Position numbers and translations under genes: made by a program
In this document: in pieces, positions 1-33,872 of the stretch
Position numbering within the stretch: position 1 is the stretch's first letter
Layout: each line of letters starts with the position of its first letter
Source of the DNA: Ruminococcus sp.
GTDB lineage: Bacteria; Bacillota; Clostridia; Oscillospirales; Ruminococcaceae
Length of the DNA: 33,872 nucleotides
Assembly: GCA_017463375.1 (NCBI GenBank)
Contig: JAFTPG010000010.1
Span: 1-33,872, forward strand
Direction: 5' to 3'
The notes under the pieces: generated by a model
Seen by the model: the letters and a program-made list of their open reading frames with translations, nothing else
What the model was told of the DNA's origin: nothing
The model's database searches: none

Positions 1-131
1 TTTGAAGTTTTTTCAGAAAACTTTTTCTCTTCCCAAAGGATTTAATATCAACCCGCTTTTCCCAAAGCCAAATCCTTCTTCTTGAAAGAATTTCTCTCTT
101 CTCTTCATCGCTTGTCCTCGACAGCTTTTTT

Positions 132-160
132 ATTATAGCACCTCCTGACGCTTTTGTCAA
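132..160 (-). promoter_or_regulatory. Perfect-consensus sigma-A promoter firing leftward
   Basis: On the minus strand TTGACA (complement of 155-160) is followed after 17 bases by TATAAT (complement of 132-137). Both hexamers and the spacer match consensus exactly, implying a very strong housekeeping promoter. Its transcript leaves the window at base 1. Perfect promoters with a long purine-rich leader are typical of rRNA or other stable RNA operons, so an rRNA operon may lie to the left; that is inference, since no RNA gene is visible. The AT-rich inverted repeat AAGTTTT/AAAACTT near 6-26 lies in this leader. Confidence 0.75.
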
Positions 161-347
161 GTCGATTATTCTACAAAAATTTTGCGGTTTTTTGGGTATT
201 GTGCTTAAAAGGACTTGATTCACCATAAATCCACATCAATTACTCACCCATTCTACACTATTTAATAGTATAATAAATCCGTCTCACTAGCAGAGCTTAT
301 CACCCATGGTTAAAAAAATAATATATCTAAAAACTGTAAAAAAGTAC

Positions 348-376
348 TTTTCAAATTCTCCGAAACGTGTTATAAT
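348..376 (+). promoter_or_regulatory. Putative promoter of the phosphoglucomutase gene
   Basis: TATAAT at 371-376 is a perfect -10, with a weak -35 (TTTTCA, 348-353) 17 bases upstream. It ends 29 bases before the ATG at 406. Between the leftward promoter and this one (about 165-345) I see AT-rich sequence without any recognisable gene or structured RNA. Confidence 0.55.
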
Positions 377-405
377 AAATATATATTTTCTCAGGAGGTT
401 TGATT

Positions 406-2121
406 ATGACTGAAATAGAATTATACGATCTTTGGTGCAGTAACGCCACTGATGACAACGATTTACAGACTGAGCTTAACGCTATCAAAAACGACAGCGA
501 AGCAATCAATGATAGATTTTACCGTGACCTCGAGTTCGGTACCGGCGGTCTCAGAGGCGTTATCGGTGCAGGCACCAACCGCATGAATATTTACACCATC
601 AAGCGTGCTACTCAGGGTTTTGCTGACTACCTCAATCAGGAATACTCTGACCCCAGCGTGGCTGTTTCTTTTGACAGCCGTATCAAGTCCGATGTTTTCG
701 CTAAGGCTGCTGCTGAGGTTCTTGCCGCTAACGGTATCAAGGTTCACATTTATTCTGAGCTTATGCCTACCCCCATGCTCTCTTTTGCTGTTCGTCAGCT
801 CAAGTGTCAGGGCGGTATCATGGTTACTGCAAGCCATAACCCTGCTAAGTATAACGGCTACAAGGTTTACGGCGATGACGGATGTCAGATCACTCTCCGC
901 GGTGCTGAGATCATTCTTGAAAAGATCAATTCCCTCGATATCTTCAACGATGTTAAATCCTCTTCTTTCGACGAGGAGCTTGCTAAGGGAAATATTTCCT
1001 ACATCGGCGAGGACGTTATCGAGGCTTACTACGAAAAGGTTCTTGCTGAGGGAATCAACACCTCTCTCTGCGCTTCAAGCGGACTCAAGGTAGTTTATAC
1101 TCCCCTCAACGGCACAGGCAACAAGCCCGTCCGCACTATCCTCTCCAGAATCGGTATCTCCGATGTTACCATCGTTCCCGAACAGGAAATGCCCGACGGC
1201 AACTTCACTACATGCCCTTACCCGAATCCTGAGATCCGTGAGGCTCTCGAGCTTGGTCTCAGAAAGTGCGAGGAGGTTAAGCCTGACCTTCTTCTTGCTA
1301 CCGACCCCGACTGCGACCGTGTAGGTATTGCTGTTCCGTCTGAGGACGGCGGATATGTTCTTTTCAGCGGAAACGAGGTCGGCGCTATGCTTCTCGAGTA
1401 CATCTGCACTCAGAGAATCAAGAACGGCACTATGCCCGAAAATCCGATCGCTGTCAAGACTATCGTTACTACTGATATCATCTACTCTATCGCTAAGGAG
1501 TACGGCGTTGAGGTTCGTGACGTTCTCACCGGATTCAAGTTCATCGGCGAGCAGATCGCTTTCCTCGAGGAAAAGGGCGAGGAGAACCGCTACATCTTCG
1601 GCTTTGAGGAGAGCTACGGCTACCTCTCAGGCGGTTATGTCCGTGACAAGGACGCTGTTAATGCTTCTATGCTCATTTGCGAGATGGCTGCTTACTACAG
1701 AACTCAGGGTATTACTCTGCTTCAGGCTCGTGAGAATATGTACAAGAAGTACGGTGTTTTCTACCACACTCTCCACAGCTTCACTTTCGAGGGCGAAAGC
1801 GGTATGAACAAGATGAACGATATCATGTCCTCTCTCAGAAACGATCCGCCTATGGAGATCGCCGGTCTCAAGGTTCTCAAGTTTGATGACTACAAGACAA
1901 GTATTTCCAAGGATATCGCCGGCGGAACTGAGACTGAAATTACTCTTCCTAAGTCCAACGTGCTCGCATTCTTCCTCGAGGACGGCGCTAAGGCTATTGT
2001 TCGTCCTTCCGGTACTGAGCCGAAGATCAAGACCTACTTCACTGCTAAGGCTCCTACTCATGAAGAGGCTGCTGCTCTCGAAGCAAGACTTGCTGAGGAT
2101 TTCACTAAGGTTTTTAATTGA
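406..2121 (+). CDS. pgcA: Phospho-sugar mutase (alpha-phosphoglucomutase, PgcA type)
   Basis: A cytoplasmic alpha-D-phosphohexomutase of 571 residues, about the family's usual length, interconverting glucose-1-phosphate and glucose-6-phosphate (possibly also the mannose esters). All four hallmarks are visible: the phosphoserine loop TASHNP (141-146, Ser143), the metal loop DPDCDR (about 300-305), the sugar-binding loop GFEESYG (399-405) and the C-terminal phosphate loop RPSGTEPK (533-540). The N-terminal DLEFGTGGLRG motif is typical of the Firmicutes PgcA group. The ATG at 406 is chosen because AGGAGG (393-398) sits 7 bases upstream; the in-frame TTG at 400 directly abuts that site and is unlikely. 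It appears monocistronic and supplies precursors for glycogen, cell-wall or exopolysaccharide synthesis. Sugar specificity cannot be read from sequence. Confidence 0.93.
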   Translation: MTEIELYDLWCSNATDDNDLQTELNAIKNDSEAINDRFYRDLEFGTGGLRGVIGAGTNRMNIYTIKRATQGFADYLNQEYSDPSVAVSFDSRIKSDVFAKAAAEVLAANGIKVHIYSELMPTPMLSFAVRQLKCQGGIMVTASHNPAKYNGYKVYGDDGCQITLRGAEIILEKINSLDIFNDVKSSSFDEELAKGNISYIGEDVIEAYYEKVLAEGINTSLCASSGLKVVYTPLNGTGNKPVRTILSRIGISDVTIVPEQEMPDGNFTTCPYPNPEIREALELGLRKCEEVKPDLLLATDPDCDRVGIAVPSEDGGYVLFSGNEVGAMLLEYICTQRIKNGTMPENPIAVKTIVTTDIIYSIAKEYGVEVRDVLTGFKFIGEQIAFLEEKGEENRYIFGFEESYGYLSGGYVRDKDAVNASMLICEMAAYYRTQGITLLQARENMYKKYGVFYHTLHSFTFEGESGMNKMNDIMSSLRNDPPMEIAGLKVLKFDDYKTSISKDIAGGTETEITLPKSNVLAFFLEDGAKAIVRPSGTEPKIKTYFTAKAPTHEEAAALEARLAEDFTKVFN

Positions 2122-2179
2122 TCATATCCGTTCGATTGCGCTCTGCCTTTAGTTATATAAAAAAAATATTTCACTGCTA

Positions 2180-2208
2180 TTGACAGACTCAACCTTCTGT
2201 GATATACT
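2180..2208 (+). promoter_or_regulatory. rpmE promoter
   Basis: TTGACA (2180-2185), a 17-base spacer, then TATACT (2203-2208): a near-consensus housekeeping promoter, as expected for a ribosomal protein gene. It is followed by a leader of about 90 bases. Confidence 0.8.
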
Positions 2209-2211
2209 ATT

Positions 2212-2300
2212 TTAGTGAATGTACAACGAAAGTACTACTGTCTAACGGAATTGATGGGCTACTATGGTTTACAAATAGTAAATTGAAAGAGGTGACAATC
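2212..2300 (+). promoter_or_regulatory. Structured 5' leader of rpmE (possible L31 autoregulatory leader)
   Basis: The roughly 90-base untranslated leader between the promoter and the GTG start has short self-complementary segments (GTAC/GTAC around 2221-2235 and ACTAT/ATAGT around 2263-2280). L31 mRNA leaders that bind their own product are known in several bacterial groups, including Firmicutes. I cannot fold this one or match it to a consensus by eye, so this is only a candidate. Confidence 0.3.
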
Positions 2301-2504
2301 GTGAAAGAGGGTATCCATCCTAATTTTGTAAAAACTACAATTACTTGCCACTGCGGTAATGTTATTGAGACAATGTCTACAAAGGAAAACATCAAGGTTG
2401 AAATCTGCTCTAAGTGCCATCCGTTCTATACCGGTAAGCAGAAGCTTGTTGATACAGGCGGACGTGTTGACAGATTCAAGAAGCGTTTCAATATGGACAA
2501 GTAA
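2301..2504 (+). CDS. rpmE: Ribosomal protein L31, zinc-binding form
   Basis: A 67-residue protein of the large ribosomal subunit, beginning MKEGIHPNF as L31 does. The zinc ligands are present: a CHCG pair (about residues 16-18) and a [10 protein letters not shown] motif (C36, C39). This makes it the zinc-requiring paralogue rather than the cysteine-free type made under zinc starvation. The start is GTG at 2301, decided by a GAGGTG Shine-Dalgarno at 2288-2293; an upstream in-frame extension would cross the promoter. It is a single-gene unit with its own promoter, leader and terminator. Placing rpmE between a sugar mutase and yigZ has no obvious functional meaning. Confidence 0.95.
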
Positions 2505-2513
2505 TTACTACAG

Positions 2514-2535
2514 GGCGGTCTTTGACCGCCTTTTT
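2514..2535 (+). terminator. Rho-independent terminator of rpmE
   Basis: Perfect 7-bp stem GGCGGTC / GACCGCC around a TTT loop, followed directly by TTTTT. It begins ten bases after the rpmE stop codon. Confidence 0.93.
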
Positions 2536-2609
2536 GCTACATAAAGCTTTCCGCCTGTGCTGCGGATTTCTCCCTTTATGCCGTTTTCACTGATTTATAG
2601 GTGATTTTT

Positions 2610-3254
2610 ATGAACTATTTTACAATATCTGAGGCTGCTGAAGCCTCTTTTATAGAAAAACGCTCCGAATTTATCGGATATATAGCTCCGGTTAAAACCA
2701 ATGACGAAGCTGTCGGGTTCGTCAACTCCATCCGTGCACGCCACCGCAAGGCTAAGCATAACGTCTATGCCTATATTCTGCGTCAGGATAATATTTCCCG
2801 TTACTCCGACGACGGCGAGCCTCAGGGTACTGCCGGAGTTCCTGTGCTGAATGTGCTCCAGAAACGTGGTCTCACCGACGTCTGCGTCGTTGTTACACGA
2901 TATTTCGGCGGAATCCTCCTCGGCGGCGGAGGTCTTGTGCGTGCCTACTCCCATGCGGCTTCAATTGCCTGCGACGCAGCTCATATCATGAATATGTGCA
3001 GGTGCCGCAGAATTAAAATCGAAACCGATTACGGCTGCTACGGAAAGGTCGCTTATCTGCTCCCGAATTATGAGACGATCACTCTCAATTCCGATTTCGG
3101 AAGCTCGGTAACGCTGGAGATCCTCATTCTTTCCGAGAAATATGACCCATTCGTTAAAGACCTCACCGAACAGCTTAACGGCGCTGTTTCCGTTACCGAC
3201 TGCGAGGAGCTGTTTTACGATTTTTCTTCCGTGAAAAATATTTCCGAGACTTAG
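2610..3254 (+). CDS. YigZ/IMPACT family protein
   Basis: A 214-residue cytoplasmic protein of the conserved YigZ/IMPACT family, whose bacterial role is poorly defined (proposed links to translation and stress). It shows the family signatures SRYSDDGEPQGTAG (about 64-77) and the glycine-rich VVTRYFGGILLGGGGLVRAY, followed by a C-terminal ferredoxin-like region as in DUF1949. Length is normal for the family. The ATG at 2610 is preferred over the GTG at 2601 because AGGTG (2599-2603) is then spaced 6 bases away. Its TAG stop (3252-3254) lies inside the left end of a palindromic insertion element, so the last residue or two may derive from the insertion. No clear promoter is visible in the 70 bases after the rpmE terminator. 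Confidence 0.9.
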   Translation: MNYFTISEAAEASFIEKRSEFIGYIAPVKTNDEAVGFVNSIRARHRKAKHNVYAYILRQDNISRYSDDGEPQGTAGVPVLNVLQKRGLTDVCVVVTRYFGGILLGGGGLVRAYSHAASIACDAAHIMNMCRCRRIKIETDYGCYGKVAYLLPNYETITLNSDFGSSVTLEILILSEKYDPFVKDLTEQLNGAVSVTDCEELFYDFSSVKNISET

Positions 3255-3429
3255 GCAATACCGCATAAAGACCGCCTGACGGCTTTGCACATGTCTTGCT
3301 TGTCTCTTTTCCGTCATCTTGCCCAAAAATCCCTTGACATACGTCAGTATGCCTGCCGGATTTTTGTACAACCTGACGAAAAATCTAACTGCGCAATACA
3401 CGCACAATCTTTGTGCGGTATTGCCCTAA
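3251..3429. repeat. Palindromic insertion element (MITE-like), element A
   Basis: Inverted ends of about 21-22 bases: left (3251-3271) begins TTAGGCAATACCGCATAAAG, and right (3408-3429) is the complement of TTAGGGCAATACCGCACAAAG. They differ by one indel and one base. Between them is a non-coding 136-bp interior with a palindromic centre (AAAAATCC...GGATTTTT, 3325-3365). There is no transposase, so mobility in trans is inferred. No clear target duplication is seen. The centre resembles that of element B (7860-8024), and the ends resemble the 40-bp palindrome at 7814-7853. It fills almost all of the 199 bases between yigZ and the dGTPase gene. Confidence 0.75.
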
Positions 3430-3453
3430 TGCAATTTACAGGGAGGCGATTCT

Positions 3454-4449
3454 ATGACTGTCCGTGAACAATACGAAATTACCGAAATGGGCATTCTGAG
3501 CAAGTATGCCTGCACAAGTACCGATGAAGCAGGTACAAAACGTGTCCGCTATGAGGATAAATGTCCCTACCGAACCGAGTTCCAGCGTGACCGTGACAGA
3601 ATTCTTCACTGCAAATCATTCAGACGTCTCAAAAGGAAAACTCAGGTCTTTCTTTCGCCCGTCGGCGACCACTACAGAACCCGTCTCACGCATACTCTTG
3701 AGGTGGCTCAGATTGCCCGTACTATTTCCCGTTGTATGAGACTAAATGAGGACCTCACCGAAGCTATCGCTCTCGGTCACGACCTAGGGCACTCCCCTTT
3801 CGGTCACAGCGGAGAGGAGATCCTTAATCAGATTTGTCCCCATGGCTTCAAGCATTACCTCCAGAGCGTCCGGGTTGCGGAAAAGCTCGAGAAAAACGGT
3901 CAGGGACTCAATCTCACTCATGCTGTTCTCAACGGAATCGAATGCCATACGAATTCTACCGCCGATACTAAAGAGGGCTGCGTAGTGAGACTCGCCGACA
4001 CCATCGCTTATATCAATCACGATATCGAGGACGCTGTCCGTGCGGGAATACTCTCCGCCGACTCGCTCCCCCGTGACTGCGTGGAGCTGCTCGGTGATAC
4101 CAAGACCAAACGCATAACTACGCTTGTCGCTTCTGTTGTGCAGCACGGAGCTTATGAAATTGATTTTGCTCCCGACATACGAAAGGCTCACGATAAACTG
4201 CGAGCTTTCATGTTTGAGCACGTCTACACCAATCCGAACGCTAAACAGGAGGAAGCCAAGGCTCTCGCACTTATCGAGAAGCTCTATGACTACTTCATCA
4301 GAAACCCCGAAAAGCTGCCCGAGGAATACCGCAGAATTATCAGGGAATGCGATGCTGACCGTGCGGTGTGCGACTACATCTCAGGTATGAGCGACGGATA
4401 TGCCGTAGACCTCTATACCGAGCTTTTTGTCCCCAAATCATGGAAGTAA
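3454..4449 (+). CDS. dgt: HD-domain deoxyguanosinetriphosphate triphosphohydrolase (dGTPase-like)
   Basis: A 331-residue cytoplasmic HD-superfamily hydrolase; family members cleave dGTP or other dNTPs to the deoxynucleoside and triphosphate, adjusting dNTP pools. The metal-binding HD set is intact: His80 in RTRLTHTLEV, His109-Asp110 in GHDLGHSPFGH, and a later Asp in VRLADTIAYINHDIED. The conserved RDRDRILHCKSFRRLKRKTQVF stretch near the N-terminus is typical of bacterial dGTPases. The length matches the shorter Firmicutes type. The start ATG has an AGGGAGG site (about 3440-3446). Its stop is 12 bases before dnaG, so it is the first gene of the dgt-dnaG-rpoD operon, an arrangement common in clostridia. 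Substrate preference among dNTPs cannot be told from sequence. Confidence 0.9.
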   Translation: MTVREQYEITEMGILSKYACTSTDEAGTKRVRYEDKCPYRTEFQRDRDRILHCKSFRRLKRKTQVFLSPVGDHYRTRLTHTLEVAQIARTISRCMRLNEDLTEAIALGHDLGHSPFGHSGEEILNQICPHGFKHYLQSVRVAEKLEKNGQGLNLTHAVLNGIECHTNSTADTKEGCVVRLADTIAYINHDIEDAVRAGILSADSLPRDCVELLGDTKTKRITTLVASVVQHGAYEIDFAPDIRKAHDKLRAFMFEHVYTNPNAKQEEAKALALIEKLYDYFIRNPEKLPEEYRRIIRECDADRAVCDYISGMSDGYAVDLYTELFVPKSWK

Positions 4450-4461
4450 CGGAGGTGGAAT

Positions 4462-6252
4462 ATGCTCCGCAACGATGAATTTCTCTATCGCCTCAGAAAT
4501 GCAAATCCCATAGACGCGGTTATGGGTAACTATGTCCACCTTACAAGACGAGGACGAAATTATGTCTGCTCGTGTCCGTTTCACTCGGAAAAAACTCCCT
4601 CCTGCACCATTTTCACCGATACGCAGAGCTTCTACTGCTTCGGATGCGGTGCAGGCGGCGATATTATTACCTTCATTATGAAAATCGAAAACCTCGATTT
4701 CTCCGAAGCCGTGAAGCTCCTCGCTCAGCGCTCGGGTATTGAGCTGCCGCAGAACAGCTCAGCTGACAGCCTGCTCGCTAAACGCAAAACCCGTATCTAT
4801 GAAATGAACAGAATCGCCGCAAATTTCTTCTACACCAACCTTGTAAAGGGCAGGGACAAGCAGGGACTCCAATATTTCGTGAACAGAGGGCTTTCGCCGC
4901 AGACCGTTAAAAAATTCGGTCTGGGGTACTCCTCCGACTCGTGGAGCGAGCTTTCCGACCTCCTCCGCAGCAAGGGCTATTCCGATGAGGAAATTGCCGA
5001 CGCCTGGCTCGGAGGTATCTCAAAGAAAAGCGGAAAGGCTTTCGATATGTTCCGCAAGCGTGTGATGTTCCCCATCGTTGACCTGCGTGGAAATATCATC
5101 GGCTTCGGAGGCAGAGTTCTCGATGACTCCCAGCCAAAGTACCTCAATACGGGTAAAACTCCCGTTTTCGATAAGGGAAGCAACCTCTTCGCCATGAACT
5201 TCGCTAAAAATGCCGATACAAAACGGCTCATACTCTGCGAGGGGTATATGGACGTTATCGCCGTCAATCAGGCTGGCTTCAACAATGCCGTGGCTACGCT
5301 CGGAACTGCGATCACTCCCAATCAGGCGCGGCTCATCAGTCACTATGCCGAGGAGGTCGTGATCGCCTACGACAGCGACGGCGCAGGTCAGAAGGCTACA
5401 CAGAAGGCGGTCAATCACTTCACCGATGTGGGAGTGCGTACAAGAATCATACGCATGGAGGGCGCTAAAGATCCCGACGAATACATTAAAAAATTCGGTG
5501 CAATGAGATTCAGGATGCTTCTGGACGACTCCTTTGACGCTACGGACTTTATGCTCGACAGGTGTGAGGACGGTCTGGATGTGTCTACCGAAATGGGTCG
5601 TGTGGAGCTTCTAAAACGTGCGGCTAAGGTGCTCGCAGGAATTGAGTCTCCTCTTGAACGTGAGGTCTATATTTCCCGTACATCGAAAAAATGCGATATC
5701 CCCGTACAGGTTCTCAAAACTCATATCGACGATATGCTCAGCAAATCGGAAAGATTTGAAAAAAAACGGGAATGGCGCAATATTACGGCAAATACAACAT
5801 ATATTAAGGATGATATCAACCCCGAGGCTCAGAAGCTTCGCAGGGAGGCAAAGGCAGAGGAATTTATAATCTATTACCTGCTGAAGCGTCCCGAAGAATG
5901 GGAGAGGATCGCTCATGAAGCTCCTCCCGAAGCCTTTGTAACCTCCTTCAACAGGCGAGTTTACACAGCTCTGCTTGACAGAATGAAACAAAGCGAAAGA
6001 TTTACGCTCTCTATGCTCGCAGATGAATTTTCCGCCGCCGAAATGGGCAGAATAAGCGGAATCGAAGCGAAAAACAGAGATTCAGATATAAATTCACAGG
6101 TTTTTTCAGACTGCGCCAACGTTCTGAAAAAATATCGTCCCGCTGCCGTGACCGACAGCGGAGAATTAAGCAACGACAGCCTTTTACAGCTCTTTAAGGA
6201 TAAAAGTAAAAATAGGAGGAAAAATTATGGAACCGAAAAAAAATACCATTGA
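4462..6252 (+). CDS. dnaG: DNA primase DnaG
   Basis: The 596-residue replication primase, which makes RNA primers for DnaB-dependent lagging-strand synthesis. The N-terminal CHC2 zinc finger has Cys38, His41, Cys59 and Cys62 ([10 protein letters not shown] ... [11 protein letters not shown]). The TOPRIM catalytic core shows [11 protein letters not shown] (about 255-265) and the acidic AYDSDGAGQ (about 302-310). The C-terminal part, weakly conserved as in all primases, should be the helicase-binding domain. A GGAGGTGG site precedes the ATG. The last 26 bases overlap the start of rpoD, whose Shine-Dalgarno lies inside dnaG, suggesting translational coupling. Length and domain order are normal. 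Confidence 0.97.
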
Positions 6253-7309
6253 AACTCTCATGGAACAGGGAAAAACCAACGGAAAGCTCACTACTAAAGA
6301 AATTACTGACGCTCTTGAGGAGCTTGATTTCGACGTTGACCAGCTCAATACCTTCTACGATAACTGCGAGAACCTTAATATCGAAATCGTTGAGGATATG
6401 AATGTTGACGCCGACCTCAAGATCGGTCTCGACTCCGCTATGACCGATGATCTCGAAATGGCACTCTCAACCGAGGGTATCGCTATCGACGACCCCGTAA
6501 AAATCTATCTCAAGGAAATCGGACGAGTTCCGCTTCTTACTCCCGAAGAGGAGATCGAGCTTGCTCAGAGAATGGCTACCGGCGACCCATACGCTCGTAA
6601 AAGACTCTCCGAGGCTAACCTCCGTCTCGTTGTAAGTATCGCTAAAAAGTACGTCGGCAGAGGTATGCAGTTCCTCGACCTCATTCAGGAGGGTAACCTC
6701 GGTCTGATCAAGGCTGTTGAAAAGTTCGACTACACTAAGGGCTTCAAGTTCTCTACCTACGCTACATGGTGGATCCGTCAGGCTATTACCAGAGCTATCG
6801 CCGATCAGGCGAGAACTATCAGAATTCCCGTTCATATGGTTGAAACTATCACTAAGGTGAAGAAGGTTTCAAGCCAGCTCCTCCACGAAAACGGTCACGA
6901 TCCCAGCCCCGAGGAAATCGCTGACAAGCTTGAGATGCCTGTTGATAAGGTTCGTGAAATTATGCGTATAGCTCAGGATCCCGTTTCCCTCGAGACTCCT
7001 ATCGGTGAGGAGGAGGACAGCCATCTCGGCGACTTTATCCCCGATGACGACGCTCCGGCTCCGGCTGAGGCTGCTTCACATACTCTCCTTAAAGAACAGC
7101 TTAACGAGGTTCTTGCTACTCTCACCGAGCGTGAGGCTAAGGTACTCAAGCTCAGATTCGGTCTTGAGGACGGTAAGTCCCGTACTCTTGAGGAGGTTGG
7201 TCAGCGCTTTGACGTTACAAGAGAACGTATCCGTCAGATCGAAGCTAAGGCTCTCAGAAAGCTCCGTCACCCCAGCAGAAGCAAAAAGGTTAAGGACTTC
7301 CTTGACTGA
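6227..7309 (+). CDS. rpoD: Primary sigma factor RpoD (sigma-A)
   Basis: A 360-residue housekeeping sigma-70 factor. Region 1.1 is short and acidic (1-85), as in Gram-positive sigma-A. Region 1.2 begins at [11 protein letters not shown], and region 2 contains [20 protein letters not shown] and the -10 reading helix [17 protein letters not shown]. Region 3 has RIPVHM, and region 4.2 carries the -35 helix-turn-helix [20 protein letters not shown] (about 320-339). Translation starts at ATG 6227 with AGGAGG at 6214-6219, inside the end of dnaG. It is the last gene of the dgt-dnaG-rpoD unit. The many TTGACA-17-TATAAT promoters in this window are what this factor would recognise. Confidence 0.98.
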
Positions 7310-7336
7310 TCCAAGGAAGTGTATACATAATTCAGA

Positions 7337-7369
7337 GCCGCCCAAAATCTATGGGCGGCTTTTGATTTT
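7337..7369 (+). terminator. Rho-independent terminator of the dgt-dnaG-rpoD operon
   Basis: An 8-bp perfect stem GCCGCCCA / TGGGCGGC (7337-7344 and 7352-7359) with a 7-base loop is followed by TTTTGATTTT. It lies 28 bases after the rpoD stop. Confidence 0.93.
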
Positions 7370-7431
7370 GTATCCGAATGTAGTATGTTGTAACTACTAA
7401 AACTTTATTTTTCGATTGAAAATGTATAGGT

Positions 7432-7518
7432 GTAGGGGGCGGCGTACCCTAAAGGGCATAAATCCTCGACGCCCAAATAATTAATTGGCAGCGGGACGTC
7501 GAGGACGCCGTCCCCTAC
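7432..7518. repeat. Dispersed palindromic repeat, copy 1
   Basis: A hairpin-forming repeat bounded by GTAGGGGGCGGCG and CGCCGTCCCCTAC, with arms containing CCTCGACG / CGTCGAGG around an AATAATTAATTGGCAGC loop. The left arm carries an 18-base insertion (ACCCTAAAGGGCATAAAT) absent from the second copy at 29663-29731. Both copies have the flank AAAATGTATAGGT beside the GGGGGCGG arm. No coding potential is seen. The repeat sits between the rpoD terminator and the riboswitch promoter. Confidence 0.85.
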
Positions 7519-7589
7519 AAATTGTCATTCTAAAAAGTAGAGTCGCCCCTACGGAAATCATCTTCAATTATGCATTATTTGTTTTTTAA

Positions 7590-7618
7590 TTGACTCTTTG
7601 CGGAAATTGTGGTAGAAT
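7590..7618 (+). promoter_or_regulatory. Promoter of the B12 uptake operon
   Basis: TTGACT (7590-7595), a 17-base spacer and TAGAAT (7613-7618). This near-consensus promoter would start transcription at about 7625, immediately before the cobalamin riboswitch. No other convincing promoter is visible before the gene at 8102. Confidence 0.85.
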
Positions 7619-7623
7619 ATAAG

Positions 7624-7725
7624 TGAGCAGTACAGGAGAAGTGCAGTGAGAATCTGCCGCAACAGCCATTACCGTATGTGCGTAAGCATTAAGTCGGATC
7701 GCCTGAATGCTCTCTGCTGTAAATT
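7624..7725 (+). promoter_or_regulatory. Cobalamin riboswitch
   Basis: The leader contains the conserved cobalamin-aptamer blocks in order: AGGAGAAGTGCAGTGAGAATC (like AGGGAAxxxGGTGAGAATCC), then CTGCCGCAAC (like CCGCAACTG), then AAGTCGGATCGCCTGAATGC (like AGTCAGGATACCTGCC). The ends GAGCAG (7625-7630) and CTGCTG (7714-7719) can close a P1-like stem. In known cases B12 binding lowers expression of the downstream uptake genes. I do not see a clear T-run terminator between it and the gene at 8102, so the expression platform is unresolved and may be disturbed by the two palindromic elements inserted downstream. Confidence 0.8.
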
Positions 7726-7813
7726 TTTATGCGGCAGAATCGGTATATAGTAAACAGGAGGAATCCCTGATCCCTCGCTATAACACTTTTGGGTATTTGA
7801 AGAGTGAAGCCGT

Positions 7814-7853
7814 TTAAGAAATACCGCATAAAGCTTGTGCGGTGTTGTCTTAA
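7814..7853. repeat. 40-bp near-perfect palindrome related to the ends of element A
   Basis: The left half reads TTAAGAAATACCGCATAAAG and the right half CTTGTGCGGTGTTGTCTTAA. Each half matches one terminal inverted repeat of the element at 3251-3429, as if its two ends had been joined with the interior deleted. It lies in the riboswitch leader, directly beside element B. Confidence 0.65.
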
Positions 7854-7859
7854 CTGAAT

Positions 7860-8024
7860 TAGGGTGTGTTGACACTAAACGAACAAGCGGATTTTTTAGC
7901 ACAAATTTTGCACAGACAAGGCAAAAATCCGCAGGCGTGCTGACGCACTACAAGGATTTTTAACGCAGTATGTGTGAAATTTTGCAAAAAAGACGTGTGT
8001 TTGGCTTAGTGTCAACACACCCTA
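7860..8024. mobile_element. MITE-like element B with 8-bp target duplication
   Basis: Perfect 18-bp inverted ends: TAGGGTGTGTTGACACTA (7860-7877) and its exact complement (8007-8024). They are flanked by the direct repeat AACTGAAT (7852-7859 and 8025-8032), the footprint of transposition. The 165-bp element has no coding capacity for a transposase. The ends stay partly complementary for a further 30 bases, and the centre (7923-7961) is similar to that of element A. It inserted in the leader of the B12 operon, between the riboswitch and the first Shine-Dalgarno. The parent transposase family is unknown. Confidence 0.88.
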
Positions 8025-8101
8025 AACTGAATCCAACTTCTTTTCCGATGTTATAGCTCTGATTTATTGTATCCGAAATATCGTGAAAAGGAGTTTTTCT
8101 T

Positions 8102-9073
8102 ATGAAAAAAACAGTCAAAAACACATTTATTTCGGTTCTCGGAGCTTCATTCATCGCAATGTCGGTGCCAACCGCCGTCTTTGCTGAAACCGAGCCGAAA
8201 TATATCAATGTCTCACTGAGAATTGAGGGTATCAGCGAAAATCTCTGCGAGCTTGAAGCTCAGTATCTTTGTGAGAATGAAGCTGTCTATGCTTCCGATA
8301 TTGTCAGATTTTTCGATGAGTCCGACAACAGCTTTGAGGTCAGCTGGACAGAATCCGATTACGGCAGCTATATCAGTGCGGTAAACGGAGAAAGTGAAGG
8401 AACCTTCGGCGGCTGGGACGGATGGCAATACAGAGTCAACGGTGAAGCGCCCTCAGTCGGACTTTCCGCATACGAGGTTTCCGACGGTGATGAGATCGTT
8501 GTCTATTACTCCGACGCTTACGGCGTTGGAATGCAGTTCCCGCAGGCTAGTTATTACTACAGCGACGGAACTCTGATATTTACAAGTATGGATACAGCAT
8601 ACGATGCCAACTGGAATCCTGTTGTAACTGAAAATCCTGTTGCGGATATGACTGTTGAGCTTCGCGGAGCTGAATCGTACTCTTTCAAGACCGATGAAAG
8701 CGGCTGCGTTGATCTTGAAAACGCAGGAGTTGCTCCCGGAGACTATCAGCTTTATTACGAAAAGCAGTCCGCTGAGGGAATTCCGCTTGTGCTTCGTCCG
8801 TCAGGTAAGGTCGTTCTTGAGTACGGCTACATCCTCGGCGATGTGGACAATGACGGAAGCATCAACGCTCTCGACGCTTCAATGGTGCTCACAGCTTATG
8901 CAAACACTGCTACAGGAAAGGATTCAGGACTTACTGCGGCTCAGGAGCTTGCGGCAAATGTAAACAACAGCGATTATGCCGTAAATGCTCTTGACGCTTC
9001 GGAGATCCTCTCATATTATGCATACACTGCTACAGGCGGACAGGCATCGCTGCACGAATACCTCGGCAGATGA
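8102..9073 (+). CDS. Secreted DUF4430 (transcobalamin-like) protein with C-terminal type I dockerin
   Basis: 323 residues. A signal peptide (1-28, ending AVFA) is followed by a DUF4430-like domain (about 36-140) with the motif GGWDGWQYRVNG ... VGLSAYEVSDGDEIVVYYSD. DUF4430 is the bacterial relative of the C-terminal cobalamin-contacting domain of animal transcobalamin. Then comes an extra beta-sandwich-like stretch (about 175-240). Finally a dockerin has a good calcium loop DVDNDGSINALD (from about 247) and a degenerate second loop starting NVNNSD (from 286). The two halves share ALDAS and YAxTATG. AAAAGGAG at 8086-8093 fixes the ATG. It is the first gene behind the cobalamin riboswitch and lies 20 bases before a second DUF4430 protein. 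Inferred role: an extracellular B12-binding protein docked to a cohesin on the cell or cellulosome. B12 binding is unproven. Confidence 0.85.
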   Translation: MKKTVKNTFISVLGASFIAMSVPTAVFAETEPKYINVSLRIEGISENLCELEAQYLCENEAVYASDIVRFFDESDNSFEVSWTESDYGSYISAVNGESEGTFGGWDGWQYRVNGEAPSVGLSAYEVSDGDEIVVYYSDAYGVGMQFPQASYYYSDGTLIFTSMDTAYDANWNPVVTENPVADMTVELRGAESYSFKTDESGCVDLENAGVAPGDYQLYYEKQSAEGIPLVLRPSGKVVLEYGYILGDVDNDGSINALDASMVLTAYANTATGKDSGLTAAQELAANVNNSDYAVNALDASEILSYYAYTATGGQASLHEYLGR

Positions 9074-9093
9074 TGATACGGAGATAAATTTTT

Positions 9094-11064
9094 ATGAAAA
9101 ACAGATCCATAAGATTTGTGTGCGTTATAATGACGGCAATCCTCGTTTTCTTAACGGGGATTGCCGTTACTGCGTACACTGTAAATTACGACGCATCATC
9201 GGTGAAACAGCAGATCATCAGCAGTAAGCTCAGCGAAACCGGTGCTTCCGATGAGCAGAGCTTTATAAACGGCTGGCTTACGGAAAACGCAGGCACAGGC
9301 TCGGCGGAATGGTATGCGCTTTGTCTCTCAAAGGAGAACGCTTACGATTTCTCCGCATATACTACGGCTCTCGAACCTCAGATAAACGATGCAGGACTCC
9401 GTGCAACCGAACGTCAGCGAATGGCAATAGCATATATTTCCGCAGGAGGTACGAATATTGACGTCGGAGCTTTGATCGGCGAAACATGGAACGGTCTCGG
9501 AATAATGAGCGAGATCTATGCTTTGATTCTGATTAATTCGGGGAATTTTTATTGCGAAACCGATGAGACTCTGATTCTTGAATCTCTCCTTGCAAGACAG
9601 CACGAGGACGGCGGCTGGTCGCTTAACGGCAATTACTCCGACCCTGATGTTACTGCAATGGCAGTGCAGGCTCTTTCTGCATACAGAAGCAATCCCTCCA
9701 TTCAGAGCCGAATTGACTGCGCCGTGGAGGTCCTTTCAGCTATGCAGCAGTCCGACGGCGGCTACAGAAGCTATGGTACTCCCAACGCCGAGAGCAATGC
9801 ACAGGTAATTATCGCGCTTTGTCAGCTCGGAATCGACCCTCAGAGCGACGGCAGATTTCTCAAAAACGGAAATTCACCTGTAGACGCTCTCATGTCGTAT
9901 CATACCGGTTCGGGAGGGTTTTCCCACATTTCAGGCGGAGCTGAAAACGGTATGGCTGCGGTTCAGGCTTATGAGGCATTCACAGCTATTTCGCATTCGG
10001 GCTTGTATAATCTGAACGAAAAATATGTTGACGGTGAGTTTCCGCCGCTGATCGCTGAACAGAAGCCAACAGCAGCTCCGGAGGAAGAACCGACGAAAGC
10101 TCCCGATGCAGCCGCAACAGCTCCTCCGAAAGCGACGGAGGGCAGCGAAAGCGGAAAGCCCGTTGTTACCGATAAGCCGCAGGCAAGTACTGCTCCTGCC
10201 GAGCCGTCAGCAGTGACGACAGCTTCGGTTTCAGAAAGCAGTGAGGAGCTTACGGAAATACAGCCGACCGAAGCAAGTGAAGCTGCTGAAGAGTCCTCAG
10301 AAGCTGCGGAAACTACGGCTGTATCAGCTCCGACAGCAGCTTTCACGCTGACAACAATATCCACAGTCACAAAACAAAATACCAGCAGTACTTCTCAGGA
10401 AATGAGAACGGAGACTGCCTGTACTTCCGTTTCATCTGCGGCAGTGCCTGTGGGAGCTTCTGTTAATGATGTCAGCAGCAGCGGCGGCTGGAAAATCCCT
10501 GCGTATACCGTTATAGCCGTGCTTTTTGCAGGTTCTGCAATTTATCCTGCGGCACGGAGACAGTTCTCATGGAAAAAGCTTGCGGCTTCGGGAGCAGTAT
10601 GCACGCTCTGTGCAGGTGCTGTTTTCTTCATGAACATTCAGACTCCCGAGGAATACTACAGCCGTAATCTCGGAGATATCCAGCCCGACAGCCTTACTGT
10701 TACATTTTCGGTGAGCTGTGAGAAGATCAAGGATGAAATCGACGGAGACTATATGATAGTTCCTGAAACGGAGCTTGTTCTGCTCGAGGATGATACTGTG
10801 TTCGACATTCTTGAGAGGGTTCTTGCGTATAACAAGATTCCTTTCGACTATAACGGAAGCTTTGAGACTGACATTTATATCAGAGGAATCAATAATATAT
10901 ACGAAATGGATCACGGTGAAATGTCAGGCTGGATGTATCTGGTCAACGGAGAGACTCCGAATGTTGGCTGCGGAGCTTATGCCCCTGAGGACGGAGACGT
11001 TATTGAGTGGGTATATACGCTCGAGGTCGGCAGGGATATCGGACAGGGAGGAAATATCGAATGA
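9094..11064 (+). CDS. Membrane-anchored transcobalamin-like protein: alpha/alpha-barrel plus DUF4430
   Basis: 656 residues. An N-terminal signal or anchor (7-27) precedes an alpha/alpha-barrel-like domain (about 35-310). This has prenyltransferase/squalene-cyclase style repeats, LLARQHEDGGWSLNGNYSDP and MQQSDGGYRSYG, the fold also used by the N-terminal domain of intrinsic factor and transcobalamin. A Pro/Ala/Thr/Ser/Glu-rich linker (310-460) leads to two hydrophobic helices (about 467-484 and 493-513) joined by a basic turn (AARRQFSWKK). The C-terminal DUF4430 domain (about 525-650) is a strong match: YIRGINNIYEMDHGEMSGWM, then YLVNGETPNVGCGAY and DGDVIEWVYTLEVG. If the barrel is outside, the helical hairpin returns the DUF4430 domain to the outside too. 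It overlaps the ECF T-component gene by four bases. Inferred role: surface cobalamin capture feeding the transporter. Confidence 0.85.
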   Translation: MKNRSIRFVCVIMTAILVFLTGIAVTAYTVNYDASSVKQQIISSKLSETGASDEQSFINGWLTENAGTGSAEWYALCLSKENAYDFSAYTTALEPQINDAGLRATERQRMAIAYISAGGTNIDVGALIGETWNGLGIMSEIYALILINSGNFYCETDETLILESLLARQHEDGGWSLNGNYSDPDVTAMAVQALSAYRSNPSIQSRIDCAVEVLSAMQQSDGGYRSYGTPNAESNAQVIIALCQLGIDPQSDGRFLKNGNSPVDALMSYHTGSGGFSHISGGAENGMAAVQAYEAFTAISHSGLYNLNEKYVDGEFPPLIAEQKPTAAPEEEPTKAPDAAATAPPKATEGSESGKPVVTDKPQASTAPAEPSAVTTASVSESSEELTEIQPTEASEAAEESSEAAETTAVSAPTAAFTLTTISTVTKQNTSSTSQEMRTETACTSVSSAAVPVGASVNDVSSSGGWKIPAYTVIAVLFAGSAIYPAARRQFSWKKLAASGAVCTLCAGAVFFMNIQTPEEYYSRNLGDIQPDSLTVTFSVSCEKIKDEIDGDYMIVPETELVLLEDDTVFDILERVLAYNKIPFDYNGSFETDIYIRGINNIYEMDHGEMSGWMYLVNGETPNVGCGAYAPEDGDVIEWVYTLEVGRDIGQGGNIE

Positions 11065-11939
11065 AAAGCTTTCATCCTGTGACAGTCCTGATTTTTTTCG
11101 CAGCAATGCTCACACCGCTGATGACGGTCAATAACCCTGTTTACACTGCGGTTTTGCTTGTCGGAGCAATTCTGATACTGCTTCAGGTCAGAAGCGGCAG
11201 AGGGCTTCTCCGGGAGCTTTGGGGATATCTCGTTATATTCCTCATTATGGCGGCAATGAATCCGCTGTTTGTTCACAGAGGCAGTACTCCGCTGTTTTTT
11301 CTCAACGGCAGAGCGATAACTCTTGAAGCCGTGGTATACGGCGTTTGCAGTGCTCTCAGACTGACTGCGTCAATCATCTGGTGCAGAGCGTTTTCACTTG
11401 TTATGACAAGCGAGAAGCTTTTCTGCATTACAGGAAAGCTCTCGCCGAAGATATCCGCAATGCTGACCATGACCGTGAGATTCATCCCTGATATGCTTGC
11501 TCAGGGACGGAAGATCAATGCATACAGCCGCACGTCAGGGGAATTTCCCGACGACTCCCTTTTGAGCAGATTCAGGAGGATCATGAGCGTTTTTTCGGCT
11601 CTTGTAACGTGGTCGATAGAAAGCGGAGTCCAGACAGCCGATTCTATGAAAGCAAGAGGATTCGAGCTGAAAGGACGGACAGCCTATTCACGTTTTTCAT
11701 ATCATACAGAGGACGCTGTACTGCTTGTTCTGTGTATAGCTTCCTGCGCGGCAGTTTGCACAATAAGCGGACGGCTGAATGCGGAGTTTTATCCGACGGT
11801 GAAATACAGTGCGGATACAGCAGCGCTCGGTGCGGCATCGTTTTTATCAGCGGCAGCGTATGTATTTCCAACGGCATTTGCAATGGTTATCGGACTCAAA
11901 AGAAGCAGACGCAGCCTGTTTCGGAAAGGAGAAAAATGA
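11061..11939 (+). CDS. ECF transporter T component (CbiQ/EcfT family)
   Basis: A 292-residue membrane protein with about five to six hydrophobic segments. A cytoplasmic stretch in the second half carries the EcfT coupling features: VRFIPDMLAQGRKINAYSR and an Ala-Arg-Gly motif in SMKARGFELKGR (Ala198-Gly200). These motifs fit into the grooves of the two ATPase domains. The start is ATG 11061, overlapping the preceding stop (ATGA), with GGGAGG at 11047-11052 upstream; an open extension to 11007 is out of keeping with that site. It overlaps the ATPase gene by four bases as well, so four genes here are translationally coupled. This T component appears dedicated to the local S component. Confidence 0.9.
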   Translation: MKSFHPVTVLIFFAAMLTPLMTVNNPVYTAVLLVGAILILLQVRSGRGLLRELWGYLVIFLIMAAMNPLFVHRGSTPLFFLNGRAITLEAVVYGVCSALRLTASIIWCRAFSLVMTSEKLFCITGKLSPKISAMLTMTVRFIPDMLAQGRKINAYSRTSGEFPDDSLLSRFRRIMSVFSALVTWSIESGVQTADSMKARGFELKGRTAYSRFSYHTEDAVLLVLCIASCAAVCTISGRLNAEFYPTVKYSADTAALGAASFLSAAAYVFPTAFAMVIGLKRSRRSLFRKGEK

Positions 11940-13570
11940 AGATACTTGAAGTAAAGGATCTCTCTTTCAGATATAAAAATGCAGAGCAAAATACTCTTGA
12001 CAATATCTCGTTTGAAGCTTCGGAGGGCGAACTGATTCTCGTATGCGGAGCTACGGCGTGCGGAAAAACTACGCTGCTGAAAAGTCTGAAGCCTGAGCTT
12101 GCGCCGTTCGGAGATAAAAACGGCGAGATATTCTTCTGCGGAAAAGCAATGGCAGATATTTCGGAATCCGTTTCCGCGGCTCAGATAGGGTATGTAATGC
12201 AGCGGCCTGAGAATCAGACCGTTACGGACAGCGTTCGCAGCGAGCTTGCTTTCGGCGGTGAAAGTCTCGGACTCGAGCCTGATATCATTCGCCGGAAGGT
12301 TGCTGAGACTGCCGCATATTTCGGACTGGAGCAGCTTCTCAGTCACAGAACATCGATGCTTTCGGGCGGACAGCGCCAGCTTCTGAATCTTGCGTCGGTA
12401 ATGGCAATGAATCCGAGACTTATCATCCTCGATGAGCCGACTGCACAGCTCGACCCGATAGCGGCAGGCGATTTCATCCGGACTCTTTACCGCGTCACAC
12501 GGGAGCTTGCGGTCACAGTGATCGTTGCGGAGCATCGCTTTGAGGAGCTTCTGCCGCTTGCGGACAAGGTTCTTTTTCTCGAAAACGGAAAGGTGAGAGC
12601 GTTCGACACGCCCGAAAATTCGGCGGAGATTCTTGCTCAGAGCGCAAATGTAAGCCCTTCCCTGCCGTCAGGACTCAGGCTTCACAGTCATTTTCACAGG
12701 CTGAACGGCAGAAAAGCACCGCTTACGCTCGGCGAGAGCAGAGCTATGCTTGCGGAGTGCTTCAAATCCGATGTAAAATCCTTGGAGCAGACTGCAAAAG
12801 CTCCCGGCAATGAAGAAGCGATCCGGCTGAAAAACGTATTTTTCACCTATGACGGCAGCTCGCCCGACGTGGTGTGCGGAGCTTCGCTGACCGTGCAAAA
12901 GGGTGAGGTTTTCTCGCTTATCGGCAGCAACGGAAGCGGAAAAAGCACTCTTCTTTCGCTGATGTCGGGAATCGAAAAGCCATACAGGGGAGCCGTTGAG
13001 ATTTTCAGCAAGTCTCTGAAAAAATACAGAGGCAGCGAGCTGTACTGCGGACTTCTCGGGCTTCTTCCTCAGGATGTGCAAAGCGCGTTCCTGAGAGACA
13101 GCGTCGGGGAAGAGCTTCAATTCACTGAGGATAAATCGGTTTACGATTTTACTCCCTTTTATGAAATGCACCCCTACGACCTCAGCGGCGGTCAGCAGCA
13201 GCTTCTGGGAATAAAAAAGATGCTGATGAACGAGCCGAAAATCGTTCTCATGGACGAGCCTACAAAGGGACTGGACGGAAGCTGGCGTGATGTGATCGCA
13301 GAAATCATTCTGAGTCTCCGTGAAAAGGGATTGACCGTATTCATCGTCACTCACGATATGGAGCTTGCAGCTCAGGTTTCCGACCGCTGCGGAATCTTTT
13401 TCGACGGAACTGTCTCGGCAGCCGTCACTCCGCAGGAAATTCTCTCCGACAGCATTTTCTATACCACAAGCGCAGTAAAGACCTCACGGGGAATTTACAG
13501 CGGAGTCTGCACAACGGCTCAGCTGCTGGAAATCTGCACGAAGAACGGCTTAAAGGAGGAGTTCAGATGA
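11936..13570 (+). CDS. ECF transporter energy-coupling ATPase, two ABC domains fused
   Basis: 544 residues with two complete ABC ATPase domains. Domain 1: Walker A GATACGKT (38-45), signature LSGGQRQ, Walker B LIILDEP, and a His in VIVAEH. Domain 2: Walker A GSNGSGKST (330-338), signature LSGGQQQ, Walker B IVLMDEP, and a His in IVTHD. The fusion replaces the separate EcfA1 and EcfA2 subunits. The first Walker A has TAC where SGC/NGS/NGA is usual, though Gly, Lys and Thr are kept. The ATG at 11936 overlaps the preceding stop and has AAAGGAG just upstream; the frame is open back to 11609 but that lies inside the T-component gene. It powers uptake of the substrate bound by the S component at 13567. 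Confidence 0.92.
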   Translation: MKILEVKDLSFRYKNAEQNTLDNISFEASEGELILVCGATACGKTTLLKSLKPELAPFGDKNGEIFFCGKAMADISESVSAAQIGYVMQRPENQTVTDSVRSELAFGGESLGLEPDIIRRKVAETAAYFGLEQLLSHRTSMLSGGQRQLLNLASVMAMNPRLIILDEPTAQLDPIAAGDFIRTLYRVTRELAVTVIVAEHRFEELLPLADKVLFLENGKVRAFDTPENSAEILAQSANVSPSLPSGLRLHSHFHRLNGRKAPLTLGESRAMLAECFKSDVKSLEQTAKAPGNEEAIRLKNVFFTYDGSSPDVVCGASLTVQKGEVFSLIGSNGSGKSTLLSLMSGIEKPYRGAVEIFSKSLKKYRGSELYCGLLGLLPQDVQSAFLRDSVGEELQFTEDKSVYDFTPFYEMHPYDLSGGQQQLLGIKKMLMNEPKIVLMDEPTKGLDGSWRDVIAEIILSLREKGLTVFIVTHDMELAAQVSDRCGIFFDGTVSAAVTPQEILSDSIFYTTSAVKTSRGIYSGVCTTAQLLEICTKNGLKEEFR

Positions 13571-14241
13571 ATTCGCTGATGAAAAAAGCGGTTCTGATCG
13601 CCTTGTCTGCCGTACTGGTTATACTCGGAGCTGTTATGCTCGGCGGAAAGCACTACACGTTAGTATCTGTCCTGATAGCGGCGGTCTCATGCATAGGATT
13701 TGCTTATGCATTCGAGCGCAGGGAGCTTACCTCACGATATGCGGTGCTTGTGGCGGTAATGACGGCTCTTTCGATCGCAGGAAGATTCATTTTTGCTCCG
13801 GTTCCTGCATTCAAGCCTGTGACGGCACTTGTGATCCTCAGCGGAGTATATCTCTCGGCGGAGGGAGGCTTCCTGACGGGAGCCCTGACGGCTCTTATAT
13901 CGAATATGTACTTCGGTCACGGAGCATGGACTCCGTTTCAGATGCTTGCATGGGGGCTGATCGGTCTTACAGCCGGAGTCCTCTCAAATCAGCTGAAAAA
14001 AAACAGACCCCTGCTTCTCCTTTTCGGAGCAATTGCAGGAGCCATGTATTCGTTTGTTATGGATATATGGACGGTCGTATGGTACAGCGGAAGTCCTGAA
14101 ACCGGACTTTATAAAGCTGCAATACTGTCAGCGATTCCGTTCACGATCATATATGCTGTTTCAAACGTGGTATTTCTGTTTCTTTTCGCCAAGAGCTTCG
14201 GACGAAAGCTCAGCCGTGCAGTCACTCTTATTGAGAGATGA
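13567..14241 (+). CDS. ECF transporter S component, predicted cobalamin-specific
   Basis: A 224-residue integral membrane protein with about six hydrophobic helices, the size and shape of ECF substrate-binding subunits. The stretch GRFIFAPVPAFKPVTALVIL, followed by GGFLTGALTALISNMYFGHG and WTPFQMLAWG, resembles the ECF S family that includes the vitamin B12 subunit CbrT. This recognition is from memory, not an alignment. The start overlaps the ATPase stop (ATGA), with AGGAGG at 13556-13561 as its ribosome site. The upstream cobalamin riboswitch and two transcobalamin-like proteins support B12 or a cobinamide-type precursor as substrate. The 3' end overlaps the convergent hydrolase gene by 14 bases and no terminator is visible. 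Confidence 0.8.
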   Translation: MNSLMKKAVLIALSAVLVILGAVMLGGKHYTLVSVLIAAVSCIGFAYAFERRELTSRYAVLVAVMTALSIAGRFIFAPVPAFKPVTALVILSGVYLSAEGGFLTGALTALISNMYFGHGAWTPFQMLAWGLIGLTAGVLSNQLKKNRPLLLLFGAIAGAMYSFVMDIWTVVWYSGSPETGLYKAAILSAIPFTIIYAVSNVVFLFLFAKSFGRKLSRAVTLIER

Positions 14242-15382
14242 TACGTTTCAGCTCGGTATAAGCCATGAGGAACGGAGCAATACCCTTCGCATCGTTTTCA
14301 ACTATCGGTTCACTGAGATAATATTTCTCCGAGCCGTCACGCTGCTGAGCTCCTCCGAGACCTGCAACGAGACAGATATTTTTCAGCACGGGAATATTAT
14401 CATCTGTGATATTAATATAGTTTTCAGTAACAGCCGACAGCGTTCTTATGCCGTCGGTTTTTGCTTTTTCACCGCAGATCCCGAGCCTGTAAGCCTTCAG
14501 CGACGCATACGAGAACAGCAGCGTTCCGCTTGTTTCGGGATAGTTCCCCTCAAGACCGCACTTGGCAGGAAGCTGATACAGCATATCCTCATCGGAGACG
14601 CAGTCTGAAAGCGCACCGAGGATTCCTTTAAGAGCGTCACTGCATACGGTATACAATTCAGGTGACTGAGCCTCAGAAAGCTCGCAAAGATCAGCCAGAG
14701 CTGCGCTGTACCAGCACATTGCCCTGAGCCAGAATTCTCCTGAACGACCTGTTTCGGAATCAGCCCATAGCATAGAGCGGGTCTCGTCGTAGCCGTGATA
14801 ATAAAGCCCCGAAGCTGCGTCACGCATTATCAAGACAATGTTTTTAATCTGACGTTTGATATCATCATAGATATCAGAATTTCCGCAGACAGCGGCATAC
14901 TCCGCCATAAAGGGAAGAGCCATATAAGTTCCGTCCAGCCATATCTGGGATGGATAGATCGCCTTATGGTAGAAATTTCCGCAGCTGAGTCTGGGCTGCT
15001 TTACAAGCTGCTCATTATAGATCCATTCAGCGGCGGACAGATATTTTTCGCTGCCTGTTTTTTTGAAAAGATACAGCAGATTCTTTCCGCCGTTGATATT
15101 ATCGAGGTTATAGCAGAGCGGATCCATTGTCGGAATAGTTCCGCCGCTGCCGAGATAAGAGTCCATGAATTTCACAGTATAGTCCAGCAGACTACTTTCG
15201 CCTGTTATTTCATAGAGCATCGTGACAGCCTTGATCATACAGCCGTCTATATAATTCCATTTCACGGGCTTGGAAAAGAGAAAGTTCTCACGATTCCACA
15301 GCGGATGAAGAGGGTCGGAGGGCAGTATAAGCTTTTCGATATACAGCCTTGTAATCTGTTCTGTTTTCTGCACATTAATCAT
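14228..15382 (-). CDS. GH105 unsaturated rhamnogalacturonyl hydrolase
   Basis: 384 residues, no signal peptide, so cytoplasmic. It matches the six-hairpin GH105 family (YteR/YesR type), which removes the unsaturated uronic acid left by polysaccharide lyases from imported pectin or similar oligomers. Visible motifs: HKAIYPSQIWLDGTYMALPF (139-158, with likely catalytic Asp150), GLYYHGYDETR (192-202) and WADSETGRSGEFWLRAMCWY. The last usually reads FWGRAxGWY, so two glycines are replaced here by Leu and Cys. The ATG at 15382 overlaps the permease stop and has GGGAGG (complement of 15392-15397). It is the last gene of the transporter operon. GH88 is the alternative family but fits less well. Confidence 0.85.
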   Translation of the reverse strand: MINVQKTEQITRLYIEKLILPSDPLHPLWNRENFLFSKPVKWNYIDGCMIKAVTMLYEITGESSLLDYTVKFMDSYLGSGGTIPTMDPLCYNLDNINGGKNLLYLFKKTGSEKYLSAAEWIYNEQLVKQPRLSCGNFYHKAIYPSQIWLDGTYMALPFMAEYAAVCGNSDIYDDIKRQIKNIVLIMRDAASGLYYHGYDETRSMLWADSETGRSGEFWLRAMCWYSAALADLCELSEAQSPELYTVCSDALKGILGALSDCVSDEDMLYQLPAKCGLEGNYPETSGTLLFSYASLKAYRLGICGEKAKTDGIRTLSAVTENYINITDDNIPVLKNICLVAGLGGAQQRDGSEKYYLSEPIVENDAKGIAPFLMAYTELKRIISQ

Positions 15383-16215
15383 CCGGATAGACCTCCCGCA
15401 GTAATTCCGTTTACAAATTTTTTCTGAGCAAGAGCAAAAACGGTTATTGACGGGATAAGTCCTATTACCGACATTGCTATAATTTTATTTTGTTCATACC
15501 CCTGACCCGTGCTGTCCACTGAGAGACGAAGTGCGAGGGAGAGGGGATATTTTTCTACCGACTGTATGAATATAAGCGGAGTAAGAAAATCATTCATCGT
15601 CCACAGGAAGGTGAATACCGATATTGAAATAATTGCCGGACGTATACACGGAGCAAGTACGAATATCAGCGTTTTAACGGTTCCGCAGCCGTCAATTTTG
15701 GCAGCTTCATCGAATTCCTTCGGAACTCCCTTGAAGAACTGCACCAGAATGAACACGAACATTCCCTCGCAGGCGAAGAGTGCAGGAACGGTCAGCGGAA
15801 TATATGTATCGAGGAAATTGAAGCCGGCGAAATTCTGCCACATTGAATATGCTGGCAGGATCGTGACGATCTGAGGCATGAGCATACTTCCGATAAGGAG
15901 CGCAAAGAAGAATTTTTTCAGCGGAAAATCAAATCTTGCAAATCCGTATGCGACTGTCACCGAAGAGAGTACGGCAAATATCATTTTCGGAACGATGATC
16001 TTGAAGGTATTGAGGAAATAATGTCCCATAGTAAAGGGAGTTACAGTCTGCCAACCGTTCCTGTAGGCTTCAAAGCTGAAGCTGTCGGGCATGAACCAGA
16101 CGGAGCTGAAAATCTCGCTGTTCGTTTTGAACGACGCTCCGACCAGCCATAAAAGCGGATACAGCATCACTGCTGAAATAAGTATCAGTATTATGTATAA
16201 AGGGAGCTTTTTCAC
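15379..16215 (-). CDS. Carbohydrate ABC transporter permease (MalG/CUT1 type)
   Basis: 278 residues with six predicted membrane helices. The EAA coupling loop reads FDEAAKIDGCGTVKTLIFVL (about 190-210), which contacts the ATPase. The start is GTG at 16215, with GGGAGG on the minus strand (complement of 16223-16228); it overlaps the preceding permease stop. It forms the translocation channel with the permease encoded at 16212-17099. No ATPase gene is present in the operon, as is common for CUT1 systems that share a single MsmX-like ATPase encoded elsewhere. Confidence 0.92.
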   Translation of the reverse strand: MKKLPLYIILILISAVMLYPLLWLVGASFKTNSEIFSSVWFMPDSFSFEAYRNGWQTVTPFTMGHYFLNTFKIIVPKMIFAVLSSVTVAYGFARFDFPLKKFFFALLIGSMLMPQIVTILPAYSMWQNFAGFNFLDTYIPLTVPALFACEGMFVFILVQFFKGVPKEFDEAAKIDGCGTVKTLIFVLAPCIRPAIISISVFTFLWTMNDFLTPLIFIQSVEKYPLSLALRLSVDSTGQGYEQNKIIAMSVIGLIPSITVFALAQKKFVNGITAGGLSG

Positions 16216-17099
16216 TGTGAGTCCTCCCTTAATTTTCGTGTGACTGCGTACATGAACAGAACTATCAGAGCTATAGCTGTGAACATCACCCAGGAAACTG
16301 CATTTGCATAGCCGTAGTTCCAGTAGGTGAACATTTCCTCATAGATGAGCATTCCGATAGTATAGGTCTCCTTCATGGGATTTCCGCCTGTTATCATGTA
16401 CGGCGCATTGAACTCCTGAAGAGCTGAAATCGTTTGCAGAATCAGATTCACGAAGATCACATTTTTCAGCAAAGGAAGTGTGATTTTAAAGAATGAACGA
16501 ATCCTGCCGCAGCCGTCGATGGAGGCAGCGTCATAGTAGTCTTTCGGAATATCCCTCAGGGCGGCAAGAAAGATCACCATAGTCGAGCCGAACTCCCAGA
16601 GCCTGAGCAGAATAATGATAGAGAGCGCAGTGCCTGCCTCGCCGTACCAGCTGACGGGAGAAAGTCCGATAAGCTCCAGAAACTGATTGACGAGTCCGTC
16701 CGCAGTGAACAGGTACTGCCACATAATTACAACTGAGAGGTTTGCTCCGAGGATGGAGGGAATATAAAAAGCCGTGCGGAATATTCCTATTCCCTTGATC
16801 TCAAGATTCAGCAGCAGAGCTGTCAGGAGCGAGACTATCAGCTTCAGCGGAACAAGTACTGCGGCATATCTGATAGTAACGCCGGCTGCCTTTCTCACAG
16901 AGGAGTCCTGAAAAAGCCGTGTATAGTTTTCGAGTGAGAAGCTTCCGTCGGCAGCCGCCAGACCGTTGATGAACGAGCTGATAAAGGGATACAAGGTGAA
17001 TATCACAAATCCGATGATAAATGGTGTTATCAGAAGCAGTCCGGTGAACCTGCTTACGCCCACCGGATTATTGTAAAGTCGTTTGTTTTTAAGGTTCAT
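16212..17099 (-). CDS. Carbohydrate ABC transporter permease (MalF/CUT1 type)
   Basis: 295 residues with six membrane helices after a short cytoplasmic N-terminus containing NPVGVSRFTGLL. The EAA loop is YYDAASIDGCGRIRSFFKIT (about 200-220). Its ATG shares one base with the stop of the binding-protein gene, and its own stop overlaps the next permease start, so the four genes are translationally coupled. It resembles the YteP/RhiF type of rhamnogalacturonan-oligomer permeases by context; sequence alone does not fix the substrate. Confidence 0.92.
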   Translation of the reverse strand: MNLKNKRLYNNPVGVSRFTGLLLITPFIIGFVIFTLYPFISSFINGLAAADGSFSLENYTRLFQDSSVRKAAGVTIRYAAVLVPLKLIVSLLTALLLNLEIKGIGIFRTAFYIPSILGANLSVVIMWQYLFTADGLVNQFLELIGLSPVSWYGEAGTALSIIILLRLWEFGSTMVIFLAALRDIPKDYYDAASIDGCGRIRSFFKITLPLLKNVIFVNLILQTISALQEFNAPYMITGGNPMKETYTIGMLIYEEMFTYWNYGYANAVSWVMFTAIALIVLFMYAVTRKLREDSQ

Positions 17100-18415
17100 T
17101 ATTTAAAAGTCTCCAGATAAGCGGTAATGGAATCATACATCTCCTGTGCAGCCTCTGAGGTATCAGCCGCGCTGTACGAGACCTTTTCGATAGCAGTATT
17201 ATAGAATTCCTTCATTCTCGGAAGCTCCATATACGGGCTGATAGTTACCGTATCCAGTTCATCCAGCATTACGGTGCTTTCATAGGATAGTCCCGTCAGC
17301 ATTCCCGACTGATTCAGATGGTCGAAGGCGTACTGAGAAGCCGGGATCCCTCTTGAAGTACCGAGAATTTCAGCGCACTCGGCATTATTCAGGAGAAAAT
17401 CCATAAATGCGGCAGTTTCGTCGGGATATTCCGTATCGCTGCTTATAGCGTAGAGGAGCGACGGCTTTATCAGCCAGCCCTTTGAGTTGCCGCTGCCGTC
17501 GGATAGGAACGGTCCGCTTTCCAGAACTCCGCTGTCGAGTACGGATTCATACTTACCGATCGCACTGCCCCACTCGAGGACTCCTGCCACATTGCCGTTG
17601 ATGAATTCCGAGGACTGATAAAGCGCAGCGTTTCCGTCCTCATCGGTACGGGTCTGGACGTTTCGGATAACGTGGTTTTCCTCAAGGGATTTATAAAAAT
17701 CGAGCGCCATTTTTATGTCGTCAGCCGTGAAGCCAAGCCTGCCGTCCATGGTGATGAATTGCCTGCCCGTGGTTTGCTGTATGTAGACAACCGAGAGATA
17801 CCAGGCTGTTCCGCCCGACTGGATATCGAGGTCGAGAGGATAAAGCCCCTTGCTTCCGAAGGTATTTCCGAGCGCCAGAAGCTCCTCCCATGTCCGGGGA
17901 TAGGAAGCGCCTACCTCTTCATAAACTTCTGAATTATAGAACAGACCTCTTCCGCTCATAGAAACAGTGACGGCATTAAGATGACCGTTTACCTCGCCGA
18001 ACGAGAGTGTTTCCGCATCATAGCCGGACAGATCAAGAGTGTCATGAAGCTTATTCAGGTCATAGAAGCCCTCGCCGTCGGGTGAGAGATTGATCAGCCA
18101 GTCGTAATTGATCTGCATGAGGTCGGGTGCCGTATTGCCGCTGATCTGAGCGTTTATCTTTTCAGTCCAGCCGTCCCAGCCGCCGTATTCGGCTTTGACA
18201 GTAATATCAGGGTGCAGCTCATTCCAGAGCTCTATAGCTTCAAGAGTAGCTTCATGGCGGTCATCGCCGCCCCACCATGAGAAACGGATGGTACACTTGT
18301 CAAGAGAGCCGTCAGGCTCGGTCCGGGTTCTGGTATTCGCACCGTTATCGCTTCCGCAGGCTGAGAGCATGAACGCACAGCAGCAAGCCGCAGTTTTCAG
18401 ATATTTTATTTTCAA
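17099..18415 (-). CDS. Sugar-binding lipoprotein of the CUT1 ABC transporter
   Basis: 438 residues from a TTG start. It has a lipoprotein signal with the lipobox LSAC (Cys20), so the mature protein is tethered to the outer face of the membrane. The mature part is a family 1 solute-binding protein: IRFSWWGGDDRHEATLEAIE near the N-terminus, then NTAPDLMQI and EEVGASYPRTWEELLALG. The TTG at 18415 is chosen because GGAGG (complement of 18425-18429) precedes it. The longer reading from ATG 18445 would start almost at the transcription start and would put a basic extension before the lipoprotein signal. With the GH105 enzyme at the operon end, the likely cargo is an unsaturated rhamnogalacturonan or other uronate-containing oligosaccharide. 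Confidence 0.9.
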   Translation of the reverse strand: MKIKYLKTAACCCAFMLSACGSDNGANTRTRTEPDGSLDKCTIRFSWWGGDDRHEATLEAIELWNELHPDITVKAEYGGWDGWTEKINAQISGNTAPDLMQINYDWLINLSPDGEGFYDLNKLHDTLDLSGYDAETLSFGEVNGHLNAVTVSMSGRGLFYNSEVYEEVGASYPRTWEELLALGNTFGSKGLYPLDLDIQSGGTAWYLSVVYIQQTTGRQFITMDGRLGFTADDIKMALDFYKSLEENHVIRNVQTRTDEDGNAALYQSSEFINGNVAGVLEWGSAIGKYESVLDSGVLESGPFLSDGSGNSKGWLIKPSLLYAISSDTEYPDETAAFMDFLLNNAECAEILGTSRGIPASQYAFDHLNQSGMLTGLSYESTVMLDELDTVTISPYMELPRMKEFYNTAIEKVSYSAADTSEAAQEMYDSITAYLETFK

Positions 18416-18447
18416 TGTTCTCAGCCTCCGTTCTTGGTTATACATCT

Positions 18448-18476
18448 ATTATACAGTATTTCTTCATGAAAATCAA
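18448..18476 (-). promoter_or_regulatory. Promoter of the oligosaccharide uptake operon
   Basis: On the minus strand TTGATT (complement of 18471-18476), 17 bases, then TATAAT (complement of 18448-18453). The expected transcription start (about 18440) supports the TTG start codon at 18415. No operator sequence could be recognised. Confidence 0.8.
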
Positions 18477-18496
18477 GGAAAATGTCATAATTAAAC

Positions 18497-18524
18497 AAAA
18501 GTCCGCAAATACATGCGGACTTTT
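18497..18524. terminator. Bidirectional hairpin terminator after ychF
   Basis: The stem AAAAGTCCGCA / TGCGGACTTTT encloses a six-base loop. It serves ychF on the minus strand (29 bases after its stop, with a TTTTGTTT tail). On the plus strand it has TTTTCTT. It isolates ychF from the downstream operon promoter. Confidence 0.88.
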
Positions 18525-18552
18525 CTTAATCATACGATATGAGGGCAGCCGA

Positions 18553-19647
18553 TCACACATTAAATCTGAACAGAACGATATCTCCGTCCTGCATAACGTA
18601 CTCCTTGCCCTCGAGACGGACGAGTCCCTTTTCCTTTGCAGCAGCCATAGTACCGCACTCCATGAGGTCGTCAAAGGAGATCACCTCGGCACGAATGAAG
18701 CCCTTTTCAAAGTCAGTGTGGATTTTTCCGGCAGCCTGAGGAGCTTTAGTTCCCTTCTTGATAGTCCATGCACGAACCTCGGGCTTTCCTGCTGTGAGAT
18801 ATGATATAAGACCGAGCAGTGAGTAGCCCTCCTTGATGATTCTGTTGAGACCCGAAACCTCGAGACCAAGCTCGCTGAGGAACATCTCCTTATCCTCGTC
18901 GCCCATGTCGGAGATCTCCGCTTCGATCTGAGCGCAGATGGGAAGAACAGCTGAGTGCTCTTCAGCAGCTATTTCACAGACCTTTTTATAGTTCTCGTTT
19001 GTATCAATGTTATTTGTGAAGTCGTCCTCGCTGAGATTTGCCGCATAGATGACCGGCTTAGCTGAGAGCAGAGGAGTTGATTTGAGAAGCTCTCTTTCAT
19101 CGTCGGTGAAGTCGAAGCCTCTTGCGGACTTTCCGTTTTCGAGATGAGACTTCAGACGCTCAAGGAAGTCAATCTCAGCAAGATATTTCTTATCTCCCTT
19201 AGCAGCCTTCTTAGCGCGGTCGATTCGTCTGTCGATCATTTCGATATCGGAGAAGATCAGCTCGAGATTGATAGTTTCGATGTCTCTTGCAGGATTGATA
19301 TTTCCGTCAACGTGGATAATATTGGTATCCTCGAAGCATCTTACAACGTGAACGATAGCGTCAACCTCTCTGATATCGGCAAGGAACTTGTTTCCGAGAC
19401 CCTCGCCCTTGGAAGCTCCCTTAACAAGACCTGCGATATCCACGAATTCCAGTGTAGCAGGGGTAAACTTATCAGGCTCGTACATTTTTGCGAGTGCGTC
19501 GAGTCTCTCGTCGGGAACGGAAACGATACCAACATTCTTTTCGATAGTGCAGAACGGATAGTTTGCAGATTCTGCACCTGCGTTAGTGAGTGCGTTAAAA
19601 AGTGTGCTTTTGCCGACATTCGGCAGTCCAACCATACCAAGCTTCAT
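18553..19647 (-). CDS. ychF: Ribosome-associated ATPase/GTPase YchF (OLA1 family)
   Basis: 364 residues, the standard length. The P-loop GLPNVGKST is at 7-15, and the G3 region is DIAGLVKGASKGEGLGN. The usual NKxD is replaced by an NxxE-like NLSE, which in this family switches preference from GTP to ATP. The C-terminal TGS domain (about 280-362) holds KGTKAPQAAGKIHTDFEKGFIRAEV. A universally conserved protein that associates with ribosomes and affects stress responses. AAAGG precedes the ATG. Only 47 bases separate it from the upstream EAL gene, with no clear promoter between, so it may be co-transcribed. Confidence 0.96.
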   Translation of the reverse strand: MKLGMVGLPNVGKSTLFNALTNAGAESANYPFCTIEKNVGIVSVPDERLDALAKMYEPDKFTPATLEFVDIAGLVKGASKGEGLGNKFLADIREVDAIVHVVRCFEDTNIIHVDGNINPARDIETINLELIFSDIEMIDRRIDRAKKAAKGDKKYLAEIDFLERLKSHLENGKSARGFDFTDDERELLKSTPLLSAKPVIYAANLSEDDFTNNIDTNENYKKVCEIAAEEHSAVLPICAQIEAEISDMGDEDKEMFLSELGLEVSGLNRIIKEGYSLLGLISYLTAGKPEVRAWTIKKGTKAPQAAGKIHTDFEKGFIRAEVISFDDLMECGTMAAAKEKGLVRLEGKEYVMQDGDIVLFRFNV

Positions 19648-19694
19648 TGTTTAAACAGTACCTTTCTTAATTAGAATTAATTTTATGCATAGAA

Positions 19695-22433
19695 TTAATT
19701 ACTGCTGTAAGTAACTCTTTTTTCATTGACAATTGAATTCACAGCCGAGCCCTGAATCTGCAGGTCTCCGTTCTGCGTGCCTATATCCATCGGAGTGGCG
19801 GCAAGCATATTGAGATTCACCTTAGAGTCGATGATAGTGACATTTCCCGAACCGAAAACATCACCGATTCCGGCAGCCTCATCGCCCTCGGAATCAATGG
19901 TAATCTCGGCGTCGTTGATTCTCGTATTGATTCTGCCGTTGACAGCTCCGATACAGGCGTTTTTAGCCGAGCGCATTTTCATATTGATCTTGCCTTTTTG
20001 GATGATAATGCTTCCCTCTCCATCCTCGAGCGAGCCGATTCCTACAGCCTGAGCGCCCGAGCACAGCATATTTATATCAGCGGAGGATGTCACAGAGGCG
20101 ATGCCGACCCTGCTTCCGATACCGGTAACCTTGATTCCCGAAACAGTCAGATCGAGCTTGCATGCCTCCTCGATATTGATCAAAGCGTCGCCGTTGAAGC
20201 TTCCAACGGCAAGACCGTTCTGGGAGTACATATAAATCCTGATATCACCAGAGAGCAGCCTGATTTCGGAGTCATCGTCGTTATATCCGCCGCCGATACA
20301 GAGCGTATCCTCGCAGTTGCTGATGATCTCGAGAGTTCCGAGCATGTTGACAGTTATATCGCCGTAGCCGTGCTCGAAGTCATTTCCGATACCGATTCCG
20401 GTGGACGAATAGCAGTCTATGGTGAGATTTCCGTTTCCGGTGATCTCGATCTGAGAGCCCATAGGAACGTAGATTCCCGAATAATTGAGCTTGTTGTTTT
20501 TCTTTATATTGAGTACAAGACGGGCATACTCTCCGACGGCAATGGTAGGCTTGCTGTTGCCGCTGATGATATTGACGTTCTTGAGAGTCAGCTCGCAGCT
20601 GTGGTTGTCCATAACAGAGATGTTCATCTTAACCGGCTTGTCGGGATCTCCGGTAATAGTGAGCTTGCTCTGATAGATGTGGATGTCTGTATATTTTTCA
20701 AGAGCAAGCTTGAGGAGGTCGATTTCCGAATCATTTCTGGCAGCATAGATTTTCTTAGCCCCGCTCGGACGGGACTCAAGGTTAGTTCTGATAATTTCGT
20801 CCTTGACCTCGGATGAGATGCTGTTAAGGAAGAGCGGCTTCGGCTTGGAGGTGTAATAGCCCTGAATGAGGTCGATTCCGAGCCGGATAACCGTTTTCAT
20901 TTCCTGTTTGGTTTCAACGCCCTCGGCGAGGGACATGATCTGATTTTCACGGCAGAACTCGATTACCGAGGTCACGAGCTGCTGCTTTTTGAGATCATTA
21001 TGGATATCGCTGATGAGAGAACGGTCAATTTTTATGTAATCGGGCGAATAGTTCAGAAGATTCGCACTGTTGGAATATCCTGTACCGTAATCGTCGATAG
21101 CAAGCTCGGCGTGCACAAATCTGCATCTGCTTCTCAGCTTTTCGATATTCTGGTGAGTAGTGGTGCTCTGCTCGGCAATCTCGATAACGACCTTTTCGAG
21201 AAGCTCTCCATAGGTAATGTAAAGCTCGTTGAAATCGTCGTCGGTGAGGAGATTTCCCGGCATACAGTTCAGAAACAGCTTGCGGTTTCCAAAAACCTGC
21301 TGATTGTCACTGATGAGCTTCAGCGTATTGAAGAGCGTCATTTTTTCGATGGCATAAAGATTATTCTGACTTTCAGCGATCTTCAGTATCTGAGACGTCG
21401 GCATTTTGATATCTCCGGCAGGACGCATCAGTGCTTCATAGGCAACGATCTCTCCCGTCTGAGCCTCGACGATAGGCTGGAGATAATATGTAACAAGATT
21501 CTCCTGAACGATTCTGGTGAAGATCTGAGCGTTCTTATATGAATCCTTTTCACGGATATAGTTCTCCTCTGAGAACCAGTTTATAACATGACGGCGGTCA
21601 GTTCTCGCCTCATAGAGAGCGAACTCCGAGTAATTGACAAGCATATTGAAGTCCGCTGCCTCGTCCGGATAGCTGGAGCAGCCGATGGAAAGGCTGAGCG
21701 AGCTTTTGTCGGAAATATCAATAATCTCACCGAAATCATCGGTCATAACGCAGCTCTGAACAGCCGCGTCCATGCTGTTGAGGAGATTATAAACGGTCAT
21801 CTTGTCGCAGTCATAGAAGAACACGCAGATCTCGTAATTTGACTTTGAGCTGATGATAACGTTCTCGGAAGCAAAGCTTTTGAGAGTCTCGGCAACCGAA
21901 GTAATGCAGTTATTCGTATTGTCAACAGTAAGGAAGGTTCCCAGCTTGTCAATGCCGTTGATGTAGAGAGTTGCAAGGAAGCATTTCTGCACCTCGGGCA
22001 TGAGCTTTTTTACTTTCTGAGAGAACGAAGGGTATGAAAGCAGACGAGTAATCGGGTCATATTCGACAAAGCTGCTTTTCCGGTCGGTTTCTTCAAGCTG
22101 ACGGGTGTAGTCCTGAACAAATCCGAGCCATTCCTCACTGCTCTCAAATATATTCATCTTAATATATTTTGTGGAGTTGTTAGTAGTAAATTTATAAATA
22201 TGCTTTTGCCCCTCGACGGGATTCTTGGAAATCTTTTCAAGAAGATTGAAGAATTCATACTCATTGATCTTCTCACGGGAACATGAAAGCATACGGCAGG
22301 CAGCCGGATCAAGATAAGCTGATTTCTCCTTGGCAATATACATGAAAGCACCGATATTACCCATAAACTGCTGAAAAAGCTTCCAGTCGTGACTGAGATA
22401 TGGAGGGTTCTGGTCGAAGTTAAAGATGCTCAT
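19695..22433 (-). CDS. PAS-like / degenerate GGDEF / EAL protein with C-terminal beta-solenoid-like repeats
   Basis: 912 residues from the chosen ATG, with no signal peptide and no clear membrane helix. Residues about 20-115 look like a PAS-type sensor. About 116-290 is GGDEF-like but lacks a GGDEF motif (the position reads near SNYEICVFF). The EAL domain (about 310-550) keeps EALMRP (from about 333), FLNCMPGN, IEIAEQ, AIDDYGTGYSN, DYIKIDRSLI, AEGVET and QGYYTSKP, so it is probably an active cyclic-di-GMP phosphodiesterase. Residues about 600-900 are repeats of about 30 residues with recurrent GIGIG, CIGGG, AVGS, GIGS, CIGA and AGIGD turns between beta-strands, resembling a parallel beta-helix. 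The open frame extends to 22595, but a perfect promoter lies in that stretch; GGAG (complement of 22439-22442) supports 22433. Confidence 0.85.
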   Translation of the reverse strand: MSIFNFDQNPPYLSHDWKLFQQFMGNIGAFMYIAKEKSAYLDPAACRMLSCSREKINEYEFFNLLEKISKNPVEGQKHIYKFTTNNSTKYIKMNIFESSEEWLGFVQDYTRQLEETDRKSSFVEYDPITRLLSYPSFSQKVKKLMPEVQKCFLATLYINGIDKLGTFLTVDNTNNCITSVAETLKSFASENVIISSKSNYEICVFFYDCDKMTVYNLLNSMDAAVQSCVMTDDFGEIIDISDKSSLSLSIGCSSYPDEAADFNMLVNYSEFALYEARTDRRHVINWFSEENYIREKDSYKNAQIFTRIVQENLVTYYLQPIVEAQTGEIVAYEALMRPAGDIKMPTSQILKIAESQNNLYAIEKMTLFNTLKLISDNQQVFGNRKLFLNCMPGNLLTDDDFNELYITYGELLEKVVIEIAEQSTTTHQNIEKLRSRCRFVHAELAIDDYGTGYSNSANLLNYSPDYIKIDRSLISDIHNDLKKQQLVTSVIEFCRENQIMSLAEGVETKQEMKTVIRLGIDLIQGYYTSKPKPLFLNSISSEVKDEIIRTNLESRPSGAKKIYAARNDSEIDLLKLALEKYTDIHIYQSKLTITGDPDKPVKMNISVMDNHSCELTLKNVNIISGNSKPTIAVGEYARLVLNIKKNNKLNYSGIYVPMGSQIEITGNGNLTIDCYSSTGIGIGNDFEHGYGDITVNMLGTLEIISNCEDTLCIGGGYNDDDSEIRLLSGDIRIYMYSQNGLAVGSFNGDALINIEEACKLDLTVSGIKVTGIGSRVGIASVTSSADINMLCSGAQAVGIGSLEDGEGSIIIQKGKINMKMRSAKNACIGAVNGRINTRINDAEITIDSEGDEAAGIGDVFGSGNVTIIDSKVNLNMLAATPMDIGTQNGDLQIQGSAVNSIVNEKRVTYSSN

Positions 22434-22535
22434 AAAAGCTCCGTTTACCGCAGTCATCCGAGGGAAAGCTGCTGAGTCTGCGGTTTCTGCATTTCCGGCA
22501 TGCAGTCTGCCGTGATCTATAATTATATTTATTTC

Positions 22536-22564
22536 ATTATATATCAAAACAACATTTTTGTCAA
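22536..22564 (-). promoter_or_regulatory. Perfect-consensus promoter of the EAL gene
   Basis: On the minus strand TTGACA (complement of 22559-22564), 17 bases, TATAAT (complement of 22536-22541). The transcript would start near 22529, about 95 bases before the ATG at 22433, which rules out the upstream part of the open frame. Confidence 0.85.
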
Positions 22565-22730
22565 CAACGCAGCACGCCTTCGCCATAGAAAACATATTTC
22601 ATATTCAGACGGCAGATATGCATATTCTGTACAGCAGCTTCTTATCTTTCTGTACGCCCGCTGAACATCCGCACTTCGCTTTACAGGCAGACGGTAATTC
22701 AGCGCTCTGCGGAAATCCCACAAATTACTC

Positions 22731-22759
22731 TTGAAATTGTAAACGATTTGTGCTAGAAT
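22731..22759 (+). promoter_or_regulatory. Promoter of the nfeD-SPFH operon
   Basis: TTGAAA (22731-22736), 17 bases, TAGAAT (22754-22759). It is divergent from the EAL-gene promoter; the 165 bases between them show nothing else that I recognise. Confidence 0.75.
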
Positions 22760-22807
22760 ATATAATATAGGGATTAACAATTCATTTTTAAGAAAGGGGG
22801 GCTTTTT

Positions 22808-23263
22808 TTGGAATTGACATGGGCTATTCTGTTTGTAGTATTTGTGATCGCTGAATTCACAACTGTACAGCTGATTTCCATATGGTTTGCATTCGGTTCG
22901 CTTGCCGCTCTGCTGTGTACTCATTTTCTCGGCTTATCCGTTCCGGGTCAGGTGGCTGTATTTCTGATCGTCTCAGCAATACTGCTGGCTGTTACATTCC
23001 CCATTGTGAGAAAACGTCTCAACACTTCACGGGTGCCGACAAACAATGACCTTGATATCGGAAAAAATGCAACTGTAATCGAGGAAATCAACCATGACAA
23101 GGGTACCGGAAGAGTTACTTTAAACGGGGTTGACTGGAGTGCTGTTCCGGAGAACAAAACCGCAGTTATCTCAGCCGGCAGCATTGTCGTCGTGAAGGAA
23201 GTTCAGGGCGCAAAGCTTATCGTTGCTCTTAAAGATAAGAGCATGGATAAAACAGCTATGTAA
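22808..23263 (+). CDS. NfeD-like membrane protein
   Basis: 151 residues. Two or three hydrophobic segments lie in the first 70 residues (WAILFVVFVIAEFTTVQLISI and GQVAVFLIVSAILLAVTFPIV). A C-terminal OB-fold-like domain (about 75-145) follows, with DIGKNATVIEEI, GRVTLNGVDWSAV and GSIVVVKEVQGAKLIV, the NfeD signature. This is the short, protease-less NfeD type. NfeD proteins are near-universally paired with an SPFH/stomatin protein, encoded here 35 bases downstream; together they are thought to organise membrane microdomains. The start is TTG at 22808 with an AAGGGGGG ribosome site just upstream; a second TTG at 22814 is possible. Confidence 0.9.
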   Translation: MELTWAILFVVFVIAEFTTVQLISIWFAFGSLAALLCTHFLGLSVPGQVAVFLIVSAILLAVTFPIVRKRLNTSRVPTNNDLDIGKNATVIEEINHDKGTGRVTLNGVDWSAVPENKTAVISAGSIVVVKEVQGAKLIVALKDKSMDKTAM

Positions 23264-23298
23264 TCACACTCAACATCTTATTTTCAGGAGGTATTCTA

Positions 23299-24276
23299 AT
23301 GGAATTCACAAGCTTTATTATTCCCGCAATTATAATTTTACTTTTCATTCTCATTATATCGTGCATCAAGATCGTTCCCCAGGCACACGTTTACGTTATC
23401 GAGCGTCTCGGTACTTTCCACGCTGAGTGGCAGACAGGTATTCACTTTATGATACCTTTCATCGACAAGGTTGCCGGAAAGGTTTCCCTCAAGGAAAAGG
23501 TCGTTGACTTCAAGCCGCAGCCTGTTATCACAAAGGATAACGTTACTATGCAGATCGATACAGTTGTATTCTATCAGGTAACAAATGCTAAGCAGTACAT
23601 CTACGGAGTTGAAAGACCTCTCGCAGCTATCGAGAATCTTTCCGCTACAACTCTCCGTAATATTATCGGTGAGATGGAGCTCGACGCTACGCTTACTTCA
23701 AGAGATATCATCAACACAAAGATTACCGCTATCCTCGACCAGGCTACTGACCGCTGGGGTATCAAGGTAAATCGTGTGGAGCTTAAAAATATTCTCCCGC
23801 CGAGAGAAATTCAGGACGCTATGGAAAAGCAGATGAAGGCTGAACGTGAGCGCCGTGAGAAGATCCTTCAGGCTGAGGGTGACAAGAAATCTCAGGTACT
23901 TGTAGCTGAGGGTGAAAAGGAATCCCAGATTCTCCGTGCTCAGGCTAAGAAGGAAGCTCAGATCCTCGCTGCTGAGGCTGAAAAGCAGGCTATGATCCTC
24001 AAGGCTGACGCTGTAAGAGAAAAGAAGATCCTCGAGGCTACCGGTGAAGCTCAGGCTATCGAGCTTGTTCAGCAGGCTAAGGCTGACGCTCTTGCAAAGC
24101 TCAATGCGGTAAATCCGAACGAAAAGGTTCTCAAGTACAAGGCGATAGAGGCATTCCCGAGAATTGCCGACGGAAAGGCTACAAAAATCATCATTCCCAG
24201 CGAAATGCAGGGAATCGCAGGTCTTGCAGCAGGTCTCCAGAGCATTGTTGAAAAGGATGAAACTCCGGAGCAGTAA
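23299..24276 (+). CDS. SPFH/Band 7 (stomatin-like) membrane protein
   Basis: 325 residues. One N-terminal membrane helix (about 5-24) is followed by the SPFH domain (about 26-190) with VIERLGTFHAEWQTGIHFMI and LKNILPPREIQDAMEKQMKA. A long Ala/Glu/Lys/Gln-rich coiled coil with near-heptad repeats (about 185-265) and a short hydrophobic tail rich in Gly/Ala come last. It belongs to the QmcA/paraslipin group and would oligomerise on the membrane with the NfeD partner. AGGAGG at 23286-23291 sets the ATG. A terminator follows closely. No protease gene is adjacent. Confidence 0.93.
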   Translation: MEFTSFIIPAIIILLFILIISCIKIVPQAHVYVIERLGTFHAEWQTGIHFMIPFIDKVAGKVSLKEKVVDFKPQPVITKDNVTMQIDTVVFYQVTNAKQYIYGVERPLAAIENLSATTLRNIIGEMELDATLTSRDIINTKITAILDQATDRWGIKVNRVELKNILPPREIQDAMEKQMKAERERREKILQAEGDKKSQVLVAEGEKESQILRAQAKKEAQILAAEAEKQAMILKADAVREKKILEATGEAQAIELVQQAKADALAKLNAVNPNEKVLKYKAIEAFPRIADGKATKIIIPSEMQGIAGLAAGLQSIVEKDETPEQ

Positions 24277-24302
24277 TTTGTCGGATGAGAAAATATTAGA
24301 TA

Positions 24303-24331
24303 AAAAGAACGAGATTATCTCGTTCTTTTTT
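24303..24331 (+). terminator. Rho-independent terminator of the nfeD-SPFH operon
   Basis: Long stem AAAGAACGAGAT / ATCTCGTTCTTT with a two- to four-base loop, followed by TTTT. It starts 26 bases after the SPFH stop. Confidence 0.92.
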
Positions 24332-24391
24332 GTGTTTAATGACGAAATTTATCAAAACCGCTCAAAATGAGAAAAACTTGATTTTTTCCTA

Positions 24392-24420
24392 TTGCAATTA
24401 AAAATATGTTGGTGTATAAT
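24392..24420 (+). promoter_or_regulatory. Promoter of the MBOAT-DHHW-FkbH-ACP operon, with long leader
   Basis: TTGCAA (24392-24397), 17 bases, TATAAT (24415-24420). The first gene starts at 24701, leaving a leader of about 275 bases. That leader is very AT-rich, and I could not identify a known riboswitch, a terminator or a small gene in it. Confidence 0.65.
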
Positions 24421-24700
24421 AATAATGCAATGCAACATAGTTTTTACAATAAATCATAACTTTTATGTTTTTTCATTTTATTTGCATTGATTTTGCACAA
24501 ATCGCAACCTGATTTTTCTTACTCCATTGTGAAATTCGACGTTGAGTCACCAAAATTTTTCCGCCTTGTTTTTTTGCGGCTTTCACTTTCTTCAATACCA
24601 CAGATAAATAGATAACATAATTAAAAAACAGAATGCTGATAAATATAGACAGATAAATTCAGCTAACAAATACAAAGAACAAAATTAAGGCGGTAAAAAT

Positions 24701-26101
24701 ATGGTTTTCTCAAGACTCTTCTTTCTGTATCTCTTTCTGCCCATTTGCATTTTCCTTTATGCAGGTGCCGGCAGTATTAAAAATAAAAATACGGTGTTGG
24801 TTATTTTCTCACTGATTTTTTACGCCTGGGGCGAGCCGGTTTACGTTTTTCTGATGCTCATCAGCGCATTCGTTAACTATCTTGCCGGCTTGTTGATCGA
24901 CAGATTCAGAGGCGAAAAACTCGACAGCATTGCTGCGTTTGCTGCGGTTTTTTATAATCTCCTCATGCTCGGAATCTTCAAGTACAGCGGCTTTATCGTG
25001 GAAAATATCAACACCCTTTTTTCTGCCGAAATTCCGGTGCCCGACATCAGACTGCCGATCGGTATCAGCTTCTATACGTTCCAGACGATTTCCTATATCA
25101 TCGACTGTCACTGGGAAAATGTCAAAACTCAGAAAAGCTTCAAGAACTTCCTGCTTTATCTGGCATTGTTTCCTCAGCTTGTGGCTGGTCCGATCGTCAG
25201 ATACAGCACTATCGAAAGCGAGATCGAGGACAGAAAAACTACTGTGAAAGACGTTGCATACGGCGTCAACCGTCTTATAGTCGGACTCTCAAAAAAGGTG
25301 CTTCTCGCAAACCAGCTCAGCATTATTGCCGACGAAATGCTCGGCGGTATAGATAATGCCTCCGTTTTCGGAGCATGGTATGGCGCTGCCGCTTACGCTC
25401 TCCAGATTTTCTTCGACTTCTCGGGTTACTCCGATATCGCTATCGGTCTCGGACGGATATTCGGATTCCACTTTGACGAAAACTTCAGACATCCCTTTAT
25501 CTGCAAGGATATCACCGAATTCTGGCAGAGATGGCATATCTCGCTCAGCACCTTCTTCCGTGACTATCTTCTCTATGTCCCGATTTTCGGCAAAAGAAGA
25601 AAATACGGCGGACTCTTCCTCGTATGGCTCTGCACCGGTATATGGCACGGCGCAAGCTGGAACTACATCATCTGGGGAATTTACTACGGACTCTTTGTTT
25701 TCATGGAAATGAAAATCGGAAAGAAAAATATGAAGAAAGTTCCCATCGTTATCCGCCACATCTACAGCAAAATCGTGATCCTTATCGGCTTCGGCATCTT
25801 CTATTTCGAGGACTTCGGAAAGCTCGGTACTTTCTTTAAGACTATCTTCGGATTCGGCGGAAACGGCTTGATCCGCCTTACTGAGCAGATCTCCGTTGTC
25901 AATAATATGTATCTGCTTATTGCCGCTGTGATCTGCTGCTTCCCGATAGCTTCCATAATCAGGAAATATACCGAAAAATCTTTCCCTGCAAGAACCGCAG
26001 TTTCGGTTGCTTCAGCATTAGGATGCGCTGCGCTTCTGATTTTCAGCAGCATTATGCTCGTAGACGCCACTACAAATCCTTTCCTTTATTTCAGATTCTA
26101 A
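24701..26101 (+). CDS. MBOAT family membrane O-acyltransferase (AlgI/DltB-like)
   Basis: 466 residues with about ten to twelve hydrophobic helices. The MBOAT hallmarks are present: ITEFWQRWHISLSTFFRDYL (about 269-288) and the catalytic His316 in TGIWHGASWNYIIWG. PLPIGISFYTFQ-like sequence (LPIGISFYTFQTISY) and LFPQLVAGPIVRY are typical of the AlgI/DltB branch. Such proteins move an acyl group from a cytoplasmic carrier through the membrane to an extracellular acceptor. It is the first gene of a four-gene operon with a DHHW protein, FkbH and an acyl carrier protein, so the donor is likely the operon's own ACP thioester rather than acetyl-CoA. The exact acyl group and acceptor are unknown. Confidence 0.93.
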   Translation: MVFSRLFFLYLFLPICIFLYAGAGSIKNKNTVLVIFSLIFYAWGEPVYVFLMLISAFVNYLAGLLIDRFRGEKLDSIAAFAAVFYNLLMLGIFKYSGFIVENINTLFSAEIPVPDIRLPIGISFYTFQTISYIIDCHWENVKTQKSFKNFLLYLALFPQLVAGPIVRYSTIESEIEDRKTTVKDVAYGVNRLIVGLSKKVLLANQLSIIADEMLGGIDNASVFGAWYGAAAYALQIFFDFSGYSDIAIGLGRIFGFHFDENFRHPFICKDITEFWQRWHISLSTFFRDYLLYVPIFGKRRKYGGLFLVWLCTGIWHGASWNYIIWGIYYGLFVFMEMKIGKKNMKKVPIVIRHIYSKIVILIGFGIFYFEDFGKLGTFFKTIFGFGGNGLIRLTEQISVVNNMYLLIAAVICCFPIASIIRKYTEKSFPARTAVSVASALGCAALLIFSSIMLVDATTNPFLYFRF

Positions 26102-26123
26102 CCAGCGGAGGAGCTGTCCCGTT

Positions 26124-27584
26124 ATGCCCGATTTCAACAACGAAAACAATATAGATATCGAAATTCCTAAGAATCCCAAGCGCAGAATGTCCAAAAGACG
26201 TAAAGAGCTTCTTGTCTCTCACTATGTAGCTGCTGCAAATATCGTGCTCATCGCTCTTATTTTCATCGCAGGATTCATCTATCTCACTTTCCTTGACAGG
26301 GAAACTGTCTCCAACGAGGAGAACCGTAATCTTGCAAAGCTGCCGAAATTTACGCTGTCGTCCTATTTCAGCGGAGAGTTCACAGAGGGTCTCGCTGACT
26401 ATTACGATGATACCGTTCCCAACAGAAGCGAGATAAAGAAGTTCATCGCTTCAAGCCTCCTGCCGCTCAAGGGCAGACAGTACGGCGAGGACGAAATTAC
26501 CATTTACGGTTCCGGCTTCGAGAATAATAATGACTCTGAGGAGCCTGAGACTCCTGTGACAGAGCCTCCGACAACTGAGCCGGTTACCGATGAGCCTGCT
26601 GTTACCTCGCAGCCTGAGAGTACTACTTCGGCTGCTGTTTCAACTGCTGCAGTCACCACCACGACCGTTACAACTCTCCCCGACAACAATAACGCTGCCG
26701 CTGACGGCGAAATCGCAAACAATATCGTTGTCGCCAATAACAGAGGTCTTATGCTCTTCGGCGGAAGCAAATCAAACGGTCTTGAATACGCTTCCTTCGT
26801 AAACGCTTATAAGGAAGCTCTCGGAGACAGCGTGAATGTTTATTCCATGGTCTGCCCGACCGCTGTTTCGTACTATATGCCTGAGAATTTCCTCGACCTC
26901 ACTTCCAGTGAAAAGGATAATATCGACAACATCAACTCAGCTCTTGTCAATGTCACTCCTGTAAACGCTTATGACGCTCTGCTTCTCCATAAGAATGAGA
27001 ACATCTATGCCCGCACCGACCACCACTGGCAGGCGCTCGGCGCTTATTATGCTGCACAGGAATTCGCCAAGACCGCCGATGTTCCCTTTGCGGAGCTTTC
27101 GGAATATGAAGAGGTTTCCCTCCCGGGATATGTCGGAACTCTCTACGGCTACACCAAGAGCGCTGCTCTTATTGATAATCCTGAGGACTTCGTGTACTAT
27201 ATTCCCAAGACAGACACCGTAACTACAAGATACTCAACCACCTTCACCGAGCCGAGAGGAGACTCACTCCTGCTTGACCCGGGTCCGATGTCGAACTCGA
27301 ACTACTACATGGTTTTCGGCGGAGACGGACAGATCACTCATGTTGCCACTGAATGCAAAAACGGCAGAACTCTCGTTATTTTCAAGGACAGCTACGGAAA
27401 TGCTCTGCTTCCCGCACTGACAAGCTCCTTTGAGAATATCTACCTCTGCGACGTAAGATACTTCGACCTCAATGCAGTTTCATTCATTCAGCAGGTCGGG
27501 GCTACAGACCTCCTTTTTGCAATGAATACGTTCTCTGCAACCGGTCAGAATCACGAATTCATTGAAGCTAACAGAACCAAATAA
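26124..27584 (+). CDS. DHHW/AlgX-like surface acyltransferase-type protein
   Basis: 486 residues. A basic cytoplasmic N-terminus, one membrane helix (about 33-54) and then an extracellular part. A Pro/Thr/Glu/Ser-rich stretch (about 135-190) interrupts the domain. The catalytic-looking residues are the DHHW motif (Asp299-His301-Trp302 in ARTDHHWQALGAYYAAQ) and Ser423 in VIFKDSYGNALLP, giving the Asp/His/Ser set of SGNH-like AlgX/AlgJ/DltD proteins. These accept the acyl group exported by an MBOAT partner and pass it to a polymer. The start ATG follows a GGAGGAG site after about ten bases. It lies 22 bases after the MBOAT gene, consistent with acting together. Confidence 0.9.
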   Translation: MPDFNNENNIDIEIPKNPKRRMSKRRKELLVSHYVAAANIVLIALIFIAGFIYLTFLDRETVSNEENRNLAKLPKFTLSSYFSGEFTEGLADYYDDTVPNRSEIKKFIASSLLPLKGRQYGEDEITIYGSGFENNNDSEEPETPVTEPPTTEPVTDEPAVTSQPESTTSAAVSTAAVTTTTVTTLPDNNNAAADGEIANNIVVANNRGLMLFGGSKSNGLEYASFVNAYKEALGDSVNVYSMVCPTAVSYYMPENFLDLTSSEKDNIDNINSALVNVTPVNAYDALLLHKNENIYARTDHHWQALGAYYAAQEFAKTADVPFAELSEYEEVSLPGYVGTLYGYTKSAALIDNPEDFVYYIPKTDTVTTRYSTTFTEPRGDSLLLDPGPMSNSNYYMVFGGDGQITHVATECKNGRTLVIFKDSYGNALLPALTSSFENIYLCDVRYFDLNAVSFIQQVGATDLLFAMNTFSATGQNHEFIEANRTK

Positions 27585-27602
27585 TCCCGCAAGGAGACTC
27601 CC

Positions 27603-29405
27603 ATGAAAGAACTCTGTTACCCGTTCAACGGAAAATATATACGCAAAAACCGCAAAAAGCTCAGAAAGCTTCTGCTCTCCGACGGCTCTCAGCGAATCAG
27701 AAAAAAAATCGCTGTTCTGGGCGGCTCTACCGCAAACGATGTCGTTTCGGCGCTTGAGCTGTTCCTGCTGAACTTCGGCATTGAGCCTGAGTTCTATATC
27801 TCAGAGTACAACAAATTCTACGAGGACGCTGTTTTCGGCTCGCCTGAGCTTGACAGCTTCTCGCCCGATATCATCTATATCCACACAACTTCAAGAAATA
27901 TCACTATGTTTCCCGATAACACCTCTGAATCCCCCGAACAGCTTCAGGAGCGTCTGGACGCTCAGTTCGACTATTTCAAGCAGGTCTGGATAAGCCTTAT
28001 GCAGAAATTCTCATGTCCGATTATTCAGAACAACTTCGAGCTTCCCCTCTGCCGTCATTCGGGAAGCTACGACGGCTGGGGATATTACGGAAAATCCGCA
28101 TTTATCAGCCGTCTGAATGTCATGATGTCCGACTATGCACGAAAAAACAACGGCTTCTACATCAATGATATCAACTATCTCTCGGCTGTCTGCGGACTGG
28201 AGAAATGGCATGACTCCGAGGCTTGGTATCTCTACAAGTATGCCATGAGCCTTGATGTTGTTCCCGACCTCGCCTACAGTATCGCCTGCATTGTCAAGTC
28301 GGTCTACGGCAAAAACAAAAAGGTCATCGACCTCGACCTCGACAACACGCTCTGGGGCGGAGTTATCGGCGACGACGGTCAGGAAGGTATCGAAATCGGT
28401 CAGGAAACTCCTATCGGTCAGTCCTACAGCGAGTTTCAGAGCTTCATCAGGGAGTATAAGAACTACGGAGTTCTTCTTGCTGTCTGCTCCAAAAATGAGG
28501 AGGAAAACGCTCTGCTTGGTCTGAACCATCCGGAAACAGTTCTCAAGCCGTCGGATTTCGTGAGCATTAAGGCTAACTGGGACAGCAAGGACAGAAATAT
28601 CGAGCAGTCGGCTGCGGAGCTTAATCTTCTCCCCGAGAGCTTTGTTTTCGTGGACGACAATCCTGCCGAGTGCGCTATTGTGGAATCACAGCTCCCTGCG
28701 GTTTCAGTTGTGAATCTCACATCTGTCGGAGATGCAATGTACAGACTCAGCCGAAGTGGCTTCTTTGAGATTACTTCAATCTCTGCCGACGACCTCAGAC
28801 GAAACGAGATGTATGCCGCAAATGTTCAGCGTGCGGCTCAGCAGAAAAGCTTCGGAAATTATCAGGAGTATCTCCTCAGCCTTGACATGAATGCTGTTAT
28901 CGAGGATTTCAGACCCGTTTATCTCCAGCGCATTACTCAGCTGACAAATAAGAGCAATCAGTTCAACCTGACTACAAAACGCTATTCCGACAAGGATATG
29001 GAGACGGTCTGCGCCAGTTCGGAGCATATCAGGCTTTATGGCAGACTCGAGGATAAATTCGGCGACAACGGTATTGTTTCCGTTGTTATCGGACGATGTG
29101 AGGAGGAAACACTCCACATCGAGCTGTGGCTTATGAGCTGCCGTGTGCTGAAGCGTGACATGGAGCTTGCTATGCTGGACGAGCTTGTCCTGCAGTGCAG
29201 ACAGCGTGGGATCTCAAGAATTATCGGTTACTATTACAAAACTCCCAAAAATAACATGGTCGCTGAGCTTTATGGCTCGTTCGGATTTGAGCTTTGTGAA
29301 AAATCCGACAATGGCGACTCAGTGTGGAGTCTCGATATTTCCTCATACGAAAAGAAAAACAACGTAATCAGAGTAAACAGAGAAAGTGAGAAGAATTATG
29401 AATAA
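27603..29405 (+). CDS. FkbH-like protein (HAD-IIIC with SGNH-like N-terminus and GNAT C-terminus)
   Basis: 600 residues, cytoplasmic. The N-terminal part (about 30-220) starts IAVLGGSTANDVVSALELF and resembles the SGNH-like domain seen before FkbH modules. The HAD core begins DLDLDNTLWGGVIGDDG (about 241-257) and continues through LLAVCSKNEEENA and FVFVDDNPAEC. The C-terminal part (about 440-590) is GNAT-like (RDMELAMLDELVLQC, AELYGSFGFEL). Characterised FkbH proteins take the phosphoglyceryl group of 1,3-bisphosphoglycerate, dephosphorylate it and load a glyceryl thioester onto an acyl carrier protein. The ACP gene overlaps this one by eight bases, which fits. No polyketide synthase genes are near. 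Confidence 0.92.
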   Translation: MKELCYPFNGKYIRKNRKKLRKLLLSDGSQRIRKKIAVLGGSTANDVVSALELFLLNFGIEPEFYISEYNKFYEDAVFGSPELDSFSPDIIYIHTTSRNITMFPDNTSESPEQLQERLDAQFDYFKQVWISLMQKFSCPIIQNNFELPLCRHSGSYDGWGYYGKSAFISRLNVMMSDYARKNNGFYINDINYLSAVCGLEKWHDSEAWYLYKYAMSLDVVPDLAYSIACIVKSVYGKNKKVIDLDLDNTLWGGVIGDDGQEGIEIGQETPIGQSYSEFQSFIREYKNYGVLLAVCSKNEEENALLGLNHPETVLKPSDFVSIKANWDSKDRNIEQSAAELNLLPESFVFVDDNPAECAIVESQLPAVSVVNLTSVGDAMYRLSRSGFFEITSISADDLRRNEMYAANVQRAAQQKSFGNYQEYLLSLDMNAVIEDFRPVYLQRITQLTNKSNQFNLTTKRYSDKDMETVCASSEHIRLYGRLEDKFGDNGIVSVVIGRCEEETLHIELWLMSCRVLKRDMELAMLDELVLQCRQRGISRIIGYYYKTPKNNMVAELYGSFGFELCEKSDNGDSVWSLDISSYEKKNNVIRVNRESEKNYE

Positions 29406-29643
29406 GAATGATATTATGAAAAGACTGACAGCGGTTTTCAGAGACGTTTTTGACGACGATTCCATTGTTATCAGCAATGCAACAACCTCCGCAGATATCG
29501 ACGACTGGGATAGCATTGAGCATATCAATCTCGTCGGAGCTGTCGAGGACGAGTTCGGTCTGCGCTTCAAAATGAAAGAGGTTTCGGGCATGAAGAATGT
29601 CGGCGAAATGATCGATATTATCTGCGAGAGAGGAAGCAGATAG
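29398..29643 (+). CDS. Acyl carrier protein
   Basis: 81 residues, typical carrier-protein size. The phosphopantetheine attachment site is Ser39 in DIDDWDSIEHINLV, followed by an acidic helix II and the conserved DEFGLRFKMKEV and MIDII stretches. The ATG at 29398 lies within the last codons of the FkbH gene (overlap of eight bases), with a GAGAAG site upstream, so the two are translationally coupled. It is the last gene of the MBOAT operon. It probably carries the group made by FkbH, as DltC carries D-alanine; fatty-acid ACP function is less likely given the context. Confidence 0.9.
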   Translation: MNKNDIMKRLTAVFRDVFDDDSIVISNATTSADIDDWDSIEHINLVGAVEDEFGLRFKMKEVSGMKNVGEMIDIICERGSR

Positions 29644-29662
29644 AAATTTCTGTCGGATTTTT

Positions 29663-29731
29663 GTAGGGGACGGCGTCCTCGACGTCCCAATAATTAATTG
29701 GCAGCGGGGCGTCGAGGACGCCGCCCCCTAC
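29663..29731. repeat. Dispersed palindromic repeat, copy 2
   Basis: The second copy of the repeat at 7432-7518: GTAGGGGACGGCGTCCTCGA on one side and GTCGAGGACGCCGCCCCCTA on the other, around an AATAATTAATTGGCAGC loop. It can form a 26-bp-class hairpin 20 bases after the ACP stop and could serve as a transcription barrier for the MBOAT operon, though there is no T-run. The right flank (ACCTATACATTTT) is the complement of the left flank of copy 1. Confidence 0.87.
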
Positions 29732-29786
29732 ACCTATACATTTTCATCAGGCAAATTGATTTCCGTTGGATTTTTGCTCCAAGGGC

Positions 29787-29815
29787 TTGTAATTTTTCTG
29801 TAACCATGTTATAAT
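29787..29815 (+). promoter_or_regulatory. rlmB promoter
   Basis: TTGTAA (29787-29792), 17 bases, TATAAT (29810-29815). The short leader contains CAATACCGACAATTGTGCGG (29821-29840), a near-palindrome resembling the ends of element A. Confidence 0.7.
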
Positions 29816-29875
29816 AGAAGCAATACCGACAATTGTGCGGTAAAGAGAAATACAGAACAATAAGGAGAGAGACCG

Positions 29876-30658
29876 TTGTCTCTGCAAATAAATATGGAAA
29901 ACAAAAAATTTAACGATAATGCCTCCGGTGATATCATTGCCGGACGCAATCCTGTTATAGAAGCTCTCAAATCGGGAGCAAGACTCGACACAATTTATAT
30001 CGACGGCAATGGCGGAAGTCTCAGCGTAATCCGCAGGCTCGCCAAGGAAAAAGGCATAGTTGTCAAGGACGCTCAGGATAAAAAGCTCACTCAGCTCGCT
30101 GACGGAGCTTCACATCAGGGCGTCGTGGCTGTCGGTGCGTGCGGAGAATATGTCTCCGTCGAGGATATCCTTGCAGTTTCCGCAGAAAAGGGAACAAAGC
30201 CGTTCATTATCATCTGCGATGAAATTGAGGACCCACATAATCTCGGCGCTATTATCCGTACTGCCGAGACTGCCGGTGCGGACGGAGTTATCATCCCCAA
30301 AAGAAGAAGCGCCTCGCTGAATTCCACCGTTTACAAGACCTCTGCCGGAGCTGCAAGCTATGTTCCCGTTGCGAGAGTCTCAAACCTTGCCTCCTGCATT
30401 GATATGCTCAAGGAGAACGGCGTGTGGATCTACGGTACTGACGCTTCAGGCTCAGACTACTGCGATACCGACCTCACAGGCAGTATGGCTCTTGTCATAG
30501 GCTCGGAGGGCTTCGGAATCAGCAAGCTTATCCAGAAAAAATGCGACTTCATGATAAAGCTCCCTATGATGGGCAAAATCACTTCCCTTAATGCTTCGGT
30601 TGCCGCTGGAATTTTCATGTACGAAACAGTTCGGCAGCGCAGAGCCTCTTCCCGATAA
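29876..30658 (+). CDS. rlmB: 23S rRNA 2'-O-methyltransferase (RlmB/TrmH family SPOUT)
   Basis: 260 residues. An N-terminal L30-like substrate-binding domain (about 18-90; GRNPVIEALKSG) is followed by a SPOUT methyltransferase domain with the three TrmH motifs: NLGAIIRTAETAGADGVIIP (about 121-140), LVIGSEGFGIS, and IKLPMMGKITSLNASVAAGI. These form the knotted S-adenosylmethionine site. Family members methylate the ribose of G2251 in 23S rRNA. The TTG at 29876 is supported by AAGGAGAG at 29862-29869; an internal ATG at 29894 has no ribosome site. It is 12 bases from the next gene, which shares its transcript. Confidence 0.92.
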   Translation: MSLQINMENKKFNDNASGDIIAGRNPVIEALKSGARLDTIYIDGNGGSLSVIRRLAKEKGIVVKDAQDKKLTQLADGASHQGVVAVGACGEYVSVEDILAVSAEKGTKPFIIICDEIEDPHNLGAIIRTAETAGADGVIIPKRRSASLNSTVYKTSAGAASYVPVARVSNLASCIDMLKENGVWIYGTDASGSDYCDTDLTGSMALVIGSEGFGISKLIQKKCDFMIKLPMMGKITSLNASVAAGIFMYETVRQRRASSR

Positions 30659-30670
30659 GGAGTGTAGAAT

Positions 30671-33211
30671 ATGTCAGATCAGAAAATGTCTCTCGAGGAT
30701 ATTCTGAATGAGTATTCTCCCGAATCAAAGGCGGCAAGGTCTGTGCGCGACGGCAGACTCGAAACGGAAAAGCTCCTGAACTCTGCCGACAAGCTAAGCG
30801 GCAAGGCCGCTGAAACTATTACCGACGGCGGCGACGACGGCGTCAAGACCCTCAGAAAGCACTCCAGAACAGGAAGCGAGGGAATGCTGAGACGTCCTAA
30901 TCCTGCCGACGACGTTAAGCCTGCCGACCTGGCAAGAAATAAGGTTTCCTTCGTCAATTCGGACGCTATGAATAAAATCCGCACTTCCAAAAGACAAAAG
31001 GGCTACGACAGCGCAGCTGTCAAAACTTCTGTCGATATGGATAATGCTCCGAAAATCAGACGTATGTCGGATTCGACCCGTGCTAAGGAAGTCGAAAGCA
31101 TCAAAAAAAATAAAAAGAGACGGCGTAAGGACAGTCTCAGCTTTACATATGAAAAAGAACGCCCGGACGGTGAGTATGTATATACTCCCCCTAAAATGAA
31201 AAAGAAAAAGCGTTCTCGCTCTGTTGCCGAGGAGGCCAACAGCCCCGAAAACAGAAAGCTGATCACCGATATTGTTCCGTCTCCGGCTGCGGTCGAGGCT
31301 GCAAGACCCGTGACTCCTGCGCCGAGAGCTGAGATGACAAGTATCAATCTCAGCGAGACCCCCGATTACGACGCAAGTGCGCTCGACGTGCATATCACTC
31401 AGGAGACTGACGAGTATATTTCGGCTAAATCAAAGAAAAAGCGTACAAAACGAATCGTCGATTTCAATTATTACGGCGATGTCGAGGATGTCGGACGTGA
31501 TATATATGAGCTGAAAAGCATCATCTCGGTGAGAGTCGTGATTCTCGCAATGACCGCTTTTCTCAGCCTGTATATGACCATAGCAAATCAGTTCGGCTAT
31601 CCGATTATCGACCTCCTGAGCAAGTCGAATACAACTGTCTATCTCATTATTCATCTGCTGCTGGGTCTGATTTCCGTTATCGCTTCATTCGCTGTGATCA
31701 CAAACGGTCTGAAAAAATTCTTTCAGTTCAGAGCAGACAGTGACTCTATGTCGGCGATAACTGCGATCTTCTGCATGATCGCCATTATTCCTGCGTTTTT
31801 CGCTCAGGATATGATAAAAGCCGATACTATCCACATTTACATGCCCGTTGGAATACTTTCGCTGCTTATAAATTCTTTCGGAAAGCTCCTCATTATAAAG
31901 AGAGCGGCACGAAACTTTAAGTTCATATCGAAGGATTCCGAACGCTACGGCGTTACCTACGTCCGTGACGAGGAGCGTGCTGAGGTTCTTACAAGAGGTA
32001 CGCTGGGTGACTTCCCTATCCTCGCTTCAATGAGAAAGACCGACTTCCTTACCGATTTTCTCAGATATTCCTATTCCTCGGATATGACCGACAGCTACTG
32101 CCATAAGGCTGCTCCGCTGTGCCTGATATTCTCGGTCATTATTGCGGTATTTATTACCTTCGTCAAGATGGGAAGCCTGCTTCAGGCGGATTCAGCTGCT
32201 TTCTGCTTCTCGATCCTCACAATGCTGCTGAGTGCTGTCTCATGTATCGCTCTTCCGCTTGTATCGAATATCCCCATGAATAACGTTTCCAACACGATAA
32301 GCAAAAACAGAGGCGTTATGCTGGGATATCAGAGCGTTGACGACTTCTATGATACAAACTCGATTCTCGTGGGTGCAGATAAGCTCTTCCCCGATGGCTC
32401 AGTGAATCTCAGCGGAATCAAGGTTTTCTCCAATATCAAAATCGACGAGGCTCTTCTCGAAGCCGCAAGCCTTACCCATTATGCAGGCAGCATCATGCAG
32501 CAGCTCTTCCACGATGTTACAGGCGGTAAGGAGGATATGCTCTATCCTATCGAGAATTTCTCCTATGAGGAATCTATGGGTCTCTGCGGATGGATCAACA
32601 ACCGCCGTGTTCTCTTCGGAAACCGTGAGCTTATGATAAGCCACAACATCGAGGGAATCCCCACTAAGACCAAAGAGGAGGAACTCACTGAGGCTTCTCA
32701 GGAGGCTATTTACCTCTCGATATCAGGCAATCTCGCTGCAATGTTTGTCGTTGACATCCATGCCGATAAGGACGTAAAGCGCTGGATAAAAAGGCTCGAT
32801 AAGAAGAAGATCCACATCATTATCAAGAGCGTTGATTCCTGCCTTTCTCTTAAAAAGCTGTCGTCGCTGTTCGGTATTCCCGAGGAGATGATGCGTATTC
32901 TCCCGAAAAAGCTTCACGACGACTTCGACGCTGAAACTGAACGCTCGGTGCGTCTCAGTGCTTCGATGGCATGCTCGGGAAAATTTACTTCCCTTGCTCA
33001 GCTTATTCTCGGTACAAAGGTCGTTCACTCCGCTACGATCATCGGTCTTATTTTCCAGACCGTATCCATCCTGCTCGGCTTCGGACTGAGCATGCTGATG
33101 ATTCTCTCAAAGGCGTTTGACTACAACTATGTTTCAGCCTCTGCGCTGATAATCTATAATCTCATCTGCACTGCATTCACCTATGTTGCAGTAAATTTAA
33201 AAAAGCTTTAA
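30671..33211 (+). CDS. Degenerate P1B-type ATPase-like membrane protein with long disordered N-terminus
   Basis: 846 residues. Residues 1-280 are charged, low-complexity and basic (KKNKKRRRKDS, PPKMKKKKRSR). Eight membrane helices follow at about 284-305, 318-342, 360-380, 388-406, 482-500, 508-530, 781-805 and 816-838, exactly the 2+2+2+2 pattern of P1B metal-transporting ATPases. The loop between helices 6 and 7 resembles the nucleotide/phosphorylation domain (GWINNRRVLFGNRELM, AIYLSISGNLAAMFVVDIHA). All catalytic motifs are altered: DKTGT reads ADKLFPDGS, TGD reads KSVDS, and GDGxNDAP, the TGE loop and the metal-binding CPC (here SCIALP) are missing. I infer a non-hydrolysing relative with a structural or regulatory role. 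It follows rlmB by 12 bases. Confidence 0.7.
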   Translation: MSDQKMSLEDILNEYSPESKAARSVRDGRLETEKLLNSADKLSGKAAETITDGGDDGVKTLRKHSRTGSEGMLRRPNPADDVKPADLARNKVSFVNSDAMNKIRTSKRQKGYDSAAVKTSVDMDNAPKIRRMSDSTRAKEVESIKKNKKRRRKDSLSFTYEKERPDGEYVYTPPKMKKKKRSRSVAEEANSPENRKLITDIVPSPAAVEAARPVTPAPRAEMTSINLSETPDYDASALDVHITQETDEYISAKSKKKRTKRIVDFNYYGDVEDVGRDIYELKSIISVRVVILAMTAFLSLYMTIANQFGYPIIDLLSKSNTTVYLIIHLLLGLISVIASFAVITNGLKKFFQFRADSDSMSAITAIFCMIAIIPAFFAQDMIKADTIHIYMPVGILSLLINSFGKLLIIKRAARNFKFISKDSERYGVTYVRDEERAEVLTRGTLGDFPILASMRKTDFLTDFLRYSYSSDMTDSYCHKAAPLCLIFSVIIAVFITFVKMGSLLQADSAAFCFSILTMLLSAVSCIALPLVSNIPMNNVSNTISKNRGVMLGYQSVDDFYDTNSILVGADKLFPDGSVNLSGIKVFSNIKIDEALLEAASLTHYAGSIMQQLFHDVTGGKEDMLYPIENFSYEESMGLCGWINNRRVLFGNRELMISHNIEGIPTKTKEEELTEASQEAIYLSISGNLAAMFVVDIHADKDVKRWIKRLDKKKIHIIIKSVDSCLSLKKLSSLFGIPEEMMRILPKKLHDDFDAETERSVRLSASMACSGKFTSLAQLILGTKVVHSATIIGLIFQTVSILLGFGLSMLMILSKAFDYNYVSASALIIYNLICTAFTYVAVNLKKL

Positions 33212-33218
33212 ACAGAAA

Positions 33219-33250
33219 GGGTGCAGATTTTCCTGCACCCTTATGTTATT
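33219..33250 (+). terminator. Hairpin after the P-type ATPase-like gene
   Basis: A perfect 8-bp stem GGGTGCAG / CTGCACCC (33219-33226 and 33233-33240), followed by TTATGTTATT. The T-tract is imperfect, so it may terminate only partly and let transcription into the next gene, whose ribosome site begins eleven bases later. Confidence 0.65.
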
Positions 33251-33264
33251 GAAAGGAGATCAAT

Positions 33265-33872
33265 ATGCCAAACCGATATAACAGCGGTTCCGATTCAAAT
33301 AATCAGTCGAACCGAACAAATCGCTCCAAGCATATCCCTAATACGGATAACGAGCAGACTCAGTATCTCTCTCCGAATTCCGACAACGAAAATACTGCCG
33401 AAATCAAAAGGATCCTCAGCTCTGTAGACAGCAGCAGACCTGCCAATAATAATGCCGCTCCCCAGAACCGTCAGCAGTATTATCAGCAGCAGAACTATAA
33501 TAATAATCAGCCTGTGAACCGTCAGAACAGCGGATATCCACAGCAGAACACTTATCCCCAGCAGCAGTATAATCAGCAGGGTCAGCCTGACGGACAGTAC
33601 GGATATCCTCAGCAAAATGGATATCCTCAGCAGAATGTCTATCCCAGACAGCAGTACAATCAGCAGGGATATCCTGACGCTCAGCAGCGTCCGCAGAATT
33701 ACGGCGGTCAGTATATGTCTCAGAATCAGCAAAGACCTCAGCCGAACGGCGGATACTACAATAATAATTCTGCTCAGAACGGCGCTCCTCAGCAGGGCAG
33801 ACCGCCTCAGCAGCAGATGGTCTACCCTCAGAACCGCCCTCAGAATTATCAGAGAAGTCAGGGAAACGGCGC
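33265..33872 (+). CDS. Gln/Asn/Pro/Tyr-rich low-complexity protein (3' truncated by window edge)
   Basis: An open frame of 202 codons running off the right edge with no stop. AAAGGAG at 33252-33258 precedes the ATG. The visible part has no recognisable domain: after a Ser/Asn-rich start (MPNRYNSGSDSNNQSNRTNR) and a short charged helix (AEIKRILSSVD, about 51-61) it becomes Gln-rich with repeated units such as GYPQQN, YPQQQYNQQG and NNNQP. It is probably intrinsically disordered. In Firmicutes such regions often precede a membrane segment or zinc-ribbon domain, but that part would lie outside the window. Codon use and ribosome site argue that it is real. Confidence 0.75.
   Translation, partial: MPNRYNSGSDSNNQSNRTNRSKHIPNTDNEQTQYLSPNSDNENTAEIKRILSSVDSSRPANNNAAPQNRQQYYQQQNYNNNQPVNRQNSGYPQQNTYPQQQYNQQGQPDGQYGYPQQNGYPQQNVYPRQQYNQQGYPDAQQRPQNYGGQYMSQNQQRPQPNGGYYNNNSAQNGAPQQGRPPQQQMVYPQNRPQNYQRSQGNG

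Follow-up and report, generated by a model that had tools for sequence, protein, structure and literature searches.

Based on sequence analysis, a B12-repressed corrinoid uptake operon is the likely content of part of the window studied here, a 33,872-nucleotide stretch of DNA from Ruminococcus sp.; surface DUF4430 proteins, one a clamp and one a dockerin-held capture protein, would feed an ECF importer of the CbrT kind. Five linked plus-strand open reading frames at 8102-14241 encode two exported DUF4430 proteins, followed by ECF T, a fused double ATPase (A-A) and S. The preliminary description of this DNA had proposed a surface B12 trap that hands its ligand to a dedicated ECF importer, which is probably right. 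The features are as follows.

7590..7618, plus strand: promoter-like site TTGACT-17-TAGAAT, with TG ahead of the second hexamer, just 5' of the aptamer (consensus scan, 10/12)
7609..7744, plus strand: cobalamin (AdoCbl-type) riboswitch aptamer (RF01482, Rfam clan CL00101; model R1 at 7605-7710)
8102..9073, plus strand: gene 1, exported 323 aa protein with DUF4430 and dockerin (ORF, Pfam, hydrophobic N-terminus)
8333..8512, plus strand: DUF4430 domain of gene 1 (PF14478, E=4.2e-14 to 1.5e-13)
8834..9007, plus strand: dockerin of gene 1 (PF00404, above the Pfam cut-off; 8ajy_B)
9094..11064, plus strand: gene 2, predicted membrane-tethered 656 aa toroid and DUF4430 protein (ORF, Pfam)
9175..10008, plus strand: alpha/alpha-toroid region of gene 2, residues 28-305 (Prenyltrans and SQHop matches under Pfam cut-offs)
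10495..10629, plus strand: predicted membrane hairpin of gene 2, two hydrophobic segments with a basic loop, residues 468-512 (hydropathy)
10789..11019, plus strand: DUF4430 domain of gene 2 (PF14478, E=2.9e-21 to 2.4e-20)
11061..11939, plus strand: ECF T, EcfT/CbiQ-like (PF02361 CbiQ, 6.5e-7)
11936..13570, plus strand: fused double ECF ATPase, 544 aa (PF00005 in two stretches; TIGR04520 at 4.4e-86, under that model's cut-off)
13567..14241, plus strand: ECF S component, CbrT-like, 224 aa (ECF S families in Pfam; 6fnp_A, 5.7e-9)

Every element of the gene order described earlier, from the two exported DUF4430 proteins to the T, fused double ATPase and S genes with their four-base overlaps, was found by open reading frames and Pfam. 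The overlaps lie at 11061-11064, 11936-11939 and 13567-13570, with the ATG start codons of T (11061) and A-A (11936) chosen by us within longer open frames. The nearest solved relative of S is 6fnp_A of ECF-CbrT, a 182 aa chain that was assigned to CbrT from its length and match; a profile of 23 sequences reached it at 5.5e-16 and the next chain at 5.2e-5. The make-up of an ECF-CbrT-type transporter is complete, with T, two ATPase domains and S all present and linked, and the proximity of S to CbrT among solved chains bears out the importer unit proposed before. Collectively, the T, A-A and S proteins would assemble into a dedicated CbrT-type ECF importer, with transport itself predicted from these matches. 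Although T matches CbiQ, a cobalt importer was discounted in view of the CbrT-like S and of the cobalamin riboswitch as control element.

The cobalamin-aptamer pattern that had been noticed ahead of the operon stands, by a route other than the Rfam gathering score. At gathering thresholds, Rfam yielded zero matches anywhere in the window, and RF00174 did not detect the riboswitch locus. In contrast, the AdoCbl model RF01482 matched at 34.6 bits against a gathering score of 50 (E=1.9e-4 in a local scan), and in a whole-genome scan this was the sole AdoCbl match up to E=10 (E=1.1e-4). Moreover, the covariance model R1, built from the riboswitches of seven relatives with the window excluded, scored 61.7 bits (E=7.2e-15 over 668 kb, E-values being rough). 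Absence of a riboswitch, as read from the gathering scan alone, was overturned by these two scores. The lack of a covariance match, named in the preliminary description as refuting, holds at the Rfam gathering score, but neither for the sub-threshold match nor for R1. The window has a conserved aptamer core in common with the riboswitches that precede this operon in relatives (alignment A7, R1), and the fold of 7622-7860 has z=-2.94, with equally stable shuffles in 2 of 200. The promoter-like site is weak alone because 7300-8110 holds 2 such sites versus 1.9 in shuffles. Collectively, the results support B12 control of the operon. By homology, low adenosylcobalamin would lead the riboswitch to permit expression of the operon genes.

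To place the operon among relatives, genome contigs were scanned. Searching with the 656 aa protein alone yielded 39 pattern matches but zero relatives, while alignment A1 gave at least 527 relatives, the best 80 of which, chosen by likeness to the 656 aa protein, form the loci considered here; L085/L040 and L130/L039 look like duplicates. Alignment A3 holds the window and 65 of the 80 loci (of the remainder, 10 were unlisted and 5 were removed because of in-frame stops), A4 holds 32 gene 2 and 4 gene 1 sequences, and A5 and A9 hold 33 and 23 sequences, respectively. At E<=0.01, R1 found a riboswitch in 57 of the 80 loci, all on the operon strand, and in 52 of 75 once five seeds or seed duplicates were removed, as the seven R1 seeds include L076, L088 and L103 from these loci, and the contigs of seeds L035 and L042 recur as L078 and L153. 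At this threshold, 23 of the 80 loci lacked the riboswitch, some of them with incomplete upstream sequence.

Linkage was surveyed in 41 sources, comprising the window and 40 regions drawn from 39 of 48 further matching genomes, the other nine and some second matches lying outside the set. The domain models applied to these regions, to the relative loci and to the 29 loci mentioned below derive from the window and its relatives; the one for the ATPase picks up other ABC ATPases as well. DUF4430 is present in 34 of the 41 sources, accompanied by ECF T in 27, by S only in two and by neither in five. Rfam models placed a cobalamin riboswitch on the same strand in 20 of these 34 (three below the gathering score), and R1 recovers 13 of the 20; the other 14 have no Rfam-called riboswitch. 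For the seven toroid sources lacking DUF4430, T, S or a riboswitch was found in none. The toroid precedes DUF4430 within one ORF in 12 of the 41 sources, and the two occur as separate neighbouring ORFs in 16. Furthermore, DUF4430 was found phylum-wide in 121 of 398 sampled genomes, and ECF T or S lies within about 1.5 kb in 24 of the 29 best-match loci of that search.

Gene 2 had been described as carrying both transcobalamin domains, which is supported for the C-terminal DUF4430 but not for the N-terminal alpha domain. Residues 334-406 of human transcobalamin match PF14478 at 2.7e-5, which assigns the C-terminal domain of transcobalamin to the DUF4430 family and agrees with the earlier statement that the two are related. 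Profile-profile comparison of DUF4430 with this domain gave E=3.6e-4 and a probability of 37% over 97 columns, and a DUF4430 profile searched against PDB sequences did not find transcobalamin. For the alpha domain, PF01122 (Cobalamin_bind) had no match in the window protein, was not among the 25 families listed for the 66 aligned proteins, and was above cut-off in 0 of 40 genomes, with five weak matches, the strongest away from the operon. Profile-profile probabilities were 1% for the toroid against the alpha domain and 1.9% for the full-length comparison, and global and forced-local profile alignments of the toroid with transcobalamin gave no meaningful full-length register. The best solved relatives of the toroid by sequence are squalene cyclases (3.9e-14, profile of 33 sequences).

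By eye, the invariant D185-x-T187-A-M189 of the window protein resembles D176-T-A-A-M180 of transcobalamin, in a register that comes from no alignment program and is a lead only. The membrane hairpin between the domains of gene 2 was overlooked in the preliminary description; the hydrophobic segments there number two in 65 of the 66 aligned proteins and three in one. The protein also matches the SCO2321 family membrane protein (NCBIfam NF053823) at 3.2e-10, with its best stretch in the toroid region, but at only 39.5 bits versus a cut-off of 300, and is not a member by that model.

The likeness of the toroid to squalene cyclases speaks for a quite unlikely alternative, namely that the ECF operon is regulated by B12 but its DUF4430 and toroid proteins, instead of binding B12, act as scaffolds or as binders of surface polymers or of the ECF complex. 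The long Ser/Thr-rich linker and the dockerin suggest such display roles, and an E. coli mutant can grow in a B12-dependent manner on ECF-CbrT expressed as CbrT plus the ECF module (PMC5997447). In the published description of ECF transporters, it is S that binds the substrate (PMC5997447), so the known mechanism does not call for a further binding protein. However, DUF4430 goes together with ECF T or S and with cobalamin riboswitches, and the same domain is found in human transcobalamin, both of which speak against this alternative.

The C-terminal dockerin of gene 1 was likewise overlooked before. Its nearest solved relative is the ScaH dockerin 8ajy_B (E=1e-11). Among proteins in the gene 1 position of 76 relative loci, which were chosen by position and may include a few wrong frames, the C-terminus is hydrophobic in 72, often of sorting type, only 5 are recognized as DUF4430, and none has a dockerin, which in this position belongs to the window only. 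Identity to the window gene 1 protein is 18-35% in an 11-relative alignment. A search of 396 genomes for further DUF4430-dockerin fusions scored five candidates in dockerin-rich genomes; among the matches listed, that of the window is the only one to cover both domains, and other fusions may exist. Outside the gene 1 position, dockerin-like motifs lie close to the operon in L038 and L143, and dockerin-model matches occur elsewhere in L084 and L087.

Since the genome has a scaffoldin cluster that includes an anchored cohesin protein (325 aa, SPKTG-ending), we infer that the dockerin most likely holds the gene 1 protein on this cell-surface cohesin protein of the cellulosome. Both dockerin repeats of gene 1 carry an N[A/S]LDAS motif, also found in the C-terminal repeats of a 2331 aa scaffoldin and a 763 aa protein, where the repeats follow a CttA-type X-module domain (PF18244). 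The X-module-dockerin type of R. flavefaciens is described as binding surface ScaE (PMC5301203), and from the sequence class shared with X-module dockerins, a ScaE-type surface cohesin is the predicted partner. It is rather unlikely that the dockerin enters another cohesin and that the gene 1 protein rides on an extended cellulosome. The genome offers 12 cohesin matches, and the ScaH cohesin is also bound by group-2 and some group-4 dockerins of R. flavefaciens (PMC5301203), whereas the motif shared with X-module dockerins, the ScaE-binding type in that species, points to the surface cohesin.

In the proposed mechanism, hydropathy would place the 656 aa protein in the cytoplasmic membrane via its two-helix hairpin, with the toroid and DUF4430 both outside. 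These two domains may close on a corrinoid in the manner of the alpha and beta domains of transcobalamin, and the protein would then pass it to the S component. The 323 aa DUF4430 protein may act as an outer capture or relay protein, its dockerin replacing the hydrophobic anchor of relatives and fixing it to the surface cohesin of the cellulosome. The imported cargo would serve a B12-dependent methionine synthase, the gene of which is present in the genome; its MetH domains are homocysteine methyltransferase, pterin-binding and two B12-binding domains. A second B12-binding match (C44) was rejected as a B12 enzyme, the protein being IMP dehydrogenase. The cargo might also be another corrinoid or precursor (cobinamide, other cobamides) instead of B12 itself, an improbable but credible variant, as many cobamides are present in rumen-type habitats. 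Cobinamide is also transported by ECF-CbrT (PMC5997447). With B12 as the cargo, we tentatively suggest that in Bacillota a transcobalamin-like two-domain clamp outside the membrane catches B12 for an ECF importer, that here a dockerin plugs the first capture protein into the surface cohesin of the cellulosome, and that the bacterial pair is possibly an older form of the vertebrate carrier architecture; as a whole, this picture is possible rather than probable.

Guts and rumens are habitats with competition for B12, and the gut is a plausible setting for this operon. B12 capture in Gram-positives is less known than the BtuG-type proteins of Bacteroidetes. DUF4430 is widespread, lies mostly beside ECF genes in the loci examined and is a domain common with human B12 carriers, so the capture step is open to direct tests. 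If true, the dockerin variant would add vitamin scavenging to the fibre digestion of cellulosomes, and the operon is relevant to the question of whether ECF transporters ever rely on external binding proteins.

A description of this operon was not found in open-licence literature by title or start of abstract, subscription papers lying outside that scope; in the available part of PMC4300822, B12 is mentioned only in growth medium. ECF-CbrT of Lactobacillus delbrueckii (PDB 6FNP, PMC5997447) has a relative of S, two ATPase domains and EcfT. In that system, cbrT sits in nrdJ-cbrS-cbrT-pduO and shares the ECF module with FolT2 (PMC5997447), whereas in the window a single operon combines T, fused A-A and S with a riboswitch and two DUF4430 proteins. 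Similar to the ScaH and CttA group-4 dockerin proteins of R. flavefaciens (PMC5301203), the gene 1 dockerin is nearest the ScaH dockerin among solved chains, and the genome also has a scaffoldin cluster; in contrast, the dockerin here carries DUF4430 as its cargo and is encoded under B12 control. Transcobalamin, intrinsic factor and haptocorrin are also exported and have an N-terminal helical domain followed by DUF4430, whereas the window protein is without PF01122, belongs to a bacterial operon and has a long linker with a membrane hairpin between its domains. Finally, the DUF4430 protein LGG_02295/LRHMDP2_2713 of Lacticaseibacillus rhamnosus is annotated as "Additional lipoprotein component of putative cobalamin ECF transporter" and its gene adjoins that of the adenosylcobalamin-dependent reductase RtpR (PMC9963975). 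It is alike in that a DUF4430 protein is annotated as a cobalamin ECF accessory; in contrast, it is annotated as a lipoprotein, and its entry in the available part of that source mentions no toroid, dockerin or riboswitch. The tie of DUF4430 to a putative cobalamin ECF transporter is thus previously annotated (PMC9963975), and the window operon adds a variant.

The five-gene order of the preliminary description was borne out, together with four-base overlaps between the gene for the 656 aa protein and T, between T and A, and between A and S. The features concerned are as follows.

7590–7618: promoter-like site, weak on its own
7609–7744: cobalamin riboswitch match
7859–8025: leader element between the riboswitch and gene 1
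8102–9073: gene 1, exported DUF4430 and dockerin protein, 323 aa
9094–11064: toroid and DUF4430 protein, 656 aa
11061–11939: ECF transporter gene T
11936–13570: fused double ATPase gene A
13567–14241: ECF S component gene

DUF4430, claimed for both exported proteins, gave a Pfam match in each; T matches CbiQ, A contains two ABC stretches, and S matches ECF S families. The window's own genome, approximately 91% complete as assembled, has two DUF4430 matches, both inside the window.

Full or partial matches to the 656 aa protein occur in 49 of 148 genomes of the same family, the window's own included. Across 41 sources (the window and 40 regions from 39 of the 48 other matching genomes), the toroid is followed by DUF4430 in a single open reading frame in 12 and in separate adjacent frames in 16; a single source has DUF4430 ahead of the toroid within one frame and lacks a separate copy. 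In five sources DUF4430 occurs but no toroid was detected, and in seven the toroid occurs alone. This recurrent fusion or adjacency in many genomes suggests that the toroid and DUF4430 act jointly. For the 34 DUF4430 sources, T lies in the region in 27, S only in two, and neither in five, and a same-strand cobalamin riboswitch was called with Rfam models in 20, among which the window, L035, and L044 fall below gathering scores. T, S, and the riboswitch were found in none of the seven toroid-only sources. Additionally, T, A, and S are all present in 71 of the 80 loci most similar to the 656 aa protein among at least 527 relatives. Phylum-wide, DUF4430 occurs in 121 of 398 sampled genomes; at 29 loci of the best matches, T or S lies within ~1.5 kb in 24 and a toroid in 16. 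In the split operons of L046, L050, L058, and L063, the toroid is inside very large open frames of 1246–2003 aa.

Hydrophobic segments separate the toroid from DUF4430 in all 66 aligned proteins (two in 65, three in one). In the window's 656 aa protein they flank a basic loop, so that both domains would lie outside, attached to the membrane by a predicted hairpin. Cys542 and Cys626 of this protein, in or beside DUF4430, are conserved in 66 and 62 of the 66 proteins, respectively.

At the gene 1 position, an open reading frame end adjoins the toroid start in 76 of the 80 loci. Pattern tests located a hydrophobic stretch near the C-terminus in 72 of these 76, with a PxTG-type motif in 44 of the 72, and a dockerin motif in none of the 76. 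Five of the 76 proteins were recognized as DUF4430, one of ten scanned passed the Pfam DUF4430 cut-off, and 11 aligned with the window protein at 18–35% identity with common motifs across the DUF4430 region. The few recognitions and low identity indicate that gene 1 represents a diverse family, the remaining relatives being read as DUF4430-like by alignment only.

The closest solved chain to the C-terminal dockerin of the window's gene 1 is the ScaH dockerin (1e-11). Across the same genome there are 12 cohesin matches and, at E ≤ 0.01, 74 matches to dockerins, of which several overlap or are partial. On its contig C64 are genes for three proteins, of 2331, 763, and 325 aa; the largest is a scaffoldin in which seven cohesin matches were found. 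PF18244 (Pfam name CttA_N), in our reading the CttA X-module domain, precedes the C-terminal repeats of the scaffoldin (4.4e-15) and of the 763 aa protein (2.6e-13). The dockerin repeats of both were recognized by motif pattern, the Pfam dockerin model reaching only E = 1.1. The 325 aa protein ends with SPKTG, a hydrophobic stretch, and RKKED; its sorting motif scores under the Gram_pos_anchor cut-off. Its cohesin was matched in the genome search (2.1e-6) and in the isolated stretch (1.3e-6), and was not found in a scan of the whole Thr-rich protein. From order and domains, the three proteins may be read as ScaB-, CttA-, and ScaE-like. The SPKTG-ending cohesin protein is identical on G000:C32:11000-13833 and C64, probably an assembly overlap.

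As reported for R. flavefaciens, the surface cohesin ScaE is bound by group-4 dockerins, including those of ScaH, CttA, and ScaB (PMC5301203). The window dockerin and both X-module proteins share the [L/I/V]DAS type. A pattern search of the stretches that contain the other dockerin matches gave 48 distinct repeat motifs, of which 25 are of this type. Anchoring of the gene 1 product would thus be transferred to a partner protein. Among nine other LDAS-type dockerin proteins scanned, three have leucine-rich repeats and one has a weak GDSL lipase match, so this dockerin class is not B12-specific. NxLDAS dockerin proteins form a large class in the genome (C16, C23, C28, C51, C74, C98, C119, and other contigs), several without another Pfam match and some with leucine-rich repeats.

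The proposed cobalamin riboswitch was supported by covariance models, with 34.6 bits for the Rfam AdoCbl model and 61.7 bits for a model from relatives, but not at the Rfam gathering score, at which no riboswitch was reported. The AdoCbl match is the only one in the genome (E = 1.1e-4), and RF00174 gave no match at this site. The relatives' model was built from seven relatives with the window left out (E = 7.2e-15 over 41 sources, E-values being rough), and alignment shows the invariant core of the window aptamer to be common to riboswitches of relatives. The predicted fold of 7622–7860 is stabler than most shuffles (z = −2.94; two of 200 equally stable). Matches at E ≤ 0.01 occur in 57 of the 80 loci, all on the operon strand, each locus having one that begins 174–2625 bases upstream of the first model-recognized gene; the other 23 have none at this threshold. 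L091, L129, L144, and L145 have two cobalamin riboswitches, one before gene 1 and the second between the toroid gene and T.

The 167-base leader element has 49-base inverted repeat ends (76% complementary), starts TTAGGGTGTGTTGACAC, and by eye is apparently flanked on both sides by the short direct repeat ACTGAA; its form resembles a MITE-type insertion. An identical end was found at only four of 292 loci, namely those spanning the element itself. More palindromic GC-rich sequence, noted by eye and partly by a repeat finder, lies between rpoD and the operon (7430–7552). Within the aptamer core, 12 bases at 7650–7661 are 92% complementary to 7730–7741 at the 3′ end of the match, which may reflect a switch element or chance alone. 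Downstream of the aptamer, the + strand showed no terminator-like site as far as 8110.

The closest solved chain to the S component is 6fnp_A (5.7e-9); with the S family profile, 6fnp_A (5.5e-16) is followed by 4hzu_S (5.2e-5), the other seven chains listed having E ≥ 0.7. 6FNP is ECF-CbrT, for which cobalamin and cobinamide transport was demonstrated (PMC5997447). We infer from this homology a cobalamin-type substrate for the ECF unit. The search for B12 enzymes through PF02310 revealed a gene for a B12-dependent methionine synthase in the same genome. Broken off at a contig end, it encodes homocysteine methyltransferase and pterin-binding domains as well as both B12-binding domains.

A Lacticaseibacillus rhamnosus DUF4430 protein carries the annotation 'Additional lipoprotein component of putative cobalamin ECF transporter'; the neighbouring gene encodes an adenosylcobalamin-dependent reductase (PMC9963975). 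DUF4430 has already been annotated as a cobalamin ECF accessory; among the titles and abstract openings listed in searches of open-licence literature, none gave an account of the toroid–DUF4430 pair, its riboswitch, or a dockerin version. DUF4430 has also been reported in fish transcobalamin-like proteins, in a paper that describes the two-domain clamp as well (PMC4350170).

Both transcobalamin domains had been claimed for the 656 aa protein, and the C-terminal one stood, but the N-terminal one found no support in sequence. In human transcobalamin, PF01122 matches residues 1–305 and DUF4430 matches 334–406 (2.7e-5), so the C-terminal kinship is genuine. When bacterial DUF4430 domains were compared with transcobalamins by profile, 97 columns aligned at 37% probability, and the full-length alignment gave 1.9%; the DUF4430 profile did not find transcobalamin in the PDB. 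PF01122 does not match the window's 656 aa protein, is absent from the 25 families listed for the 66 proteins, and exceeds its cut-off in none of 40 genomes, where one of five weak matches is on a related toroid (0.016) and the strongest (0.0017) is elsewhere. Profile comparison of the toroid with the transcobalamin alpha domain gave 1% probability, and its nearest solved relatives are squalene cyclases (3.9e-14). For these reasons, we did not admit the 656 aa protein to the transcobalamin family. A putative transcobalamin-like mode of working is nevertheless the most likely reading.
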